DNA from: Desulfurellaceae bacterium bin18
Lineage (GTDB): Bacteria; Desulfobacterota; Binatia; Bin18
Reading direction: 5' to 3'
Assembly (NCBI GenBank): GCA_002238415.1
Contig: MPMI01000002.1
Span: forward strand, 62,001-126,000
DNA length: 64,000 nucleotides
Shown here: in pieces, positions 1 through 64,000 of the stretch
Layout: each line of letters begins with the position of its first letter
Numbering within the stretch: the first letter of the stretch is position 1
Program-made: the position numbers and the translations under genes
Notes under the pieces: model-generated
The model's database searches: none
Seen by the model: only the letters and a program-made list of their open reading frames with translations
What the model was told of the DNA's origin: nothing

Positions 1-80
1 ATAAACCGCCGCAAACGCGGAATGGCGTCCGGCGCGTCAGCGAGGCGGTCGAAGTGGGTGAGCAGGTGTTCGGCGTTCAT
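1..80 (-). CDS. hsdS: Type I restriction specificity subunit HsdS, N-terminal fragment cut by the window edge
   Basis: Only the first 26 codons lie in the window. They read MNAEHLLTHFDRLADAPDAI and continue PRLRRF, the usual opening of HsdS proteins of the type I family. HsdS supplies the two target-recognition domains that choose the DNA sequence bound by the HsdR-HsdM-HsdS complex. It is the last visible gene of a leftward order hsdR, hsdM, antitoxin, toxin, hsdS. The target-recognition domains are outside the window, so specificity cannot be judged. The call rests on a short but characteristic N-terminus and on its neighbours. Confidence 0.75.
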   Translation of the reverse strand, partial: MNAEHLLTHFDRLADAPDAIPRLRRF

Positions 81-138
81 TGGAGAGGCGGCGATACGGT
101 GGGGCGGACAGTGATCGTTCGACGGAGCCAATTGGTCA

Positions 139-564
139 TCATCCCATCCACGGATTGAAGATCGGGACGCCTGTTTGACGAAAGTCGTCCTCGTTTCGGG
201 TGCACACAACGAGAGCGTGCACCTGCGCGGTGGCGGCAATGAAGAGGTCAGGCTGACTGAAGGTGATCGAACTTTCTCGACCCCGGGCCACCATTCGACG
301 CCATTCCAGAATCACCTCCTCATCCACAGGCAGGATACGCCCAGCAAACCACGGTCGCAGCCGGTGGTCGAGCCAGACTGTCAGCTCATTCCGGAATTTT
401 GGGTCAGCCTGTCTTTCGATGCCATACCGGATTTCGGCCAGCGTGACGCTGCTGAGGAAGAGGCTGTCCGCGGATTGCGCGTCCGCCCACGCTTTGACGT
501 GACTGTCAGGTCGCTGCTTGCGGAGTTCGGAGACAACATTGGTATCGAGCAACCATCCCGTCAC
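139..564 (-). CDS. PIN-domain toxin, VapC/FitB-type
   Basis: This 141-residue protein opens with GWLLDTNVVSELRK, the PIN-domain first strand with its first metal-binding aspartate. A mid-protein TLAEIRYGIE segment and a C-terminal SQPDLFIAATA segment carry further acidic residues, so the catalytic set looks intact. PIN toxins are Mg-dependent ribonucleases that cut tRNA, rRNA or mRNA when the antitoxin is lost. Its start codon overlaps the stop of the upstream antitoxin by 4 bases, which suggests translational coupling. The pair sits between hsdM and hsdS of a restriction operon, an unusual place. Confidence 0.88.
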   Translation of the reverse strand: MTGWLLDTNVVSELRKQRPDSHVKAWADAQSADSLFLSSVTLAEIRYGIERQADPKFRNELTVWLDHRLRPWFAGRILPVDEEVILEWRRMVARGRESSITFSQPDLFIAATAQVHALVVCTRNEDDFRQTGVPIFNPWMG

Positions 565-857
565 AACTCAACCTCACGGACCGGGCTCCGCACACCGGCT
601 CCACCGAACGTGAGACGGCTCAGCGGAGATTGGGACAGGAGTTCGTGCAAGCTGCCGGAGTGCTCCCGTGCCTGGAGAGCTTCGAAGGTGTCTGCCGCAA
701 CGATGACTACGGCGTCTTTCCCGTGAACCGTGACCCGTTGCGGCTGCCCGGCCGTGGCAAGGCGCACGAGTTTACTGAACTTTGCCTTGGCCTCTCCCAG
801 CTTCCAGACAGGCTTCGGCGCCGGGCTGGGCTGCCTGATTTGACGAGATTTATTCAC
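561..857 (-). CDS. Phd/YefM-type antitoxin paired with the PIN toxin
   Basis: A 98-residue protein with the Phd/YefM fold signature WKLGEAKAKFSKLVRLA followed by QRVTVHGKDAVVIVAAD, the N-terminal DNA-binding and dimerising part of this family. The C-terminal 35 residues would bind the toxin. The start is a GTG with a strong AGGAGG ribosome site about 8 bases upstream. Proteins of this family normally repress their own operon with the toxin as co-repressor. Its own promoter lies directly upstream at 888-916, so the module can be expressed independently of hsdRM. Confidence 0.87.
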   Translation of the reverse strand: MNKSRQIRQPSPAPKPVWKLGEAKAKFSKLVRLATAGQPQRVTVHGKDAVVIVAADTFEALQAREHSGSLHELLSQSPLSRLTFGGAGVRSPVREVEL

Positions 858-887
858 GAGCGCGCCTCCTTCTGACTAGATTGGTCA

Positions 888-916
888 AATTTAGGGGAAA
901 TCGCTGTATACGTCAA
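888..916 (-). promoter_or_regulatory. Predicted sigma70-type promoter of the antitoxin/PIN module
   Basis: Read on the minus strand there is TTGACG, a 17-base spacer and TAAATT, ending about 30 bases before the antitoxin GTG. The spacing is optimal and the -35 matches 5 of 6 consensus bases. It lies in the 126-base gap between hsdM and the antitoxin gene. Confidence 0.5.
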
Positions 917-983
917 ACATACTCGCCGAAATGACGAAAGAAATCGGTTGACTATACGGAATCGTAAATTGTCCTAGCGGCCT

Positions 984-2438
984 TCATCGCAGCAGCGCTT
1001 CCGTCAATATCGCCTTTAACTGGTCCCGCAAGTCCGAGACCTCGGCCTCGGTTGCGCCGAGCTTGGCCAGCAGTTCTTGTGGGTCGCCGAGATCGTCTTC
1101 CTGGGTATGCGGGTTCTTGATGTCCAGGTTGTAGCCGCGCGCCTTAACGTCTTCCGCAGTCACCTTCCAGGCGCGTTCCGTTTCCGTGCGGTCCGTGCGG
1201 TCCGCCCCACCCCACCAGTCGATGCAGGGCTGTAAATGGTCCAGCCGGATCGGCCTGGTCATGGAATAGGCTTTCTGCCCCTCGGGTACGCGATGCTCGT
1301 AGAACCAGATGTCCGTGGTTGGTGCGCCCTTCTCAAAGAACAGCAGATTGGTGCCGATGGAGGCATACGGCCGGAACACGGAATTGGGCAGGCGCACGAT
1401 GGTGTGCAGGTTGCACTCTTCCATCAAATGTTCCTTGAGCCGCGTTTTGACACCCTCGCCAAACAGCGAGCCGTCGGGCAGCACCACGGCGGCGCGCCCA
1501 CCCGGTTTCAGCAGGCGGATGATAAGAGCCAGGAACAGGTCTGCCGTTTCCTTGGTCCGAAACTCTTTCGGGAAGTTGGCCTCAATACCGTCTTCCTCCC
1601 TGCCGCCAAAGGGCGGGTTGGTCAGTACGATGTCCACCCGGTGCTTTTGCTCCCAGCTAATATAGGGCCGCGCCAGGGTGTTGTCGTGGCGCACAAAGCT
1701 CGGGTCTTCAACGCCGTGCAGCAGCATATTGGTCACGCACAGCATGTGGGGGAGCTGCTTCTTTTCGACTGCACGCAGGGCAGCTTGTATGGTCGGTTCG
1801 TCTTCGGGCCGTTTGGCATAACGCTCACGCATGTGACGCAGCGCACAGGTCAAAAAACCCCCAGTCCCGCAGGCCGGGTCGAATACGGTCTCGTCCGGCT
1901 TGGGGTCGATACGATCAACCATAAAGGCGGTTACGGCGCGGGGCGTATAATACTCGCCGGCATTGCCCGCGGATTGCAGGTCGTTGAGAATCTGCTCGTA
2001 GATGTCGCCGAAATGCTGGCGCTCGGTCAGGTCATTAAAGTCAATATCGTTGATCTTGTTGACCACCTGACGCACCAACTGGCCGGACTTCATGTAGTTG
2101 TAGGCATCCTCAAAGACATCGCGCACCACGCGGCCACGGGCTCCTGCCCGGTCAATTTCCAGGTTCTTCAGAGACGGAAACAAGTCGGCGTTGAGAAAGT
2201 TCAACAGTTCCTCACCGGTCATGCCCTCGGGGTCGGCCGCCCAGGTTCGCCATTGAAACTGCTCGGGTATAGGGGACGTGTAGTCGTCTCCCATCACTTC
2301 CATTTCCTGGTCCTGATCGTCAATGATCTTGAGAAAGAACATCCAGCACAACTGACTGATACGCTGGGCGTCACCGTCTACGCCCGTGTCCTGGCGCATG
2401 ATGTCCTGAATGGATTTGACCAGAGTGCGAACGGACAT
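984..2438 (-). CDS. hsdM: Type I restriction-modification DNA methyltransferase subunit HsdM
   Basis: A 484-residue N6-adenine methyltransferase subunit. An N-terminal helical HsdM_N domain covers roughly residues 1-140. The SAM-binding motif DPACGTGGF is near 187-195 and the catalytic NPPFGG motif near 274-279, the NPPF form typical of N6-adenine enzymes. It methylates host recognition sites as part of the HsdM2S complex. It starts 3 bases after the hsdR stop, so the two are surely co-transcribed. Both key motifs are intact and the length is normal, so modification activity is expected if the HsdS outside the window is complete. Confidence 0.95.
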   Translation of the reverse strand: MSVRTLVKSIQDIMRQDTGVDGDAQRISQLCWMFFLKIIDDQDQEMEVMGDDYTSPIPEQFQWRTWAADPEGMTGEELLNFLNADLFPSLKNLEIDRAGARGRVVRDVFEDAYNYMKSGQLVRQVVNKINDIDFNDLTERQHFGDIYEQILNDLQSAGNAGEYYTPRAVTAFMVDRIDPKPDETVFDPACGTGGFLTCALRHMRERYAKRPEDEPTIQAALRAVEKKQLPHMLCVTNMLLHGVEDPSFVRHDNTLARPYISWEQKHRVDIVLTNPPFGGREEDGIEANFPKEFRTKETADLFLALIIRLLKPGGRAAVVLPDGSLFGEGVKTRLKEHLMEECNLHTIVRLPNSVFRPYASIGTNLLFFEKGAPTTDIWFYEHRVPEGQKAYSMTRPIRLDHLQPCIDWWGGADRTDRTETERAWKVTAEDVKARGYNLDIKNPHTQEDDLGDPQELLAKLGATEAEVSDLRDQLKAILTEALLR

Positions 2439-2441
2439 GAA

Positions 2442-4850
2442 TTACGCGCTCTCCCTATATAACGCGGCTTGCAGATCGTGAACGGCCTGGACGAACCCTC
2501 CCTTGCCACCAAAGGCTTTAAGAAGCTGCAGCGGAGTGCCCAGGTTGCTCAAGGGCGGGATGCGCAGCACGTTGGTATCGTCCAGATTCAGCACGCCTTC
2601 GTCGGCATACTTGGCCAGCAGGGCGTCGAGCACGGTGCGGGCCTGGTCTCCGTACTTGGCGAACACATCGCGCTTCTTGACGTTTTCGGCGCGTTCGCGC
2701 CGGGTCAGCGGCTTGGCGTCAAAAGCTACATGGCAAATCAGGTCAAAAGGGTCGAGGTCCTTGCCGAGTTCCTGGGCAATCGTGTCAAGCGCCAGCCCCT
2801 CGGCAGCCAATTCCTCAAGAATGGCCTGCTTGCGTTCGGCGGCCTTCCAACGCCGGAGAAAATCGTCCAGGCTGGCAAAGCGCTTTTTCAGCGCCTTTCG
2901 GGTAAAGTCACGTAGGGACTCGGTGACCAGTTTGCCGTATTGGTCCAGATACTCAACCCGCTCGGCAACGACGCCGGCGCTCACACTATCCACATATATC
3001 TTGCGTGGTTTCTGCCTATCGGGTGGCAGACCATCCACAATCGTCTCATCCTCGCCCGGTTGCGGGGGAGTTGTTTCGTCGTCGGGCGGCGTAATGGGAT
3101 CGTCCTCGCCGGGTTCGTATATCTGCACCGGCTCGCCGTCAAAGTCCGGGTCGGCAAAATGACCGGTCGCGCCCCGAAAATCCATCAGGGTAAAGTAGAA
3201 CTTGCGTGTGTCTTCGTGTACGCGAGTGCCACGGCCGACAATCTGCTTGAACTCGGTCATGGAGCCCACCTCCCGGTCAAGCACGATGAGCCGGCAGGTC
3301 TGGACATCCACCCCGGTCGAGAGCAGGCGCGAAGTGGTAACGAGCACTGGGTATCGGGATTCCGGGTCAATGAAGTTGTCCAGTTGGGCCTGTCCCTCGG
3401 TGTCGCCGCCGGTGATCCGCATGACATAGCGGTGATTCTCGCCTACCAGGTCGGCGTTCTCGTTGATGAGGGCCTGGCGCATCCGGGCCGCGTGCTCCCG
3501 GTCAACGCAGAAGACAATCGTCTTCTGGAAGCGGTCGCCGCTTTCCTTCAGAAACTGGGTGATCTTGCGGGCCACCAGCTTGGTCCGTTCGTCCAATACC
3601 AGATTACGGTCAAAATCCTTGGTGTTGTAGAGGCGATCCTCAATCTCGTTCCCATCCCGGTCCAACTGGCCGGATTCGGGCCGGTAGCCCTCTACGTCGC
3701 GGTCGATATGCACTTTGATGACTTTGTAGGGGGCCAGAAACCCGTCGTGGATGCCCTGTTTCAGCGAGTAGGTATAGACCGGCTCGCCAAAGTATTCGAT
3801 GTTGGACACATAGGCCGTTTCCTTGGGCGTGGCCGTCAGACCGATGTGGGTGGCCGCCGAGAAATAGTCCAGGATTTCCCGCCAGGCCGAATCCTCTGCC
3901 GCGCTGCCGCGGTGGCACTCGTCAATCACAATCAGGTCGAAGAAACCGGGCGAAAACTGCCGAAAGACTTTCTGACGGTCCTCCGGTCCGGTCAGGGCCT
4001 GGTACAGGCCGAGATAGATTTCATACGAGGTGTCAATCCGCCGCCTGCGGTCAATCGCGGCGCTCAGGTCCTCAGAGGTACCGTCCGTGCGTTCTATGGT
4101 CCCGGCCCTGGGCGACAGCTTGGCCATGGCCGGCCCGAAAGGCCGGAAGTCGTTGACCATCGTCTGGTCAATCAGCACGTTGCGGTCGGCCAGAAACAGA
4201 ATGCGCTTCTTGCGGCCCGCCTTCCACAACCGCCAGATAATCTGAAAGGCGGTATAGGTCTTGCCCGTCCCGGTGGCCATGACCAGCAGAAGGCGCTCGC
4301 GGCCCTTGGCAATAGCCTCGATGGCGGCGTTGATGGCGTTGACCTGATAATAGCGCGGGGTCTTCCCGCCGCCGTCGCTGAAATAGTCCTGCGAAACAAC
4401 GGCCTCGTCTTCTGGTGTCAGGTCCTTCCAGGCACGAGAGCGCTCCCACAGCTCGGCCGGCGCGGGAAAGGCGGTCAGGCTGAGGTTGGTTTCCCGCTCA
4501 GGATTCAGGCCGGTCCGGTCGTGGAACACAAAGCCCTCGCCGTTGGAGGAAAACACAAAGGGGATATGCAGCGTCTCGGCATAGTCCAGAGCCTGCTGCA
4601 TGCCGTCGCCCACCGCGTGAATGTTGTCCTTGGCTTCAATTACCGCAATGGGGAGATTGGGTTTGTAGTGCAGGACGTAATCGGCCTGCTTGCCCTCACC
4701 CCGGCTGACCAGCTTGCCGCGCACGATAATGCGGCCTTTGGTGAAGCTGACCTCGCGCCGAATCTGCGCCTCGCCCCAGCCGGCCTGATGCAGGGCCGGC
4801 GTAATATACTTGGCGCGGACATCACTTTCGCTGAGGCGGGTCTTCTGCAT
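2442..4850 (-). CDS. hsdR: Type I restriction endonuclease subunit HsdR (EcoEI-like)
   Basis: An 802-residue motor/nuclease subunit. A PD-(D/E)xK-like nuclease segment is visible near residues 55-75, with ADYVLHY followed by AVIEAK. The SF2 translocase follows with Walker A MATGTGKT near 191-198, DECHRG near 310-315, TATPK near 340 and the motif VI segment VGRGTR near 540. The EcoEI-type C-terminal domain fills the rest. HsdR translocates and cuts unmodified DNA. The length suits the shorter EcoEI-like HsdR group. It is the first gene of the leftward restriction operon, immediately upstream of hsdM. Confidence 0.95.
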   Translation of the reverse strand: MQKTRLSESDVRAKYITPALHQAGWGEAQIRREVSFTKGRIIVRGKLVSRGEGKQADYVLHYKPNLPIAVIEAKDNIHAVGDGMQQALDYAETLHIPFVFSSNGEGFVFHDRTGLNPERETNLSLTAFPAPAELWERSRAWKDLTPEDEAVVSQDYFSDGGGKTPRYYQVNAINAAIEAIAKGRERLLLVMATGTGKTYTAFQIIWRLWKAGRKKRILFLADRNVLIDQTMVNDFRPFGPAMAKLSPRAGTIERTDGTSEDLSAAIDRRRRIDTSYEIYLGLYQALTGPEDRQKVFRQFSPGFFDLIVIDECHRGSAAEDSAWREILDYFSAATHIGLTATPKETAYVSNIEYFGEPVYTYSLKQGIHDGFLAPYKVIKVHIDRDVEGYRPESGQLDRDGNEIEDRLYNTKDFDRNLVLDERTKLVARKITQFLKESGDRFQKTIVFCVDREHAARMRQALINENADLVGENHRYVMRITGGDTEGQAQLDNFIDPESRYPVLVTTSRLLSTGVDVQTCRLIVLDREVGSMTEFKQIVGRGTRVHEDTRKFYFTLMDFRGATGHFADPDFDGEPVQIYEPGEDDPITPPDDETTPPQPGEDETIVDGLPPDRQKPRKIYVDSVSAGVVAERVEYLDQYGKLVTESLRDFTRKALKKRFASLDDFLRRWKAAERKQAILEELAAEGLALDTIAQELGKDLDPFDLICHVAFDAKPLTRRERAENVKKRDVFAKYGDQARTVLDALLAKYADEGVLNLDDTNVLRIPPLSNLGTPLQLLKAFGGKGGFVQAVHDLQAALYRESA

Positions 4851-4926
4851 GGTGAGATTCTTTCATTCATCACATCTCACCCTCTTGCGCCAGCATAGTA
4901 CCGCCTCGTCCATTGTCAGCGTATGG

Positions 4927-6570
4927 TCATATTTTCTGTTCTTTCTGTTCCCCGTTAGAGGTCGGGAACAGCGGAACAGCTTCTTTTTCAAGGGCTAACC
5001 CTTTGGAATCGCTGGACAGTTGCTGTTCCCGGCATGCTGCCGAAACTGCCGCGTTTTCGGGACCCTCGGGAACAGCACAATAGAGGTACGGATCGCCTCT
5101 CTTTCCGCTTCCGGCGCACCAGATTTTACCCTGCTCGACCAGCGCCCGGAGCGTGTCGTTCAGCGGTTTTCGTTTGCTCCTCAGTGCCGCCTGAATGGTC
5201 GCCATTCTCACCGGCTCTTCCTGCTCCTCCAGGAAGGCAAGGATCTCTTCCCCCTGGAGCTCGGTATCCATGGCCTTTTTCGTGCCCGCCAACTCGACCA
5301 GGCCGGTGTCCTCGTTCAGGCGCAGCACGGAGTCTTCCAGTGGGCGGCCCCGTCGCTGGGTGGAGGAAATGATCCGATCGTGCTCCTCCCGCTTGAGAGA
5401 GAGAATCACGTCAACGGTCCCACTCAGCGCCTGACTTCCCAGTCCCTCCGCCCCGTGTGAACCACCGCTCTTTCGGGCATGGTGCAGACAGAGGACATGC
5501 GCGTTGCTCCGTCGGGTCAGTGCGAGGAGCGGTTGCAGCGCCCGGGCGGTGCCCGCGTAGTCGTTGAGGTCCCCGATTTGGACGAGTTGAATCAACGTGT
5601 CCACAATGACCAGGCTGGGTTGTAACTTGTCGATAAGCTGCTCTAGCTTCTTGAATGTCTCCCTTGGTTCCCGCTCGAACACGATTTCCACAGGGGCCGT
5701 TTCCGGCAGGTCCATCTGATGAAAATGCTCTTGTACATCCACCGGCATTTCTTCCAGTGCCAAATAGACGACGCCACCCTGCTGTACGTCTCGACCGAGA
5801 CACGGCAACCCGAGCGCCACTGCCCGCGTCATTGTCCGGGCGGTCGAGGATTTCCCCACTTTGGGAGCGGCAAAGAGAAAGGAGAGCCCGCCCCGCCGTA
5901 GCAGTCCGTCTACCACCCACCCCACTTGCTCCTGGGAGGTGTGCTTGAGCTCCGCCCAAGGCGTGCTCTTGAATCCCTCCGGGCGCTGGTCGGCCAAGTT
6001 GACCACACCTTGAAGCAAGCTCTCACGTAACGGAGCGACCGCCCCCCCGGTATGCGCCCGTTGCAGGCCGTCCTGCATCAGGTCGATCAGACTCCGTCGG
6101 TCGGCATGCTCCCTGACGATCCCGGCAGGTTCCACAATGTTGGCTGCGCTGGGGGTGGCATCCGCCAGCACAGCCAGGTACTCAGCCGGCGGGTGCTCTG
6201 GCTCTTCTTTGAATGCGTCGTACAGGGTGAGGCGGTCAATGGAGGTACCCAGCGCGGCTATGTGCTGCATGGCCCGGAAAATCAGCTTGTGCTCGCCATA
6301 GAAAAAGTCCTCTGGCGCCAGGTTCACCCGATCAAGCGCGGTATTATCGATCAATATCCCGCCCAGGACGGCCCGTTCGGCGGCGAGGTCGTGGGGAGGG
6401 ATTCTGCGCGGCTCCGCCATAAGACTCTGTTGCGGCAGGCCGCTCCCCCCTCGCCTGCGGCCACGAGACCGCAGGGATCCGATTTCACTCTGAACCCTGC
6501 GGATGTTCTCCCGGAGAGTCTGAGCCTGTTCTTCAATTTCATGATAGGCCAGCGTTTGATTGTCGGGCAT
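4927..6570 (-). CDS. DnaB N-domain / RepA-like AAA ATPase fusion, probable mobile-element replication protein
   Basis: A 547-residue protein built of four parts. A short coiled coil lies near 10-35. A DnaB helicase N-terminal domain near 55-165 carries PPHDLAAERAVLGGILIDN. A RecA-like ATPase follows with Walker A APKVGKSS near 235-242 and Walker B VIVD near 321-324. The tail is a winged-helix-like segment. It lacks a full-length DnaB helicase core and instead resembles the AAA_25/RepA ATPases of plasmids and islands. A GGAG ribosome site precedes the ATG. Its position beside an integrase remnant and a restriction operon points to island replication or maintenance. Confidence 0.8.
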   Translation of the reverse strand: MPDNQTLAYHEIEEQAQTLRENIRRVQSEIGSLRSRGRRRGGSGLPQQSLMAEPRRIPPHDLAAERAVLGGILIDNTALDRVNLAPEDFFYGEHKLIFRAMQHIAALGTSIDRLTLYDAFKEEPEHPPAEYLAVLADATPSAANIVEPAGIVREHADRRSLIDLMQDGLQRAHTGGAVAPLRESLLQGVVNLADQRPEGFKSTPWAELKHTSQEQVGWVVDGLLRRGGLSFLFAAPKVGKSSTARTMTRAVALGLPCLGRDVQQGGVVYLALEEMPVDVQEHFHQMDLPETAPVEIVFEREPRETFKKLEQLIDKLQPSLVIVDTLIQLVQIGDLNDYAGTARALQPLLALTRRSNAHVLCLHHARKSGGSHGAEGLGSQALSGTVDVILSLKREEHDRIISSTQRRGRPLEDSVLRLNEDTGLVELAGTKKAMDTELQGEEILAFLEEQEEPVRMATIQAALRSKRKPLNDTLRALVEQGKIWCAGSGKRGDPYLYCAVPEGPENAAVSAACREQQLSSDSKGLALEKEAVPLFPTSNGEQKEQKI

Positions 6571-6597
6571 TCTTCCTCACTCCTTCAACTTCTCGCT

Positions 6598-6744
6598 TTA
6601 TTCCTTAAGGGCAGCGTCACCCTGGACGAACTCCCGGCCGAATGTGCCGCGCAGAAAGCACCGCTCCCAGGGGAAGAGCGCGCCCAGATACTCCGGCAGC
6701 GTGGCCGGATTTGTAGCGTTCGTACCTCTCCCGCGATTTGGAGG
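6598..6744 (-). pseudogene. Possible 3' end of a lost island gene upstream of the RepA-like gene
   Basis: An open frame on the minus strand ends 27 bases before the RepA-like ATG and reads plausibly as protein (LPEYLGALFPWERCFLRGTF and onward). It has no usable start codon and is blocked upstream by a stop. It may be the tail of a truncated island gene. Apart from this and the integrase fragment, the 6571-7273 stretch shows no gene I can support. Confidence 0.25.
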
Positions 6745-7103
6745 TTAATTTTCGATGTCGGACAGGGGTCCCCAGGTGGTTATCTGGGTGGCTGCTATAA
6801 GCAGGGCGGCTCTAGGGCCGGCGTTAGGTGTGGGCATCCGGGAGCCATGAGGCTGCCGGACTGAGTTCAGGTGAACCTAATTTCCTTGGCAGACTATCCC
6901 GCAGGGACATTGTTATACAGTCCCCCAAGGCATGTCAACTTAATACCGCCAAATCCGGCGAAACACATCGAATACGGACTCAGAGCCGGAAGAGCTACAG
7001 GAAGTCATGGTTCTCAGGAGTTGTGAGCCGATGCTCCATGAGTATGCTTGTATGCTCATTGAAACGAAGCGGAGAGAGTGTCCGCTATATTACACTTATA
7101 ACG

Positions 7104-7235
7104 CTCTCGAAGTTGCTCAAGGACCTGAAGATTCCGGCGGTGCCGCATGGCTTCCGTTCCAGCTTTCGGGATTGGGCGTAGGAATGTACGAACGCGCCTC
7201 GGGCGGTGATGGAGGCGGCGCGGTGTCCGGAACTC
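7104..7235 (+). pseudogene. C-terminal fragment of a phage-type tyrosine recombinase (integrase)
   Basis: The frame reads SKLLKDLKIPAVPHGFRSSF, then RDWA, an in-frame TAG, and then ECTNAPRAVMEAA. This is the HGFRSSFRDWA...TNAPREVMEAAL block around the second catalytic arginine of P4/lambda-type integrases. The upstream catalytic Arg region and the downstream Tyr motif are missing, so the gene is dead. It faces the tRNA-Ser at 8234-8321, a typical integration target. This supports reading the left part of the window as an old integrative element. Confidence 0.75.
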
Positions 7236-7273
7236 CCCCGCGGGGCCTGGTCGGGCCGGGTCGGGGCCGGCCT

Positions 7274-7349
7274 GCCGGCGTCCTGGCTGCACCCCACCTT
7301 AAAATTTTCGGGTCAATGCTCCTTCTGCCTAACGTGGGGTTTTCTGGTA
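7274..7349 (+). repeat. 76-bp direct repeat, left copy flanking the BrnTA module
   Basis: This copy matches 8077-8152 at 71 of 76 positions in the same orientation, including a 31-base identical core starting TTAAAATTTTCGGGTCAATG. The two copies bracket brnA-brnT and almost nothing else. No transposase lies between them. Confidence 0.85.
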
Positions 7350-7472
7350 CGGGCCGCTCTCACCTGGTCGCGGCGGGCGGATTGGGCGAAAACGGCCACC
7401 CGAATATTATGAGGCATGTCGGTGACCAGGGCAGCGCCGCGAAGCCGGATCGGGCAGGCGACACCATTAGAC

Positions 7473-7763
7473 CTACGGGTGCTCCAAAGACCGCCGCGCG
7501 TGCGCGCGCAGCACCCGGTTGATCTCGGTCTGGTAACCCCGACCGTCGGGAACGCTTGCTTTGAACCATTCCACCACGTCGGCGTCCAGCCGCAGGGTGA
7601 TCTGCTGCTTCACCGGTCGATATAAGAGATTGCGCCGCGCGCCGGACCAATCCGTAATCTCGGGGATGTCGCTCGTATCAATCTGCTCGTCGGGCAGAGC
7701 CGCCAGTGCTTGGATCTCTGTCTTCTGCGCCTTGGTGAGTTTCCTAGAAGCCCCCTTCTTCAT
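7473..7763 (-). CDS. brnA: BrnA-family antitoxin
   Basis: A 96-residue protein containing DIPEITDWSGARRNLLYRP followed by KQQITLRLDADVVEWFKA and a GRGYQTEINRVLRAH ending. This is the typical BrnA layout, a ribbon-helix-helix-like DNA-binding C-terminus that dimerises, binds BrnT and represses the operon. The gene overlaps the 3' end of brnT by 20 bases, the normal toxin-first order of BrnTA systems. The start is an ATG inside the brnT tail. Confidence 0.88.
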   Translation of the reverse strand: MKKGASRKLTKAQKTEIQALAALPDEQIDTSDIPEITDWSGARRNLLYRPVKQQITLRLDADVVEWFKASVPDGRGYQTEINRVLRAHARRSLEHP

Positions 7764-8034
7764 AGTCTCTCCTTTCGTGCGCCGTTGCTTTTCGAGCGCT
7801 GATGATACGCCCCACTACAACACCGGTTGCGGGTTCTGGTGTAGGCCAGGTGTGCGCCACAATCACGACTACACCCCCGATCATGCCAATCGTGTGCCAC
7901 CGCTCTTCGTCCGTATGCGGGTCGGGTCGATGTGCCATGAGCGGATCGTCGAACACGAGCTGCGCCGTCTCAAAGCTCAGGCCATGCTTTTGCGTGTTAA
8001 TGCGGTTCTTGTCTTCATCCCATGTCCAGCGCAA
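7744..8034 (-). CDS. brnT: BrnT-family ribonuclease toxin
   Basis: A 96-residue protein opening RWTWDEDKNRINTQKHGLSF and containing ERWHTIGMIGG and RIISARKATAHERRDYE, the standard BrnT architecture of a small RelE-like ribonuclease. The best start is a TTG with an AGGA site upstream, because no ATG or GTG is available in frame. It lies first in the pair and is followed by brnA with overlap. The promoter region carries a palindrome overlapping a TATAAT box, consistent with BrnA autoregulation. Confidence 0.88.
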   Translation of the reverse strand: MRWTWDEDKNRINTQKHGLSFETAQLVFDDPLMAHRPDPHTDEERWHTIGMIGGVVVIVAHTWPTPEPATGVVVGRIISARKATAHERRDYEEGGF

Positions 8035-8060
8035 CGACCCATCCTCACGTAACTATATTT

Positions 8061-8076
8061 ATGTAGCTACATTATA
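8061..8076 (-). promoter_or_regulatory. Putative brnTA -10 box with palindromic operator
   Basis: On the minus strand TATAAT (8071-8076) runs into the perfect 12-base palindrome ATGTAGCTACAT (8061-8072), about 27 bases before the brnT start. BrnA-type antitoxins repress by binding such inverted repeats. No good -35 is visible, because the upstream sequence is the right copy of the 76-bp repeat. Confidence 0.5.
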
Positions 8077-8152
8077 GCCGGCGTTCTGGCTACACCCCAC
8101 CTTAAAATTTTCGGGTCAATGCTCCTTCTGCCCAACCTGAGGTTTTCTGGTA
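8077..8152 (+). repeat. 76-bp direct repeat, right copy flanking the BrnTA module
   Basis: This is the same-orientation partner of 7274-7349 with 5 mismatches in 76. Its left edge touches the predicted brnTA -10 box, so the repeat forms the upstream part of that promoter. Confidence 0.85.
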
Positions 8153-8233
8153 GATAAGGGGGGAAATAGGGGGAGGTATATTTGTGAGACTGAAAAACTT
8201 TATATATTTAAGATAGTTATAGCCCTAAAAAAG

Positions 8234-8321
8234 CGGAGGGAGTGGGATTCGAACCCACGAGAGCCTTTTGGACTCTACCGATTTTCAAGACCGGCGCCTT
8301 CAACCGCTCGGCCATCCCTCC
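8234..8321 (-). tRNA. tRNA-Ser (anticodon UGA)
   Basis: The minus strand folds as a class II tRNA. The acceptor arms are GGAGGGA and TCCCTCC, the D-arm starts GGCCGAGCGG, and the anticodon loop CTTGAAA reads UGA. A long variable arm (GAGTCC/GGCTCTC) and the T-arm GTGGGTTCGAATCCCAC follow. The discriminator is G and CCA is not encoded. The 3' end points toward the island at 1-8.2 kb. Confidence 0.97.
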
Positions 8322-8403
8322 ACGGGCCGGTCTTATCCGGCTTTCTTCGACTTTGAAAGGGGGTATGGGAGAGGCGTCACAGAGGCTTGGGCACCGACCC
8401 TCT

Positions 8404-8811
8404 TCAGCCTGCCGGCGAGGTATCGGGGCAAACCTTGCGTTCCTTAAAACGCCACTGCCCGGCAACTTTCTCAATCTCATCCTCATAACGCCCGGAAATC
8501 ACGAGTTCAGTCTTTCCTTGCGCCGCGTGCGTCATGAGCAGATAGCTCTCTGCGGTAGCCGTGTCACCGTCGAGGTCAATCAGAATATTCATGACGCAGT
8601 GACGGGGCTGCGCGTCTCCAGTCCATTCTTTATAGCGTCCGGTAAATGCCAGCAGCTTTTCCGGCCCTTGCCATGTACCGAGAATCGGACTGTTAAAAAT
8701 ACCATCCTCGGTAAAACATTGAACCCAGTCCTCATAACGTCCGGCATCAATCGAGAGGCAGTACCGCGTCATTAAATCACGAATAGCCTCTTTGTCCTCT
8801 AAAGCGTTCAT
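8404..8811 (-). CDS. SnoaL-like / NTF2-fold protein
   Basis: A 135-residue protein starting MNALEDKEAIRDLMTRYCLS and containing AGRYEDWVQCFTEDGIF and QPRHCVMNILIDLDGDTA. This is the cone-shaped NTF2/SnoaL_4 fold found in small isomerases, dehydratases and dioxygenase beta subunits. The start at 8811 is preferred over a longer frame because AAGGAG lies 9 bases upstream. The substrate is unknown. It stands alone between the tRNA and the BFN gene, convergent with nothing. Confidence 0.75.
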   Translation of the reverse strand: MNALEDKEAIRDLMTRYCLSIDAGRYEDWVQCFTEDGIFNSPILGTWQGPEKLLAFTGRYKEWTGDAQPRHCVMNILIDLDGDTATAESYLLMTHAAQGKTELVISGRYEDEIEKVAGQWRFKERKVCPDTSPAG

Positions 8812-8849
8812 GACGATCACTCCTTTTTTATTCACTCTTTGACTGTTAT

Positions 8850-9662
8850 TCATCGCCGTATAAGGATGACATCGATATTCTGTCCGGAACGTCGGACGAG
8901 AAGACGGACGGACTGATTTTCCTGCAAGGTTTTCTGCTGAAAGTCTGAGATATTCCGGATGAGTTCGCCCTCCAGGGCCAGAATGACATCGCCGCGTTGC
9001 AGTGTTCCCCGATCCTGAGCAGCATTTGTCACGAGCACCCCCTCTGCAGTCGGCAGCTGAAAATATTCTGCCAGTTCAGCGGTCAGATTCTGCACCTCAA
9101 TACCCATGACCGTCGCGCTGATGGTCCGGAGGGGTGCGGGCAAACGCTGACTGCTTTCCGCAAAGACATCCTCCGCGACGAAAATAGGCCGATCGAACCT
9201 GAGAGCAAGTGCAATAGCATCACTCGGGCGACTGTCAATCTCGACCGACCGGTCGGTGAAGAGTAAATGAATCTGTGCAAAATACGTATTATCTTTAAGC
9301 GCACTCACCACGATCTTTTGAAACTCAACACCCATATGTTCCAGGACGTTTTTCATCAAGTCATGCGTCAGAGGACGGGGAGCGGGTGTCCCGGCCAGCG
9401 CCAGCGCAATGGCCCGGGCTTCAAATGGACCGACCCAAATCGGGAGGAATCGCGAACTCTCGGCGTCGGCAAGAATCACCACCGGCGCCTGCGCGTGCCG
9501 ATCAAATCCGACATGATGGACCTGGACAGGGACGGTAGACACCGCAGGAGCACGGCCGGGCAGGAGCATGAGGAGAGCAGACATGGACAGCCCAACGAGC
9601 AGGCCACGACGAGACGAGTGGAGCCGGAGCGGGAAGGAAGTATGGGTCTGGTGCTGTCGCAT
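8850..9662 (-). CDS. Exported bifunctional-nuclease (BFN/DUF151) domain fused to a PDZ domain
   Basis: A 270-residue protein with three parts. Residues 1-40 form a basic N-region and hydrophobic core ending PGRAPA, a likely Sec signal. Residues about 45-180 are a BFN/DUF151 domain with PRPLTHDLMKNVLEHMG and EIDSRPSDAIALALR. Residues about 185-270 are a PDZ domain (TAELAEYFQLPTAEGVLVTN, then RGDVILALEGE). BFN proteins are described as nucleases with RNase and DNase activity. The PDZ fusion and export signal are unusual and suggest a periplasmic or envelope role. Function is inferred from domains only. Confidence 0.8.
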   Translation of the reverse strand: MRQHQTHTSFPLRLHSSRRGLLVGLSMSALLMLLPGRAPAVSTVPVQVHHVGFDRHAQAPVVILADAESSRFLPIWVGPFEARAIALALAGTPAPRPLTHDLMKNVLEHMGVEFQKIVVSALKDNTYFAQIHLLFTDRSVEIDSRPSDAIALALRFDRPIFVAEDVFAESSQRLPAPLRTISATVMGIEVQNLTAELAEYFQLPTAEGVLVTNAAQDRGTLQRGDVILALEGELIRNISDFQQKTLQENQSVRLLVRRSGQNIDVILIRR

Positions 9663-9839
9663 ACGACCTCTTGGAATTCAGAGGGGGCCTCATGAATGTG
9701 TACACGGGAAACACGACGCTGGCGGCGCCCGGTGCGCTACCTGTCGTCGCTGCATTCTTGCTAGTATATTGCACGGGAATGTGCAAGGGATAAACAGTCA
9801 GACAATGGCAGGAAGAACGGCAAGACGCTCTACGATTGT

Positions 9840-10172
9840 TCAGTCCGCCCTACTCGTCGCGCACGCTTCACACAGATTTTCAACATTATCGGGATCTTCA
9901 ACAATGCCTTCATCCAGACTATGGCATATCTGAGAGCAGCGCGCACAGATAAAATAGATCCCCTCGATAGTCTTATTGATCCGCTCCCGATTCAACACGC
10001 GTCCACGCAGCTTGGAGACCCGAATCCCGAGGAGTTCTTCATAGCGCTTTTTTATCTTGCGTCGTCCAGCTTCGTCTTTTGGAAGTTCCTCTTCATCGAG
10101 GTCCTCCCCGTGCTCTTCTTCGTCAAAGAGCCCTGGTGCACGCGTCTTCTGAGCTTGCTTAGCCCGCGGCAT
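9840..10172 (-). CDS. Small zinc-binding protein of unknown function
   Basis: A 110-residue protein. The first half is very charged (FDEEEHGEDLDEEELPKDEA, then a Lys/Arg-rich helix). The second half holds CARCSQIC and CEAC, four to five cysteines able to bind one zinc. It begins directly after the stop of the preceding zinc-ribbon gene, so the two form an operon. I do not recognise the family. A DNA- or RNA-associated role is possible from the basic helix and zinc knuckle but is unproven. Confidence 0.6.
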   Translation of the reverse strand: MPRAKQAQKTRAPGLFDEEEHGEDLDEEELPKDEAGRRKIKKRYEELLGIRVSKLRGRVLNRERINKTIEGIYFICARCSQICHSLDEGIVEDPDNVENLCEACATSRAD

Positions 10173-10355
10173 TTACAGACTCCGGACCGAGCTTGTTGTG
10201 ACTGCGTGTTCTACGTTCTTTTCACACACCCAGTAGAACCCTTTTTTCCCGAATCCGGCAAACTGCACGACCCGACTGGTCGCTCCACACGTTGGACATA
10301 TTTGTTGTGAGCCGGATTTTTTGTCTTTTTGGGCGGTTTTCGCTCTCTCTGCCAT
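10173..10355 (-). CDS. Short zinc-ribbon protein
   Basis: A 60-residue protein with a lysine-rich N-terminus and CPTCGATSRVVQFAG followed later by WVCEKN. This is a minimal ribbon with three obvious cysteines and possibly a histidine ligand. A strong GGAGGAAAGAAC ribosome site precedes the ATG. It is the first gene of a two-gene unit with the 110-residue zinc protein. It runs divergently from trmI. Confidence 0.55.
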   Translation of the reverse strand: MAERAKTAQKDKKSGSQQICPTCGATSRVVQFAGFGKKGFYWVCEKNVEHAVTTSSVRSL

Positions 10356-10539
10356 GTTCTTTCCTCCGCTATTGTTCCGCCAGGATAGGCGATAGCTTGC
10401 CTGACTGTCAAGGGTGAAGGGTTCTTGTCAGTCTGTGACACGCGTGGTACCGTCGCCATATGAATAGCAAAATTATCCTTCAAAATCAAATACTTATATT
10501 TTTTATCGGAAGGGGTATGCTAACTCAGCAGGGGGGAGG

Positions 10540-11421
10540 ATGACACCGCCGTCCGTATCAGATCGGGCGATCCTGCAGCCAGGCGACAGCGTTCTCTTCA
10601 TTGACCAGAAAGAGCGCGAATATATCCGTATCCTGCATCCCGGTAGTATTATTGCGCTGCGTGGCGGGAATATTCCTGCTGAGCAATTTATTGGGCTTGT
10701 AGAAGGGAGCGTAGTCCAAATTGGTCAAGGCGAAAGATTCCGCATATTGCGACCAACCTATGCGCGCTTGATTCCCAACCTGCCTCGCCAGGCCCAGGTA
10801 ATCTATCCTAAAGATATTGGCCTTATCCTGCTCTGGGGAGATGTCTTCCCTGGTGCCCGGGTGCTTGAGGTTGGGTCGGGTCCGGGCGCTCTGAGTATCG
10901 CCTTGCTCCGGGCCATAGGGCCGGAGGGACGTTTACTCACGGTTGATATTCGGACTGACCATTGCAAGATGGCACGCAACAACGTCAGACGTTTTATTGG
11001 CGCTACGCCAAACTGGATACTAGCCCAAACTGATGCCTATCAGGGTCTGCCGATTCGGGAGGTTGATCGCGTCCTGATCGACCTCCCGGAGCCGTGGCAG
11101 GTCCTGCCCCATGCACGAGAAGTCGTCCGGCCTGGCGGGGTGCTCGTGGGCTATCTCCCCACGGTGCTGCAAGTCAAGGAGCTGGTAGATGCGCTCCACG
11201 CGGACCCCAGGTTTGCCTGCGTAGAGGTCATGGAAAACATGCTGCGGTTCTGGCATGTCAAGGACCGCTCCATACGCCCGGAACACCGTATGGTCGCACA
11301 CACGGGATTTATTATAGTCGCCAGGCGGGTAGCCGAGGCAGCGGCCATTCAGGTCAAGTCCGAGAAGCAAGTCAGGCAGGAGCAGCAAGCCGAAACACTC
11401 CAGAGCGAGCCGGAGTCTTGA
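10540..11421 (+). CDS. trmI: tRNA (adenine-58 N1)-methyltransferase TrmI
   Basis: A 293-residue class I methyltransferase. The N-terminal beta domain (about 1-95) contains DSVLFIDQKEREYIRIL. The SAM motif VLEVGSGPGALS is near 108-119 and the DLPEPW motif near 181-186, both diagnostic of the TrmI family that makes m1A58 in the tRNA T-loop. The C-terminal 30 residues are a charged extension not needed for the fold. A GGGGGGAGG tract lies directly before the ATG. It is monocistronic. Confidence 0.9.
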   Translation: MTPPSVSDRAILQPGDSVLFIDQKEREYIRILHPGSIIALRGGNIPAEQFIGLVEGSVVQIGQGERFRILRPTYARLIPNLPRQAQVIYPKDIGLILLWGDVFPGARVLEVGSGPGALSIALLRAIGPEGRLLTVDIRTDHCKMARNNVRRFIGATPNWILAQTDAYQGLPIREVDRVLIDLPEPWQVLPHAREVVRPGGVLVGYLPTVLQVKELVDALHADPRFACVEVMENMLRFWHVKDRSIRPEHRMVAHTGFIIVARRVAEAAAIQVKSEKQVRQEQQAETLQSEPES

Positions 11422-11449
11422 TTGACGCATAGCCTTACTTCCCCTATTA

Positions 11450-11468
11450 TGTACAATATCTTTGTACA
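11450..11468 (+). promoter_or_regulatory. Inverted repeat, putative operator of the antitoxin/PIN pair
   Basis: TGTACAA, a 5-base spacer and TTGTACA form a perfect 7+7 inverted repeat ending 17 bases before the antitoxin ATG. The position suits autoregulation by a Phd/YefM-type antitoxin. Confidence 0.5.
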
Positions 11469-11485
11469 GACAATGGTACTGAGTA

Positions 11486-11716
11486 ATGATAAATGTCAAT
11501 ATTACCGAATTAAGAGCGAATCTCTTGAAATATTTAAATAAGGCTCAACAGGGTACACACATAACGGTGACCTCGAACGGTCAACAACTCGCTACCATTG
11601 TCGCGCCAATTGACCAAAAACGGCAGGCGGAAACCAAGCTCAAAAGACTAGCGAAGACCACGAAGATTCACGATGTCATCTCGCCAACAGGCGTTCAATG
11701 GGATGAGATGAAGTGA
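11486..11716 (+). CDS. Phd/YefM-type antitoxin
   Basis: A 76-residue protein with NVNITELRANLLKYLNKAQQ followed by THITVTSNGQQLATIVAP, the DNA-binding and dimerisation core of Phd/YefM antitoxins. The tail would wrap the toxin. It precedes and overlaps the PIN gene by 4 bases. The region around it is more AT-rich than its neighbours, consistent with recent acquisition. An inverted repeat lies just upstream. Confidence 0.85.
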   Translation: MINVNITELRANLLKYLNKAQQGTHITVTSNGQQLATIVAPIDQKRQAETKLKRLAKTTKIHDVISPTGVQWDEMK

Positions 11717-12108
11717 TCGTTTTAGATACCTGCGCTATCATTTGGGACGCCCTCAATGCAGACCGGCTTACCACAAAAGCCAAACAAACGATGAGAGCCG
11801 CCGAAGCAGACCGCGAGCTTATGATTTCCGATATATCCATTTGGGAAATCGCAATGCTCGTTGCAAGGAAAAGACTGGAAATCGAGGAGACCGTCTCCTC
11901 TTTCATCAATCTGTATCTTCAATATAGAACGATTACAGTACAGCCGATTTCTTCGGAAATAGCTGAACTTTCCGTTAGCTTTGGACGAGAAATCAACAGC
12001 GACCCAGCGGATAGAATCATCGCCGCCACCACAATACTTACAGGCGCAAAACTCGTCACCGCCGACGATAACCTCATTCACTCAGCGATAATACCTACCG
12101 TCTGGTAA
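11713..12108 (+). CDS. PIN-domain toxin
   Basis: A 131-residue PIN protein opening IVLDTCAIIWDAL, with SDISIWEIAMLVARKRL in the middle and NSDPADRIIAATTILTGA near the C-terminus, so all expected acidic residues are present. The start is GTG within the antitoxin stop (4-base overlap). The SIWEIA form places it nearer the PIN subgroup annotated as type II toxins of the PIN/Phd pairing than classical VapC. RNase activity is expected from the family. Confidence 0.87.
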   Translation: MIVLDTCAIIWDALNADRLTTKAKQTMRAAEADRELMISDISIWEIAMLVARKRLEIEETVSSFINLYLQYRTITVQPISSEIAELSVSFGREINSDPADRIIAATTILTGAKLVTADDNLIHSAIIPTVW

Positions 12109-12191
12109 GTCTGATTCGCGGTATCCATCCCCCTCTTCCCCTTGCCTCTCCAACCTCTCACCTGATAGCTGACGATGGTGAGGAGGGAGTT

Positions 12192-12950
12192 ATGTCAAAA
12201 GTGCTTTTTGAGAAAAAAGGCCACATTGCCTATGTGACCATTAACCGCCCGGAACGCCTCAACGCCTGTGACTTTGAAACCTATAATATGCTGGCCGATA
12301 TCTGGACCGAATTTCGGGACGATCCGAACTTGCGGGTCGCTATTATGACCGGAACCGGGGAGCGGGCGTTTAGTGCCGGGAGTGACATAAAGTCCAATTA
12401 TGTCAATCGTCCGAAAAACGAAAATACCAATCTCTTCCCGACCCTGTTCGACCTGTATAAACCCATCATCGCTGCGATCAACGGCCACGCCAATGGTGGC
12501 GGCCTGGAGCAGGCCCTGGCGTGCGATATCCGCGTGGCTGCGGAACATGCCCAATTCGGGTTTGGTGAAGTCCGCCTGGGCTGGCTGCCGGGCGGCGGAG
12601 GGACGCAACGCTTACCCAGAATCATTCCTCTGGGACGGGCCTTAGAGTTGCTGTATACCGGCGCGCGCATTTCCGCGGAAGAAGCCTACCGTCTCGGTCT
12701 GGTTGACCACCTCGTCCCCATGAACCAGCTTATGAGCAAGTGTGAAGAGATCGCCGAGGAGATTTGCAAGAGCGCGCCGCTAGCCGTGCAACATATCAAG
12801 CAAGCCTCCTTACGCGGCCTGGATGTGCCCCTTGAGGAAGGACTGAAATTGGAACGAGCGCTCTATAATGAGTTGCAAGCGACCGAGGATGCCCGCGAAG
12901 GCGCCCTCGCCTTTGCTGAAAAACGGGCGCCAGATTGGCAGGGCAAGTGA
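12192..12950 (+). CDS. Enoyl-CoA hydratase/isomerase family protein
   Basis: A 252-residue crotonase-fold protein. AFSAGSDIK near residue 62 and the NGHANGGGLEQALACDIR block near 97-114 form the oxyanion hole that holds the acyl-CoA thioester. FGFGEVRLGWLPGGGGTQRL carries a Glu at the position of a catalytic acid. The substrate is uncertain, as the family hydrates enoyl-CoAs or performs related isomerisations. A GAGGAGGGAG ribosome site precedes the ATG. It heads a same-strand run through the sirtuin, ACT, dehydrogenase, symporter, second crotonase and CoA-transferase genes. Confidence 0.9.
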   Translation: MSKVLFEKKGHIAYVTINRPERLNACDFETYNMLADIWTEFRDDPNLRVAIMTGTGERAFSAGSDIKSNYVNRPKNENTNLFPTLFDLYKPIIAAINGHANGGGLEQALACDIRVAAEHAQFGFGEVRLGWLPGGGGTQRLPRIIPLGRALELLYTGARISAEEAYRLGLVDHLVPMNQLMSKCEEIAEEICKSAPLAVQHIKQASLRGLDVPLEEGLKLERALYNELQATEDAREGALAFAEKRAPDWQGK

Positions 12951-12993
12951 GCGGAGACGAGGCCCGTAGCGCTGAACAAGACAGAGGTGAGAT

Positions 12994-13767
12994 ATGGCAG
13001 AGCCCGAAATAATTCAGGAAGCCGCGCGGCACCTTCTTTCGGCTAAATATGTCATGGCCATGACCGGGGCCGGCATCTCTGTTGAGAGCGGGATTCCACC
13101 CTTTCGTGGGCCGGGCGGTTTGTGGACAAAGTATGGAGAGCCGCCCATGAATGGCTACGAGCTGTTTCTCCAAGACCCAAAGAAAGCCTGGGAAGAGCGC
13201 TTATCACCCTCAGGACCAAGCAAGGAGATATGGCAGACCCTGGGCACGGCGGAGCCGAATGCCGGGCACACTGCGTTGGTTGAGCTGGAAAACATGGGTG
13301 TATTGCGCAGCATGATTACGCAGAACGTCGACAACCTGCACCGGCGAGCCGGCAGCCAGCACCTCATCGAAATCCATGGCAATTATACTCTGGTGCGCTG
13401 CATTGCCTGCAACTCTCGCTTTCCAGGCGCCGAGGTGCCCCTGCACCAGCTGCCACCGGAATGTCCCAACTGTTCCGGTATTCTCAAAAGCGACACCGTC
13501 TCGTTTGGTGAACCCATTCCACAGGATGCGATTGAGCGATGTTATAGCGAAGCGCAGTTGTGCGACTGCATGATCGTCGCCGGCACTTCGGCTACCGTGT
13601 ATCCGGCCGCCGGCTTTCCCATTGCTGTCAGCCAGAAAGGCGGTACGCTGATCGAGGTAAATTTATACGAAAGCGAATTAACTCCCCTATGCACGCTGAG
13701 TCTGCGCGGAACGTCAGCTTCCCTCCTCAGTCAGTTGGTTGAAGCCGTAAAGGCGCAACGCGCATAA
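12994..13767 (+). CDS. NAD-dependent protein deacetylase, Sir2 family
   Basis: A 257-residue sirtuin. It has the NAD-binding GAGISVESGIPPFRG motif near 25-39, QNVDNLHRRAG near 110-120, the catalytic His in IEIHGN near 128, and a Zn site from cysteines near 136, 139, 157 and 160. The region where class III desuccinylases carry a Tyr-x-x-Arg pair reads AWEERL, so ordinary deacetylase or another acyl preference is more likely. Sirtuins often deacylate acyl-CoA enzymes, which suits the neighbouring enoyl-CoA hydratase and CoA-transferase genes. Confidence 0.92.
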   Translation: MAEPEIIQEAARHLLSAKYVMAMTGAGISVESGIPPFRGPGGLWTKYGEPPMNGYELFLQDPKKAWEERLSPSGPSKEIWQTLGTAEPNAGHTALVELENMGVLRSMITQNVDNLHRRAGSQHLIEIHGNYTLVRCIACNSRFPGAEVPLHQLPPECPNCSGILKSDTVSFGEPIPQDAIERCYSEAQLCDCMIVAGTSATVYPAAGFPIAVSQKGGTLIEVNLYESELTPLCTLSLRGTSASLLSQLVEAVKAQRA

Positions 13768-13800
13768 TCTTTACCGCGCACAGACGCCAAGGAATTGCTC

Positions 13801-14346
13801 GTGAAACAATGGTTCGCATTATCCGCCATTGGTCGGGATCGGCCTGGCATAGTCGCCGATTTGGCAGAATTGATTTTCGAGTGCGATTGCAACCTCGAAG
13901 ACTCCAGCATGACCCTTCTGGGGGGTGAGTTTGCCGTGCTCCTCCTCCTCTCGGGTCGGAGCCCGGACTGTCAGCAACGGCTCTCAGCGGCTTGCAAACG
14001 GCTCGAATGGGAAAAACGTCTGACCGTCTTTTTTCGTCCACTTGAAGAAGAACCCCTCCCCTATGGTGCCAACGACGAAACGCGCGGTTATGAACTTGTG
14101 GCAACCGGCGTGGACAAAGCTGGCATTGTCGCTCGTGTGGCCCGCTGCCTGGCCGAGCAGGGGGCAAATATTGTGCACATGCAGACCTCTACTCAGCCAG
14201 AGCCGGGCCACGGCACAGTCATCTATCATATGCGAATCTCTCTGGCTGTTCCGAGCGACGTTGCTGAGACGACCCTGAGAGACCAACTCGACCGTATTGC
14301 AGATGACTTACGTATTCATATAGACCTCACAGCATCCAAAGAGTAA
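13801..14346 (+). CDS. Tandem ACT-domain protein, GcvR-like
   Basis: A 181-residue protein with two ACT domains. The first opens QWFALSAIGRDRPGIVADLA and the second GYELVATGVDKAGIVARVAR with EQGANIVHMQTSTQP. The pattern matches glycine-cleavage repressor GcvR-like regulators that sense amino acids. The GTG at 13801 is preferred over a TTG two codons earlier because AAGGA lies 7 bases upstream. The last codons and stop (AAA GAG TAA) are part of palindromic repeat copy A. No DNA-binding domain is present, so it must act through a partner. Confidence 0.8.
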   Translation: MKQWFALSAIGRDRPGIVADLAELIFECDCNLEDSSMTLLGGEFAVLLLLSGRSPDCQQRLSAACKRLEWEKRLTVFFRPLEEEPLPYGANDETRGYELVATGVDKAGIVARVARCLAEQGANIVHMQTSTQPEPGHGTVIYHMRISLAVPSDVAETTLRDQLDRIADDLRIHIDLTASKE

Positions 14347-14390
14347 ACGTGTCCAGCATCTCATCTCTATTGGAGGACATGTTTACTCTT
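14339..14390 (+). repeat. Dispersed palindromic repeat, copy A
   Basis: The arms AAGAGTAAACGTGTCC (14339-14354) and GGACATGTTTACTCTT (14375-14390) pair with one mismatch around the loop AGCATCTCATCTCTATTGGA. Arms and loop are both shared with copies near 34.1, 40.3 and 40.9 kb. The left arm contains the stop codon of the ACT gene. It could form an RNA hairpin between the ACT and dehydrogenase genes. Confidence 0.85.
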
Positions 14391-14417
14391 CGTTTCGCAT
14401 AATTAAAGGAGGACCGC

Positions 14418-15326
14418 ATGAAGCTGGGATTTATTGGTGTTGGCAATATGGGTAACCCTATGGCACTCAATCTTCTGAAGGCCGGCCATTCCCTTCAGGT
14501 GTATGACATCAAACAAGAGGCAGCCGGCAATCTGATCGAAGATGGCGCGACCTGGGTCGAGAGTCCCAAGGCTGCAGCCACCGGTGTGGAAGTGATCTGT
14601 CTCTCCTTACCCATGCCCGCCCATGTCGAAGAAGTCGTCCTGGCTGACAACGGGGCCTTGGCTGGTATTACCAAAGGAAAAACCATTATCGATATGAGCA
14701 CAAATTCACCAACCGTCGTTCAAAGACTGGCGGAACAGGTGAATGCCCAGGGTGTGCATTTTCTTGACGCACCAGTCAGCGGCGGGGTGCGCGGTGCACG
14801 CAAAGGCACGCTGGCCATCATGGTTGGCGGAGATAAGGCGGTGTACCATTCGTGTGAGTCCGTACTTCAATGCATGGGCAGCAATGTGTTTCATGTTGGG
14901 GCTATTGGTGCGGGTAATGTCGCCAAGCTGGTGAACAATATGCTGGCCTTTATTCATATGATGGGTGGCGCCGAAGCCCTCATTCTCGGAGCTAAAGCCG
15001 GTGTCGATCCGAATGCGCTGTGGAAAATCGTCAAAGCCAGCAGCGGCAACAGTTTTATCTGGGAGTCCGGGACCAGGGCCATTTTACGCGACCGGCTCGC
15101 GCCAACGTTTACGATTGATCTCGCCTGCAAAGATATGGGTCTCGCCACCGATCTTGGTGCGGAATTGGACGTGCCCCTGACCATGGCCTCAGCCGCACAA
15201 GGACTGCTCAAAGCCTATCAGTCGGGTGGGTTTGCTCAGGAAGACGTCTTGGCGACGATCAAAGCCCTCGAACAACAAACGGAGACAACCGTGCGTGGCA
15301 CCTGGGACGACGCGAACGAGTCGTAG
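14418..15326 (+). CDS. NAD(P)-dependent beta-hydroxyacid dehydrogenase (3-hydroxyisobutyrate dehydrogenase family)
   Basis: A 302-residue protein with the dinucleotide motif GFIGVGNMGNPMA near 4-16, the substrate-binding DAPVSGG near 117-123 and the catalytic lysine near 170 in GNVAKLVNNM. The family oxidises 3-hydroxyisobutyrate, tartronate semialdehyde-type substrates or related acids. The exact substrate cannot be read from sequence. A near-perfect AAAGGAGG ribosome site precedes the ATG. The dicarboxylate symporter gene begins 8 bases downstream, so uptake and oxidation of a hydroxyacid or dicarboxylate may be coupled. Confidence 0.9.
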   Translation: MKLGFIGVGNMGNPMALNLLKAGHSLQVYDIKQEAAGNLIEDGATWVESPKAAATGVEVICLSLPMPAHVEEVVLADNGALAGITKGKTIIDMSTNSPTVVQRLAEQVNAQGVHFLDAPVSGGVRGARKGTLAIMVGGDKAVYHSCESVLQCMGSNVFHVGAIGAGNVAKLVNNMLAFIHMMGGAEALILGAKAGVDPNALWKIVKASSGNSFIWESGTRAILRDRLAPTFTIDLACKDMGLATDLGAELDVPLTMASAAQGLLKAYQSGGFAQEDVLATIKALEQQTETTVRGTWDDANES

Positions 15327-15334
15327 GGGGCTGC

Positions 15335-16954
15335 ATGCAGCTCTATACAAAGATTCTCATCGGGATGGCGGTTGGCGCGGTGGTGGGCCTTTTGCTCGGT
15401 CCCAATTCGCTCTTGCTGACGCACGATGTCTATGCCATTCGCGACGCCTCGCAGGTCGTCTTTCAGCAAAATCCGGCTGATGCGTCCTCTCGCGTTCAGA
15501 TGCCAGCTGGTGTCCCGATCCAGATGAGGTTGCTCGAAACCAAATTCGAGCAGCATCCCGATCTTCTTGGAGCAGATAGAGAAGTCCCCATTTGGGCGAA
15601 AGTCCGGTTTCCTTTCAGTCAACGGCTGGCACTGGCAGACCAGTCCGGCTACATCCGCCAACAACTCGGAGTGCTCTCTCCGGGCGGCTCTGTGGAAGGC
15701 TGGCTGAAAATTTCCAGGACCCCATTGGAGGGAGGCGGCTTTGCTTTTTCCCCGCGGCCTATCAGCCGGCTGGGTGAGCAGGTGATCGACGGCGTACGCC
15801 CCATAGGGCAGTTGTTTATGCGCCTGATCAAGATGGTCGTCGTCCCCCTGGTTTTCGCTTCACTTCTTGTAGGTGTGGCTAGCCTGGGCGATATTCGCAA
15901 ACTTGGCCGCCTGGGGAGTCGAACGCTGGGCCTCTACCTGGGAACAACCGCCGTCGCGGTCTCCATCGGACTCGTCTGTGCATACGTCGTCCAACCCGGC
16001 CAGTTTATTGACCCAGCCGACCGCACCGTACTACTCGCCCAGTTCGGAGCCGCGGCGGGCGACCGGATGTCCGCCGCAGCCGTTTCCCCCTCCATGGTCG
16101 ATACCCTGCTCGACATTATCCCGACGAATCCCATCGACTCGCTCACCAGCGGCAATATGCTCCAAATTATTTTCTTCGCTATTGTCCTGGGTGTCGCGAT
16201 TACCGCTCTGGGTCCTGAGGAGAGCGCCAGTGTGGTCTCGCTCTTTGAGAAGCTTCAGAACGCGATGATCGTCATCATAGGCTGGGTGATGGCCTTGGCT
16301 CCGTATGGCGTTGCCGCCCTTGTCGCAGAAGTGATCGGGACGAGTGGTATTAGCGTACTGACAGCCCTACTCGTGTATGGCTGTACGGTCGTTCTTGGCT
16401 TAGCCATTCATGGCGGCATTGTGTATGGTGGCCTGGTCCACCTGATCGGTCGCTTACCCTGGACGGCGTTTATGCGTGCCGCCCGCCCGGCTCAACTCAT
16501 CGCTTTTTCTACCTCTTCTTCGTCAGCCACCCTGCCCGTTTCCATAGAGTGCGCCGAGAAGAATATCGGCGTGAGTAATCCCGTGGCGAGTTTTGTTCTC
16601 CCCCTCGGCTCTACCGTGAATATGGACGGGACAGCGCTCTACCAAGGCGTTGCGGCAATTTTTATTGCCCAGGTATTCCAAACCGACCTGTCGTTCGGCA
16701 GTCAACTCAGCATTGTGCTGGCCGCAACCATGGCCTCGATTGGTGCGGCGGGTGTTCCTGGAGCCGGGATGATTACCTTGGCCCTCGTCCTGACTTCGAC
16801 CGGGATTCCGACTGTGGGGCTGGCATTGATCCTCGGCGTCGATCGGATTCTCGATATGTTTCGGACCGCAGTAAATGTCACCGGAGATTTGGCGATCACA
16901 ACCGTAATGGCCAAGAGTGAAGGCGAACAGTTGTCCATTCAATCACCGGCATGA
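15335..16954 (+). CDS. Dicarboxylate/amino-acid:cation symporter (DAACS family) with a large N-terminal insert
   Basis: A 539-residue membrane transporter. The core is typical of GltP/DctA, with several hydrophobic helices, the serine-rich hairpin FSTSSSSATLP, then LPLGSTVNMDGTALYQGV with the NMDGT ion/substrate motif. Usual length is about 400-450. The extra residues lie between the first helix (about 5-25) and the second, roughly residues 30-145, a soluble extracytoplasmic insert with an SH3-like look (VPIWAKVRFPFSQRLALADQ). It likely imports C4-dicarboxylates or acidic amino acids with Na+ or H+. It follows the dehydrogenase gene closely. Confidence 0.88.
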   Translation: MQLYTKILIGMAVGAVVGLLLGPNSLLLTHDVYAIRDASQVVFQQNPADASSRVQMPAGVPIQMRLLETKFEQHPDLLGADREVPIWAKVRFPFSQRLALADQSGYIRQQLGVLSPGGSVEGWLKISRTPLEGGGFAFSPRPISRLGEQVIDGVRPIGQLFMRLIKMVVVPLVFASLLVGVASLGDIRKLGRLGSRTLGLYLGTTAVAVSIGLVCAYVVQPGQFIDPADRTVLLAQFGAAAGDRMSAAAVSPSMVDTLLDIIPTNPIDSLTSGNMLQIIFFAIVLGVAITALGPEESASVVSLFEKLQNAMIVIIGWVMALAPYGVAALVAEVIGTSGISVLTALLVYGCTVVLGLAIHGGIVYGGLVHLIGRLPWTAFMRAARPAQLIAFSTSSSSATLPVSIECAEKNIGVSNPVASFVLPLGSTVNMDGTALYQGVAAIFIAQVFQTDLSFGSQLSIVLAATMASIGAAGVPGAGMITLALVLTSTGIPTVGLALILGVDRILDMFRTAVNVTGDLAITTVMAKSEGEQLSIQSPA

Positions 16955-17006
16955 TGCACGCCGCGCCCCTCTCCCACGAGCGGTAGCACAGGAAAGATAC
17001 GCCCCT

Positions 17007-17801
17007 ATGAGCGAGCTCCTTTTCGATCACACTGGCTCGGATGGCTCCATAGCGACGGTGACCTTTAACCGGCCCGAGGCGCGGAACGCCCTCACCTGGA
17101 ATATGTACGCCGCGCTGGAGGAAGCCTGCGATATCGTTGACCGGGATGACACCATCAAAGTGCTTATCCTGCAGGGAGCTAGCGACAAAGCCTTTGTCTC
17201 CGGTACGGACATCAGCCAGTTTACCTCGTTCAAGGAAGACTCTGACGCGATTGAATACGAGCACAAACTCGAAGGGATTATCAGCCGCCTCGAAAGCGTC
17301 AAAAAGCCGGTTATTGCCGCTATTCAAGGCGTTGCCGTCGGGGCCGGTGCGGCTTTGGCTCTGGTGAGTGACCTGCGCTATTGTACCCCGGAGAGCCGGA
17401 TAGGGTTTCCCATTGCCCGCACCTTGGGAAACTGCCTGAGCGTGGCCATCCACTCCCGTATTATTGATGCCATAGGCCCGGCGAGAACGAAGGAGCTGAT
17501 GTTTCGGGCCAGACTGGTCGGGGCCCAGGAGGCCCTGCAACTCGGTCTGGTCAATGAGATTTTCGAGGCTGACCAGCTTGACCATCAGGTTCGTCAGATA
17601 GCCGAGGAAATATCTCAGAACGCTCCCCTGACCCTCCAGGTCACCAAAGAAGCTATTCGGCGCTTACAACACTATAGGCGTGCGGTCGGCGAGGATATTT
17701 TAGGAGAAGATCTGGTTGTCCGCGCCTATATGAGTGAGGATTTTCGTGAGGGCGTGGCGGCCTTCCTGGCCAAGCGGCCGCCCCATTTTCGGGGACGGTA
17801 G
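17007..17801 (+). CDS. Enoyl-CoA hydratase family protein
   Basis: A 264-residue crotonase-fold protein starting MSELLFDHTGSDGSIATVTF. AFVSGTDISQFTSF and the IQGVAVGAGAALALVSDLRY block form the oxyanion hole. The usual second Glu region reads RIGFPIARTLGNCLS, unlike standard hydratases, so the reaction may not be simple hydration. The ATG at 17007 with AGGAAAG upstream is preferred over an earlier in-frame ATG that would overlap the symporter gene. The CaiB transferase gene follows 84 bases later, suggesting a shared acyl-CoA pathway. Confidence 0.88.
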   Translation: MSELLFDHTGSDGSIATVTFNRPEARNALTWNMYAALEEACDIVDRDDTIKVLILQGASDKAFVSGTDISQFTSFKEDSDAIEYEHKLEGIISRLESVKKPVIAAIQGVAVGAGAALALVSDLRYCTPESRIGFPIARTLGNCLSVAIHSRIIDAIGPARTKELMFRARLVGAQEALQLGLVNEIFEADQLDHQVRQIAEEISQNAPLTLQVTKEAIRRLQHYRRAVGEDILGEDLVVRAYMSEDFREGVAAFLAKRPPHFRGR

Positions 17802-17884
17802 AAAGCACCTATACCCAGGCTCATGCAAAAACAGCGCCGGCAGTAGCCCGCACGGACTGCGCAGGCAGTGAAACGGAGAAGCCG

Positions 17885-19021
17885 ATGCCGCTCTCGGGAG
17901 TAAAAATTGTTGAGGTTGGCATGAACCTAGCCGGCCCTTTAGCCGGAGCCATTATGGCCGACCTCGGTGCGGACGTGATTAAAGTCGAGCGGCCTGAAAC
18001 CGGCGACGACGCCAGGGCGTGGGGGCCGCCGTTTGTCGATGACACCTCCCTGCCCTTTCATAATATGAACCGCAACAAACGCTCAGTCGTGATCGACTTC
18101 AAAGACGCGGCAGACATGGAACGACTGTATCAACTCATCGAACAAGCCGACGTGTTTCTCCATAATCTCCGCCCTGGGGTCGCCGATCAAGTTGGACTGG
18201 AAGCAGACCTCCTCCTGTCTCGCAACCCTACACTCGTCTATTGTGGAGTAACTGCCTTTGGGCATACCGGACCGCTCAAGGATAAGCCCGGCTACGAAGT
18301 GCTGCTGCAAGCCTTTGGCGGGCTGATGAGTATGACCGGCCAGGAAAATGGTCCACCGGTGCGTATGGGCACCTCGGTCGTCGATTATGGCACCGGCATG
18401 TGGACAACCATTGCTGCGCTGGCCGCCCTGCGCAAACGAGACCGGACCGGTCGCGGCTGCGTGATTGCGACATCACTCTTTGAGACGGCTGTCTTCTATG
18501 TCAGCACGGCGCTGATCCAATATAAGAAGACCGGCAAAGCGCCTGCTCGCCATGCAACCGGCAGTCCTCGTCAGGTTGCCTTCGGCGCCTTTGAAACGCA
18601 GAACGGCCCCCTAGTCCTGGGCGTCGCCAATAGTCGGCTGTTCTTCAAACTCGCCAAAGCCCTTGGCCGCGACGAGTGGGTAACCGATTCCCGCTATCAA
18701 ACGAATGCGAGCCGCATGGAGCATCGGGATTATCTGATACAAGAAATCGCTGCGCATATGGCTCAAGAGACCAAAGAAACCTGGATGGAGCGTCTGGAAG
18801 CGATAGGCGTTCCGTGCGCCCCGATTCTGACTATTCCTGAAGTCATTGCTCAACCCCAAACCCAGGCGATGGATATAATTCGCCAGGTGCCCGGCACTGC
18901 TCTTGAGGCCATGAGTTTACCCTTTTCGATCGACGGCCAGCGGCCCGATTTTCGGTCTCGTGCTCCACAGCTAGGGGAGCATACGGATGAAGTATTCAGC
19001 ACCAAGCGCTCTGAAAAATAA
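17885..19021 (+). CDS. CaiB/BaiF family (class III) CoA-transferase
   Basis: A 378-residue class III CoA-transferase. KIVEVGMNLAGPLAGAIMAD at the N-terminus, NMNRNKRSVVIDFK near 60-73 and GVTAFGHTGPLKDKPGYE near 121-138 are family hallmarks. The likely catalytic aspartate is in SVVDYGTGMW near residue 167. It moves CoA between carboxylic acids by a ping-pong-like ternary mechanism known for the family. It is probably the activating step for the acyl-CoA made or used by the two crotonase-fold enzymes upstream. Confidence 0.92.
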   Translation: MPLSGVKIVEVGMNLAGPLAGAIMADLGADVIKVERPETGDDARAWGPPFVDDTSLPFHNMNRNKRSVVIDFKDAADMERLYQLIEQADVFLHNLRPGVADQVGLEADLLLSRNPTLVYCGVTAFGHTGPLKDKPGYEVLLQAFGGLMSMTGQENGPPVRMGTSVVDYGTGMWTTIAALAALRKRDRTGRGCVIATSLFETAVFYVSTALIQYKKTGKAPARHATGSPRQVAFGAFETQNGPLVLGVANSRLFFKLAKALGRDEWVTDSRYQTNASRMEHRDYLIQEIAAHMAQETKETWMERLEAIGVPCAPILTIPEVIAQPQTQAMDIIRQVPGTALEAMSLPFSIDGQRPDFRSRAPQLGEHTDEVFSTKRSEK

Positions 19022-19131
19022 TTGTATTCCCCCTGAGATATTGCATATGGATGCTGCGCATTTCAGGGGGTCTTGCCGATTCTTATGAAATCAGCACATA
19101 TAGGAGAAAATGCACACAGAAGGAGGAGAAT

Positions 19132-19344
19132 ATGTCAGATCCTGACAAACCCTTATCAGCTTCGGGCACGCAGGAAGGCCCGACCGAACGGTTAGTTCAA
19201 CATCTATTACGCCAGCCACATGACCTCGTCGATGCACGTCGATTGTTCCAACGCTTTCGGGTCACTACGCGAGAGTTCCAGCGCGCCCTTCGTCAATTTG
19301 AAGCTCTCCGTTCCACAGGAGACATCCCACCCCAACCTGCATAG
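19132..19344 (+). CDS. Small hypothetical protein
   Basis: A 70-residue protein starting MSDPDKPLSASGTQEGP, then a predicted helical stretch rich in Arg and Gln (RLVQHLLRQPHDLVDARRLF). The ATG at 19132 is chosen because AGGAGGAG lies 4 bases upstream. A longer in-frame start at 19051 has no ribosome site. No family is recognised. The 19345-19554 gap beyond it shows no gene. Confidence 0.5.
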   Translation: MSDPDKPLSASGTQEGPTERLVQHLLRQPHDLVDARRLFQRFRVTTREFQRALRQFEALRSTGDIPPQPA

Positions 19345-19554
19345 TTGTTACGCATTCGGCACCCGCTTACCTCACTCGACCAGAAAGTCTGGAAAAAACG
19401 AGGGGAAGTCGGTGCCGAAAGAGTGGCTCGGGTCCAAACCCCGTAGCGCTTTTATCTCGGTCGTGACAAACAACCAGTCTTCACATCCGGGGCGGCTATC
19501 CGTGTCCGAAGCCTTTGACATTTGTCCTCCATAGCGAGGAAATAGGACCTCGTC

Positions 19555-20007
19555 ATGATTGAAGTAAACGGGATTGCACATATTATTCTGACGGTCAGTC
19601 GGTTCGAAGAATGCCGGACATTCTATAAAAAACTGCTGCCGTTTCTTGGCCTCCGACTCGTCTTTGACGGCGAGGACATGTGCTACCACGTGGGTGCCCG
19701 GACGGGGGTTGGTATCCAGCGCTGCGACCCTGAGCATCAAGACGAGCGTTTCGTCCAAACACGCACCGGGCTGCACCATTTCTGTTTTCGCGCCCGTTCC
19801 ACGCAGGATGTCGATCAGGTCTATGACCTGTTGAAAGAACTCAACGCGACCATCGTCACCCCGCCCCAGGAAGGCCCGTGGGCACCGGGCTACTACTCGG
19901 TCTTATTTGAGGACCCGGACGGCATCCGGGTCGAGGTGAATTATGTTCCGGGTAAGGGCGTATTAGCCAAAGACGCCGGATTTGATCCGAGCGGAGATTA
20001 TCAGTAA
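19555..20007 (+). CDS. VOC-superfamily (glyoxalase/bleomycin-resistance fold) protein
   Basis: A 150-residue protein opening EVNGIAHIILTVSRFEECRT with FYKKLLPFLGL, and ending YYSVLFEDPDGIRVEVNYVP. These are the paired beta-alpha-beta-beta-beta modules of VOC metalloenzymes, with a metal His in AHIIL and a Glu in RVEVNY. A middle segment TGLHHFCFRA supplies another His. The reaction is unknown; family members include glyoxalases, dioxygenases and epimerases. Its last 7 bases overlap the convergent flavoprotein gene. Confidence 0.85.
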   Translation: MIEVNGIAHIILTVSRFEECRTFYKKLLPFLGLRLVFDGEDMCYHVGARTGVGIQRCDPEHQDERFVQTRTGLHHFCFRARSTQDVDQVYDLLKELNATIVTPPQEGPWAPGYYSVLFEDPDGIRVEVNYVPGKGVLAKDAGFDPSGDYQ

Positions 20008-21413
20008 GCCTGTCGAGCGGCTTCCCGTCCCGCAACGCGCCCAAACACGGCACCGCGTAAAACCGAGGTTGCGCCCATATAGTTGTAGTAATACAGCTCG
20101 CCCATAGGCTCGCCGGCGACGTACAGGCCGGGGATGGCGCGGCCCGTAGAGTGGATGACTTCGGCTTGCGGGTTGGATTTGAGGCCGCCGAAGGTGAAAG
20201 TAATGCCCCCAGTCACGGGATAGGCTAGATAGGGCGGCGTGTCGAGCGGACGGGCCCAGTTGGTCTTGTTAACGACCAAGCCCTGCGTCGCCAGGCCGTC
20301 GAGTGTGAGCGGATCAAACGTCCCGGCTTGGCAGGCGGCGTTGTATTCCTCAGTGGTGCGCTCCAGTCGGTCGGCTGGCACCTCGATGCGGGCGGCTAAC
20401 TCCTGAATACTCGGTGCTTCAAACGCCTCCTCGTCCGTCCGGATCGCCCGATTCCAGGCTTCCGGGTCTTCAGCCCGCGGTTTGTTGTCAAAGACGTTAA
20501 AGGCCACCCCGTTTTTATGCGCCATAATAGCCTTACTGAATTTCACATAGGTCTGATCGCGGAAGTCTTCCCCTTCATCGAGAAAGCGCTCGCCATCTTC
20601 ATCAATGAAGAGGCCAAGTTGAAAGATGTAGATTGCCGTTACTCCACACTCAAAGGGCGTGGAACGCGCATCAAGTACGGCAGAGTGGAAATCTCCCCAT
20701 TGGCCGGCCGGCATCGCCCCGATTGCCAGGGCCATCCGCAGCCCATCGCCAGTGTTGTAGCGGCTGCCGCGTAGAATGAGCCCATCCATATGCCGGCCTA
20801 AATATCGGACCCGCATTTCCGGGTTGGCCTCGAAACCGCCGCAGGCAACAACGACCCCGCCACGAGCTTTAATATCGGTATAGCCCTCGGGTTCGAGCGC
20901 ACGCACACCAACCACACGGCCACTCCGGTTGGTAAGGAGTGTTTCCGCCGCAGTCTCATACGCAACATGTACCCCACCCCGTTCCAGATGCTTATAGAGA
21001 GTATCAACTAGTTGCCAGCCGCCGCCCACGGGCTGGCGTCGATAGCCTGCGACGTTGGGATAGCCCTTTTCCCATTCGATCCCCATCCCGGTCAGCCAAT
21101 CGACGACGTCGGCCGCGTTATCCACCACGACCTGCACCAACTCTTTGTTCGCCCGTCCACGCGAAACCTGCATAAAAGCGTCAAAGAAATCCTCTTTGGT
21201 CTGTCGGGTGGGACAGTACTCATCCGGTTCGTGAGGATAGCGGATTTGGGCATCGGCAATGGCGGAGTTCCCACCCCGTTGCAGCTTGGGAGCCTTTTCG
21301 AGCAGGATGACTTCAGCACCTTCGTTCAGCGCGCTAATAGCTGCTGAAAGACCGGCAATACCGCCCCCGATAACCACGACGTCACAATCGATTTCAGGGA
21401 TAGATTCGGACAT
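20001..21413 (-). CDS. FAD-dependent oxidoreductase of the fumarate reductase/succinate dehydrogenase flavoprotein type
   Basis: A 470-residue flavoprotein with the FAD Rossmann motif VVVIGGGIAGLSAAISA near 11-27 and a C-terminal FTFGGLKSNPQAEVIHSTGR plus GLYVAGEPMGELYYYNYMG, typical of FAD_binding_2 enzymes such as fumarate reductase, tricarballylate dehydrogenase and 3-ketosteroid dehydrogenase relatives. It is the last gene of the leftward order Fe-S protein, AOR, MoaD-like, flavoprotein. A 26-bp palindrome sits between it and the MoaD-like gene. It may accept or donate electrons for the AOR, or act on the AOR product. Confidence 0.85.
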   Translation of the reverse strand: MSESIPEIDCDVVVIGGGIAGLSAAISALNEGAEVILLEKAPKLQRGGNSAIADAQIRYPHEPDEYCPTRQTKEDFFDAFMQVSRGRANKELVQVVVDNAADVVDWLTGMGIEWEKGYPNVAGYRRQPVGGGWQLVDTLYKHLERGGVHVAYETAAETLLTNRSGRVVGVRALEPEGYTDIKARGGVVVACGGFEANPEMRVRYLGRHMDGLILRGSRYNTGDGLRMALAIGAMPAGQWGDFHSAVLDARSTPFECGVTAIYIFQLGLFIDEDGERFLDEGEDFRDQTYVKFSKAIMAHKNGVAFNVFDNKPRAEDPEAWNRAIRTDEEAFEAPSIQELAARIEVPADRLERTTEEYNAACQAGTFDPLTLDGLATQGLVVNKTNWARPLDTPPYLAYPVTGGITFTFGGLKSNPQAEVIHSTGRAIPGLYVAGEPMGELYYYNYMGATSVLRGAVFGRVAGREAARQAY

Positions 21414-21449
21414 ATGCTTTTATTTTTCTTGACAGGTCGCACAGAAACG

Positions 21450-21475
21450 TAGGGGCGCAGCATGCTGCGCCCCTA
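21450..21475. repeat. 26-bp perfect palindrome between the MoaD-like and flavoprotein genes
   Basis: TAGGGGCGCAG, CATG and CTGCGCCCCTA form a perfect inverted repeat able to make an 11-bp GC-rich hairpin. It lies in the 99-base gap upstream of the flavoprotein start. No T-run follows on the minus strand, so it is more like a REP element or attenuator than a classical terminator. Confidence 0.7.
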
Positions 21476-21512
21476 TTCATCCTCAATCACGGGTCTGATC
21501 CTCAGGAGTCGT

Positions 21513-21794
21513 CTAGCCTCCGGCAATACCGACCATAAAGGAGACGGTTTCCCCATCCGCCAGGGTATCGTCGATAAAGAGTCGACGTCCACTGGAGTCA
21601 ATGAACAGCGTTCCGTTCGTATTCAGGTCCTGCGTATTGGGATCAATCAGCAGCGCCTGCATTTGCGGCCCGTATTTGGTGGTCAGCATCTGCGCCAACT
21701 CTGCCATATTGGCCTGTTCGAGCTGAATGGTCTCACTCGTGGTTTGTGTAATTTCCTTAAAACGAGCGGTATACTCTGCCTGAACCGTAATCAC
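21513..21794 (-). CDS. MoaD/ThiS-like sulfur-carrier protein
   Basis: A 93-residue beta-grasp protein ending VSFMVGIAGG. The terminal Gly-Gly is the adenylation/thiocarboxylate site of MoaD-like sulfur carriers used in molybdopterin synthesis. The start is a GTG with AAGGAACAGGAC upstream. MoaD paralogs commonly lie beside AOR-family genes because these enzymes need a tungsten- or molybdenum-pterin cofactor. It follows the AOR gene after 44 bases that contain a shortened copy of the dispersed palindromic repeat. Confidence 0.85.
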   Translation of the reverse strand: MITVQAEYTARFKEITQTTSETIQLEQANMAELAQMLTTKYGPQMQALLIDPNTQDLNTNGTLFIDSSGRRLFIDDTLADGETVSFMVGIAGG

Positions 21795-21811
21795 GTCCTG
21801 TTCCTTTCCAC

Positions 21812-21835
21812 AAAAGAGTAAACGTGTCCTCTTTT
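21812..21835 (+). repeat. Dispersed palindromic repeat, shortened copy B
   Basis: The full left arm AAAGAGTAAACGTGTCC is followed directly by TCTTTT, so the sequence looks like an internally deleted member of the repeat family. It can still form a 7-bp hairpin (AAAAGAG/CTCTTTT). It lies just after the AOR stop, before the MoaD-like gene. Confidence 0.65.
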
Positions 21836-21838
21836 CAA

Positions 21839-23869
21839 TCAGTCCGGAATGCCGGGGTCATCCGCGATCTTTACATCCACGTGGACCGCGCGGTCGGCGC
21901 GACGTTCGCCAGCCATGGCGTTGTCCGCAGCCAGCACATCGGCGACATCTTCCAATCCCAATTCCTCCATCTTTTGACGTGTTTGGAGTCCGGTTTCCTT
22001 GTCCCAACCACGCCACTCATAATATTCCTCAAGCACCTGCTCAAACATGTCGCCGGCCACACGGCCTTTGTTGGGTCCTTCGGGACACGGTTCATGCATC
22101 CAGCGCTCGCAGATCGTATCGTGCTCACGCCGCATGCCGAGGCGGGAGTTGAAGGCCTTTTCGAGATTGCAAATGCGCTCCCCATCAAGCATTCGCTCCT
22201 CTTTGGTCCGATCAATACCGGTCACTGCCGTATACACCTCGCCGTAATAACTCTCAGGTGCATATCCGAGGGGATCAAGCATCCAGTGGAACATGCACAC
22301 ACCGTACGAATTAATGAGGGCAACCTGATTCTCAATGAGGGCGGTACTCGCTCCCTTGAGATCCGGAATCGTCGGGTCTCCGGCTTCGGTCCTGCCGTTG
22401 AAATAGACCTTCGACAAGTCTCTGCGTTGGAATTTCTCGATCAGGCCAATGCCTTTGAGGTGGTCGGCCCCGCGCGAAGCCACGGCCATGTTGTTCATCC
22501 AGGTGGGAAAGGGTCGCATCTCTTCGGTGAAACTCGCCCCGCCCTTGCCATACATGGCATACTTCATAAAATTCTGGCCTTGTTGTTCCGAGTAGCGCAG
22601 GGCGCCATGATAGGCCCCATCCCGGAACAGCCAGCCAAAAGGATTTCTCTGGTAGACGACATCTTCAACCAAGGCTTCGATGTCTTCCATCTTGCCCCAT
22701 TCCAGACTTTGGGGTCTGCCAAAGAGCTCTTCCACGTCACGATCGGAAATAATCTCACGCTGTTTGAGCTCCATGAGGAAACTAATCGAGCAGGACAAAT
22801 CTTGATTGTCGATGCCGTAGTCGTTGGTGATCTTGCCCCAGTGGGCGACCTCGGCCCAATCCCGGACATCCAGGGCGCCTGCGCTACTCCCCGTCGTCAG
22901 ATATTCCGGGTGGCGAAAAGACTCGCCGACATACTTTTGAGCTGCGTCGGATTCGTGCCCTTCGATCTTATAACGGCCATCGCAGGCAATATAACAGTCC
23001 GAGGAGCAGACTTCCGAGTACTTATGATATTTCTTGACCCAGTTGTCGGAGCGCACTTCCTCACCACGAAACATCGCCCCTTGGTTATTACGCCAAAAAT
23101 TGCCGCCAATCTTTTGGTACATCTCGACAGCACCCAGGGTGCCACGGCGCTTAAAGCCATAGGCGGCTTCGTTGGCGTCGAGCTTTTGGCGAAATCCATC
23201 CGACCATTCGAGCAGACTAGATGGGTCATCAATCTTAATGCCCTGAGTACCTTGGGTCACAATGGCCTTGAGATTCTTTGAACCCATGACTCCGCCACCA
23301 CCACAGCGCGCGTGAATCCGCCAGCCATCAGCAATCACACCAGCAATGCCAACCTGGTTTTCACCCGCCTGACCAATAGACAGGGTGTAGGCTTCAGAGG
23401 GATAGTCGCCTAGCTCTTTTCTGAGCATCTGATGCGTTTCCGCACTGTCTTTCCCCCATAAGTGGGTCGCGTCGCAGATGGTGACTTCTCCGTTACAAAT
23501 ATGGATATACACCGGCTTGGGCGCTTTCCCGGTCACCACGATATAGTCATAGCCGCTGAAGCGCACGACGTAAGGAAATTTACCCCCACCGGTCGAATCA
23601 CCGAAAGACCCATAACATGGGCTTTTGAACGTCAGCCGGCCTTTCACCCCAATACCCGACCCGACACCGGCCAGTGGACCCACACCAAAGATAAGGACAT
23701 TTTCCGGGCTCCGCGCATCGCACATGATGTCATGCTTCAGAAAATGCTCCCACAAAAGCCAATCGTTAATCCCCGAGCCGCCGACCCAGCGTTCAAACAT
23801 GGAATGCGGGAGTATTTCGCGTTTAATTTCCCCTGTTGTGAGATCGACTCGTAATAAGCCACTTTCCAT
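21839..23869 (-). CDS. Aldehyde:ferredoxin oxidoreductase family protein (tungsten/molybdenum bis-pterin enzyme)
   Basis: A 676-residue AOR-family catalytic subunit. The N-terminal domain contains LLRVDLTTGEIKREILP and the GVGPLAGVGSGIGVKGRLTF pterin-binding segment. Cysteines near 288, 292, 296 and 525 (VCSSDCYIAC and SYGVCMFHW) would bind the single [4Fe-4S] cluster. AOR enzymes interconvert aldehydes and carboxylates, and relatives act in aromatic acyl-CoA reduction. The ATG at 23869 has AAAAGGAG 9 bases upstream and is preferred over a start 19 codons earlier. The gene follows the Fe-S protein gene and precedes a MoaD-like gene. Confidence 0.92.
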   Translation of the reverse strand: MESGLLRVDLTTGEIKREILPHSMFERWVGGSGINDWLLWEHFLKHDIMCDARSPENVLIFGVGPLAGVGSGIGVKGRLTFKSPCYGSFGDSTGGGKFPYVVRFSGYDYIVVTGKAPKPVYIHICNGEVTICDATHLWGKDSAETHQMLRKELGDYPSEAYTLSIGQAGENQVGIAGVIADGWRIHARCGGGGVMGSKNLKAIVTQGTQGIKIDDPSSLLEWSDGFRQKLDANEAAYGFKRRGTLGAVEMYQKIGGNFWRNNQGAMFRGEEVRSDNWVKKYHKYSEVCSSDCYIACDGRYKIEGHESDAAQKYVGESFRHPEYLTTGSSAGALDVRDWAEVAHWGKITNDYGIDNQDLSCSISFLMELKQREIISDRDVEELFGRPQSLEWGKMEDIEALVEDVVYQRNPFGWLFRDGAYHGALRYSEQQGQNFMKYAMYGKGGASFTEEMRPFPTWMNNMAVASRGADHLKGIGLIEKFQRRDLSKVYFNGRTEAGDPTIPDLKGASTALIENQVALINSYGVCMFHWMLDPLGYAPESYYGEVYTAVTGIDRTKEERMLDGERICNLEKAFNSRLGMRREHDTICERWMHEPCPEGPNKGRVAGDMFEQVLEEYYEWRGWDKETGLQTRQKMEELGLEDVADVLAADNAMAGERRADRAVHVDVKIADDPGIPD

Positions 23870-23931
23870 GATGCTGACTCCTTTTGTCTTCCGTCCTGTG
23901 CTCCACTCCAATTGCGATAACGCCATTCGGC

Positions 23932-24582
23932 TTACGCCGCACTGCTCACTTTTCCTTTTGACAACATGGCCTGCATGATCCCGACTTCATCTTTCGCTTC
24001 GGGCTTTTGGCGTAAAATTTGACCGAAGGCCGCCTTCTCTTCATAAAAGAGAACCGGCATGCGGGAGTATTGTTTGCCCGCGTTGAGCATCTCGGGTCGC
24101 GTGGAACAGGCTTTTACACAGGCCGGGTCCCCGCCGCACAAGTCACATTTGAGCAGCTCACCGGTCGGCGCAACAAAGACTGTGTCAAACGGACAACCGG
24201 GAACGCATTCCATGCACTGAATGCACTTGTCCTGGTCAATCACCGCCGCCTGGGTCTTGGGATCATAATAGAACGCATCCGTCGGACAGACTTCAGCACA
24301 CGGGGGCGGATTGGCGCAGTGATGACAGATGGCCGGCATAAACCCGAAGCCGTCCTTTGAGACGCGCGAGACCTGGGGCGCATGGTCGATTTTAATGCGT
24401 GTCCAGACCGGGTTCAGCTCGCCTTCCGGTGAGTGGATCAGCGAGCACGCCACCTCGCACATTTTGCAGTCAGTACACAAGTTTTGGAGCGCAAAGAGCT
24501 TGGTTGGGACGTTGGGGACATCGTCTCCGGGCGAGTACCATACCTCCCCGTTGACGAGTTCTTTTTGTCTGGTTTCCTGCAT
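23932..24582 (-). CDS. 4Fe-4S polyferredoxin subunit, AOR partner
   Basis: A 216-residue protein with four cysteine clusters: CTDCKMCEVAC (36-46), CHHCANPPPCAEVCPT, CIQCMECVPGCP and CDLCGGDPACVKAC. Together 16 cysteines can hold four [4Fe-4S] clusters, as in HycB/DMSO-reductase B and AorA-type electron-transfer subunits. A GGAGGG site precedes the ATG. It is the first gene of the leftward AOR module and would carry electrons to or from the AOR catalytic subunit. Confidence 0.9.
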   Translation of the reverse strand: MQETRQKELVNGEVWYSPGDDVPNVPTKLFALQNLCTDCKMCEVACSLIHSPEGELNPVWTRIKIDHAPQVSRVSKDGFGFMPAICHHCANPPPCAEVCPTDAFYYDPKTQAAVIDQDKCIQCMECVPGCPFDTVFVAPTGELLKCDLCGGDPACVKACSTRPEMLNAGKQYSRMPVLFYEEKAAFGQILRQKPEAKDEVGIMQAMLSKGKVSSAA

Positions 24583-24707
24583 AGGGATACGCGCCCTCCT
24601 TAATTAAGGCCGTATGCTATGCCGGATGCGGTTTGCCTGTCAAGCCAAAACCCCGTAAATAAATACGACCAGCACGCGCTGGAGAGTCCATCCTGGAAGG
24701 AAGCAGC

Positions 24708-24989
24708 ATGAAAAAGCGTGAGACCCTGATTCACCCCACGCTGGGCCGCCTGCCGGCCCGAAAGGTGTTGGAATGTGTCTTCGCCCTCTCCCCCACTGGG
24801 AGATTTGCGCATCACCATCTTGAGGAGGTCAGCACCAGTGAGAGCGGTGGAGAAACAGACGGCGAGATCGAGTACATCCTGACCGGCGCACTGCCGGCGG
24901 CCGGCCGAGAACGCTGCCGCATAATCCCGCCCTTTGTGCGGGAATTCGACCCACCGGAATTTCCGACTCCACAGGAGTCCCGTTCATGA
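24708..24989 (+). CDS. Small protein of unknown function coupled to a rhodanese
   Basis: A 93-residue protein beginning MKKRETLIHPTLGRLPARKV. No domain is recognised, and it has no signal peptide or membrane helix. Support for a real gene comes from the GGAAGC site 5 bases before the ATG and from its stop overlapping the rhodanese ATG by 4 bases, which implies translational coupling. It may be a partner or substrate of that sulfurtransferase, but nothing in the sequence shows this. Confidence 0.55.
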   Translation: MKKRETLIHPTLGRLPARKVLECVFALSPTGRFAHHHLEEVSTSESGGETDGEIEYILTGALPAAGRERCRIIPPFVREFDPPEFPTPQESRS

Positions 24990-25429
24990 GTAGCACGACT
25001 CTCACCCCCCAAGAAGCGTTTGAGCGCCTGAAGAACGACGACGCTACGACGTATGTTGATGTCCGCACGGTGGCCGAATTCGCCACCGGTCATCCAAAAG
25101 GCAAAATCATCAACGTCCCGATTGTCTTCTTTCATCCAACCACGAAGGCAGTCTTCCAGAACGAAAGCTTTGATCTGGTCATGGAAGAGGTGTGCCCTAA
25201 AGAGACTCCGTTGATTGTCGGTTGTGAGAAAGGCCCGCGGGCAAAGCAGGCGGTCGAGCGACTCGCTGCCGCCGGCTATGAAAACATACACTTAATGGAA
25301 GCTGGTCATGCCGGTTGGAAAGCCGCCGACCTGCCGGTCACGGCCGATAACAGAGACGGGATCAGCTACGTTTCTCTCCTCACCCCGGCCAAACGAAAAC
25401 AGAAAAAGAAGAAAAAAGCCAAGCATTAG
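24986..25429 (+). CDS. Rhodanese-like sulfurtransferase
   Basis: A 147-residue single-domain rhodanese. YVDVRTVAEFATGHPKG near 23-39 is the CH2A-like motif, and the active-site loop is CEKGPRA with the catalytic Cys near residue 80. A lysine-rich tail (KRKQKKKKKAKH) follows. Rhodaneses pass persulfide sulfur between carriers. The overlap with the small upstream gene makes a two-gene unit. Its nearness to the MoaD-like carrier is suggestive, but the genes are on opposite strands. Confidence 0.87.
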   Translation: MSSTTLTPQEAFERLKNDDATTYVDVRTVAEFATGHPKGKIINVPIVFFHPTTKAVFQNESFDLVMEEVCPKETPLIVGCEKGPRAKQAVERLAAAGYENIHLMEAGHAGWKAADLPVTADNRDGISYVSLLTPAKRKQKKKKKAKH

Positions 25430-25467
25430 GGGCAGCTTCATCATACCGCAGGCCCCCGAAACTGAAG

Positions 25468-26631
25468 ATGCTTCACCCTCGGCTGACCACCCTCCTCTCC
25501 TGCCTGCTCGTCTGCCCCTGTGTCATATTCATGCCGCTGCCAATAGCAGCAGAGCCGGTACAAGATGACTACCAGTCCGTCATTGCGCGTCAGGAGAGAG
25601 ATGTACTCCGCTTCCTGCAGGCCTTTGAGCATGTCCAGGAACAGCTCCACCCGGCAAAATTCACGCAACTCCAGACCGACCTCAGCCAAACGGTTGGCGA
25701 AATGTTTGTTCGCCTCCGGTCTGAATTGAACGGACTTAAGCCACCGCCAGAGCGACAGGAATTCCACCAGACCTGGCTTGAGGCCGTCGGATTGTTGGAT
25801 ACGGCCTGCGGAATTTTTGTACGGAGCGATCAGGCCGGTTTTATCGGGGCGTTTATGCAGAGCCGCGCAGCCTTCACTCAGGCGCGCTATCTTTTGTACG
25901 AAATTCGTCTGCACACACCGACACTGCACCCCTACTGGGTTCTGCCGGAGGCGGTTGCCCACCTCTCCAAACTGGAAAAGCGCGTCCCTGCCCAGCAACA
26001 TCAGGTCGGTATTTCCCACCATCCGTCGTCAAGCAATCACGGAGCCTACTCCCTCTATGTGCCGGAGCAGTACGACCCACAACAACACTGGCCGCTGATT
26101 ATCGCCTTGCACGGCGGGGGTGGCGCAAACGACGAATACTTACTGACCTGGCTGCGGCCGGCCAAGAGCAAAGGCTATATCGTACTCGCGCCCAAATCGC
26201 TCGGTCCGACCTGGGCGATTGAGAAGCCGGAGCGGGACGTCGTGTCCGTGACCTCCACGCTCATGGCCGTGCGCCAACGCTACACCATTGATCCCGACCG
26301 GATTCTTGCCACCGGTTTGTCGGACGGCGGTACGTTCTCGTATGCCTTGGGCGCCAGTCGCCCCCATCTCTTCGGGGCGATTGCTCCTGTCGCCGGGGTC
26401 CTCCCTCCCTGGCTGGATATGCAGAAGGCCACCACCCTGCCCTTTCTGATTATCCATGGCGGCCAGGATTTTATTTTTCCGGTGGCAGTCGCTCGCCTGG
26501 CACATGCCACGCTTGTCGAAAACGGTCTGAAAGAAGTAACATTTACCGAGCTGCCCGAATGGGGCCACGCCTATACCTATTCGATTAACGAGACATATGT
26601 TCTGCCCTGGTTTGAAGGTCTGTTTGAATAA
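25468..26631 (+). CDS. Secreted alpha/beta-hydrolase esterase (PHB depolymerase/feruloyl-esterase-like)
   Basis: A 387-residue protein. Residues 1-28 look like a Sec signal ending PIAAEP. A helical N-terminal region follows to about 160. The catalytic domain has IIALHGGGG (oxyanion, about 211-219), nucleophile GLSDG near Ser285, the Asp region IHGGQDFIFP and the His in PEWGHAYTYS near 368, a complete triad. The family includes polyhydroxybutyrate depolymerases and secreted esterases. The substrate is unknown. Confidence 0.83.
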   Translation: MLHPRLTTLLSCLLVCPCVIFMPLPIAAEPVQDDYQSVIARQERDVLRFLQAFEHVQEQLHPAKFTQLQTDLSQTVGEMFVRLRSELNGLKPPPERQEFHQTWLEAVGLLDTACGIFVRSDQAGFIGAFMQSRAAFTQARYLLYEIRLHTPTLHPYWVLPEAVAHLSKLEKRVPAQQHQVGISHHPSSSNHGAYSLYVPEQYDPQQHWPLIIALHGGGGANDEYLLTWLRPAKSKGYIVLAPKSLGPTWAIEKPERDVVSVTSTLMAVRQRYTIDPDRILATGLSDGGTFSYALGASRPHLFGAIAPVAGVLPPWLDMQKATTLPFLIIHGGQDFIFPVAVARLAHATLVENGLKEVTFTELPEWGHAYTYSINETYVLPWFEGLFE

Positions 26632-26652
26632 TGCTCAGATGAGAAAATAATA

Positions 26653-26936
26653 ATGAAGACGGTCATACATTTTCATCCATGCTCCTATTTGGTTTTGTGT
26701 TCCTTCGTGGGTCTACTCCTCAGTCTCTGGATCAACACAGTCGAGGCAGCAAAACCTGTCGACTCTCATGTTAGCGTTACTATACTGGCGACTAATGTCG
26801 GAGATATGCATAGGCATGAAAATTCCGTTGCTACAACACAGGGGGAATGGAGCTTTGCAGCGTGGGTCGAAGTAGACGGGCGAGCATTTCTGTTCGATAC
26901 AGGTTGGTCGCCGAGAAATGTCTTACGCAACGCAAC
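26653..26936 (+). pseudogene. Truncated metallo-beta-lactamase-fold hydrolase, N-terminal part only
   Basis: The frame begins with a signal peptide (MKTVIHFHPCSYLVLCSFVG onward, cleavage after EAA). It then reads VSVTILATNVGD and AAWVEVDGRAFLFDTGWSPR plus NVLRNA, the opening of a secreted MBL-fold hydrolase. The HxHxDH metal motif expected next is absent. From about 26937 the sequence switches into a different gene in a different frame, so the remaining 36 codons to the stop at 27045 are meaningless. The gene is truncated by a recombination, deletion or assembly junction. Confidence 0.75.
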
Positions 26937-27959
26937 GTTCTCATTCGGGGCAAAGACAATATTGTTCGAGGTTTCTACAACGTTTGCCGTCATCGGGGCA
27001 ATAAATTGGTCTGGGACTATCAAGGGTCAAGCTCGTGCTATTTGAGCTGCAAGTTTCATGGTTGGGTCTACGACGCCGAAGGCACCCTCAAAGACGTGCC
27101 CGACGGTGAGCGCTTTTACGAGAATCTTGAGGGCCAAGCCAATCTTATTCCGGTGCATACCGCCGTGTGGGAGGGCTTTATCTTCGTCAATCTCGACCCC
27201 CACCCGACCGAGACCCTAGAGGAGTATCTGGGGGAAGCCGGCCAGCGCATGCAGGACTTTCCGTTTCAGCGCGTTCCTCTCCAGTTTCATTATCAGTCCT
27301 ATCAGCGTGCCAACTGGAAGCTGATGCTGGACGCGCAGTCCGAAATCTATCATGTGCGCTATCTGCACAGCTATTCCTGGCCGGACGTCTTTACCCGCCC
27401 GGACAACCCCTACGGTCATGCCTATGAGCTGGACCTGTACGACCGCCACCGCGTCGGCAACTGGCCGGGCAATAAGTATTTTCAGCCCAAAGATGTTGAG
27501 GGACTGGCACTCGGCAAATCGGCCGCCATCACTTCCAGAGACAATGATTTCGTTCTGCCCACCGGTCAGGGCATCAATGTCACCAACGCAGACGACTGGG
27601 GCTTTGATATTGTCCACATTTTTCCGAATCTCAACATCCTCATTCTGCCCGGCGTGTGGCATACCCATCAGTTCTGGCCGGTCTCGGAAAACGAGGCGCT
27701 GTGGGAACTCAAGATTCACATGCCAAGCGCCGCAACCCCCAGCGAACGCTTCGGGCAGGAATACAATAAAATTCTCCTGCGGGATGCCCTGCTCGAAGAC
27801 GGCGCCACACATGAACATACCCAGGATGCCCTGGAGACCGGGGCGATTGAGCAGATTTACCTGCAAGACGAAGAACTCTTTGTCCGGCACTCATACTGGG
27901 CGGTCGAGCAGGAGATTCGCGCCAGACGCGATGGCGTCAGCGACTCGCTGTTCGATTAG
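26937..27959 (+). pseudogene. Rieske aromatic-ring hydroxylating oxygenase alpha subunit, 5'-truncated
   Basis: From about 26937 the frame reads VLIRGKDNIVRGFYNVCRHR and then SCKFHGWVYD, the CxH...CxxH Rieske [2Fe-2S] site. The mononuclear iron motif SEIYHVRYLH follows, with a Glu rather than Asp as the bridging residue. The first 50 or so residues of a normal alpha subunit are missing and replaced by out-of-frame MBL sequence. An open frame extends back to an ATG at 26847, so a hybrid protein could be made, but a working enzyme is doubtful. Two same-strand genes follow. Confidence 0.82.
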
Positions 27960-27967
27960 GACCGACT

Positions 27968-28351
27968 ATGGCCGACCCTTTCCTGCCTCAGGAATTCGCC
28001 GACCTGGAACCATTGGCCCAGGCCGGCTGGTGCCTGGCGACCGAACGAGAACGCACCAAAAAACGTCGCACCAGTACGACCGAAGAGCTACGCGCATTTT
28101 ACGCCGCGGTTCGGCCCCGCCTTGAAAAAGCATTGGATTACCTGGACCAGTTCTCTCTGGACGCTATGCCGACCAAAGAGCAAAACCTTTTCAACCTGAC
28201 CCTCAGCATGACGGAAGTGGCGTTTGCCGTGGAAAAGTATAAAGGCAATCCCAGCGGCTTTCAGGCTATCGAGGCCTCACGCTTTGTCCCTGTGCACGAT
28301 CTACCCTCGGGAGTGGCGCCGAAACCGACGCTGTATAAAGCCGAGGATTAA
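27968..28351 (+). CDS. Hypothetical helical protein downstream of the Rieske gene
   Basis: A 127-residue, probably all-helical protein (ERERTKKRRTSTTEELRAFY, then FNLTLSMTEVAFAVEKYKGN). It is not an NTF2-fold dioxygenase beta subunit. It starts 8 bases after the Rieske stop and is followed after 21 bases by the EthD gene, so the three were one operon. The function is unknown. Its fixed position suggests an accessory role to the oxygenase. Confidence 0.6.
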   Translation: MADPFLPQEFADLEPLAQAGWCLATERERTKKRRTSTTEELRAFYAAVRPRLEKALDYLDQFSLDAMPTKEQNLFNLTLSMTEVAFAVEKYKGNPSGFQAIEASRFVPVHDLPSGVAPKPTLYKAED

Positions 28352-28372
28352 ACACCCGACAGGAGTACTCCA

Positions 28373-29065
28373 ATGATCAAAGGATTTGCGCTGATACCAA
28401 AGAAGCCGGATATCAGTCGCGAGCATTTTCATCGCCACTGGCGTGATATTCATGCTCCCCTGGCCGTCCGCATAAAAGCGCTGAGACGTTATGTGCAGAG
28501 CCATCGCATGCCAGATGACATCCCCGGAGTCCCGACCAGCCCATACGAAGGTCTGGCCGAGATCTGGTTTGACGACCTGGAAACTGGCCGGGGGCTGGGT
28601 ACCAACCCCGATTATATGAATGGAGCCTACCCGGATGAGCCGAATTTCATTGCCGACGAGGGTCCGTCGTTTTTGATGACCAGGGAAAATGCTGTCGTCC
28701 CAGGGCCCGAGTTGGCCAAAGACGCGCCCGGAGTCAAAGCCCTTTTCCTGCTCAAACGAAAACCGGGGCTCAGCGTTGCCGAGTTTCAGGATCATTGGCG
28801 TAATGTCCACGCCCCCATTGTCCCCAGAACGCCGGGGCTCAGACGCTATGTCCAATGCCACGTCGCTCCCGAAATCTACGAAGCCGAGACACCCGCTTTT
28901 GACGGCGTCGCGGAGCTGTCTTGGGCTGACATGGCCGCCTTTGAAAAGGGCTGGCAGTCGGACGAGATGCAGATTGAACAGATTCAGGGTGATGTGCCGA
29001 ACTTCATTGACCTTAAAAATTCAGTGGGTCTGTTGGTCGAGGAAATCCGTATTATCTGGCCATAA
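28373..29065 (+). CDS. Tandem EthD-domain protein
   Basis: A 230-residue protein made of two EthD (dimeric ferredoxin-like barrel) repeats. Repeat 1 has EHFHRHWRDIHAPLAV near 20-35 and repeat 2 has AEFQDHWRNVHAPIVP near 138-153. Both keep the HWR.xHAP core. EthD domains occur in ether- and aromatic-degradation loci, often as small lyase- or isomerase-like proteins. A fused pair mimics the usual homodimer. A strong AGGAG site lies 9 bases before the ATG. Context with the Rieske gene suggests aromatic or alicyclic catabolism. Confidence 0.85.
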   Translation: MIKGFALIPKKPDISREHFHRHWRDIHAPLAVRIKALRRYVQSHRMPDDIPGVPTSPYEGLAEIWFDDLETGRGLGTNPDYMNGAYPDEPNFIADEGPSFLMTRENAVVPGPELAKDAPGVKALFLLKRKPGLSVAEFQDHWRNVHAPIVPRTPGLRRYVQCHVAPEIYEAETPAFDGVAELSWADMAAFEKGWQSDEMQIEQIQGDVPNFIDLKNSVGLLVEEIRIIWP

Positions 29066-29093
29066 AATACTCTAACCTCTCTTCCCTGAAAAT

Positions 29094-29141
29094 CCCCTCC
29101 CAGGAGGAGTGCCGCGGAGCGGCGGGGTGGGTTCCTCCCAC
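29094..29141 (+). repeat. REP-like GC-rich palindromic repeat
   Basis: CCCCTCCCAGGAGGAGTGCC is followed by GCGGAGCGGCGGGGTGGGTT. Related copies lie at 34046-34073 (opposite strand) and 34154-34192. The first part is self-complementary (CTCC/GGAG). It abuts the hsdR remnant. Confidence 0.6.
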
Positions 29142-29145
29142 CTCA

Positions 29146-29322
29146 GGCTGCAGCGCGGCGCCGGCGGTCATCCAGAGGTTGAACCGCCCCAGGGCTTCCT
29201 CGACCTCAGCGCGGAACAGCATCCCGCGCTCGCGCACCGCAAGTGGCGTCCAGCCGATCTCGACGGCGTGGCATACCATTGGGAACTGGACAGTGCCAGC
29301 CTCGGTTAAGCTTGTCAGTCAT
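29146..29322 (-). pseudogene. N-terminal remnant of a second, different HsdR-type restriction subunit
   Basis: On the minus strand ATG ACT GAC AAG CTT gives MTDKL with AAGGAGGGGAC upstream. After a one-base frame change the text continues TEAGTVQFPMVCHAVEIGWT, then PL and MLFRAEVEEALGRFNLWMTA. This is the recognisable opening of long type I HsdR proteins (MTDKLTEADTVQFPMVxHAxEIGW). It is unlike the EcoEI-type HsdR at 2442-4850. It runs into the REP-like repeat and has no downstream continuation. Nothing else is visible in 29066-29435. Confidence 0.7.
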
Positions 29323-29435
29323 TGTCCCCTCCTTCTCATACGACGCCGAAAGGCGGTGAACGGTTGAGTTTGGCCGCTTGACACAACATCTATATTAGTC
29401 ATACCTTTAGCTAATCATACGTCAAGGAGCCAGCG

Positions 29436-29669
29436 ATGCCAGTGGTAAATGTCCATCAAGCGAAGACCCATTTGTCGCGTCTGCTCGCGCAAGTCGAGGA
29501 CGGCCAAGAGGTCATCATTGCCCGCAACGGCAAGCCGGTGGCGCGACTGGTGAGCGTCCAAAAGCGCGGCAAGCGACAGCCCGATATTTTCAAGGGAAAG
29601 ATTGTCATTCCAGACAGTTTCTTCGACCCGCTGCCGGAGGAAGAGTTGAAAGCATGGGAAGGTGAATAG
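29436..29669 (+). CDS. Phd/YefM-type antitoxin
   Basis: A 77-residue protein starting MPVVNVHQAKTHLSRLLAQV and continuing GQEVIIARNGKPVARLVSV, a textbook Phd/YefM N-terminus. The tail DSFFDPLPEEELKAWEGE is the toxin-binding type of sequence. AAGGAG lies upstream. Between TTGACA (29378-29383) and the gene are two similar 9-mers, TAGTCATAC and TAATCATAC, likely operator half-sites. The PIN toxin gene starts 3 bases after its stop. Confidence 0.9.
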   Translation: MPVVNVHQAKTHLSRLLAQVEDGQEVIIARNGKPVARLVSVQKRGKRQPDIFKGKIVIPDSFFDPLPEEELKAWEGE

Positions 29670-29671
29670 CA

Positions 29672-30058
29672 GTGCGAGCACTGTTGGACACTCATACCTT
29701 TCTTTGGTGGATGACAGACAGCAGGCGTCTATCTGAGACAGTACACCGCGCGATTGCGGATGAGGCAAATGAAGTGTTGATAAGCGCAGCGTCGGCCTGG
29801 GAAATCACCACCAAGCATCGGCTCGGCAAACTCCCGGGCGCTGACTTGATCGCCGCCGACGTTGCCGAAGCTATAGCAAACCAGGGTTTCGGCGAGCTTG
29901 CCATCACAGTGGATGACGCCAGTCGCGCCGGAGCTTTGCCGGGTCTCCATCGAGCCCCCTTCGACCGGATGCTCATCGCCCAGGCGCTGACGCACAACCT
30001 CGTTTTCATTTCGAACGAATCACTCTTCGACCAGTACGGCGTTCGCCGCCTCTGGTAA
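29672..30058 (+). CDS. PIN-domain toxin
   Basis: A 128-residue PIN protein opening ALLDTHTFLWWMTDSRRLSE, with SAASAWEITTKHRLGKL and HRAPFDRMLIAQAL. This is the DTHxxLWW / SxxSxWEI / PFDRxLxAQA subfamily that regularly pairs with Phd/YefM antitoxins. All expected acidic residues are present. The start is GTG. The 99 bases after it hold no gene. Confidence 0.92.
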   Translation: MRALLDTHTFLWWMTDSRRLSETVHRAIADEANEVLISAASAWEITTKHRLGKLPGADLIAADVAEAIANQGFGELAITVDDASRAGALPGLHRAPFDRMLIAQALTHNLVFISNESLFDQYGVRRLW

Positions 30059-30157
30059 GCCATACTTTCCATCAGAGGCCCTCTCGAAAGCCTCTTCAAG
30101 CAGGCGAGTCATGTTATTGCCTCGTGAGGAATCTTTGAGATCGCGCACGACTCGTTC

Positions 30158-30400
30158 TTAGACCGCCATCGTAACCGTTCGGGCATGAGTGAGGTCAGCA
30201 CCCGTCACGGGCCGCATCTGTGCAGGCAACACCGTAGCGAGAGCCACTGTGCTGCCATCCAGCGATAGGAACTCCACCACAGCGGCTTCTTTATCGGGGT
30301 GGATGTGGATGAGGGTGCCCACGTCGCCCGGTTTCAGTGCTTCTCCCTCATCACCAAGCACCTCAGCGGTAAGCACGATCTGCTCATGTTCCTTGAACAC
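30158..30400 (-). CDS. DUF4926-type small protein
   Basis: An 80-residue beta-rich protein with QIVLTAEVLGDEGEALKPGD and GTLIHIHPDKEAAVVEFL, the DUF4926 pattern of an SH3-like small barrel. The GTG start has a strong AGGAGG site. It lies 3 bases downstream of the DUF6883 gene. Small DUF4926 proteins are commonly found as the second member of such pairs, so a toxin-antitoxin-like or immunity role is possible but unproven. Confidence 0.7.
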   Translation of the reverse strand: MFKEHEQIVLTAEVLGDEGEALKPGDVGTLIHIHPDKEAAVVEFLSLDGSTVALATVLPAQMRPVTGADLTHARTVTMAV

Positions 30401-30403
30401 TTC

Positions 30404-30742
30404 TCACCTCCTGCGCGGGTACGCTGTAATGAATCTGGGATATGTACTTCCCAGGTCGGTTTGCCAGACGGTCCTTATGACCGGATTGCGCCCGTCCGGC
30501 GTCTCTAGCGCGCCGTCCACATGGTAGCGCGGACCGTATGCGGTCTCTACAACTCGGGCGACCTCATAAGATGCGGCATGAGCTTTCAATGCCTTCACGA
30601 ACTCTTCCTGGCGATCTCTGCTGAACCCGAAACTCAGAAAAAAATCCGCCTTGGCTCTGCTACGCGGATTGACGAGTGATAGCAGGTAATCCGTGATCTT
30701 CCCCCGTTCGATCTGCGCCCGATGCGCGTTTGGTAATTTCAA
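30404..30742 (-). CDS. DUF6883-type protein
   Basis: A 112-residue protein with KITDYLLSLVNPRSRAKADF followed by FLSFGFSRDRQEEFVKAL and YHVDGALETPDGRNPVIRTV. The KADFF...GF and DG...RNPxIRTVW elements are typical of DUF6883 proteins, also seen as C-terminal domains of larger toxin-like proteins. The start appears to be TTG with GAGGCGGCG upstream. It pairs with the DUF4926 gene beside a PIN/Phd module, which makes an effector-plus-neutraliser pair plausible. Confidence 0.7.
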   Translation of the reverse strand: MKLPNAHRAQIERGKITDYLLSLVNPRSRAKADFFLSFGFSRDRQEEFVKALKAHAASYEVARVVETAYGPRYHVDGALETPDGRNPVIRTVWQTDLGSTYPRFITAYPRRR

Positions 30743-30968
30743 GCGCCGCCTCTTATTCAGTATTCAAGATTTCTGATTCCAACTTATCAATTGAAGCGCG
30801 CAGCCCTTCCCATTGCGTACGAATGGGCACCTTGCTCACAATCAGAAAAGACAACCTTCTCACACTTTCCATAGGGAAAATTGGCCCATATTTCCTCTGG
30901 GTGAGGGATAGAACTGCAGCCTTCCCTCTTATGGGGAGAGACTCGGGACGGGAGTCTCCTCCCTCGGC

Positions 30969-32321
30969 TCAGGCGGCCTTTTGTCGCATGGTGACGAATT
31001 CTTCGGCCGAGGTCGGATGGATGCCGATGGTGGCATCGAACTGCGCTTTGGTAGCCTGGCATTTGATGGCGACGGCCAGGCCCTGAATAATCTCTCCCGC
31101 CTCCGGGCCGGTCATATGGCAGCCAATCACCCGGTCTGATTTGGGATCAACAATAATCTTCATAAAGGTCTTCTCATCCCGCCCGCTCAGCGTGTGCTTC
31201 AAGGCCCGGAACGAGGATTTATAGATATCTATCGCGTCGTATTCCTGGCGCGCTTCCTCTTCCGTCAGACCTACCGTACCGATGTTCGGATGGCTGAAGA
31301 CTGCCGTTGCCACATTCATATGGTCCGGTCGGGTAGGATTATTATTGAACAGGGTTTCCGCCACGGCATGGCCTTCGGCAATAGCCATGGGCGTCAGGTT
31401 GAGCCTGTCGGTGACATCTCCGACAGCATAGATATGGGGGATATTTGTTTGCGAATAGACATCCACACACACTGCACCGATCTCGTCCGTCTCAACGCCG
31501 GCTGTTTCAAGACCAAGCCCTTTTGAGTTGGGTAAACGGCCGGTGGCGTACATGATGATATCGGCCTCAAGCTCGCTCTTGTCGTTCAGCGTGGCTCTCA
31601 TTCCGTGCGGTGTTTTTTCGATACCACTCACGTCTGAGTTAAAGCGCAAATCTACTCCTCGTTTACGCATTTCATCAGCCAGGACTTGCCTGACATCGGT
31701 ATCAAAGCCACGCAGAAACAGCTCATCCCGATAGAGTTCGGTCACCTCTGACCCTAGGCCGTGAAAAATGGTCGCAAACTCGACCGCAATATAGCCGCCA
31801 CCCACGATAATTACGCGTTTGGGCAGCGCATCCAGATAAAAAGCTTCATTTGAGGTAATGGCATGTTCAATGCCCGGAGTCTGGGGAAAAGTCGGCCAGC
31901 TTCCGGTCGCAACCAGAATATACGCCGAGGTGTACTGCTTGCCGTCCACCTCTATGGTGTGGTCGTCAATCAGGCGGGCGGTGCCTTCAATGATTTCCGC
32001 GCCCGCGCCTTCGAGCAGATTGCGATAAATGCCGTTCAGCCGGTTGATTTCTTTGTCTTTATTCTCAATCAGTCTTTTCCAATCAACGGTTCGCTCTCCG
32101 ACCGTCCACCCAAAGCCGGCGGCATCCTCAAAATGGTCCCGAAATTCTGAAGCGTACACGAGGAGTTTCTTCGGAATGCAGCCCACGTTGACGCAGGTTC
32201 CACCCATATAGCGTTCCTCAACAACCGCGGTCTTGGCCCCATACGAGGCCGCGATTCGACTCGCCCGCACGCCGCCGGAGCCAGCCCCTAAAACAAAGAA
32301 ATCATAATCGTAGCGACCCAT
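30969..32321 (-). CDS. gor: Glutathione-disulfide reductase
   Basis: A 450-residue pyridine-nucleotide disulfide oxidoreductase. The FAD motif FFVLGAGSGGVRASRIAASY is near 8-27, the redox-active CVNVGC near 43-48, an NADPH-binding VGGGYIAVEFA segment in the middle, and the C-terminal HPTSAEE with the catalytic His-Glu. The layout matches plant/bacterial-type Gor rather than lipoamide dehydrogenase. The ATG at 32321 has AGGAGAG 9 bases upstream and is preferred over a GTG 7 codons earlier. It is monocistronic and divergent from the serpin. Confidence 0.9.
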   Translation of the reverse strand: MGRYDYDFFVLGAGSGGVRASRIAASYGAKTAVVEERYMGGTCVNVGCIPKKLLVYASEFRDHFEDAAGFGWTVGERTVDWKRLIENKDKEINRLNGIYRNLLEGAGAEIIEGTARLIDDHTIEVDGKQYTSAYILVATGSWPTFPQTPGIEHAITSNEAFYLDALPKRVIIVGGGYIAVEFATIFHGLGSEVTELYRDELFLRGFDTDVRQVLADEMRKRGVDLRFNSDVSGIEKTPHGMRATLNDKSELEADIIMYATGRLPNSKGLGLETAGVETDEIGAVCVDVYSQTNIPHIYAVGDVTDRLNLTPMAIAEGHAVAETLFNNNPTRPDHMNVATAVFSHPNIGTVGLTEEEARQEYDAIDIYKSSFRALKHTLSGRDEKTFMKIIVDPKSDRVIGCHMTGPEAGEIIQGLAVAIKCQATKAQFDATIGIHPTSAEEFVTMRQKAA

Positions 32322-32443
32322 ACGTTCTCTCTCCTGACTCACCCCTTCACATTATCGCGGCGCACATCACACCGGATAATGCCGGTGAATGCAAGCAAGG
32401 CGGGGTTGATGGGCTCCCGCTAGTCTGGCAGGTGTCAGGGAAT

Positions 32444-33811
32444 ATGAAACCCGTTCTTCTCTTCTTGTCGATTCTTATGGGCGGCGGACCATATCATGCC
32501 GTCGTCCAGGCACAGCTTGATGCCCCGGCCTCTACTTCCCTCCATCCCACCGTGAAAAGACCCGCATTACGGTTTGTCCCGCACATGAACAACAACTTCG
32601 CCCTGGACTTGTACGCCCAAGTCGCGAAAGAAAGCCCAGGACAGAACCTCTTCTTCTCGCCCTACTCCATTGTGAGCGCCCTGACGATGACCGCCGAAGG
32701 AGCGCGGGGCGATACCGCCCTGCAAATGGGGACCGTCCTCCGCTTTCCCGAAAAGGCGAGACGGTCCGATGACGTATCCGTCCCGTGGGATACGGCGAGC
32801 ATTCATAGGGAGATGGCGACGCTCAAACGCCTTCTTTTAGGGGAAGACCGAGCATATGAAATCAATATCGCCAATGCTCTCTGGCTGGAACAAACCTACT
32901 CCTTTCGTCCCCAATTTCTCGCTATCCTCAACGAGGCGTATGGCGCAGCGGCACGCCTCGTTGACTTCATGTTTAATGCGGACCCGACTCGGCTTCAGAT
33001 CAATCAATGGGTTGAAGAACAGACGAAAAACAAAATTCAAAACGTTCTTGCGCCAGGTACAATCGATGCGGACACTCGGCTCGTCCTCGCCAACGCGATT
33101 TACTTCAAAGGTCATTGGGCAGATGAGTTTGATGAGAGAAAGACTCAACCGGAAGACTTTACGCTCCTGGACGGATCATCGATTAAGGTCCCATTGATGT
33201 CACAGCGTTCCTTATTCACTCATTATGTCGAGCTGGGACCGGATGGGACTCCGAATATCCCGGCGATGAGCGAGAACCGGCCTTCATTCGACAGCCCGCC
33301 CAATCCCGACGGTTTTCAGATTCTGAAACTTGAATATCGCGGCGGAGATGTCGAGATGGTCATTCTCCTGCCGAAAAAACACACCGGATTACCGGCTCTT
33401 GAAGAAGCATTGACAATCGACACACTGGCTCAGTGGCTGGATACCGCGCGGCGACAAGAGGTGCATGTCTTTCTTCCAAAATTCAAGCTGGAGGAAAACA
33501 TATCCCTCAAGCAGATGCTCTCTGCTATGGGCATGCCGAAGGCGTTTGAGCCAAACGGATTCCTTGGCATGAGTGATGCAGCCGATGCGGGGAAGCTCTA
33601 TATCTCACACGTTGCTCATAAAGCCTATGTGGATGTCAACGAGGAAGGGACTGAGGCCGCTGCTGCAACTGCCGGAGTGATGCGTGCGATGTCTGCAAGG
33701 AATCCGCCAATTCCCACATTCCGAGCGGACCGACCATTTCTCTTTCTCATTCGGGATAAACGAATGGGAACCATGCTGTTTCTCGGACGGATGATGCGTC
33801 CATCACAATAG
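32444..33811 (+). CDS. Secreted serpin (serine protease inhibitor)
   Basis: A 455-residue protein. Residues 1-23 form a signal peptide (MKPVLLFLSILMGGG onward). The serpin body has NLFFSPYSIVSALTMTAEGA, LANAIYFKGHWADEF and HKAYVDVNEEGTEAAAATAG. The hinge EEGTEAAAATA is the inhibitory consensus. Counting from P17, the scissile bond falls at Met-Ser, as in alpha-1-antitrypsin. The reactive loop is about four residues longer on the primed side. It would trap elastase-like serine proteases outside the cytoplasm. Bacterial serpins are patchily distributed, so transfer is possible. Confidence 0.92.
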   Translation: MKPVLLFLSILMGGGPYHAVVQAQLDAPASTSLHPTVKRPALRFVPHMNNNFALDLYAQVAKESPGQNLFFSPYSIVSALTMTAEGARGDTALQMGTVLRFPEKARRSDDVSVPWDTASIHREMATLKRLLLGEDRAYEINIANALWLEQTYSFRPQFLAILNEAYGAAARLVDFMFNADPTRLQINQWVEEQTKNKIQNVLAPGTIDADTRLVLANAIYFKGHWADEFDERKTQPEDFTLLDGSSIKVPLMSQRSLFTHYVELGPDGTPNIPAMSENRPSFDSPPNPDGFQILKLEYRGGDVEMVILLPKKHTGLPALEEALTIDTLAQWLDTARRQEVHVFLPKFKLEENISLKQMLSAMGMPKAFEPNGFLGMSDAADAGKLYISHVAHKAYVDVNEEGTEAAAATAGVMRAMSARNPPIPTFRADRPFLFLIRDKRMGTMLFLGRMMRPSQ

Positions 33812-33816
33812 TGGGT

Positions 33817-34017
33817 TTAGTGCTGCGGGGTGCAGACAAAGCAGGGCGGAGTCTGGCCGGCGGAGCAGGGAGCTGATTGACACACACCGAGCGGCCCGTC
33901 CGGAAGTTGACACTGCGCACCGATTTGAGAACACGCGGTTGGTGGAGCGGATTCGATTGAGCCAGGCAAATCACAGGCGGAAAGCAGAAACAGGATGCTG
34001 AAGGACAGTATCGACAT
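33817..34017 (-). CDS. Small cysteine-rich lipoprotein
   Basis: A 66-residue protein starting MSILSFSILFLLSACDLPGS, with a lipobox LSAC predicting lipidation at Cys15. The mature part has seven further cysteines (ACSQIGAQC, GVCQSAPC, PPCFVC), suggesting disulfides. The ATG at 34017 is chosen because a longer GTG start would put charged residues before the signal. It is convergent with the serpin gene. The function is unknown. Confidence 0.6.
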   Translation of the reverse strand: MSILSFSILFLLSACDLPGSIESAPPTACSQIGAQCQLPDGPLGVCQSAPCSAGQTPPCFVCTPQH

Positions 34018-34045
34018 CTTCCCGCCTTGGGCGTGTAATGCGAAA

Positions 34046-34073
34046 AGGAGCCCACCCCGCCGCTCACGCGGCA
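34046..34073 (-). repeat. REP-like GC-rich repeat, partial copy
   Basis: On the minus strand GTGCCGCGTGAGCGGCGGGG continues TGGGCTCC, matching the second half of the repeat at 29094-29141. It directly abuts palindromic repeat copy C. Confidence 0.55.
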
Positions 34074-34074
34074 C

Positions 34075-34128
34075 AAAGAGGAAACGTGTCCTTCAACAGA
34101 TAGGCAGATGCTGACACGTTTCCTCTTT
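34075..34128 (-). repeat. Dispersed palindromic repeat, copy C
   Basis: The perfect 16-bp arms are AAAGAGGAAACGTGTC (34075-34090) and GACACGTTTCCTCTTT (34113-34128). Read on the minus strand the loop AGCATCTGCCTATCTGTTGA matches the loop of copy E, so this copy is in reverse orientation. Compensatory changes in both arms (GGAAAC/GTTTCC instead of GTAAAC/GTTTAC) preserve pairing. Confidence 0.85.
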
Positions 34129-34153
34129 CCCTCCCGAGAGGGGATAAAAAAGT

Positions 34154-34192
34154 TCCCCTCCTCGGAGGGGTGGCCGCAGGCCGGGGTGGGTT
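34154..34192 (+). repeat. REP-like GC-rich palindromic repeat
   Basis: CCCCTCCTCGGAGGGGTGGC is followed by CGCAGGCCGGGGTGGGTT. The first half is a perfect hairpin (CCCCTCC/GGAGGGG). It is related to the copies near 29.1 and 34.05 kb and lies just after the cupin gene, whose transcripts run toward it. Confidence 0.6.
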
Positions 34193-34195
34193 ATC

Positions 34196-34531
34196 CTACT
34201 CCCCGCCCTTTGGTCCGTAAAAAATCGCCCACAGCATCAGGCCGTCAGTGCAGTCTTCAAAGCGATGCTCGGCCCGGGCCGGGACAAACAGCATATCGCC
34301 GGTCTTGAACGAGTGGCGTTCGTCGTCGACGATGAGCGTCCCGCTGCCGTTCATGGGAATATACAGTTCGTCCTGGTCGTGAGGCTCCTGGTCGTCCGGG
34401 TCGGGCGGACGGTAGACCAGCGTAAACATCGAGCCGTGCGCCAGTCCGAGACCGAACGGACGTGGTCCGTGGCTGCCGATCTTGGCAATTGTCTCCTGGT
34501 AATCAGAAACGAGACCTTTACTTTCACTCAT
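34196..34531 (-). CDS. Cupin-domain protein
   Basis: A 111-residue single cupin. GSMFTLVYRPPDPDDQEPHD with QDELYIPMNGSGTLIVDDE is motif 1 (G..H-x-x-x-E-type, with His and Glu ligands) and GDMLFVPARAEHRFEDC is motif 2 with its metal His. It is the last gene of the leftward Mo-hydroxylase operon, 48 bases after the PhyH gene. Small cupins act as isomerases, lyases, dioxygenases or ligand sensors. Here a catabolic enzyme role is most likely from context. Confidence 0.82.
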   Translation of the reverse strand: MSESKGLVSDYQETIAKIGSHGPRPFGLGLAHGSMFTLVYRPPDPDDQEPHDQDELYIPMNGSGTLIVDDERHSFKTGDMLFVPARAEHRFEDCTDGLMLWAIFYGPKGGE

Positions 34532-34579
34532 GGTGTTCCGCCGTATTCGAGGGTCTTTGAATGGATCATGATCAGACCT

Positions 34580-35548
34580 CTATCGTGGCCAGACCTGAGG
34601 GTTCTTTGCTGCATCATGTCCGAGGGGAGTACCGTCGGAGAGTAGGCTGAGGTCTTGCGGTGGGGCGTGACGACGGAATCTATGGGTGACATCGTCGCCG
34701 CCGTAGCGCACCGTCACTCCACTGCGCGTACGCGTTGGGGAGAGGTTCCCCCCGGCCCCGTGCAGACTGGCTAGATGATGCACCACCACATCCCCCGGCT
34801 GGGGCGCGAAGGTGGCGATATCGAAATCGTCTTCGTGTCCGTCTATGCGTGGAACGTCGAGTCCGTCATCATCGTCCGCATGGGCATTGCTGATGAAAAA
34901 ATTGACCTTGTAAATCTGGCCCGACTTGTGAACACCCTTCAGATAGTGGACCAGGCCCATGTCCGCACTCTCGGCATACGCCGGAACGCGCACGCCGCAA
35001 ACCTGGCTGCCCTGGATGTTGTCATAGCCCAGGTCCTGGTGCCACGAGGTTTTCTCCAGGGTGAGGGGCGGTTTGACCAGGACTTGGTCGTCGTACAGAA
35101 AAACTTTCTGCGATTGCATCAGCGTGGCCGCGATTTCCGGCAGAGGGGAATGAATAGCCACATCGCGCAGGGCATCGCTAACCTGCCATGAGCCGGTGAT
35201 GGAGAGATAATGGCCCCGCTTGTCCGTTTCCGGCTGAATACGGTCTTCGAGCAGCACTGTACCGGCTAATTGCCGGGGCGAGCCCCATTCGTTCTGACCT
35301 TCCGCCCACTTGTCACGAGCCTGGAAACCGGAAACAGCTTCAGGCGTATTGGCGGCCAGACCAAGATTCGTAAAATCCACCGCCTGTCCCTGAGGGTTTT
35401 TGACCAATTCAATAATGCCACGGGCGAGGTAATCAGCCCACTCCGGATCGAGAATACCCGGCAACCAGACAACGCCATCCTCTTCGTAGGTCCGCATCTC
35501 TTTGTCCGTGATAGGGCGCCGCAGGTTGGTATTCATCAGTAGCCTCAT
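34580..35548 (-). CDS. Phytanoyl-CoA dioxygenase (PhyH) family Fe(II)/2-oxoglutarate oxygenase
   Basis: A 322-residue PhyH-type oxygenase. SWHQDLGYDNI supplies the HxD iron ligands, and the distal PGDVVVHHLASLHGAGGN with TRTRSGVTVRY supplies the second His and the 2-oxoglutarate-binding Arg. The family hydroxylates varied small molecules. The ATG at 35548 overlaps the upstream Mo-hydroxylase stop as ATGA. A second ATG 4 codons later has an AGG site, so the exact start is uncertain. It belongs to the operon coxM-coxS-coxL-coxL-phyH-cupin. Confidence 0.87.
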   Translation of the reverse strand: MRLLMNTNLRRPITDKEMRTYEEDGVVWLPGILDPEWADYLARGIIELVKNPQGQAVDFTNLGLAANTPEAVSGFQARDKWAEGQNEWGSPRQLAGTVLLEDRIQPETDKRGHYLSITGSWQVSDALRDVAIHSPLPEIAATLMQSQKVFLYDDQVLVKPPLTLEKTSWHQDLGYDNIQGSQVCGVRVPAYAESADMGLVHYLKGVHKSGQIYKVNFFISNAHADDDDGLDVPRIDGHEDDFDIATFAPQPGDVVVHHLASLHGAGGNLSPTRTRSGVTVRYGGDDVTHRFRRHAPPQDLSLLSDGTPLGHDAAKNPQVWPR

Positions 35549-37926
35549 TCGGCACTGGGATTCGTTTGAGCCCGGTCCAGCATGCTGAGTACGCGTTCTG
35601 GAGTCAGCGGAACCTCGTTGACCCGTACGCCAAAGGGTGACAGCGCGTCGGCCACGGCGTTGGCAATCGCCGCCGGCGGGGCAATCGCCCCACCTTCACC
35701 CATGCCCTTGATGCCGTGCAATGTATACGGCGACGGTGTTTCAATATGTCCGATTTCTACCTGGGGCACATCCGCGGCTGTGGGAATCAGATAGTCCATA
35801 AATGTCCCAGTCAGGAATTGGCCAGTGTCATCGTATACAGCCTGCTCGTACAGCGCGGAACCGATCCCCTGGGCTACCCCGCCCTGAATCTGACCATTCA
35901 CAATAATGGGATTGATAATTGTGCCACAGTCTTCAACCACGATATAGCGCAAGATTTGAACCTGACCGGTTTCAATATCGACTTCAACCGCGGCCACATG
36001 GGTCGCGTTGGAGTGCGTGATCGGCGGCGGTTCGTAGGCAACGGTCACGTCCAGCCCCGGCTCTTCGTCGGGAGGCAGGCTCGTCGGCTGGGCGATAATT
36101 CGATGCGCCAACTCAGGAATGGAAAGCAGGCGTACCCCACCGGTTTTGCGTTGGACGGCACCCTGGGCAAGTTCGAGGTCGTCTGCGGGCACCTCGGTCA
36201 GGCGCGTCGCAATGCGCAGCAATTTATCACGTAGCTTTCGCGCCGCCGAAGTCACGGCCCCCCCACCCGTTACCGCACTCCGACTGGCCCAGGTCCCCCA
36301 GCCACGCGGGGTAGCCTGTGTATCACCCTGGACAACCGCGACGTCTTCGAGCGCCACGCCCAGCGTGTCCGCGATCAGTTGGGCATAGATGGTATGGTGG
36401 CCCTGGCCGTGCGAGTGCGTCCCAACGAAGACTGTCACCTTGCCCGACTCATCAATGCGCAGCGTCGCTGACTCATAGCCACCGATCTTGACACCAAAGG
36501 AATCAAACACGGCCGAGTTGTGGGCTGTGCCTTCCACATACGAGCCGATCCCCGCCCCAAGATAACGGCCGTTCTTGCGGGCTTTCTGCTGTTCAATCCG
36601 AAAATCGCCGTAGCCGAGGATATCCAGCGCCTGTTGTAATGAGGCCTGATGGCTGCCGCTCTCGATCTCCGCACCCATCAGGGTCGTATACGGATGCTCG
36701 TCCTGCGGGATCATATTCCGCAGCCGGATCTCTGCCGGGTCAAGACCGAGCTTTTGGGCACCCATATCCAGAAGACGCTCCATAGCCAGAGCCGCAACCG
36801 GAATACCCACGCCCCGGTACACTCCAATGGAGGCTTTGTTGGTCGCGACCGTACAGGTTTCGAAGCTAAAGGCCGGAATCTTATAGGGGCCCGTTATAGT
36901 CCCAGCCGCATGTTTTGGCTCAAAAGCCGAACTCCATGGATAGGACGAATAGCCACCCGCGTCGCTCAGGAAACGCGCCTTGAGGCCCAGCACGCTACCG
37001 TCGCTCTTGAGAGCCAATTCCGCATTGACAATCTGATGCTTAGCCTGGAGAGAGGCCGACAAATGCTCACGCCGGTCTTCGATCCATTTGACCGGTTTGC
37101 GCAGAGCTCTGGCCAGATAGGTCACCACCACTTCTTCAGGAAAAGGGTGGGCTTTGAGGCCAAAGCCTCCACCCACATCAGGAGAAATGACCCGGATGCG
37201 GTGCTCCGCCAGGTCCAGCAGCGTCGCCAGACTGGCCCGCAGGGTATGGGGTACTTGGGTGGAGGACCAGACGGTCAGCGACTCTGTTGCGACATCAAAC
37301 TGGGCGACACAACCCCGTGTTTCCATGGGTGAGGCCATGTGGCGACCAGTCACAAACCGTTCGGACACCACACAGTCGGCCTCTTGAAACGCCTTGCCCA
37401 CCTCACCAATCTGGGCTTCGAGCCGTTCCATGACATTGTCGCCCCACTCTTCGTGGACCAGGGGGGCATCCGCGAGCAACGCACTTTCCATATCGGCCAC
37501 GGCCTCAAGTGGCTCATAGTCGACTTCGACAAGCTCGGCGGCGTCCTCGGCGGTATAGCGATCCGTCGCCACAACCGCCGCAACCATATCACCCACAAAA
37601 CGGACCTTGTCAGGCGTGAGGACGTGCCAGTTACATGATTTGTGAAAAGGGACTTTCTGCGTATCAAATTCGACTCGGAGCGGCTTGATCGTTTCCAGAA
37701 TGTCCTTGCCGGTCAGGACACATGCCACACCGGGCTTGGTCAGCGCAGCCTGAACATCGATATTCGCAATTTTGGCATGGGCGTAAGGACTGCGGACAAA
37801 GGCGACTGCCAGCATGTCGGGTAATACGAGGTCATCAACGTATTGGGTTTTCCCTAGTAAAACGCGCGGGTCTTCGACCCGGCGTACCTGCGCCCCCAGC
37901 ATTTTCCCGGTTCTCTCACGACTCAT
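35545..37926 (-). CDS. Xanthine dehydrogenase/CoxL-family molybdopterin subunit, second paralog
   Basis: A 793-residue Mo-hydroxylase large subunit opening KMLGAQVRRVEDPRVLLGKT. It has DVGGGFGLKAHPFPEE in the Moco region, GVYRGVGIP at the position where relatives have AYRGAGR or AYxCSFR, and GEGGAIAPPAAIANAVADAL with the catalytic Glu near the C-terminus. It is not a CO dehydrogenase because the AYxCSFR loop is absent. It lies 41 bases downstream of a close paralog (37968-40400) with which it shares most motifs. The pair may be alternative catalytic subunits for different substrates. Confidence 0.9.
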   Translation of the reverse strand: MSRERTGKMLGAQVRRVEDPRVLLGKTQYVDDLVLPDMLAVAFVRSPYAHAKIANIDVQAALTKPGVACVLTGKDILETIKPLRVEFDTQKVPFHKSCNWHVLTPDKVRFVGDMVAAVVATDRYTAEDAAELVEVDYEPLEAVADMESALLADAPLVHEEWGDNVMERLEAQIGEVGKAFQEADCVVSERFVTGRHMASPMETRGCVAQFDVATESLTVWSSTQVPHTLRASLATLLDLAEHRIRVISPDVGGGFGLKAHPFPEEVVVTYLARALRKPVKWIEDRREHLSASLQAKHQIVNAELALKSDGSVLGLKARFLSDAGGYSSYPWSSAFEPKHAAGTITGPYKIPAFSFETCTVATNKASIGVYRGVGIPVAALAMERLLDMGAQKLGLDPAEIRLRNMIPQDEHPYTTLMGAEIESGSHQASLQQALDILGYGDFRIEQQKARKNGRYLGAGIGSYVEGTAHNSAVFDSFGVKIGGYESATLRIDESGKVTVFVGTHSHGQGHHTIYAQLIADTLGVALEDVAVVQGDTQATPRGWGTWASRSAVTGGGAVTSAARKLRDKLLRIATRLTEVPADDLELAQGAVQRKTGGVRLLSIPELAHRIIAQPTSLPPDEEPGLDVTVAYEPPPITHSNATHVAAVEVDIETGQVQILRYIVVEDCGTIINPIIVNGQIQGGVAQGIGSALYEQAVYDDTGQFLTGTFMDYLIPTAADVPQVEIGHIETPSPYTLHGIKGMGEGGAIAPPAAIANAVADALSPFGVRVNEVPLTPERVLSMLDRAQTNPSAE

Positions 37927-37967
37927 GGATGACCCTCCGGTCGAAGACCTGCTGCCGTCGTTCGATG

Positions 37968-40400
37968 TCAGGCGGCGGCTTTGCGCTGTTCAATCCAGTC
38001 CAACACCCGTTCCGGAGTGAGGGGGATGGCATTCACCCGCACCTCAAATGGAGCCAGCGCATCGGCAACCGCATTCGCTATCGCCGCCGGGGGAGCGATA
38101 GCCCCGCCCTCTCCCGCGCCTTTAATGCCGTGGGGCGTATGCGGAGATGGGCTTTCAATGTGACCGATTTCCACCTGCGGTACATCAACTGCGGTGGGGA
38201 TCAGATAGTCCATCAACGTCCCGGTCAGAAACTGGCCGTTCTCATCGTAGAGGGCGTGTTCGTACAGCGCCGAGCCTATCCCCTGCGCCACGCCGCCTTG
38301 AATCTGACCATCGACGACGGTGGGGTTGATAATCGTGCCGCAGTCTTCAACCACAATATAGCGCAGCAGAGTTACCTTGCCGGTGTCGCTGTCCACTTCG
38401 GCCAAGGCGATATGGGTCGCGTTGGCGTGGGTGGACGGTGGCGGTTCATAGTGAGCCGTGGCGTCCAGACCGGGCTCTTCATCCTGTGGCAGATCGCCGG
38501 CCTGCACCAGCACGCGATAGGCAAACTCCTTGATGGGCAGCAGCGGGGTGGCATCCGCTTTGCGCCGGATCATCCCCGCGGCCAGTTCCAGATCGTCGTC
38601 CGGCACCTCGGTCATACGCGAGGCGATACGCAACATCTTGCTACGCAGCTTTTCGGACGCCTTGGAGATCGCGCCTCCGCCGGTGACGGCACTTCGACTG
38701 CCCCAGGTGCCCATGCCGTAGGGAACAGCGTTGGTATCGCCCTCGATGATTCTGATATCGGCGAGCGGAACACCGAGTTCGTCGGCTGCAACCTGGGCCA
38801 GGGTTGTTTCGTGGCTCTGACCGTGGGAGTGGGTCCCGACCAGCACAGTGACCTTACCTGCGACATCCATCCGCACGGTTGCCGATTCATAGCCGCCTAG
38901 ATGCAGGCCCATCGAGGCAAAGGCCGCCGAACTCGGCGCCGTGCCTTCCAGGTAACAGCCGATACCGATACCCATATAGCGGCCCTGGGCTCGGGCCCGC
39001 TGCTGTTCGCCTCTGCACTCCTGGTAGCCCAGAATATCCAGCGCTTTCTGGAGGGATTCGCGATGGCTGCCGCTCTCGACTTCCGCACCGATAATGGTGG
39101 TATACGGATGTTCTTCTTTTCGGATCATATTCCGCAGCCGTATCTCGGCCGGGTCGAGGCCCAGTTTATGGGCGGCCAGGTCCATGAGCCGCTCCATAGC
39201 CAGCACTCCAATAGGCAGTCCCACCCCGCGGTACACCCCGATAGTGGTTTTGTTGGTGGCAACCGACACGGCCTCGAAGCTGAAGGCCGGGGTCTTATAC
39301 GGCCCGGGCATACTGGAAGCGGCGTGTCCGGCTTCGAACGCCGACCCCCATGGATATTCGGAATATGCGCCCACATCGCCGACAAACCGGCCTCTGATGC
39401 CAAGGATGGTACCGTCCCGTCGGACGGCAAGTTCGGCCTGGGCGACTTGTTGTTTGGCGTGGAGCGAGGCCGACAGATTTTCGCGACGGTCTTCAATCCA
39501 TTTGACCGGGCGGCCGAGACGGTGCGCGAGGTAGGCAGCCACGGCCTCCTCGGGAAAGAGATGTGCCTTTTGCCCGAACCCGCCGCCAACGTCCGGGGCC
39601 ACCACGCGGATATGATGTTCGGGGAAGTCCAGCACCAGGGCAATATGTGAGCGGAGGACATGCGGCACCTGCGTGGACGACCACACCGTCAGCGTGTCCG
39701 TGGCACGCTCAAAAGATGCCACACAGCCCCGCGTCTCCATGGGCAAGGCCATATGACGGCCGGTGGTGAGGCGTTCCGAAACAACGCAATCAGCAGTCTG
39801 GAACGCTGTGGTCACGTCACCAATCTCGGCCTGGAGCGTTTGCATGACGTTATCGCCCCACTCTTCATGCACCAGCGGGGCGTCTGCTGCGAGTGCCTGT
39901 TCGACATCGGACACGGGCTCAAGCGGCTCGTACTCCACATCGATCAAACCAGCAGCGTCTTCTGCCGCATAGCGATCGGTGGCCACTACGACCGCCACGG
40001 CCTCGCCTACAAAACGGACCTTGTCTTGGGCCAGGACGGGCCAGTCGCAGGGTTTATGCGTGGGGGCCTTGGCTGGATCGTATTCGACCCGGAGCGGCTT
40101 GATGGCCTCGGCAATGTCGGCTCCGGTTAAAACAAGCTGAACGCCAGAGTGATTCTGGGCCGTACCCGCGTCAATAGACACAATCCGTGCGTGCGCATAC
40201 GGGCTGCGGACAAAGGCGAGCGCGACCGAATTGGGCAGGTCGAGATCGTCCACGTACTGAGATTTGCCCAACAAGACGCGCGGGTCTTCGACCCGGCGTA
40301 CCTGCGCGCCGACCATCTTGCCGGAAAGAGTCAACGTGTCCAGCATCTCATCGCTAGTGGAGGACATGTTTACTCTTTTTCCGCCTTGGGAGGCTGTCAT
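37968..40400 (-). CDS. Xanthine dehydrogenase/CoxL-family molybdopterin subunit, first paralog
   Basis: An 810-residue Mo-hydroxylase large subunit with GKMVGAQVRRVEDPRVLLGK, DVGGGFGQKAHLFPEEAV, GVYRGVGLP in the substrate loop and GEGGAIAPPAAIANAVADAL with the active-site Glu. GGGFGQK retains the Gln that contacts the Mo oxo group in many family members, while the second paralog has Leu there. The N-terminal 28 residues are encoded by palindromic repeat copy D, giving an extension absent from the paralog. The ATG at 40400 has AGGA 9 bases upstream; an ATG inside the repeat at 40367 is an alternative. Confidence 0.9.
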   Translation of the reverse strand: MTASQGGKRVNMSSTSDEMLDTLTLSGKMVGAQVRRVEDPRVLLGKSQYVDDLDLPNSVALAFVRSPYAHARIVSIDAGTAQNHSGVQLVLTGADIAEAIKPLRVEYDPAKAPTHKPCDWPVLAQDKVRFVGEAVAVVVATDRYAAEDAAGLIDVEYEPLEPVSDVEQALAADAPLVHEEWGDNVMQTLQAEIGDVTTAFQTADCVVSERLTTGRHMALPMETRGCVASFERATDTLTVWSSTQVPHVLRSHIALVLDFPEHHIRVVAPDVGGGFGQKAHLFPEEAVAAYLAHRLGRPVKWIEDRRENLSASLHAKQQVAQAELAVRRDGTILGIRGRFVGDVGAYSEYPWGSAFEAGHAASSMPGPYKTPAFSFEAVSVATNKTTIGVYRGVGLPIGVLAMERLMDLAAHKLGLDPAEIRLRNMIRKEEHPYTTIIGAEVESGSHRESLQKALDILGYQECRGEQQRARAQGRYMGIGIGCYLEGTAPSSAAFASMGLHLGGYESATVRMDVAGKVTVLVGTHSHGQSHETTLAQVAADELGVPLADIRIIEGDTNAVPYGMGTWGSRSAVTGGGAISKASEKLRSKMLRIASRMTEVPDDDLELAAGMIRRKADATPLLPIKEFAYRVLVQAGDLPQDEEPGLDATAHYEPPPSTHANATHIALAEVDSDTGKVTLLRYIVVEDCGTIINPTVVDGQIQGGVAQGIGSALYEHALYDENGQFLTGTLMDYLIPTAVDVPQVEIGHIESPSPHTPHGIKGAGEGGAIAPPAAIANAVADALAPFEVRVNAIPLTPERVLDWIEQRKAAA
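40325..40378 (+). repeat. Dispersed palindromic repeat, copy D, inside a coding region
   Basis: The arms AAAGAGTCAACGTGTCC (40325-40341) and GGACATGTTTACTCTTT (40362-40378) flank the loop AGCATCTCATCGCTAGTGGA. This differs from the copy A loop at only two positions. The repeat lies within the start region of the first Mo-hydroxylase large subunit and encodes KRVNMSSTSDEMLDTLTL of its N-terminus. Confidence 0.88.
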
Positions 40401-40411
40401 ATTCCTGTGTC

Positions 40412-40903
40412 CTAGGATTGGGACTGTTCCGCGACAGCCTGAACGGCTTTAACAATGTTCGCGTAGCCGGTACAGCGGCATAAATTGCCGGACAGTCCGT
40501 GCCGAATTTCTTCTTCGCTCGGCTGCGGGTTCTTGTTAAGGAGGTCCACCGCGCTCATGAGAAACCCGGATGTACAGAAACCACACTGGAGCGCATGGTT
40601 GTCCCAAAAGGCCTGTTGCAGCGGATGCATCTCATCCCCGTCGGCCAGCCCCTCAAGCGTCCGGAGTTCCGCCCCATCGGCTTGAACGGCAAACAAGAGG
40701 CATGACCGTACGCTTTCGCCATCCATGATGATGGTACAAGCACCGCACACGCCGTGTTCGCAGCCGAGGTGGGTTGCGGTCAGACCCAGGTCGTGACGGA
40801 TGAAGTCGGCCAAGAGTCGACGCACCGGAACTTCCCGTTCATATTCCTGGCCATTGACACGGACACGGATGGTCTGACTTTCGGCGAATTGCGTTTCTGC
40901 CAT
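40412..40903 (-). CDS. Mo-hydroxylase [2Fe-2S] small subunit (CoxS/XdhC-type)
   Basis: A 163-residue iron-sulfur subunit. The plant-type ferredoxin domain has CEHGVCGACTIIMDGESVRSC. The helical domain has QCGFCTSGFLMSAVDLL and GNLCRCTGYANIVKAV, giving the usual two [2Fe-2S] clusters. It carries electrons from the Mo site to the FAD subunit. AAAGGAT precedes the ATG. It sits between the FAD subunit and the two large subunits, the standard medium-small-large order. Confidence 0.95.
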   Translation of the reverse strand: MAETQFAESQTIRVRVNGQEYEREVPVRRLLADFIRHDLGLTATHLGCEHGVCGACTIIMDGESVRSCLLFAVQADGAELRTLEGLADGDEMHPLQQAFWDNHALQCGFCTSGFLMSAVDLLNKNPQPSEEEIRHGLSGNLCRCTGYANIVKAVQAVAEQSQS

Positions 40904-40922
40904 ATCCTTTCCCCTTGTTTAC

Positions 40923-40977
40923 AAAGAGTAAACGTGTCCAGCATCTGCATGTCTATTGAAGGACACGTTCACTCTTT
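40923..40977 (+). repeat. Dispersed palindromic repeat, copy E, overlapping a gene end
   Basis: The arms AAAGAGTAAACGTGTCC (40923-40939) and GGACACGTTCACTCTTT (40961-40977) enclose the loop AGCATCTGCATGTCTATTGA. The right arm encodes the last residues KSERVLQ and the stop of the FAD subunit gene. It fills most of the gap before the small-subunit gene. Confidence 0.88.
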
Positions 40978-41840
40978 GCCGCCTTGTCCCAGGCTTCTTT
41001 CAATGCGCGTTGGGTCAGTACTTTGACCATTCTGCGTCGATAGTCGGCAGAACCGTGGACGTCTCCTGACGGATCGACCGCGGCGGCGGCTTTTTCCGCA
41101 GCGGCAGTCATCACCGCGGCATCGCCCTGACTACCGATGAGGATCGGTTCTACTTCAGCGACATACAGTGGCGTGGAATGTGCTCCCCCAATCGCCAAAG
41201 ACACCGCCGAGCACGTTCCACCGGCGTCCAGCGTCAACTGACACGCAATGGCCACGATGGCGAAATCACCCGGCCGGCGGCACAACTCCTGGAAGCCCCA
41301 GACCGCACCCGCAGGAGCGACCGGGAAACGGACCTCACATAGAATTTCGTGCGGTTCAATCGCGGTCATGAGTGGAGCGAGAAAAAATTCACGCGCCGCA
41401 ATCGTCCGGGAGTTGTCCTGAGAGCGCAGCACGAACTGAGCATCCAAGGCCGCAGCAACTAAGGGCCATTCCGCGGCAGGATCGGCATGGACCAGGCTGC
41501 CCCCAATAGTTCCTCGGTTTCGTATCGCCAGGTGACCAACCTCAGCCGCGGCCCGACACAGTAACGGCTGGGCGGCCCGAACCTCATCGGACACTTCGAT
41601 CTGTCTATGCCGCGTCATTGCGCCAATACACAGGGTGTCGTTGTCCCGCTTGATATAGGCGAGATCATCCAGGCGATTCAGGTCTACGATAGACTCAACC
41701 GAGGCCATGCGCAGGTTGAGCAGCGGCACAAAACTCTGCCCACCGGCCAGTACTTTGGCCTCATCACCACCCACCTGAAGCAAGGCCAAGGCTTCGTCAA
41801 CAGAGCCGGGACACGCATATTTGAATGGTGCTGGTTTCAT
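40953..41840 (-). CDS. Mo-hydroxylase FAD-binding medium subunit (CoxM-type)
   Basis: A 295-residue FAD_binding_5/CO_deh_flav_C protein. KVLAGGQSFVPLLNLRMA near 35-52 and the GTIGGSLVHADPAAEWPL loop near 111-128 bind FAD. The C-terminal domain has GDVHGSADYRRRMVKVLTQR. It passes electrons from the Fe-S subunit to an acceptor. It is the first gene of the leftward operon and is divergent from the DUF917 gene across a 153-base gap that must hold both promoters. Its C-terminal tail comes from repeat copy E. Confidence 0.93.
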   Translation of the reverse strand: MKPAPFKYACPGSVDEALALLQVGGDEAKVLAGGQSFVPLLNLRMASVESIVDLNRLDDLAYIKRDNDTLCIGAMTRHRQIEVSDEVRAAQPLLCRAAAEVGHLAIRNRGTIGGSLVHADPAAEWPLVAAALDAQFVLRSQDNSRTIAAREFFLAPLMTAIEPHEILCEVRFPVAPAGAVWGFQELCRRPGDFAIVAIACQLTLDAGGTCSAVSLAIGGAHSTPLYVAEVEPILIGSQGDAAVMTAAAEKAAAAVDPSGDVHGSADYRRRMVKVLTQRALKEAWDKAAKSERVLQ

Positions 41841-41993
41841 ATATTCCAGCTAACAGGTTTCAGATATCAGAGCAAACAAAAATAAGGACCGGTGAGGCGT
41901 TTTGGTTGACAGACACAGCGCCCAACCGTAGGACGGGATCCATGGGATGCGCTGACGGTCTTCTTATCGTCGGGATCGAGAGATTCTGAGACC

Positions 41994-43058
41994 ATGCTAC
42001 AGCTTGACGCACCGGCCATTCAGGATATCGCCGTGGGAGCAGCCGTTCTCGGGACCGGCGGTGGCGGCGACCCGACGCTGGGTCGACTCATGGCGCAACA
42101 GGCCGTTGCCCAACACGGCCCCATTGCGCTGCTTTCGCTTGATGAACTCGCCGATGAGGAGTGGGTGATTCCCACCGCAATGATGGGGGCGCCAACGGTT
42201 TTAGTTGAGAAGATTCCGAGCGGGAACGAAGTGATCGAGGCGTTCCAGATGATCGAGCGTCATCTGCAATGTCAGGCGGCCGCCACCGCGTCAATCGAGG
42301 CGGGTGGCGTTAACTCCATGATACCGCTTGTGGTGGCTGCGGCCCTGCACATTCCCGTGCTCGACGCGGACGGCATGGGACGCGCGTTTCCTGAGCTTCA
42401 AATGGTCACCCCTACCCTACACGGGGTCGCAGCGACACCGATGGTCGTAGCCGACGAAAAAGGCAATAAGGTGTTACTGCAAACGCCTGATAATCAGTGG
42501 ACCGAACGGCTGGCCCGAACGGCGACCATCGCCATGGGCTGTTCAGCCTGTATTGCGCTGTATGCCATGCAGGGCCGCGTTGCGAAACGCGCCCTGATTC
42601 CGGGCACCCTCAGCCTCGCCGCCAGGATCGGTCAAACGCTCCGTACCAGCAAACAAACTAAACCTATTCAGGCGTTGACCGGCCTGCTGGCCGGTCGCCA
42701 GTTGTGTCAGGGAAAGATTACGGACGTTCAGCGCCGGACTGAGGGCGGGTTTGCGCGAGGCGAGTTGAAGATCGCGGGAGCCGGCTCGGATGCCGGACAA
42801 ACGTTTCGGCTGTCCTTCCAAAATGAAAATCTCGTTTTCTGGCGTGGCGACCGGCCCGAGGTCACGGTCCCGGACCTGCTCAGCGTGGTTGACGAACAGA
42901 CCGGGCTGCCGATTACCACCGAGGCGCTCAGATACGGCCTGCGTATCGCCGTGTTAGCCTTTCCGTGTCACGCTCAGTGGCGCACCCCTGAGGGGTTGGC
43001 GCTAGTGGGTCCGCATTATTTTGGCTACGACATAGACTATGTCCCCCTCCTCAGTTGA
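41994..43058 (+). CDS. DUF917 / S-methyl-thiohydantoin desulfurase-like family protein
   Basis: A 354-residue DUF917 protein. GAAVLGTGGGGDPTLGR near 18-34 is the glycine-rich N-terminal signature, and ATASIEAGGVNSMIPLVVAA plus VLDADGMGRAFPELQM near 121-136 are the conserved core. Relatives act in thiohydantoin/ergothioneine breakdown and occur beside hydantoinases. The 3' end overlaps the hydantoinase gene by 20 bases, so the two are coupled. It is divergent from the Mo-hydroxylase operon, which suggests a shared N-heterocycle pathway. Confidence 0.88.
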   Translation: MLQLDAPAIQDIAVGAAVLGTGGGGDPTLGRLMAQQAVAQHGPIALLSLDELADEEWVIPTAMMGAPTVLVEKIPSGNEVIEAFQMIERHLQCQAAATASIEAGGVNSMIPLVVAAALHIPVLDADGMGRAFPELQMVTPTLHGVAATPMVVADEKGNKVLLQTPDNQWTERLARTATIAMGCSACIALYAMQGRVAKRALIPGTLSLAARIGQTLRTSKQTKPIQALTGLLAGRQLCQGKITDVQRRTEGGFARGELKIAGAGSDAGQTFRLSFQNENLVFWRGDRPEVTVPDLLSVVDEQTGLPITTEALRYGLRIAVLAFPCHAQWRTPEGLALVGPHYFGYDIDYVPLLS

Positions 43059-44649
43059 GCATACAGACCAGGCCGATCAGACGCACCGCCGAGACCACTC
43101 GTTTCGGCTCGGCATCGATGTGGGCGGCACCCATACCGATGCTGTTATTCTTGACGCCACCGACCGGGTCATTGCCAGCACCAAGACGCCGACCACTGAG
43201 GATATCACCACCGGGATTGTCCAAGCCCTGCACGCCGTCTTGACCGCCTCTCAACTCCCGCCGGTCGCGATCGCCTACGCCATGCTCGGCACCACGCATT
43301 GCACTAATGCCGTGGTCACTCGCCGGGAATTGAATACGGTCGGGGTTATTCGCCTTGGGGCACCAGCGACCCGCGCGATTGAGCCTCTCCTGACCTGGCC
43401 GCAGGATCTCAAGCGCGTCGTCGGTGTCCGGCATGCGATTCTTCACGGCGGACATGAATATAACGGTGAGCCCTTGTCCGAGCTAGATGAACAGGAAGTG
43501 CGGCAGACTGCCCGCGCGTTCAAAGGACACGTCCACGCTCTTGCCGTCAGCGGGGTGTTTTCTTCGGTCAATGCCACCCATGAGTTGCGCGTCCGTGAGA
43601 TCGTAGAGGAGGAATTGGGCGCGGATATTCCCGTCAGCCTGTCAAGTGAAATCGGCAGCATCAGCCTGCTGGAACGCGAAAATGCCACTGTCCTGAATGC
43701 GGCCTTAATGCGCGTGGCGCAGCGGGCGATGCAAGGCTTTGAACAAGCCGTTCGCCAGCTCAACATCCCGGCGACCCTTTTCTTGGGACAAAATGACGGC
43801 AGCCTAATGTCTCTGGACTATGCCGTGCAGTATCCCATCTTCACGATTGCCTCAGGCCCGGCTAATAGCATCCGTGGGGCTGCCGCGTTAAGCCAGTTGC
43901 GAGACGCCATTGTCGTTGACATTGGCGGGACCACGACTGATATCGGCGTGCTGCACAAAGGCTTTCCGCGAGAATCTCAATTAGCCGTCGAGATTGGCGG
44001 TGTGGCCACCAATTTTCGTATGCCGGACCTGATTTCGATCGGTTTGGGCGGCGGGAGTCGGGTTCACCCGGAAGAGGCAGTGTGCGTTGGACCGGACAGC
44101 GTTGGCTATCGACTCCAAACGGAAGCCAGGGTGTTTGGCGGCTCTCAGCTTACCGCGACCGACTTGGCCGTAGCAGCCGGACGTATACGGCTCGGCAATC
44201 CCGGTCGAGTCCAGGCTTTACCCAAGACAACACTCAACAAGGGGCTGGACTATATTCAACACACACTTGAAGAGTATATTGATCGCGTAAAACTTTCGGC
44301 CGACCCGGTTCCGGTTGTTGCTGTCGGTGGTGGCAACATTTTGTTTCCCGATGCGCTCCGAGGCGTGTCTGAGATTATCCGGCCAGAACAAGCTGGAGTT
44401 GCCAATGCGATTGGCGTGGCGATTGCACAGGTCAGCGGGACGGTGGACAGCGTGTTTTCGCTGGAAAATCTGAGTCGGACTGAAGCCCTGGACCAGGCGA
44501 CAGCCTTGGCCTCTGAGCGCACCGTCGCCGCTGGTGCCGCACCGGATAGAGTTGAGGTACTCGATCTCGAAGAAGTCCCCCTAGCCTATTTGCCGGGCAA
44601 TGCGGTGCGGATCAAAGTCAAAGCGGTGGGCAGTCTGAAGACGGTATGA
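43039..44649 (+). CDS. Hydantoinase/oxoprolinase family protein (HyuA-like, short form)
   Basis: A 536-residue ASKHA-fold protein. FRLGIDVGGTHTDAVILD near 21-38 and GTTHCTNAVVTR are the N-terminal ATP-binding elements. VVDIGGTTTDIGVL forms the second phosphate loop and LGGGSRVHPEE follows. The family opens hydantoin or 5-oxoproline rings with ATP. It is shorter than the 683-residue HyuA at 47096. Its last 47 bases are duplicated exactly at 45405-45451. It is co-translated with DUF917. Confidence 0.9.
   Translation: MSPSSVEHTDQADQTHRRDHSFRLGIDVGGTHTDAVILDATDRVIASTKTPTTEDITTGIVQALHAVLTASQLPPVAIAYAMLGTTHCTNAVVTRRELNTVGVIRLGAPATRAIEPLLTWPQDLKRVVGVRHAILHGGHEYNGEPLSELDEQEVRQTARAFKGHVHALAVSGVFSSVNATHELRVREIVEEELGADIPVSLSSEIGSISLLERENATVLNAALMRVAQRAMQGFEQAVRQLNIPATLFLGQNDGSLMSLDYAVQYPIFTIASGPANSIRGAAALSQLRDAIVVDIGGTTTDIGVLHKGFPRESQLAVEIGGVATNFRMPDLISIGLGGGSRVHPEEAVCVGPDSVGYRLQTEARVFGGSQLTATDLAVAAGRIRLGNPGRVQALPKTTLNKGLDYIQHTLEEYIDRVKLSADPVPVVAVGGGNILFPDALRGVSEIIRPEQAGVANAIGVAIAQVSGTVDSVFSLENLSRTEALDQATALASERTVAAGAAPDRVEVLDLEEVPLAYLPGNAVRIKVKAVGSLKTV
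44592..44638 (+). repeat. 47-bp exact direct repeat, copy within the hydantoinase 3' end
   Basis: The sequence beginning GCCGGGCAATGCGGTGCGGA is identical over 47 bases to 45405-45451. Here it encodes PGNAVRIKVKAVGSL near the hydantoinase C-terminus. Confidence 0.95.
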
Positions 44650-44667
44650 GGTGAAGGAAAAGCAACG

Positions 44668-45285
44668 ATGAAAATATACGCCGCTGTCCTGAAATCGTCC
44701 CTTCTCGTTATCTTCGTTGTCACCTTATGCGTGCTTTTCCCGACTGCTCTCTATCCCTTCGGGGTTGGTACTGGAGTTGGAGGGTTGGGGACGGGAAGGC
44801 CGGGCGCAGATGACGAGAGCTCGCGCTTCCCCATACAGGTCAGGCTGGAAGGATTCCTCCAGTACATGCCGGCAGTCAGCCAGCGACCTGAGCTCGATGT
44901 CGTTACCTTGGGGATTGCACGCTATGGCGAGCAGTATCCGTTTGTCGTCGTCGCGATTGAAGCCGTGGACTTACCACGGCTCACTCCCCGCCAGTTACTC
45001 AAAATTGTGAAAAAGTGGCAACTCAATTTCGATATCGTCGGCCCCGAGGACCTGCTGTCTGAAATAGCCCAGGCTCTCCCCGGAACTCCGTTAACCATTG
45101 TGGGCTTCTTGACTCCGCGCCAGCGAAGATTTCAGTTGTGGAGTGTCGAGGGGTTTGGGTTTGATATGCCTGGCAGCGGTACGCAAGCTGAATTGCTGCT
45201 TAAGAAGGACCCTGCGTCACCACCGGTTGAAGGCGGCGAGGAAAATAATCAGAACGACCGGAATGACCTTCTCCCGTTCGACTAG
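44668..45285 (+). CDS. Secreted or membrane-anchored protein of unknown function
   Basis: A 205-residue protein. Residues 5-30 are strongly hydrophobic (SSLLVIFVVTLCVLFPTALY) and form a signal peptide or anchor. A glycine-rich linker (GVGTGVGGLGTGRPG) is followed by a globular part with RFPIQVRLEGFLQYMP and LTPRQLLKIVKKWQLNFDIV. The tail is Asn/Glu/Asp-rich. No family is recognised. It starts 18 bases after the hydantoinase stop with AAGGA upstream, between the two copies of a 47-bp repeat. Confidence 0.6.
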   Translation: MKIYAAVLKSSLLVIFVVTLCVLFPTALYPFGVGTGVGGLGTGRPGADDESSRFPIQVRLEGFLQYMPAVSQRPELDVVTLGIARYGEQYPFVVVAIEAVDLPRLTPRQLLKIVKKWQLNFDIVGPEDLLSEIAQALPGTPLTIVGFLTPRQRRFQLWSVEGFGFDMPGSGTQAELLLKKDPASPPVEGGEENNQNDRNDLLPFD

Positions 45286-45327
45286 AGCGTTTCACACTCG
45301 GCTCTCGCCGTGCAGGAGGATTCCGTC

Positions 45328-45462
45328 ATGCCGGACGTGATCCGATATCCAGCGGGCGACTACACAGTATCTTCATCTGCTCTAGGAAAACTAGCCGATA
45401 GAAGGCCGGGCAATGCGGTGCGGATCAAAGTCAAAGCGGTGGGCAGTCTGAGACCGGTGTAG
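45328..45462 (+). CDS. Chimeric 44-residue small ORF ending in duplicated hydantoinase sequence
   Basis: The ORF starts MPDVIRYPAGDYTVSSSALG after a strong AGGAGG site and ends RRPGNAVRIKVKAVGSLRPV. The second half is the duplicated C-terminus of the hydantoinase at 43039-44649 in the same frame, and the first half is unrelated. It could be a gene-end scar that happens to be translatable rather than a functional peptide. It is too short for any fold assignment. Confidence 0.4.
   Translation: MPDVIRYPAGDYTVSSSALGKLADRRPGNAVRIKVKAVGSLRPV
45405..45451 (+). repeat. 47-bp exact direct repeat, second copy
   Basis: Identical to 44592-44638. Weaker similarity extends about 15 bases upstream (CTAGCC motif), suggesting a larger duplicated hydantoinase tail that has decayed. 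Confidence 0.95.
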
Positions 45463-45493
45463 GTTATGGGGGCGTCGGATTTCTATAAGTCGA

Positions 45494-45507
45494 GCATCCT
45501 AGGATGC
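45494..45507. repeat. 14-bp perfect palindrome upstream of the AT-rich gene
   Basis: GCATCCTAGGATGC is a perfect inverted repeat about 87 bases before the ATG at 45594, in an AT-rich leader. It could be an operator. Confidence 0.4.
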
Positions 45508-45593
45508 AAAATATTTAAAGTTGGGATATATCCTCTGCAACTTCATAAGCAAAAAATAGGTCCATCTAAATAGCAATTTATTCGGAGGGTAGA

Positions 45594-46646
45594 ATGTCGG
45601 AACAACCGAATCCATCCACAAATCCTGAATACGCCGTGATTCTACCTGTGGAGCGGGATCGCTTCAGTGAGTTCATCGCGAGGCTACTAGGCAAGGTACA
45701 ACGAATAGATAGGTCATTCGAGGGAACATTTGATTTAAGCCCGGATGAAATCGATAACACCTTCCATCTCGTGGATCAAAGAGTCACACGACAGCAGAAA
45801 GCGTCATTAATACAGTTCACAGTCAATGTGATGTATAATGATGGTTCATCTATCCTCCTGGGCTCCCTTAATGAATTCAAGAGTTACGCTGAGGTACGGC
45901 CAATCGTATCTAGAGCGGTTGAGCTTTCATGGATATATCTCATTGATTTTCCAGGGAGAACCGTGCCGGAGAAACAAGAAATAGGTCTAGGGTTCCACGC
46001 ATCTGGACGTGCTTATATAGTCGGTAACCCTTCTATATCCCTTCCGGTACGGTACGTTGACAGTGGGATGGTTTCCCTCACCATCAATTACACAGAGCGG
46101 ACATGGGGTGTCGATATTGAATCGCTCATCTCCGGACATGTACAAAGCCTGTTCAAGAATATACATCCTGTTAGAAAATTCTTGTATGAGTACAGTGGCT
46201 GGATAGGGAGCGTCTCTGCCTCCATCTTCTTTGGTATTTCCCTTTTAGGGGCGTATCATGCTTCGTCTAATTTCCTCAGCACCAAGCTTCTAGAGTCAGC
46301 GACCATTCTTGATAACTCGTCTCCGAATATGGAAGGCGTACAAGCCCATCTTCAATATCTCGTCGAGGAGTCTGCGCGGGGTGATTGGGCAAAGTTTTTT
46401 TTCGCCCTTGCTTGGTTCGTTATCATTTCTCTTATTTTATCAGTCTTGTTTGGTGTATGGGTCGGTTCAAACGCGGACAATCGGCCCGCTAGCTTCGTCC
46501 GACTCTCGAAGGCTGCAGAAGAGCGTAAGGAGAAGCTGACCGAGAAGCAGAGGCGACGGTGGTATATGTTAGGGCTCTCTTATGTAACTGCCATCTCAGC
46601 AAGTGTTCTCGGGGCCATCATATTCGACTTCATTGCAGGCCGATAA
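45594..46646 (+). CDS. Three-helix membrane protein of unknown function, AT-rich, probably acquired
   Basis: A 350-residue protein. The first 200 residues look soluble (LVDQRVTRQQKASLIQFTVN and similar). Three membrane helices follow: SASIFFGISLLGAYHA near 205-225, ALAWFVIISLILSVLFGVWV near 275-297, and GLSYVTAISASVLGAIIFDF near 325-345. A basic KAAEERKEKLTEKQRRR stretch separates the last two. Base composition is visibly more AT-rich than its neighbours. A GGAGGG site precedes the ATG. No family is recognised. It interrupts an otherwise catabolic region. Confidence 0.7.
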   Translation: MSEQPNPSTNPEYAVILPVERDRFSEFIARLLGKVQRIDRSFEGTFDLSPDEIDNTFHLVDQRVTRQQKASLIQFTVNVMYNDGSSILLGSLNEFKSYAEVRPIVSRAVELSWIYLIDFPGRTVPEKQEIGLGFHASGRAYIVGNPSISLPVRYVDSGMVSLTINYTERTWGVDIESLISGHVQSLFKNIHPVRKFLYEYSGWIGSVSASIFFGISLLGAYHASSNFLSTKLLESATILDNSSPNMEGVQAHLQYLVEESARGDWAKFFFALAWFVIISLILSVLFGVWVGSNADNRPASFVRLSKAAEERKEKLTEKQRRRWYMLGLSYVTAISASVLGAIIFDFIAGR

Positions 46647-47095
46647 GATTATACAATTGGCCAGCGCAACATTATTCTGAAGTTTTGCATCTAGGAACAT
46701 CTGTTTACGGCCCGATCAGGTAAGAACCTCTAATCGTCAGCCTACTTGACCAATCCCCCCTTTTTATATCAGCGCATTGCTCCCACTGCCCCTATCTCTC
46801 TGTGACGAATTTTACACAGGCCACCCCGTCGGAAATGTCCATTTTAGGCAAATGGATAGAAAAAATCCCTGGAATAATAGTTTTTGACTATAGTCAGATA
46901 TTTTCTTAGGTTCTTTTCACTCCCTCCCCAGCCGTTCACCCATCTCTCCCTATCCCAAGATCCCGTGGCGCAAACCGCCCCAGGCCACGGAACCTGACAG
47001 CTTTCCTCGGCCTCGGATTCATCGTATAGCTAAGGCGAACAGGAGTCGTCAGTAACGCGAAACTTCGCACTTGGGATAAGTAGACGGGAATTGTT
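46647..47095. other. AT-rich intergenic region with a 12-bp palindrome
   Basis: I see no gene in these 449 bases. The sequence is AT-rich on the left and returns to normal composition near 46920. A perfect palindrome TGACTATAGTCA lies at 46885-46896 and could be a regulator site for hyuA. The right boundary of the AT-rich insertion probably lies here. Confidence 0.5.
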
Positions 47096-49147
47096 ATGCG
47101 TATTGCCGTTGATGTTGGTGGCACGTTTACGGACGTGATCCTCCTGAACGAAGAAACCCAGGAACTGCGACTGGAGAAGGTCGAGACCACACCCCACAAT
47201 CCGGCCAGCGGTGTCCTGCAAGGATTTCATAAAGCAGACGCGATACCCAGTACGATCGACTATTTCGTGCATGGTACAACGCTGGGACTCAATGCCTTGC
47301 TGACCCGCACGGCCGCCCGGGTGGCCATTCTCACCACCAAGGGATTCCGCGATGTGTATGAACTGGGCCGCACGGCCCGCGACCCCATGTATGACCTCAC
47401 CTACCGGAAACCCCGGCCACTCGTGCCCCGCTCTCTCGCCTTTGAGGTGACCGAGCGCCTGGACTATCAGGGCAATGTGCTGACCGCCTTTGACGAGCAG
47501 GAAGCCAGAGCGGTGGCCCGCAAACTGCGCGAACACGAAGTCGAGGCGGTGGCGGTGTGTTTTCTGCATAGCTACGCCAACCCCCAACACGAGTTGGCGG
47601 CGCAGGCCGTCTTGCAGCAGGAGTGCCCGGCCCTCTTCGTGACATTGTCTCATCAACTCAGCCGCGAATATCGGGAGTACGAGCGGACCAGTACCACCGT
47701 GATTGACGCCGGCATTAAGCCGATCATGCGCAGCTATTTGGAGCAACTCGACGGCGAGTTACGGGCCGGGGGCTTTGCCGGTCATTTCCTGCTGACGCGC
47801 TCGGGCGGCGGGGCCATGACCGTGGCCTCGGCCAAAGAACAGCCAGTGCATTTGGTGCTGTCCGGGCCGGCGGGCGGCGTGATCGGCGCAAGCGCGCTGA
47901 GCTCACTTGTTGGAGCGCAGAACCTGATCACGCTGGACATGGGCGGGACGAGCCTGGACGCCTCACTCATTGTTGACGGTTACGCCCAAGTTGACAACGA
48001 TGCCGCCTTTGAGCATTTTCCGATCTCCCTCCCTATTCTCGACATTAAGACGATTGGAGCTGGTGGCGGGAGTATCGGCTGGGTAGATGAGGGTGGGCAT
48101 CTGCAAATGGGACCACACAGCGCCGGGTCCGTACCGGGACCGGCCTGCTATGCCAAGGGCGGTCAGCAGCCGACCTTCACCGACGCCGCCCTGCTGGCCG
48201 GCTATCTTGATCCGGCCAATTTTCTTGGAGGTGAAATCGGTCTCGATTCGCAGTTGGCCCGCCTGGCGCTCCAGGAGCAGCTCGCCACCCCGCTGGGCCT
48301 CTCCGTGCCACAAGTGGCAACCGGCATGCTGCGCATGAGTGAGGCGAAAATTACGGGCGCGATCCGTGAGATCTCAATCGAGCGCGGCTTTCACCCTGGA
48401 GATTTCGCCCTGTTCGCTTTTGGCGGCGGTGGTGGTTTTGTGGCGGCCGGCGTAGCGCGGGAACTCGGGCTGCCGCGCGTGATCATTCCGCCCGGCCCGG
48501 CAAATTTCTCCGCCCTGGGAATGCTGATGGTCGACGTGGTCCACGATTTTTCGCAGACCCTGGTCACCGACCTCCACGCGGCTGACCTGGGCGCCATTCG
48601 CGTGGCCTATGCCCTCTTGGCCCAACAGGGAACGCGTGCCCTTGAACAGGACGGATTCAGCCTCGCCGACCAGCGCTTGGTTCGCTCGGCAGAGCTCCGC
48701 TACCACGGCCAGGAGCACACGGTGAATGTGACGCTCCCCAGTCATGAAATCACTGCCGATGACCTCAGCCGACTGACCACCACGTTTAATGAATCTCACC
48801 GTATGCAGTACGGCCATAGCATGGACGATCCCATTGAGTTGGTGACGCTGCGGGTGCGGGCGGTCGGACTGCTTCCGCGCCCGCGCCTGCCAAAGATCGC
48901 CTCAGGGACGGAGAATGTCGAGGCCGCGCGAAAGGGAGAGCGACCGGTCTACCGACCGGGCCTCACTCAACGCGAGCACCAGGTCGGTTACGCCGTGTAC
49001 GACCGCCTCAAATTGCACCGAGCGGATCGGATTGCCGGTCCGGCCATCATCGAAGAGCCGACGTCAACCACTATCCTCCATACCGGTGATACGATGGCGG
49101 TTGGGGAGTATGGGGAATTAGTGCTGACTATTGGAGAGTTGCCCTGA
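47096..49147 (+). CDS. hyuA: N-methylhydantoinase A / 5-oxoprolinase A-type subunit
   Basis: A 683-residue HyuA. RIAVDVGGTFTDVILL at residues 2-17 and HGTTLGLNALLTR are the N-terminal ATP-binding elements. TRSGGGAMTVA, ITLDMGGTSLDASL and KTIGAGGGSIGWVD follow in normal order, and GGGGGFVAAGVARELGLPRV lies near the C-terminal third. With HyuB it forms the ATP-dependent ring-opening complex for hydantoins or 5-oxoproline-like lactams. HyuB follows after 18 bases. Length is normal. Confidence 0.95.
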   Translation: MRIAVDVGGTFTDVILLNEETQELRLEKVETTPHNPASGVLQGFHKADAIPSTIDYFVHGTTLGLNALLTRTAARVAILTTKGFRDVYELGRTARDPMYDLTYRKPRPLVPRSLAFEVTERLDYQGNVLTAFDEQEARAVARKLREHEVEAVAVCFLHSYANPQHELAAQAVLQQECPALFVTLSHQLSREYREYERTSTTVIDAGIKPIMRSYLEQLDGELRAGGFAGHFLLTRSGGGAMTVASAKEQPVHLVLSGPAGGVIGASALSSLVGAQNLITLDMGGTSLDASLIVDGYAQVDNDAAFEHFPISLPILDIKTIGAGGGSIGWVDEGGHLQMGPHSAGSVPGPACYAKGGQQPTFTDAALLAGYLDPANFLGGEIGLDSQLARLALQEQLATPLGLSVPQVATGMLRMSEAKITGAIREISIERGFHPGDFALFAFGGGGGFVAAGVARELGLPRVIIPPGPANFSALGMLMVDVVHDFSQTLVTDLHAADLGAIRVAYALLAQQGTRALEQDGFSLADQRLVRSAELRYHGQEHTVNVTLPSHEITADDLSRLTTTFNESHRMQYGHSMDDPIELVTLRVRAVGLLPRPRLPKIASGTENVEAARKGERPVYRPGLTQREHQVGYAVYDRLKLHRADRIAGPAIIEEPTSTTILHTGDTMAVGEYGELVLTIGELP

Positions 49148-49165
49148 TACGGACAGGAGAAGGCT

Positions 49166-50905
49166 ATGCAGACGGTCGATCCCATTACGGTTGAAGTGAT
49201 CCACAACTACTTACTGTCCGCTGCCCGTGAGATGAACCGCAACCTGATGCGTACGGCGTATAACACGATTGTGTACGAGGTGCGGGATTTTGGATTAGGC
49301 CTGTATGACCGTCACTGCCGCTTACTGGCTGAAGCGCCGGGGCTGGCGATTTTTACGCGGGCGAACGATTATGCGCTCAGAAAAATCGTTGAGTTTCTGG
49401 GTGAAGACAATCTTCATCCGGGTGACGTGATTTTGCTCAATTATCCGTTCTGGAGTTCGACCCATACCCTTGACGTAACGGCTTCATCGCCGATCTTCTA
49501 TGAAGATCAATTGGTCGGTTTTACCGCAGTCAAAATCCACTGGTTGGACCTGGACCAGAAAGATGCCGGCTATTGTCTCGATACCACGGACATGCACCAG
49601 GAGGGCTTATTTTTCCCGTGCTCGAAAATCTATAAACGTGGAGTATTGAATAAAGAACTCGAAGATATCATCCGCTTTAACTGCCGCATGCCCGAGCGTG
49701 TCCTGGGCGATATGAATGCCCAGATATCGTCGTGTCGGACGGGGGAACGACGAGTCCAGGAACTGGTTAAGAAGTTTGGTCTTGAAACCTTTACCCAGGC
49801 AACAGCCCGGATACTTGACCACGGCGAGCGGCTGGCACGGGCCCGCCTGTCTGCCCTGCCCAAAGGCAGCTGGTCGGCTGAGGACTGGGTAGATGATGAC
49901 GGAATTGATAAGGATACCATGCTCAAGATAAAGGCAACCGTGACTATCTCAGAAGACGAGTTGCTGGTTGACTTCAGCGGCTCTTCAGCCGCGGTCAAAG
50001 GCCCGGTGAATATTCCCATCGGACTCACCATGGGCGTGGGGGCGCTCATCTTCAAGGCAATTACGACCCCGGATACGCCGGCCAACGACGGCAACTTCCG
50101 TCCGCTGCGGGTTGAGGCTCCGCCGGGCAGCCTGATGCATGCCCTCCCGCCGGCGGCCACGTTTACCTTATGGCCGGGCATCCTGGCGACCGAGGTCGTC
50201 ACCAAGGCGCTCGCCCAAGGCATTCCGGATATTGTTCCCGCCTGCTCGGGGGGAGACCTGTGTTCCATGATGGGGGTCGGCACCCACCCGCGCACGGGGA
50301 AAATCTGGCTTGAAAGCACGAACGAGGGGGTCGGCTTTGGGGGCCATGCGGGCGGCGATGGGGAACATGGCATCATGCATTTGACAGAACCGGGCTGCCA
50401 GAACGTTCCCATTGAAGTCATGGAAACGAAAGCGCCGTTATTGATCGAACAGTACGGTTTGCGTCAAGACTCGGGCGGTGCGGGTGAACATCCCGGCGGA
50501 CTGGGTGTGAGCCGAAAGTATCGGTTTTTGTCTGAGGCGTCGGCATTAACGCTGATTAAAAAGACGAAAACCCGTCCCTGGGGCATGGCGGGCGGTCAGA
50601 CAGGAGAAAATTGTCACGTAATTCTTCGCCCCGGAACAGACCGGGAGCAAATCACGGGGATGGTCTATGAGGCCATGGCCCCGGGTGAGGTTTTGGTGAA
50701 CTGTTCTGGCGGAGGCGGCGGCTGGGGAGATCCACTCAAGCGCGATCCGGAAAAAGTACTCAATGACGTCAGGAATGGATATATTTCGCCGACGAGTGCC
50801 GCGCGAGATTATGGCGTTGTTATCGACCCGGACACGTGGACGCTAGAGGCAGCGGCAACCGAGGCATTACGGAACGAGAAGAAAACCAGTACCGGGGCGA
50901 CGTGA
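49166..50905 (+). CDS. hyuB: N-methylhydantoinase B / 5-oxoprolinase B-type subunit
   Basis: A 579-residue HyuB. DPITVEVIHNYLLSAAREMN at the N-terminus, DVILLNYPFWSSTHTLDV near 90-107 and the DFSGSSAAVKGPVN block are conserved. SGGAGEHPGGLGVSRKYRF and CSGGGGGWGDPLKRDPE close the protein in the usual way. A GGACAGGAGAAGG ribosome site precedes the ATG. It is the partner of the HyuA directly upstream and the last gene of the unit. Confidence 0.95.
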   Translation: MQTVDPITVEVIHNYLLSAAREMNRNLMRTAYNTIVYEVRDFGLGLYDRHCRLLAEAPGLAIFTRANDYALRKIVEFLGEDNLHPGDVILLNYPFWSSTHTLDVTASSPIFYEDQLVGFTAVKIHWLDLDQKDAGYCLDTTDMHQEGLFFPCSKIYKRGVLNKELEDIIRFNCRMPERVLGDMNAQISSCRTGERRVQELVKKFGLETFTQATARILDHGERLARARLSALPKGSWSAEDWVDDDGIDKDTMLKIKATVTISEDELLVDFSGSSAAVKGPVNIPIGLTMGVGALIFKAITTPDTPANDGNFRPLRVEAPPGSLMHALPPAATFTLWPGILATEVVTKALAQGIPDIVPACSGGDLCSMMGVGTHPRTGKIWLESTNEGVGFGGHAGGDGEHGIMHLTEPGCQNVPIEVMETKAPLLIEQYGLRQDSGGAGEHPGGLGVSRKYRFLSEASALTLIKKTKTRPWGMAGGQTGENCHVILRPGTDREQITGMVYEAMAPGEVLVNCSGGGGGWGDPLKRDPEKVLNDVRNGYISPTSAARDYGVVIDPDTWTLEAAATEALRNEKKTSTGAT

Positions 50906-50933
50906 CACGAGGACTGCCGTGGGGTTCTTTCCT

Positions 50934-51407
50934 CTAGCCGTCTTCAGACGGCTTTCCCAGGCGGTGACGGCGGACGGTCAGGAGTGACTCAAAGGCGGCT
51001 CTGACCTCAGGGTTGTCGATGGGCGGAATAGAGATATCACGAAACGGCGGCAGTGTCCGTTGCGGAGGGGATGTTGTTACGGCATCCTCCTGTCGTATTG
51101 GCCCCCGCCCAAAATAAATGTGCGTAATCACCTCCGCCCCAATATGGCGGTTCAGCCGGCGGCGGATACGTTCCTTCACAAATTGCAACTCTTGCATCAG
51201 GGCGGGATGAAAGACTGTCACAAAGAGTTTTCCGTTCCGAAACCTGGTCGGCTGCGCCCTTTTTGCATTGGCCGAACCGACGACCTCAGGCCACGCTTCC
51301 CAGGCCCGATACACACGTAGTTTTTCAGGCTCGGCACTGTCGAGGAAAACGGTACGGAGGACTCCGGCAACGGAATTCCAGTGCGAATTCTTCGTTTGAC
51401 TGCCCAT
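50934..51407 (-). CDS. dciA: DciA-type (DUF721) replicative-helicase loader-like protein
   Basis: A 157-residue protein. The DUF721 core spans about 15-105 with RVYRAWEAWPEVVGSANAKR, RFRNGKLFVTVFHPALMQEL and VKERIRRRLN. This is the KH-like fold of DciA, the ancestral loader of DnaB in many bacteria lacking DnaC. A disordered Pro-rich tail follows. The ATG at 51407 fits the family better than a longer frame. It is divergent from nrdJ, so two DNA-replication functions share a promoter region. Confidence 0.75.
   Translation of the reverse strand: MGSQTKNSHWNSVAGVLRTVFLDSAEPEKLRVYRAWEAWPEVVGSANAKRAQPTRFRNGKLFVTVFHPALMQELQFVKERIRRRLNRHIGAEVITHIYFGRGPIRQEDAVTTSPPQRTLPPFRDISIPPIDNPEVRAAFESLLTVRRHRLGKPSEDG
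50936..50953. terminator. Possible bidirectional hairpin at the hyuB/dciA convergence
   Basis: AGCCGTC, TTCA and GACGGCT form a 7-bp hairpin in the 28-base convergent gap and the last codons of dciA. Only a short T-tract follows on the plus strand, so termination efficiency is doubtful. Confidence 0.35.
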
Positions 51408-51490
51408 CTCTGCACCAGGATAGAGCAAAACCCCCGAAAACAGAAGAGATTTTCGCAACCTACCAAGTCTTGCGTCTCAAGAACTTGACA

Positions 51491-51537
51491 ACACAATATA
51501 TAGTATGTAAGTCAGTTTCTTATTCATTATATTTTGT
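51491..51537 (+). promoter_or_regulatory. Tandem NrdR boxes upstream of nrdJ
   Basis: ACACAATATATAGTAT (51491-51506) matches the NrdR box consensus at nearly every position. A weaker box, ATTCATTATATTTTGT (51522-51537), starts exactly 31 bases later, the usual three-helical-turn spacing of paired NrdR sites. TTGACA at 51485-51490 just ahead could be the -35. This predicts NrdR repression of nrdJ. Confidence 0.8.
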
Positions 51538-51559
51538 TGGAGAGGGAGAGGAGGAGGCC

Positions 51560-54412
51560 ATGGCAGCGAAGGTGCGGAGGAAAGAGCGGGCGGAGGAAAC
51601 AGCCAAGGCAGATGAGGGCCACGTGGCAGAACAAGCCAAACCACAAGCAGCGCGCAAAGGCGGGGGGCTGACGGTCCGGCGGCATTTCACCCAGTCGAAC
51701 GTCGATCCGTTCGATACAGTTGAATGGGAGAAGCGGAGTGCCGTGATCTCGGGCGAAAACGGCGAGGTCGTTTTTGAACAGCACGATGTAGATATCCCGA
51801 AATCCTGGTCCCAGCTCGCGACCAACGTCGTAGTTTCAAAGTATTTTCGTGGTCCGCTCGGGACCCCACAGCGAGAGTCCAGCGTCCGCCGGATGATCGG
51901 GCGCGTGGTCAACACGCTTACCACCTGGGGGAAACAGGGCAATTATTTTGCCAGTGCAGACGACGCACAGGCTTTTTCAGACGAACTGACCCATTTGCTT
52001 GTCCAGCAAAAATTGGCCTTTAATAGTCCGGTCTGGTTCAACGTCGGCGTTGAACCCCACCCCCAATGCTCGGCGTGTTTTATTCTGTCGGTCAACGACA
52101 CGATGGACTCCATCCTGGACTGGTATCGTAGGGAAGGAGTGATCTTTAAGGGCGGCTCGGGCGCGGGTGTCAATCTGTCTGCGATCCGCTCTGCAAAAGA
52201 ACAGCTCGGTGGCGGAGGAACAGCGTCGGGACCGGTTTCTTTTATGCGAGCCGCCGATGCTTCTGCCGGGGTCATTAAGTCCGGCGGGAAAACCCGTCGG
52301 GCCGCGAAAATGGTGGTCCTCAACGCCGACCATCCAGACATCGTCGAGTTTATTCAATGTAAGGCGGAAGAGGAGAAAAAAGCCTGGACCTTGATTGAAG
52401 CCGGCTATGACGGCTCCATCGACGGAGATGCGTATAGCTCCATTTTCTTCCAGAATGCCAACAACTCCGTCCGCGCGACTGATGGCTTTATGCAGGCCGT
52501 GGTGAATAACACCGCGTGGCAGACCCATTTTGTCCTGACCGGCGATCCCTGTGAATCCTATCAGGCGCGCGATCTCATGCACATGATCGCCACCGCGACG
52601 CACCACTGTGGCGATCCGGGCATGCAGTTCGATACCACGATTAACAACTGGCATACCTGTCCGAACACCGGTCGGATTAATGCCTCCAACCCCTGTTCGG
52701 AGTATATGCACCTCGACGACAGCGCTTGCAATTTGGCGTCTCTCAATCTGCTCAAATTTCTCAAAGACGATGGGAGTTTTGATACCGCCGCGTTTAAGCA
52801 TGCCGTCGATATCAGCATCATGGCGCAGGACATCGTCGTCGATAATTCAAGCTATCCGACGGAGGAAATCACCGCCAATGCCAGGGCGTTTCGTGAACTC
52901 GGTCTCGGCTATGCCAACCTCGGTGCCCTGCTCATGTCCCTCGGCATGCCCTATGATTCAGAAGCCGGACGGCAGTATGCCGGAGCGCTCACGGCCCTGA
53001 TGACGGGGCAAGCATATCTCCAGTCGGCTCGTCTGGCAGAAGAGATTGGACCGTTCTCTGGGTATGCGGAAAACAGCAAGCCCATGCTGAAAGTGATCGA
53101 CCAGCACCGTTCCTATGCGTATAAGCTTGACCCTGCTCTCGTTCCGCTCGATCTGCTGTCGGATGCGCGTAAGGTCTGGGATGAAGCCTTAGTGTTGGGA
53201 CAGGCCGTCGGCTATCGCAACTCACAAGCCAGCGTACTAGCCCCGACTGGCACCATCGCCTTCATGATGGACTGTGACACCACGGGCGTTGAACCGGATA
53301 TCGCCCTGGTCAAATACAAACGTCTGGTCGGCGGTGGCATGCTTAAGATTGTGAACAATACGGTTCCCCGCTCTCTCAAACGCCTGGGCTACGACAGCAG
53401 GGAAATCCAGTCCATTGTTGAATATATCGACGAGCATGAAACGATCGAGGGAGCTCCAAAGTTACGTGACGAACACCTCAGCGTGTTTGACTGTGCGTTT
53501 AAGCCGGCGAATGGGAGTCGGACAATTCATCATTTAGGCCATTTGCGCATGATGGGCGCGGTCCAACCCTTTATTTCTGGGGCCATCTCAAAAACGATCA
53601 ATATGCCTAATGATGCTACCGTCGAAGACATCACCCACGCCTACATCGAGGCGTGGAAGCTCGGACTGAAGGCCGTCGCTATCTATCGGGATGGCTGCAA
53701 ACGGGTTCAGCCGCTCGGAACACAGAAGCAGTCTCCTCAAGCGGGGCAGCAAACCAACCAGACCGCCACTCCTGCTGAGCCCAAACCGGTTCGCAGGCAT
53801 TTGCCAGAAGACCGGAGTGCAATTTGTCACAAGTTCGAGATTGCTGGGCACGAGGGCTATATTCACATCGGCTTTTATGAGGATGGGACGCCGGGTGAAA
53901 TGTTCATCCGTATGGCGAAAGAAGGCAGCACGATCTCGGGCTTAATGGACACGATTGCCACCCTGACCTCGGTCTCGTTGCAGTATGGCGTGCCGCTCGA
54001 AGCCTTGGTCTCTAAATTCAGCCACGTCCGATTTGAGCCGTCGGGCTTCACCCGGAACCCCGATATTCCGTTCGCGAAATCTTTAACCGATTATATTTTT
54101 CGTTTTCTGGGCACCCGCTTCTTGTCCACCGAGCAGAAACAAGACGTCGGACTAGCCGAAATGGAGTCCGAAGCTCTCCAGACCGAGGCTCACACTCCAC
54201 AGCCTGTCGCACCGGTTCAACACGTCGTAGAGACCACACGCGCTGCTATTGATGAGCGTATACAACAAACACCAGTGGACACCGCCTATACCCGCCCGAC
54301 TTGGCAGACCCAAGCCGATGCCCCAAGTTGTGCGGACTGTGGCTCAATCATGATCCGGAATGGCTCGTGCTATAAGTGCCTGGATTGTGGTTCAACCAGC
54401 GGTTGTTCGTAG
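51560..54412 (+). CDS. nrdJ: Adenosylcobalamin-dependent (class II) ribonucleotide reductase
   Basis: A 950-residue class II enzyme. TRRHFTQSNV-like N-terminal sequence leads into SPVWFNVGVEPHPQCSACF, a GGSGAGVNLSAIRS loop, and the NPCSEYMHLDDSACNLASLN active-site block with catalytic cysteine. NSQASVLAPTGTIAFMMDCD follows. A C-terminal zinc-ribbon, CADCGS...CYKCLDCGSTSGC, carries the re-reducing cysteines. It makes deoxyribonucleotides using B12 instead of oxygen or a glycyl radical. The ATG at 51560 has GGAGGAGG upstream; a longer open frame from 51263 runs through the NrdR boxes and is not used. Confidence 0.96.
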   Translation: MAAKVRRKERAEETAKADEGHVAEQAKPQAARKGGGLTVRRHFTQSNVDPFDTVEWEKRSAVISGENGEVVFEQHDVDIPKSWSQLATNVVVSKYFRGPLGTPQRESSVRRMIGRVVNTLTTWGKQGNYFASADDAQAFSDELTHLLVQQKLAFNSPVWFNVGVEPHPQCSACFILSVNDTMDSILDWYRREGVIFKGGSGAGVNLSAIRSAKEQLGGGGTASGPVSFMRAADASAGVIKSGGKTRRAAKMVVLNADHPDIVEFIQCKAEEEKKAWTLIEAGYDGSIDGDAYSSIFFQNANNSVRATDGFMQAVVNNTAWQTHFVLTGDPCESYQARDLMHMIATATHHCGDPGMQFDTTINNWHTCPNTGRINASNPCSEYMHLDDSACNLASLNLLKFLKDDGSFDTAAFKHAVDISIMAQDIVVDNSSYPTEEITANARAFRELGLGYANLGALLMSLGMPYDSEAGRQYAGALTALMTGQAYLQSARLAEEIGPFSGYAENSKPMLKVIDQHRSYAYKLDPALVPLDLLSDARKVWDEALVLGQAVGYRNSQASVLAPTGTIAFMMDCDTTGVEPDIALVKYKRLVGGGMLKIVNNTVPRSLKRLGYDSREIQSIVEYIDEHETIEGAPKLRDEHLSVFDCAFKPANGSRTIHHLGHLRMMGAVQPFISGAISKTINMPNDATVEDITHAYIEAWKLGLKAVAIYRDGCKRVQPLGTQKQSPQAGQQTNQTATPAEPKPVRRHLPEDRSAICHKFEIAGHEGYIHIGFYEDGTPGEMFIRMAKEGSTISGLMDTIATLTSVSLQYGVPLEALVSKFSHVRFEPSGFTRNPDIPFAKSLTDYIFRFLGTRFLSTEQKQDVGLAEMESEALQTEAHTPQPVAPVQHVVETTRAAIDERIQQTPVDTAYTRPTWQTQADAPSCADCGSIMIRNGSCYKCLDCGSTSGCS

Positions 54413-54699
54413 ACTTTGCCCAGCGAGGTAGAGAGCCTGTTGTGGGGAACGGGAGGCAAGGGGTGGCATACGGGGAAACTGAGGGCCTCTCTGGGGCGGG
54501 CCGGTATCAAACCGGGCGGGGCGCTGCACAGCGCCCCGCGGTTGACCTCGGCCAGGGCGCTAGGACAGATTTCTTCTACCGGCAAGGGCTTGGCCGACCC
54601 CTTGAATGCAACGCCAATAAGCGTAGGTAGACCCAGTCGTGGCCTACAAGATTCATACCCTCGCTCAGAGTACGAGCTCGATCGGTTCTCCGCCACGCA
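54413..54699. other. GC-rich region with strong hairpins after nrdJ, no supported gene
   Basis: The stretch contains an 11-bp perfect hairpin, GCGGGGCGCTG (54516-54526) with CAGCGCCCCGC (54529-54539), preceded by a smaller one, CCGGT/ACCGG at 54501-54515. Open frames on both strands exist but have poor starts, so I do not call them genes. A structured RNA or a degenerate repeat is possible. Confidence 0.4.
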
Positions 54700-54933
54700 T
54701 TAATTACTCAGCGTCACCGGCATAGGGATAGGATAGGCATACGATATGCCATAAATCAGATGCGGACCCGCAGACTTTGCCATTTTCAGTTCTTTTGGCT
54801 TGGTCCGCGGGGAGAGGTGTAGGACAAATCCGTTTTTTGCCGTTAAAAGGCGCTTCTGTTTCCGCGATGGCTTTGCTGGAGACTGCATAGTGTGTGAGTG
54901 GATTCTTTTGGTGAGGTCTGGACTAGTGGCCAA
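54700..54933 (-). CDS. Possible small basic protein
   Basis: A 77-codon frame with a lysine-rich middle (PAKPSRKQKRLLTAKNGF). It begins with TTG overlapping the end of the upstream small gene, whose AGGAG could serve as ribosome site. An internal ATG at 54888 lacks one. No family is recognised, and the coding status is uncertain. Confidence 0.3.
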   Translation of the reverse strand: MATSPDLTKRIHSHTMQSPAKPSRKQKRLLTAKNGFVLHLSPRTKPKELKMAKSAGPHLIYGISYAYPIPMPVTLSN

Positions 54934-55144
54934 CTTCTTTGACTACTCCTGAGGAACTATTCTCCTCGGCCTGATCAAGTAAATAACCGAGTTCCCGTAG
55001 CCCTTCATTCATATGGTAGGCCACGGACAAGAGCGAGCTATAGGTATCCTCGTCTGGGTCATACAATTTGAGGTGGTCGTTGATGACACATAGGAGCTCT
55101 CGCATCTGCTCTTCAGCATGTATGAGATGCTCGCATGGAGTCAT
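54923..55144 (-). CDS. Small helical hypothetical protein
   Basis: A 73-residue, mostly helical protein starting MTPCEHLIHAEEQMRELLCV. The ATG at 55144 has a perfect GGAGGAGG site 3 bases upstream and is preferred over one 11 codons earlier. Acidic helices and a His/Cys-rich start (CEHLIH) are visible. No family is recognised. Confidence 0.55.
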   Translation of the reverse strand: MTPCEHLIHAEEQMRELLCVINDHLKLYDPDEDTYSSLLSVAYHMNEGLRELGYLLDQAEENSSSGVVKEVGH

Positions 55145-55339
55145 CGCCTCCTCCGTCTCATTGAGCAGTGTTCCCATAGGGGGTATTGTAGCCGACCCAC
55201 CGCGCGGCGCCTAGGGGGAGATATCTTTCCCCGACCTCCACGTAGCGGTCTTGACGCATAGGGGGGAAAAGCGTTCTGATACCAGCCATAAAGGATGGTG
55301 AGCCAAACTCGTACTCTAGTAAGGCATATCGGAGGCATT

Positions 55340-56128
55340 GTGAGACGCATATATACGGGTCTATTGGCCCTCGTCGTAAGCGCTAGCGCGGTTGGGCTAC
55401 TCGCCGCAAATCCTCAGGATTATATCGACAGCGGCCGCAAATTTGAGAACGAAATGCGCTGGGGCGAGGCCATGGCCGAATACCATCGGATTCTCACCGA
55501 AATCGATCCGAACCATGTGGAGGCACACTACCGTCTCGGCGTTGTACGCGAAAAAGTTGGCGCAATAGAGGACGCCATTCAATCTTACACAACGGTCCTG
55601 CAACTCAACCCCAGCCATCCTGGGGCGAGGAGTTTTCTTGAAGGCTATTATGTAAACGAAGGAATTGCGTTTCGCCGAGAACAGAAATTTGACAAGGCCA
55701 AGGCGGCATTCCAACAGGCGCTCAGCATTAATGGTTCATCGGCCGCTGCCCATTTTGAACTGGGCCAGGAACTCGCACGACAAGGACAGCTCGATCAAGC
55801 AATACAGGAATATCAAGAATCGATTCGGCTCGATCCAGATAAGAGTACCGCCCATACGCATCTGGCTGCGGCCTACACAGAAAAAGGGCAGTACCAGCAG
55901 GCCATTCAGGCATACCAAGAGGTCATTAAACAGCATCCCCGAGACCCTGCCGCACACGATGGACTCGGCGTGGCGTACAGTAAAACCGGGCAGCCAGAGA
56001 AAGCCATAGAGACGCTCGGACAAGCGGTTCGGTTTTATCTCGTCCGCGGCGAACGGGAACAGGCCCGGCCAGCCTATGAGCTACAAAAGAAATTGTTAGC
56101 GGAAAAAAATTCAGGGCAGAAGCAATAA
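55340..56128 (+). CDS. Secreted TPR-repeat protein
   Basis: A 262-residue protein. Residues 1-23 form a signal peptide (RRIYTGLLALVVSASAVGLL). Five to six tetratricopeptide repeats follow from about residue 35 to 235, for example AHYRLGVVREKVGAIEDAIQ and AHTHLAAAYTEKGQYQQAIQ. The GTG at 55340 is chosen because GGAGG lies 4 bases upstream and the signal peptide then starts normally. An upstream ATG at 55295 would add 15 residues. TPR arrays mediate protein contacts; a periplasmic scaffold role is likely. Confidence 0.83.
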   Translation: MRRIYTGLLALVVSASAVGLLAANPQDYIDSGRKFENEMRWGEAMAEYHRILTEIDPNHVEAHYRLGVVREKVGAIEDAIQSYTTVLQLNPSHPGARSFLEGYYVNEGIAFRREQKFDKAKAAFQQALSINGSSAAAHFELGQELARQGQLDQAIQEYQESIRLDPDKSTAHTHLAAAYTEKGQYQQAIQAYQEVIKQHPRDPAAHDGLGVAYSKTGQPEKAIETLGQAVRFYLVRGEREQARPAYELQKKLLAEKNSGQKQ

Positions 56129-56146
56129 ACGATCGGACAATCGCCT

Positions 56147-56911
56147 TCAGCTCGACAGGTCCAGCGCGTCCAGCCTTGGAAAGAAGCTTCGGCATAAGCG
56201 CGAGATCGTTTCGGCAGCTTGCTTCCGACATTGCTGGAGTCGTACGAAAAACGGCAGATGTTGCGGATGGGTCGCGATATGGGCCAGGGCTTTGGAGAGT
56301 CGGATTTTTCCCTCCGCGGTTGTGACTCCTTTCATAGGCGGGATGACCATATCAACCGAATCGAGGATGACGCGTAGGACTAAAAATGGGAGTGTACGCT
56401 CCGCAGCAAAGGCAGCGTGCACGCCACTTTCCATCTCAACGGCAATACAATCTGTCTCTCGTCCTCGCGCTTCTTTTTCTTGCTGGGTAAAGAGGACACG
56501 AGAACTCGTGACTATTCCGCCTTCCCTCGTTTCGATACCCACCTGCTGGGCGGCGTTCTGAGCGGCACTGAGCAGGCGCGTATCGACTCCAAAGGTACCG
56601 AGCGGTCCTTCCGGCTCTTTGGCACACATACGCACAGCCGGAGCCAGAACGAGCTGGCCGGTGGTCAGCCCTGGAATCAATGCCCCAGCACACCCAACAG
56701 AGAGTACAGCCGAAAGTGGTGTATCGGTAAATTCTTGAACCGTTTGACGAGCCCGACGCGGACCTATCCCGCCGGTAACAATGAGGATGTCACGCTGCCC
56801 ACTTGAGCCGCGCCAGACTCCCTCTCCTTCTCGTCGGACCTGACGTAAGACCGAACGCACTGCCGCGCTTTCCCAGGCGAGCGCGGTAAAGATAATAATA
56901 GGCTGTGTCAT
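56147..56911 (-). CDS. hpnG: Hopanoid-associated nucleoside phosphorylase HpnG
   Basis: A 254-residue PNP/MTAN-fold protein opening PIIIFTALAWESAAVRSVLR with ILIVTGGIGPRRAR, VLSVGCAGALIPGLTTGQLV and CIAVEMESGVHAAFA, where the VEMES motif binds ribose. On its own this could be an MTA/SAH nucleosidase, but it follows hpnB and hpnA in one leftward unit. HpnG converts adenosylhopane to ribosylhopane in extended hopanoid synthesis. AAGGGA precedes the ATG. Confidence 0.85.
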   Translation of the reverse strand: MTQPIIIFTALAWESAAVRSVLRQVRREGEGVWRGSSGQRDILIVTGGIGPRRARQTVQEFTDTPLSAVLSVGCAGALIPGLTTGQLVLAPAVRMCAKEPEGPLGTFGVDTRLLSAAQNAAQQVGIETREGGIVTSSRVLFTQQEKEARGRETDCIAVEMESGVHAAFAAERTLPFLVLRVILDSVDMVIPPMKGVTTAEGKIRLSKALAHIATHPQHLPFFVRLQQCRKQAAETISRLCRSFFPRLDALDLSS

Positions 56912-56941
56912 GCTATCCCTTGTCCAAACGCATTCCGTGAC

Positions 56942-58150
56942 CTAACGCCAGTCAACGCGTTTTTTCCGTAAGTGGCGGAATGCCGAATCGAGCGTCATCG
57001 CTTCATAGAGTATTGCAGCCAACGGCAAACTGAATCCCCAGACTCTGCGTAAATCAAAAAAACGAACGCCAGGGAGATACACCGTAGTCATCAGCCCCCA
57101 GGCAATCCCTCCTTCGAGCATCAAAAGGAGGGCGAGCTGTGCCGAAACCCCGATATCAACAATTAAATGAAGACCGAAAAACACGAGGCCACAAAGAAAA
57201 AAAAGAGGAGGGAGACTGAACGCGACAGCCATACCGACAACAGTGCCGATGAGTCGGAGCCAGGAATATTTGAGCTGGGTAAAGGCAGTCCGCCGGACCA
57301 TACTCCAAATACTGTCTACCGTATCGTAGATACGCAGACTTTTGACGTCAGTCCGACTCAGGGAGAGCCGGATCGTCAGTCCCACCCCCTTCACTAACCG
57401 GCCAAGAGTGACATCGTCTATAAGTTGGTCTCGCAAAGCCCGAAATCCACCGATGCGGATGAGGGCCTGCGAGGAGAGCAGGACACATCCGCCAGCAGAT
57501 GCGGCAGTTTTTTTTCGGGGATCGTTTACCCAACGCAAGGGATATAACAGGATAAAAAAGAAGACAAACGGCGGGATGAGTAGGCGCTCGGCAAAGGACG
57601 CACAGCGCAGCCGTGCCATCCGGCTATTGAGCGCGAGTTGCTCAGCTTCACTTTCCGTCACTAAACATCGGAGAGAATCGGGGGCGTGCCAGATGTCGGC
57701 ATCGGTCAGCAGGAGATAGTCGGGAAGTCCCTCATTCGAGTCCTGTTCAAAGCCACACGCTACGGCCCCTTGTTGGAGCGCCCATACCTTGCCAACCCAG
57801 CCTGATGGGAGTGCTGCCCCTGAAACAACACGCAGACGGTCCCTGGTCTTGCATTGCTCAGCGATTGCAGCAGCAGCGCTCGCCGTCTGGTCTTGAGAGC
57901 GATCATCAATGACGCTCACTGAAAACGGCCCTGGATAGTCCTGATGCAGGAGTGAGGGCAACGTCTCGAGCAATATCGCTGCTTCGTTTCTGGCTGGGAT
58001 CAAGACCTGAACGGAGGGCCATTGATACGGTTCGAGAGATGAGACACTATCCTCTCCAGCAGGACGAAAATCCCACGGACGCGCCGGATGCAGCGCGATG
58101 CTGACCCAGATGAGCAGAACAAGCGCCCCGAATACGAGACAGACGACCAC
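56942..58150 (-). CDS. hpnB: Hopanoid-associated glycosyltransferase HpnB
   Basis: A 402-residue membrane glycosyltransferase. A helix at residues 1-20 is followed by a GT2 domain with VQVLIPARNEAAILLETLPS and SVIDDRSQDQT, the DxD-like LLTDADIWHAPDSL near 165-180 and QLIDDVTLGRLVK. Several C-terminal membrane helices follow (LRLIGTVVGMAVAFSLPPLF). The layout matches HpnB of hopanoid clusters. The start is GTG with AGGAG upstream. It lies 31 bases after hpnA and 30 before hpnG. Confidence 0.88.
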   Translation of the reverse strand: MVVCLVFGALVLLIWVSIALHPARPWDFRPAGEDSVSSLEPYQWPSVQVLIPARNEAAILLETLPSLLHQDYPGPFSVSVIDDRSQDQTASAAAAIAEQCKTRDRLRVVSGAALPSGWVGKVWALQQGAVACGFEQDSNEGLPDYLLLTDADIWHAPDSLRCLVTESEAEQLALNSRMARLRCASFAERLLIPPFVFFFILLYPLRWVNDPRKKTAASAGGCVLLSSQALIRIGGFRALRDQLIDDVTLGRLVKGVGLTIRLSLSRTDVKSLRIYDTVDSIWSMVRRTAFTQLKYSWLRLIGTVVGMAVAFSLPPLFFLCGLVFFGLHLIVDIGVSAQLALLLMLEGGIAWGLMTTVYLPGVRFFDLRRVWGFSLPLAAILYEAMTLDSAFRHLRKKRVDWR

Positions 58151-58181
58151 AGCTTTACTCCTAGAGGGCTGGCGTCGTCCC

Positions 58182-59174
58182 CTACCCTTTCACATAGCCG
58201 TGTGCGCGAAACCATGTAATGGCCTTGCGGAAGGCTTCACGTACGGGAGTTTGCGGGAGTCCTAATTCACGGATGGCCTTGGCCGGGCTGAAAAACATTT
58301 TTTTCTTACTCAGTCGAACTCCAACCGGAGGGGCGAAAGGCTCACGGCCGGGAATGAGACGGGCGAGTGCCGCATCACCATAGGCAACCCCTAAGGCAAG
58401 CGCGTACGGGACCTTCAAGCGAGGTGCCGGACGGCCGGTGAGGTCAGCCAGGAGTTGGAGAATCTGCCGGAGGGTCAGGTTTTCATTACCGAGAATATAT
58501 TTTTCTCCTATTTTCCCATGGGTCGCGGCCAAAAGATGGCCCTGGGCAACGTCCTCAACGTCGACCACATTCAGCCCGGTGTCCACATAGCCTGGCATAT
58601 TGCCGTTCAGAAAATCCACAATCAACTTTCCGGTGGGTGTGGGCTTGATATCACCCCCACCAACTGGGGTACTCGGATTCACGATCACAACGGGCAAACC
58701 GTCTTGGGCGTATTGCAGTGCCACTTGTTCGGCTAGAAATTTACTCCGTTTGTAATGCCCGACCATATCAGACAGGCTGACGGGCGTGTCCTCCGTTCCT
58801 TGATGACCATCACCCGGAAGGCCGAGCGTCGCTACGGAACTCGTGTACACGACTTTTTCCACTCCCACCTCACGTGCCGCTCGTAAAATATTCTCCGTGC
58901 CGAGGACATTGCAGTCATACATGTCTTGCTTACGACGGACCCATAATTTATAGAGCGCGGCAACATGGTAGACCTGGTGACAGCCACGGATCGCCTGGAG
59001 GACGCTGTGATAATTCCGCACGTCGCCGGTAACGATATCTATCGGAAGATCTTTCACCAAATCGGTATTTGCCGTCTGGCGCAGGAGGACCCGGACGCAT
59101 GAGCCGGCCTGAACGAGTGCACGAGCAACCGCTCCACCAACAAACCCAGACGCACCAGTCACCAACACGGACAT
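58182..59174 (-). CDS. hpnA: Hopanoid-associated NAD-dependent sugar epimerase/dehydratase HpnA
   Basis: A 330-residue extended SDR. VLVTGASGFVGGAVARAL near 3-20 binds NAD, and a VYTSSVATLG segment followed by YKRSK (YxxxK near 141-145) is the catalytic site. NPSTPVGGGDIKPTPTGKLI and the FFSPAKAIRELGLPQTPV ending are typical of HpnA. It heads the leftward hpnA-hpnB-hpnG unit. No squalene-hopene cyclase or hpnH is in the window, so the rest of the pathway must lie elsewhere. Confidence 0.9.
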   Translation of the reverse strand: MSVLVTGASGFVGGAVARALVQAGSCVRVLLRQTANTDLVKDLPIDIVTGDVRNYHSVLQAIRGCHQVYHVAALYKLWVRRKQDMYDCNVLGTENILRAAREVGVEKVVYTSSVATLGLPGDGHQGTEDTPVSLSDMVGHYKRSKFLAEQVALQYAQDGLPVVIVNPSTPVGGGDIKPTPTGKLIVDFLNGNMPGYVDTGLNVVDVEDVAQGHLLAATHGKIGEKYILGNENLTLRQILQLLADLTGRPAPRLKVPYALALGVAYGDAALARLIPGREPFAPPVGVRLSKKKMFFSPAKAIRELGLPQTPVREAFRKAITWFRAHGYVKG

Positions 59175-59275
59175 AGCTCTTTCCCGTAAATTGCCTCCCG
59201 TCAGGTGTCAAGGGTATAGGTTCACCGGCTTGTGTCTGCTATGAGAGGAAAAGCTTTTTTGTGAGGAGGCAAGCG

Positions 59276-59599
59276 ATGGCTGATATTCAACAGGTTTCAG
59301 ATTCCAGCTTTGACGGCGACGTCCTGAAAGCGGATATCCCGGTTCTGATCGATTTTTGGGCTCCGTGGTGCGGCCCCTGTCGGGCTATTGCGCCAATTGT
59401 TGAAGAACTCGCCGGCGAATATGATGGCAAGCTCAAGATCGTAAAAATGAACGTTGACGACAACCCCCAGACACCGGCACAGTACGGGGTGCGTGGCATT
59501 CCGAATCTCATCTTGTTCAAGGGTGGCGAAGTCAAGCAGCAAATTGTGGGGGCGGTTCCTAAAGCCCACCTCGTGAAAGCTATTGACGACGTTGTCTAA
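59276..59599 (+). CDS. trxA: Thioredoxin
   Basis: A 107-residue thioredoxin with [14 protein letters not shown], the redox WCGPC at 31-35, and the cis-Pro in [14 protein letters not shown]. Length and fold are standard. The ATG at 59276 has GAGGAGG upstream and is preferred over one 5 codons earlier. It is monocistronic, divergent from hpnA and convergent with rodA. It probably reduces cytoplasmic disulfides, including class II ribonucleotide reductase. Confidence 0.96.
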
Positions 59600-59615
59600 G
59601 GCAGTCGGACAGTAT

Positions 59616-60740
59616 TCAAAAGAACAGACGTCTAGTGCTCACATTGAGCGCTAGGCCGATCGCCACCAGCGTCGTGAGCAAGGAAGAGCCCCCGTAGCTT
59701 AAAAGAGGCAGGGGAACCCCCACGACAGGCAGCGCGCCAACGTTCATCCCGGTATTGATCACGATCTGCCAAAATATAATCCCGGCGACCCCAACGGAGA
59801 GGAGTAAACCGAACCGTTCACGTGCCCGGAGGGCAATGACGAGCAGACGTGCCAGCAGAGCGCAGTACAAGACTAACAAACCGAGGGCTCCGACAAATCC
59901 CCACTCCTCAGCAAAGACGGCGAAGACAAAGTCCGTATGCTTTTCCGGCAGAAAATCGAGACGATTCTGCGTCCCCAACAGGAAGCCTTTGCCCCAGAAC
60001 ATCCCCGACCCAACCGTCACCTGTGATTGAATCATATGATAGCCTGCACCGAGCGGGTCGACATCCGGGTACAAGAACGACAAGACTCTTTGCTGCTGGT
60101 AGGGTTTGAGATAGGTCCAGATAAAGGGCAGAACGCTCCCGCCGGCCAGGGCGAGAACGGACAGGGATCGCAAGCGCAGACCCGCTGTAAAGGTCAGAGT
60201 GAGAAAGAGGAGTCCGAGCGTGACAGTCGTTCCGAGATTCGGCTGCCAGAGGATGAGGATCGCTGGAGCAGAAAAAAATACGGCTGGAGCGAAAAGATCT
60301 CTGATACCATACCCCCCTGGAGGGGCGACGCGGTGATACCACCGAGCCAGCACGAGGAGCAGGCCGATTTTCATGAATTCAGCCGGCTGGAGTGAAAACA
60401 TGCCAACATAGAGCCAGCGGCGTGCGCCACCGCCAAAAGAGCCTATAAGGGGCACGAGAATGAGGAGCCCGAGCGTCGCTCCGTACAGGATATAGGCCCA
60501 CTGTTCGAGCCGACGATAGTCAATAGCAAAGGCAAGACCCATCCCGCAAAAGCCCACGGCAGCCCAGATGAGCTGCCGGATGAACTGCGGATTCGCCTGC
60601 GGTGACCCGTCATAGGTTGCGCTGTAGAGCCCGAGCAGGCCAAGACCCAACAGCCCGACCGTCAGACAAAACAACAGCCAGTCGAAATGCTCAACCAGAC
60701 GTCTGTCGAATCCCACCGTTTTCTCGCTTCCGTTGTTCAA
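59616..60740 (-). CDS. rodA: Rod-shape peptidoglycan glycosyltransferase RodA (SEDS family)
   Basis: A 374-residue polytopic SEDS protein with about ten membrane helices. The conserved GRWLY-like segment appears as GARRWLYVGMFSLQPAEFMK, and QSQVTVGSGMFWGKGFLLGT with FLPEKHTDFVFAVFAEEWGF are family hallmarks. It polymerises glycan strands with PBP2. The frame begins with TTG inside mrdA (50-base overlap); a GTG at 60716 is an equally plausible start. It is the last gene of the mreBCD-mrdA-rodA operon. Confidence 0.94.
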   Translation of the reverse strand: MNNGSEKTVGFDRRLVEHFDWLLFCLTVGLLGLGLLGLYSATYDGSPQANPQFIRQLIWAAVGFCGMGLAFAIDYRRLEQWAYILYGATLGLLILVPLIGSFGGGARRWLYVGMFSLQPAEFMKIGLLLVLARWYHRVAPPGGYGIRDLFAPAVFFSAPAILILWQPNLGTTVTLGLLFLTLTFTAGLRLRSLSVLALAGGSVLPFIWTYLKPYQQQRVLSFLYPDVDPLGAGYHMIQSQVTVGSGMFWGKGFLLGTQNRLDFLPEKHTDFVFAVFAEEWGFVGALGLLVLYCALLARLLVIALRARERFGLLLSVGVAGIIFWQIVINTGMNVGALPVVGVPLPLLSYGGSSLLTTLVAIGLALNVSTRRLFF

Positions 60741-62553
60741 CGATACGAAAATATGCCTCTAAAACCTGACGAACAACAGGCGCGGCAACGGCTCCACCTC
60801 CCTTACCGGCGTGCTCAATCAGACAGGCTACAGCGATTTTAGGGGTCTGTACCGGCGCAAATGCGATAAACCAGGCGTGATCGCGGTGGTGACGCGGGAC
60901 CTTTTCCTCTTTACCGATTATGCGACTCACTACCTGAGAGGTTCCCGTCTTACCGGCGACTTCAATATCGGGGAGGAAGGCTTTCTTTCCCGTCCCCCGT
61001 TCGCCATGAACCACCTCTCGCATACCGTCTCGAACGATGCCGAGGTACTCTTCAGGGATTTTGGTTTGCGTCATGATCTCCGGAGAATAGGTCTGAATGG
61101 ACTCTCCATCGACGCTGCTCACTTGTGTGACGAAGAAGGGGCGATGGATGACCCCTCCGTTTGCGAGAGCCGCAGTCGCAACAGCCATTTGGAGTGGAGT
61201 TGCGAGGACATAGCTTTGCCCGATCACAACGGACAGCGTCTCACCCTCATACCAGGGGGCGTCGAAGCGACGCCGTTTCCACTCGACATCGGGGATCAAG
61301 CCTGGTGACGCAGCAAGGGCAAGACCGAGGTCTTGGCCTAACCCAAACCGACGGGCGGCCTGCGCAATCTTCTGTATCCCGAGACGTTGGCCAACCTTGT
61401 AAAAATAGACGTCACACGACTGGGCGAGGGCTTGTTTCAGATCCACCCGGCCGTGTCCGGGCCGCTTCCAACAGTGGAAAGTTCGCCCACCAAAGGGCAG
61501 ACCTCCCTGACAGTTGAACCGCGTCTCAGGCGTAATAATCCCTTCCTCCAGGGCTGCCAATGCCATAAAAGGCTTAAATGTAGAGCCTGGAGGATATTGG
61601 CCCCGGAGAGCTCGATTGGTCAGCGGGCGTAGGGGATCCTCTACGAGCGTCCGCCATTCGTTGGGCTTGATGCTGAGCGCAAAGAGATTCGGATCGAATG
61701 TAGGACGATTGGCCAGAGCCAGGACTTCTCCAGTCTCGACGGCAAGGACTACAACGGCTCCCTCTGCCTCTCCCAGAGCCTGTTCGACCTGTTCTTGCAG
61801 TTCAAGATCAAGCGTGAGGTGTATATTGTGCCCGGGTTGGGTCTTCACTTCGTCTAGAACACGTAGTTTTCTTCCCGTGGCATCAACTTCGACCTGTTGT
61901 CCGCCATTATATCCACGCAAAATTTCTTCCCAGGCCTTCTCTAACCCGACCTTACCAATAAGGTCGCCCTGCCGGTATCTCTTGTATTCCGCCATTTCAG
62001 ACTGATTCACTTCACCGATGTAGCCGACGAGGTGTGCAGCAAGGTTCCCGGCAGCATAGAAACGCTTGAGACTCGCCTCAACGGAGACACCAGGCAGGTC
62101 TAACTGGTGGGATTCGATCATGGCCAGCGTATCCCAAGAGATATCACGGGCGACAGAGATACCTTCGTATGCGGGCCGAAGTGGATTCCGCGGAGCCTTC
62201 CCCTCTAAAAAATCGACCGCCTCGGGCAAATACGACGCGAGAGTATGGAGCGTTGTCAGACGATCTTGTGCGTCCTCTGGGACCAGAATGACATCAAACG
62301 ACGGGTGATTCCCGACGACGACACGTCCGGTTCGATCAAGCATGAGCCCCCGTATAGACGGCAGTCGATTCAGACGAATACGATTCTTTTCCGACAGAGT
62401 GCGGAAACGATCGCCCTCAACGATCTGAAGCTGCCACAAACGAAAGCCCAGAGCACAAAAAACAAACAAGATGATGAGACTGATGACACCGATGCGGCGA
62501 TAGCACGCGGTCAGTGTTTCCTGAGACGCAAAGAACTCTGACTGCTCGTCCAT
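60691..62553 (-). CDS. mrdA: Penicillin-binding protein 2 (peptidoglycan transpeptidase)
   Basis: A 620-residue class B PBP. One N-terminal membrane helix (IGVISLIILFVFCALGFRLW near 21-40) is followed by a PBP dimer domain and the transpeptidase domain. STFK lies at Ser324, SCD near 379 as the SxN-type motif, and KTGTS near 540. It cross-links new wall during elongation with RodA. The ATG directly follows the mreD stop (TAAATG). Confidence 0.95.
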   Translation of the reverse strand: MDEQSEFFASQETLTACYRRIGVISLIILFVFCALGFRLWQLQIVEGDRFRTLSEKNRIRLNRLPSIRGLMLDRTGRVVVGNHPSFDVILVPEDAQDRLTTLHTLASYLPEAVDFLEGKAPRNPLRPAYEGISVARDISWDTLAMIESHQLDLPGVSVEASLKRFYAAGNLAAHLVGYIGEVNQSEMAEYKRYRQGDLIGKVGLEKAWEEILRGYNGGQQVEVDATGRKLRVLDEVKTQPGHNIHLTLDLELQEQVEQALGEAEGAVVVLAVETGEVLALANRPTFDPNLFALSIKPNEWRTLVEDPLRPLTNRALRGQYPPGSTFKPFMALAALEEGIITPETRFNCQGGLPFGGRTFHCWKRPGHGRVDLKQALAQSCDVYFYKVGQRLGIQKIAQAARRFGLGQDLGLALAASPGLIPDVEWKRRRFDAPWYEGETLSVVIGQSYVLATPLQMAVATAALANGGVIHRPFFVTQVSSVDGESIQTYSPEIMTQTKIPEEYLGIVRDGMREVVHGERGTGKKAFLPDIEVAGKTGTSQVVSRIIGKEEKVPRHHRDHAWFIAFAPVQTPKIAVACLIEHAGKGGGAVAAPVVRQVLEAYFRIVEQRKRENGGIRQTSG

Positions 62554-63123
62554 TTATGCTCTGGCGATAGCGCGCTCCCCCGTCGTCAGGAGGGCAAAGA
62601 TGAGTGGGGTCAGGAAGAGAGCCAGAAGTAAATCCCACAGCACGTATTGTGTGAGAAAAGACCAAATGGGAGCGACTGTCCAGTGGGATTCGAGCAGTGC
62701 AAAAAAAGTGACGGCCTTCAAGAGCACCGCACCGGCGACGAGTCCGAGAACACAGAGGGGATTCTGAACCCACAGCCTTTGGGACAGGAGTTTTGTTGCG
62801 GTAAAAACAAGACTCATGGCGAGAGTCCACATTCCCGCCGGAACTCCTGAACAACTATCCAGCAGGTATCCCAAGAAAAAGGCGCTCGCCGCCCCAGCCA
62901 AGGCGCCATGGTAAATACCAAGATAGACACACAGGATGAGTAGCAGATCAGGAACAAGGGGGAAATGAGGAAAAGCTGTTGTTTGTAAAAGAACCGCCCC
63001 AATTCCGCAGACTCCCAGTAGTCCAAATGTCTGGAGCCTATTCGTTCCGGAAGTGCTCGGCTCCTGCTCGGACGACAGCCGGGGCAACCACCAAGACTTC
63101 TTCGATCTCTGCGAGTTCGGCAC
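62554..63123 (-). CDS. mreD: Rod shape-determining protein MreD
   Basis: A 189-residue membrane protein with five hydrophobic segments (for example LVPDLLLILCVYLGIYHGAL) and DSCSGVPAGMWTLAMSLVFT, typical of MreD. It sits between mreC and mrdA. The frame overlaps mreC by 86 bases if begun at the GTG at 63123. A later TTG may be the true start, because the first 25 residues are polar and atypical. Confidence 0.88.
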   Translation of the reverse strand: MPNSQRSKKSWWLPRLSSEQEPSTSGTNRLQTFGLLGVCGIGAVLLQTTAFPHFPLVPDLLLILCVYLGIYHGALAGAASAFFLGYLLDSCSGVPAGMWTLAMSLVFTATKLLSQRLWVQNPLCVLGLVAGAVLLKAVTFFALLESHWTVAPIWSFLTQYVLWDLLLALFLTPLIFALLTTGERAIARA

Positions 63124-63889
63124 TGAGCGTCACCTCTATGTCTTGGAATATCTCGTCATCTCGTGTGGCAACACGCGTCACGCGCCCAATCTGCTGCCCT
63201 TTCGGAAAGATTCCGTCCAGTCCAGAGGTGATGATCACATCTCCAACCACAACATCACCACCCTGCTGAACATATTTCAATTGACAGTTCCCAGCAATGG
63301 AGCCGGATACGATACCGGAGACACGCGAACGCTGAACGAGGGCATCGACTCCACTATTGGCAGAAGAGATAAGGAGAAGGTGGGCGGCATGTGGGCTAAC
63401 AGACACAATTTTTCCGACAACACCAGCTGGGGTGAGCACGGCCATTTCTTTCTGGACTCCATTCCGTTCCCCCTTGTCTAGCACGGCCGTGTGTGTCCAC
63501 GTCCCAGGATTTCGTCCAATAACGCGGGCGGCAATTGACGTATCTGAGCTTTGCGCCCGTAAACCCAACAGGAGCTCTAAACGCTGATTCGCCAACTCTA
63601 ATTCGAACAACCGTTCCTGCGTCTGCTCAAGCGCTTCAAGCCGGGTACGGAGAACTTCATTGGTTTGATGGACGGAGAGCAGGTCGCGATATTGATCAAA
63701 GACTGCTCCCGTGCCTTGAACCACTATTGTCGCTCCGACTTGGAGGGGTTTCATCACTTCGAGAAACAGCACCCCAACAGGATCGATTCGGTACGGAGAC
63801 CGGGCGTTCACTGTCGCCAACAGGAGCGAGACAAAGAGAAAAAATCCGCAGGATAAGAGCAGACGGTATCTGTAGAAGATCTCAAGCAT
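63038..63889 (-). CDS. mreC: Rod shape-determining protein MreC
   Basis: A 283-residue protein. An N-terminal membrane anchor near 8-26 (LLLSCGFFLFVSLLLATVNA) is followed by a coiled coil near 70-110 (RTRLEALEQTQERLFELELA). The periplasmic beta domain has ARVIGRNPGTWTHTAVLDKG and NSGVDALVQRSRVSGIVSGS. It links cytoplasmic MreB to the wall synthases. It starts 9 bases after the mreB stop. Confidence 0.95.
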   Translation of the reverse strand: MLEIFYRYRLLLSCGFFLFVSLLLATVNARSPYRIDPVGVLFLEVMKPLQVGATIVVQGTGAVFDQYRDLLSVHQTNEVLRTRLEALEQTQERLFELELANQRLELLLGLRAQSSDTSIAARVIGRNPGTWTHTAVLDKGERNGVQKEMAVLTPAGVVGKIVSVSPHAAHLLLISSANSGVDALVQRSRVSGIVSGSIAGNCQLKYVQQGGDVVVGDVIITSGLDGIFPKGQQIGRVTRVATRDDEIFQDIEVTLSAELAEIEEVLVVAPAVVRAGAEHFRNE

Positions 63890-63898
63890 GCTTCACAC

Positions 63899-64000
63899 TC
63901 AAGGCACCGTAACCTCTCTGAGAAAGGAGAGTTCTTCGAGCGCTTTTCCCGCTCCCATCACAACCGCAGTCAAAGGATCCTCAGCCTGGACTACCGGTAG
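63899..64000 (-). CDS. mreB: MreB actin-like protein, C-terminal end only
   Basis: The last 33 codons before the TGA read LPVVQAEDPLTAVVMGAGKA and then LEELSFLREVTVP. This is the conserved C-terminus of MreB (VxxADDPLTAVVxGTGKALEEL). The rest lies beyond the window. It is the first gene of the leftward mreB-mreC-mreD-mrdA-rodA operon. Confidence 0.93.
   Translation of the reverse strand, partial: LPVVQAEDPLTAVVMGAGKALEELSFLREVTVP

Follow-up and report, generated by a model that had tools for sequence, protein, structure and literature searches.

A dispersed palindromic repeat has very probably been inserted, without duplication of its target, after base 22 of the gene for a molybdenum hydroxylase large subunit, leaving the start codon in place and adding 54 nt in frame. 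The gene occupies positions 37968..40400 on the minus strand of the window, i.e., the whole stretch of 64,000 nt that was analysed, which is part of contig C68 of a Binatota genome (G000; 5.24 Mb, 83 contigs, 96% complete). It encodes 810 residues, with Ald_Xan_dh_C, MoCoBD_1 and MoCoBD_2 domains, and belongs to a molybdenum hydroxylase operon that comprises an FAD-binding medium subunit (40953..41840), a 2Fe-2S small subunit (40412..40903), this large subunit and a second, tandem paralogous large subunit (35545..37926), all on the minus strand. The repeat itself (40325..40378) is an imperfect palindrome with arms of 17 nt and a loop of 20 nt. Its location within the reading frame, proposed in the initial annotation, is borne out: read on the minus strand, it gives KRVNMSSTSDEMLDTLTL, residues 8–25 of the large subunit. 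Its extent has been corrected, since only 40325-40378 is palindromic; the segment 40379..40400, which had been counted as part of the repeat, is the original gene start and lies outside it. This segment, on the same strand, consists of the ancestral ATG, codons 2–7 (giving MTASQGG) and one further base, and is kept in filled and empty alleles. An Rfam search of positions 40200-41050 returned no match.

The tandem paralog lacks the extension, as had been pointed out, its N-terminus starting with MSRERTGKMLGAQ and containing no comparable stretch. The paralog alone could not show an insertion, because its N-terminus differs anyway; the orthologs do show it. An exact empty site is found in four of the five orthologs from the same genus (G001, G002, G004 and G005), which upholds the earlier suggestion that the palindrome entered the start region and became coding. 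The alignment with orthologs lacking the repeat, recommended at that stage as a check, was run, and these genes have the same start codon and the same first seven codon positions, followed by TGKMVGAQ. Past the end of the 2Fe-2S gene, the empty large-subunit genes start with MASSQGGTGKM or MEASQGGTGKM, the window allele with MTASQGG, then 18 codons, then SGKM. The nucleotide junction of the empty allele reads ...GGTGGAA directly followed by CCGG(C/A)AA..., and exactly 54 nt are held between these two halves both in the window and in the fifth ortholog (G003), the target not being duplicated. In G003 the repeat occupies precisely this position but its centre is inverted, so that the unchanged frame yields another peptide of 18 residues, KRVNVSSISPRVEDTFTL. 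No close ortholog of the large subunit is present in G006, where the best match has 69% identity. The empty site of G002 was read by eye, its status in the automatic table being unclear because of an extra small insertion before the ATG. A short insertion unlike the palindrome, with CCCTTCGACACGCTCAGGAC, is seen in this genome (L024) between the stop codon and the large-subunit start codon.

All six genomes carry the ATG at 40400, eleven bases past the upstream stop codon (further in G002). The residues SQGG are invariant across the orthologs, with codons that vary synonymously, at third positions. To the right of the site, third positions account for 19/24, 22/29, 24/30, 24/30 and 22/27 of the differences between the window and the five orthologs. 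The predominance of third-position differences and the kept start place the insertion within translated sequence. Homologs outside the ortholog group also start short (MATSLAGTGKM, MADGGTGKM and MATPLVGIGKM; in outline, a short MA..GTGKMVGAE). Judging from these alignments, the insertion appears to have become coding, with the ancestral ATG at 40400 still present. It had also been considered that the insertion moved the start, so that translation would begin at an ATG inside the element (40365..40367, minus strand) and the old start would be dead. This internal ATG is in frame, with a purine-rich AAGAG five bases upstream, but it is replaced by GTG in G003, and the old ATG and the codons that follow it up to codon 7 are retained in filled and empty alleles alike, being conserved in five orthologs with synonymous drift. 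The old ATG is moreover the natural start of the empty alleles, and the N-terminus is equally short in distant homologs. Such a relocation is thus unlikely; the ATG at 40367 may provide a second start but is not needed. Translation would begin at the old ATG, and the 18 residues would form an extra piece of the N-terminal tail. The best solved relative of the protein is the large subunit of quinoline 2-oxidoreductase (1t3q_B), whose match begins at residue 23, so that the repeat falls almost wholly beyond the solved homologous region. In a structure model of the large subunit (mean pLDDT 76.7), residues 1–48 score below 50; the insert is thus predicted to lie outside the confidently folded core, and the model says no more than this.

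The presence of the repeat in the window species and in G003 only does not follow the tree. Along the aligned contig, the grouping G000+G001 and G003+G005 is supported by 4132 sites, versus 571 and 653 for the alternatives; G000 and G003 are thus not sisters, and an insertion common to these two alone conflicts with the tree. The history of the 40325-40378 site needs recurrent insertion, loss or lineage sorting to be added. Three further sites also conflict with the tree. At one of them, filled in G004 and G006, the 22-nt loop is private (0/195 outside elements match it as closely) and the flanks show no unusual similarity; the simplest reading of these sequences would be a common origin of the insertion, with subsequent exact loss or lineage sorting. 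Recurrent insertion is possible elsewhere, because the target flanks are not random. No sign of a short introgressed tract was seen between G003 and the window species, the flanks being no closer than expected, with tracts under about 180 nt below the resolution of this comparison.

The repeats of the window and of G003 could accordingly have been inserted independently, into one target but in opposite directions. The two species not being sisters, the opposite directions and the non-random targets all speak for this. So does the loop comparison: the loops share 18 of 20 bases when the inversion is taken into account, a similarity equalled by 8 of 195 outside elements. A second site filled in G000 and G003, in a Monooxygenase_B gene, behaves alike, its loops being uninformative. 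Against it, hitting the same nucleotide twice is unlikely given such a weak target, and the private 22-nt loop shared by G004 and G006 suggests that insertions are sometimes inherited in common and then affected by loss or lineage sorting. Two independent insertions are therefore quite conceivable, at somewhat less than an even chance, and an in-place inversion at the 40325-40378 site itself is plausible from the similarity of the loops.

Inversion of the centre is better documented at other sites. Where an element is filled in at least two genomes and its direction can be read, the centre is opposite between species at 10 of 42 sites (7 of 37 before further stretches were added). At these sites, 69 of 92 genome pairs agree in direction and 23 disagree, the pairs being mutually dependent. 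At two sites the loops are identical over 20/20 bases after inversion, whereas none of 194 outside elements is as similar; a third site behaves in the same way, with one difference. Loops that are both identical and private indicate that the centre has turned in place at those two sites. Assembly errors at inverted repeats could in principle mimic such differences, all the named relatives being metagenome-assembled. However, the whole element, at 54 nt, is shorter than a sequencing read, several species may agree on each direction within one site, and G001 and G006, both single-contig chromosomes, have opposite directions at one proven inversion site, which leaves an artefact extremely improbable. 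The hairpin would itself give rise to in-place inversion, the simplest routes being template switching or an exchange of strands between its two arms. A further proposal sees in the element a coding cassette that is frame-neutral, transposes and inverts itself, the host gene alternating between KRVNMSSTSDEMLDTLTL (window) and KRVNVSSISPRVEDTFTL (G003) as the centre turns in place. This is put forward tentatively, as rather less likely than not. If true, the element would be an intragenic inverting unit of very small size, 18 codons with a 20-nt centre, that spreads through the genome.

The element is one member of a large family. In the window, its arm pattern is matched 10 times versus 0.34 expected, and in the same genome the half-element pattern, with up to three mismatches, has 88+87 matches versus 4+4 for the reversed pattern; the excess over expectation and over the reversed control shows that the repeat is not due to chance. 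An 81-bp query found at least 41 places in this genome (the best 40 of 101 candidates were scored). With up to two mismatches, the half-element is matched 41–108 times in each of the seven genomes of the genus (0–1 for the reversed control) and 0–5 times in each of the other 51 genomes searched. A match in L058, from another genus of the same family, looks like a degenerate copy. An exact 22-base pattern, searched among 84,980 species, was matched in 94 stretches, which come without exception from six Candidatus Binatia/Binatota assemblies. Each of the seven genomes of this Candidatus Binatia genus is rich in the element family, which elsewhere stays close to background; copies number a hundred or so in these Binatota genomes. 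The same-genus relatives are metagenome assemblies of Candidatus Binatia/Binatota.

From the fetched DNA, 197 distinct elements were collected with loose thresholds, 191 of which fall within strict thresholds; the reversed-sequence control gave four matches in 2.10 Mb (loose) and none in 1.02 Mb (strict). Among the 191 elements, 123 are 54 nt long and 48 are 55 nt long. They have 17-nt inverted arms around a centre of 20–21 nt, and their ends read AAAGAG...CTCTTT. The arm pairs are of Watson–Crick type in 133–190 of the 191 elements, depending on position, and pair 7/48 is T-A in 156 elements and G-C in 23.

Other copies in the window, none of them assigned a strand, illustrate how the element meets gene ends. 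A second copy in the operon (40923..40977, 55 nt) gives the C-terminus and the stop of the FAD-binding subunit: its final KSERVLQ and TAG stop derive from this adjoining copy. The subunit ends in ...WAQKSAA in G001 and ...WTQKSAT in G004, whereas its last seven residues come from the element in the window. In G003, the gap corresponding to 40923-40977 is filled by a different, G/C-rich palindrome. A further copy (14338..14391), common to G001 and with an empty site in G005, contains the TAA stop of the ORF at 13795-14346. A diverged copy lies at 34075..34128 and a truncated one, reduced to one arm and six bases (TCTTTT), at 21813..21837. At the site of the latter, a complete copy between similar flanks is present in G003 (L202:484), and G005 is empty; remnants of imprecise deletion thus coexist with exact empty sites. 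The window also contains a 76-nt direct repeat unrelated to the palindrome (7274-7349 and 8077-8152, 93% identical, 803 nt apart), and a 54-nt direct repeat (44592-44645 and 45405-45458, 94% identical, 813 nt apart) whose first copy lies at the 3' end of a hydantoinase-like ORF, as if the gene end had been duplicated.

Clean insertion is observed across the family. Among 87 comparisons scored empty, the net gain is 54 nt in 31 and 55 nt in 21 (52/87 in total); in the remaining 35 it ranges from 48 to 69 nt, through nearby indels or partial remnants. The element inserts without target-site duplication. Over 124 sites, a target preference is seen on both sides, at positions +3 to +6 and +8, with chi-square values of 28–59 versus at most 7.2 at 50 control positions. 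The half-site preferences are equal on the two sides, but at positions 2–5 complementarity is lower in single sites than after shuffling, which rules out a palindromic target for single sites. A purine-rich target strand is suggested by an EM model.

The coding habit of the family was assessed on empty alleles, by requiring an ORF of at least 100 aa across the site with at least eight differences, of which at least 60% at third positions. This replaced a first count, partly circular, of 44 of 173 elements within ORFs of at least 250 aa. Eight elements in seven genes passed, and all eight are 54 nt long and open-framed; for a random element, direction and phase, the probability of this outcome is 0.373 per site and 0.001 for seven. 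The 40325-40378 site is outside these eight, having been missed by the test, probably because the upstream frame runs into the 2Fe-2S gene. Hosts confirmed by Pfam include MoxR, two CoA transferases III, prephenate dehydrogenase and Monooxygenase_B, among others. In the Monooxygenase_B (PmoB/AmoB-like) gene, the element lies just before a hydrophobic N-terminal segment (L004:1501-1554 in G000, L205:603 in G003); it is found in opposite directions in these two genomes and is absent in G001 and G005. The G-C variant of pair 7/48 abolishes the TAA of one reading frame; it occurs at 5/7 sites of the coding test versus 13/121 others (Fisher p 0.0006), and at 5/7 versus 5/30 when compared with the others having an empty ortholog (p 0.009). 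Elements of 55–56 nt also occur in ORFs supported by Pfam (VWA, TonB plug, TusA and signal peptidase); either the frame is shifted there or the ORF start or end is misjudged, and they go against a simple rule. Copies would be tolerated in genes because 54 nt make 18 codons and the frame (AA AGA GTA AAC GTG TCC ...) is open in both directions.

Insertion would be enzymatic, because it is exact and shows a weak target preference. No longer transposon with the element at its ends was found in the 1.31 Mb examined; the scan yielded just 11 arms without a partner, several of which were chance matches, truncated copies or ends of contigs. The element might belong to the REP-type palindromes, with a RAYT (Y1 transposase) to mobilise it, in keeping with its short hairpin, its many copies, its unduplicated target and the Y1_Tnp matches in G001, G002 and G003. 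No Y1 transposase was found, however, in G000, G004, G005 and G006, i.e., four of the seven genomes, though the element is abundant there, and no element lies beside any of the four Y1_Tnp loci. Mobilisation of this type is very unlikely, the distribution speaking against the Y1 transposase as the driver.

REP/BIME elements with their RAYT resemble the Binatota element by the short hairpin, the copy number and the lack of target duplication, but the latter is often intragenic, not extragenic, has the ends AAAGAG...CTCTTT and lacks a detected Y1 transposase in those four genomes. MITEs such as ERIC, Correia and RUP share with it terminal inverted repeats, a non-autonomous nature and occasional fusion to ORFs; unlike them, it has no target duplication and no TA ends, and no parental transposon was seen in the 1.31 Mb examined. 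An invertible coding segment is named an intragenic inverton, and the Binatota element is likewise found in both directions at the same site, across species.

According to the available text of one study, template switching at hairpins in rRNA genes predicts inverted loops and repaired arms, the inversions covering typically 4 and at most 7–8 nt (PMC8794818). As far as this account goes, the two phenomena have in common a loop that is the reverse complement between inverted arms, the arms staying paired, whereas loops of ~20 nt, in a mobile repeat partly located in coding sequence, distinguish the Binatota element from it.

Protein-coding palindromes have been described in Rickettsia (RPE, in frame in conserved genes) and in Wolbachia, in the available portions of the reports (PMC2229807, PMC10969869, PMC3767692), with a length of 105–146 bp, or in rounder terms about 105–150 bp, given for RPE (PMC10969869, PMC2229807). 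The Binatota element is likewise a dispersed palindrome with a long stem, in frame in unrelated conserved genes to which it adds a peptide, and it too has intergenic copies. It differs from RPE proper by its length of 54–55 nt rather than about 105–150, and by its occurrence outside the Rickettsiales, in another phylum, all 94 exact stretches being from Candidatus Binatia/Binatota. Unlike the Rickettsia and Wolbachia palindromes, its centre inverts in place between species. It is thus of an RPE-like kind, set apart from the RPE family proper by taxon and length. A literature search on Binatota and palindromic repeats found no report, and searches on coding palindromes, loop inversion and intragenic inversion led to the RPE papers and the template-switching study; within these searches, what is new is the other phylum, the short frame-neutral unit and the in-place inversion.

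Rickettsia and Wolbachia are obligate intracellular bacteria. The same habit is now seen in a Binatota lineage with 5-Mb genomes, where filled and exact empty alleles are found in seven related genomes. How repeats enter genes without destroying them thereby becomes directly testable, since one can score target, length, frame and direction alike. A search for the enzyme behind the mobility of these repeats could also start from the clean pairs of filled and empty alleles. In-place inversion inside genes, if true, would be a simple source of peptide variation.
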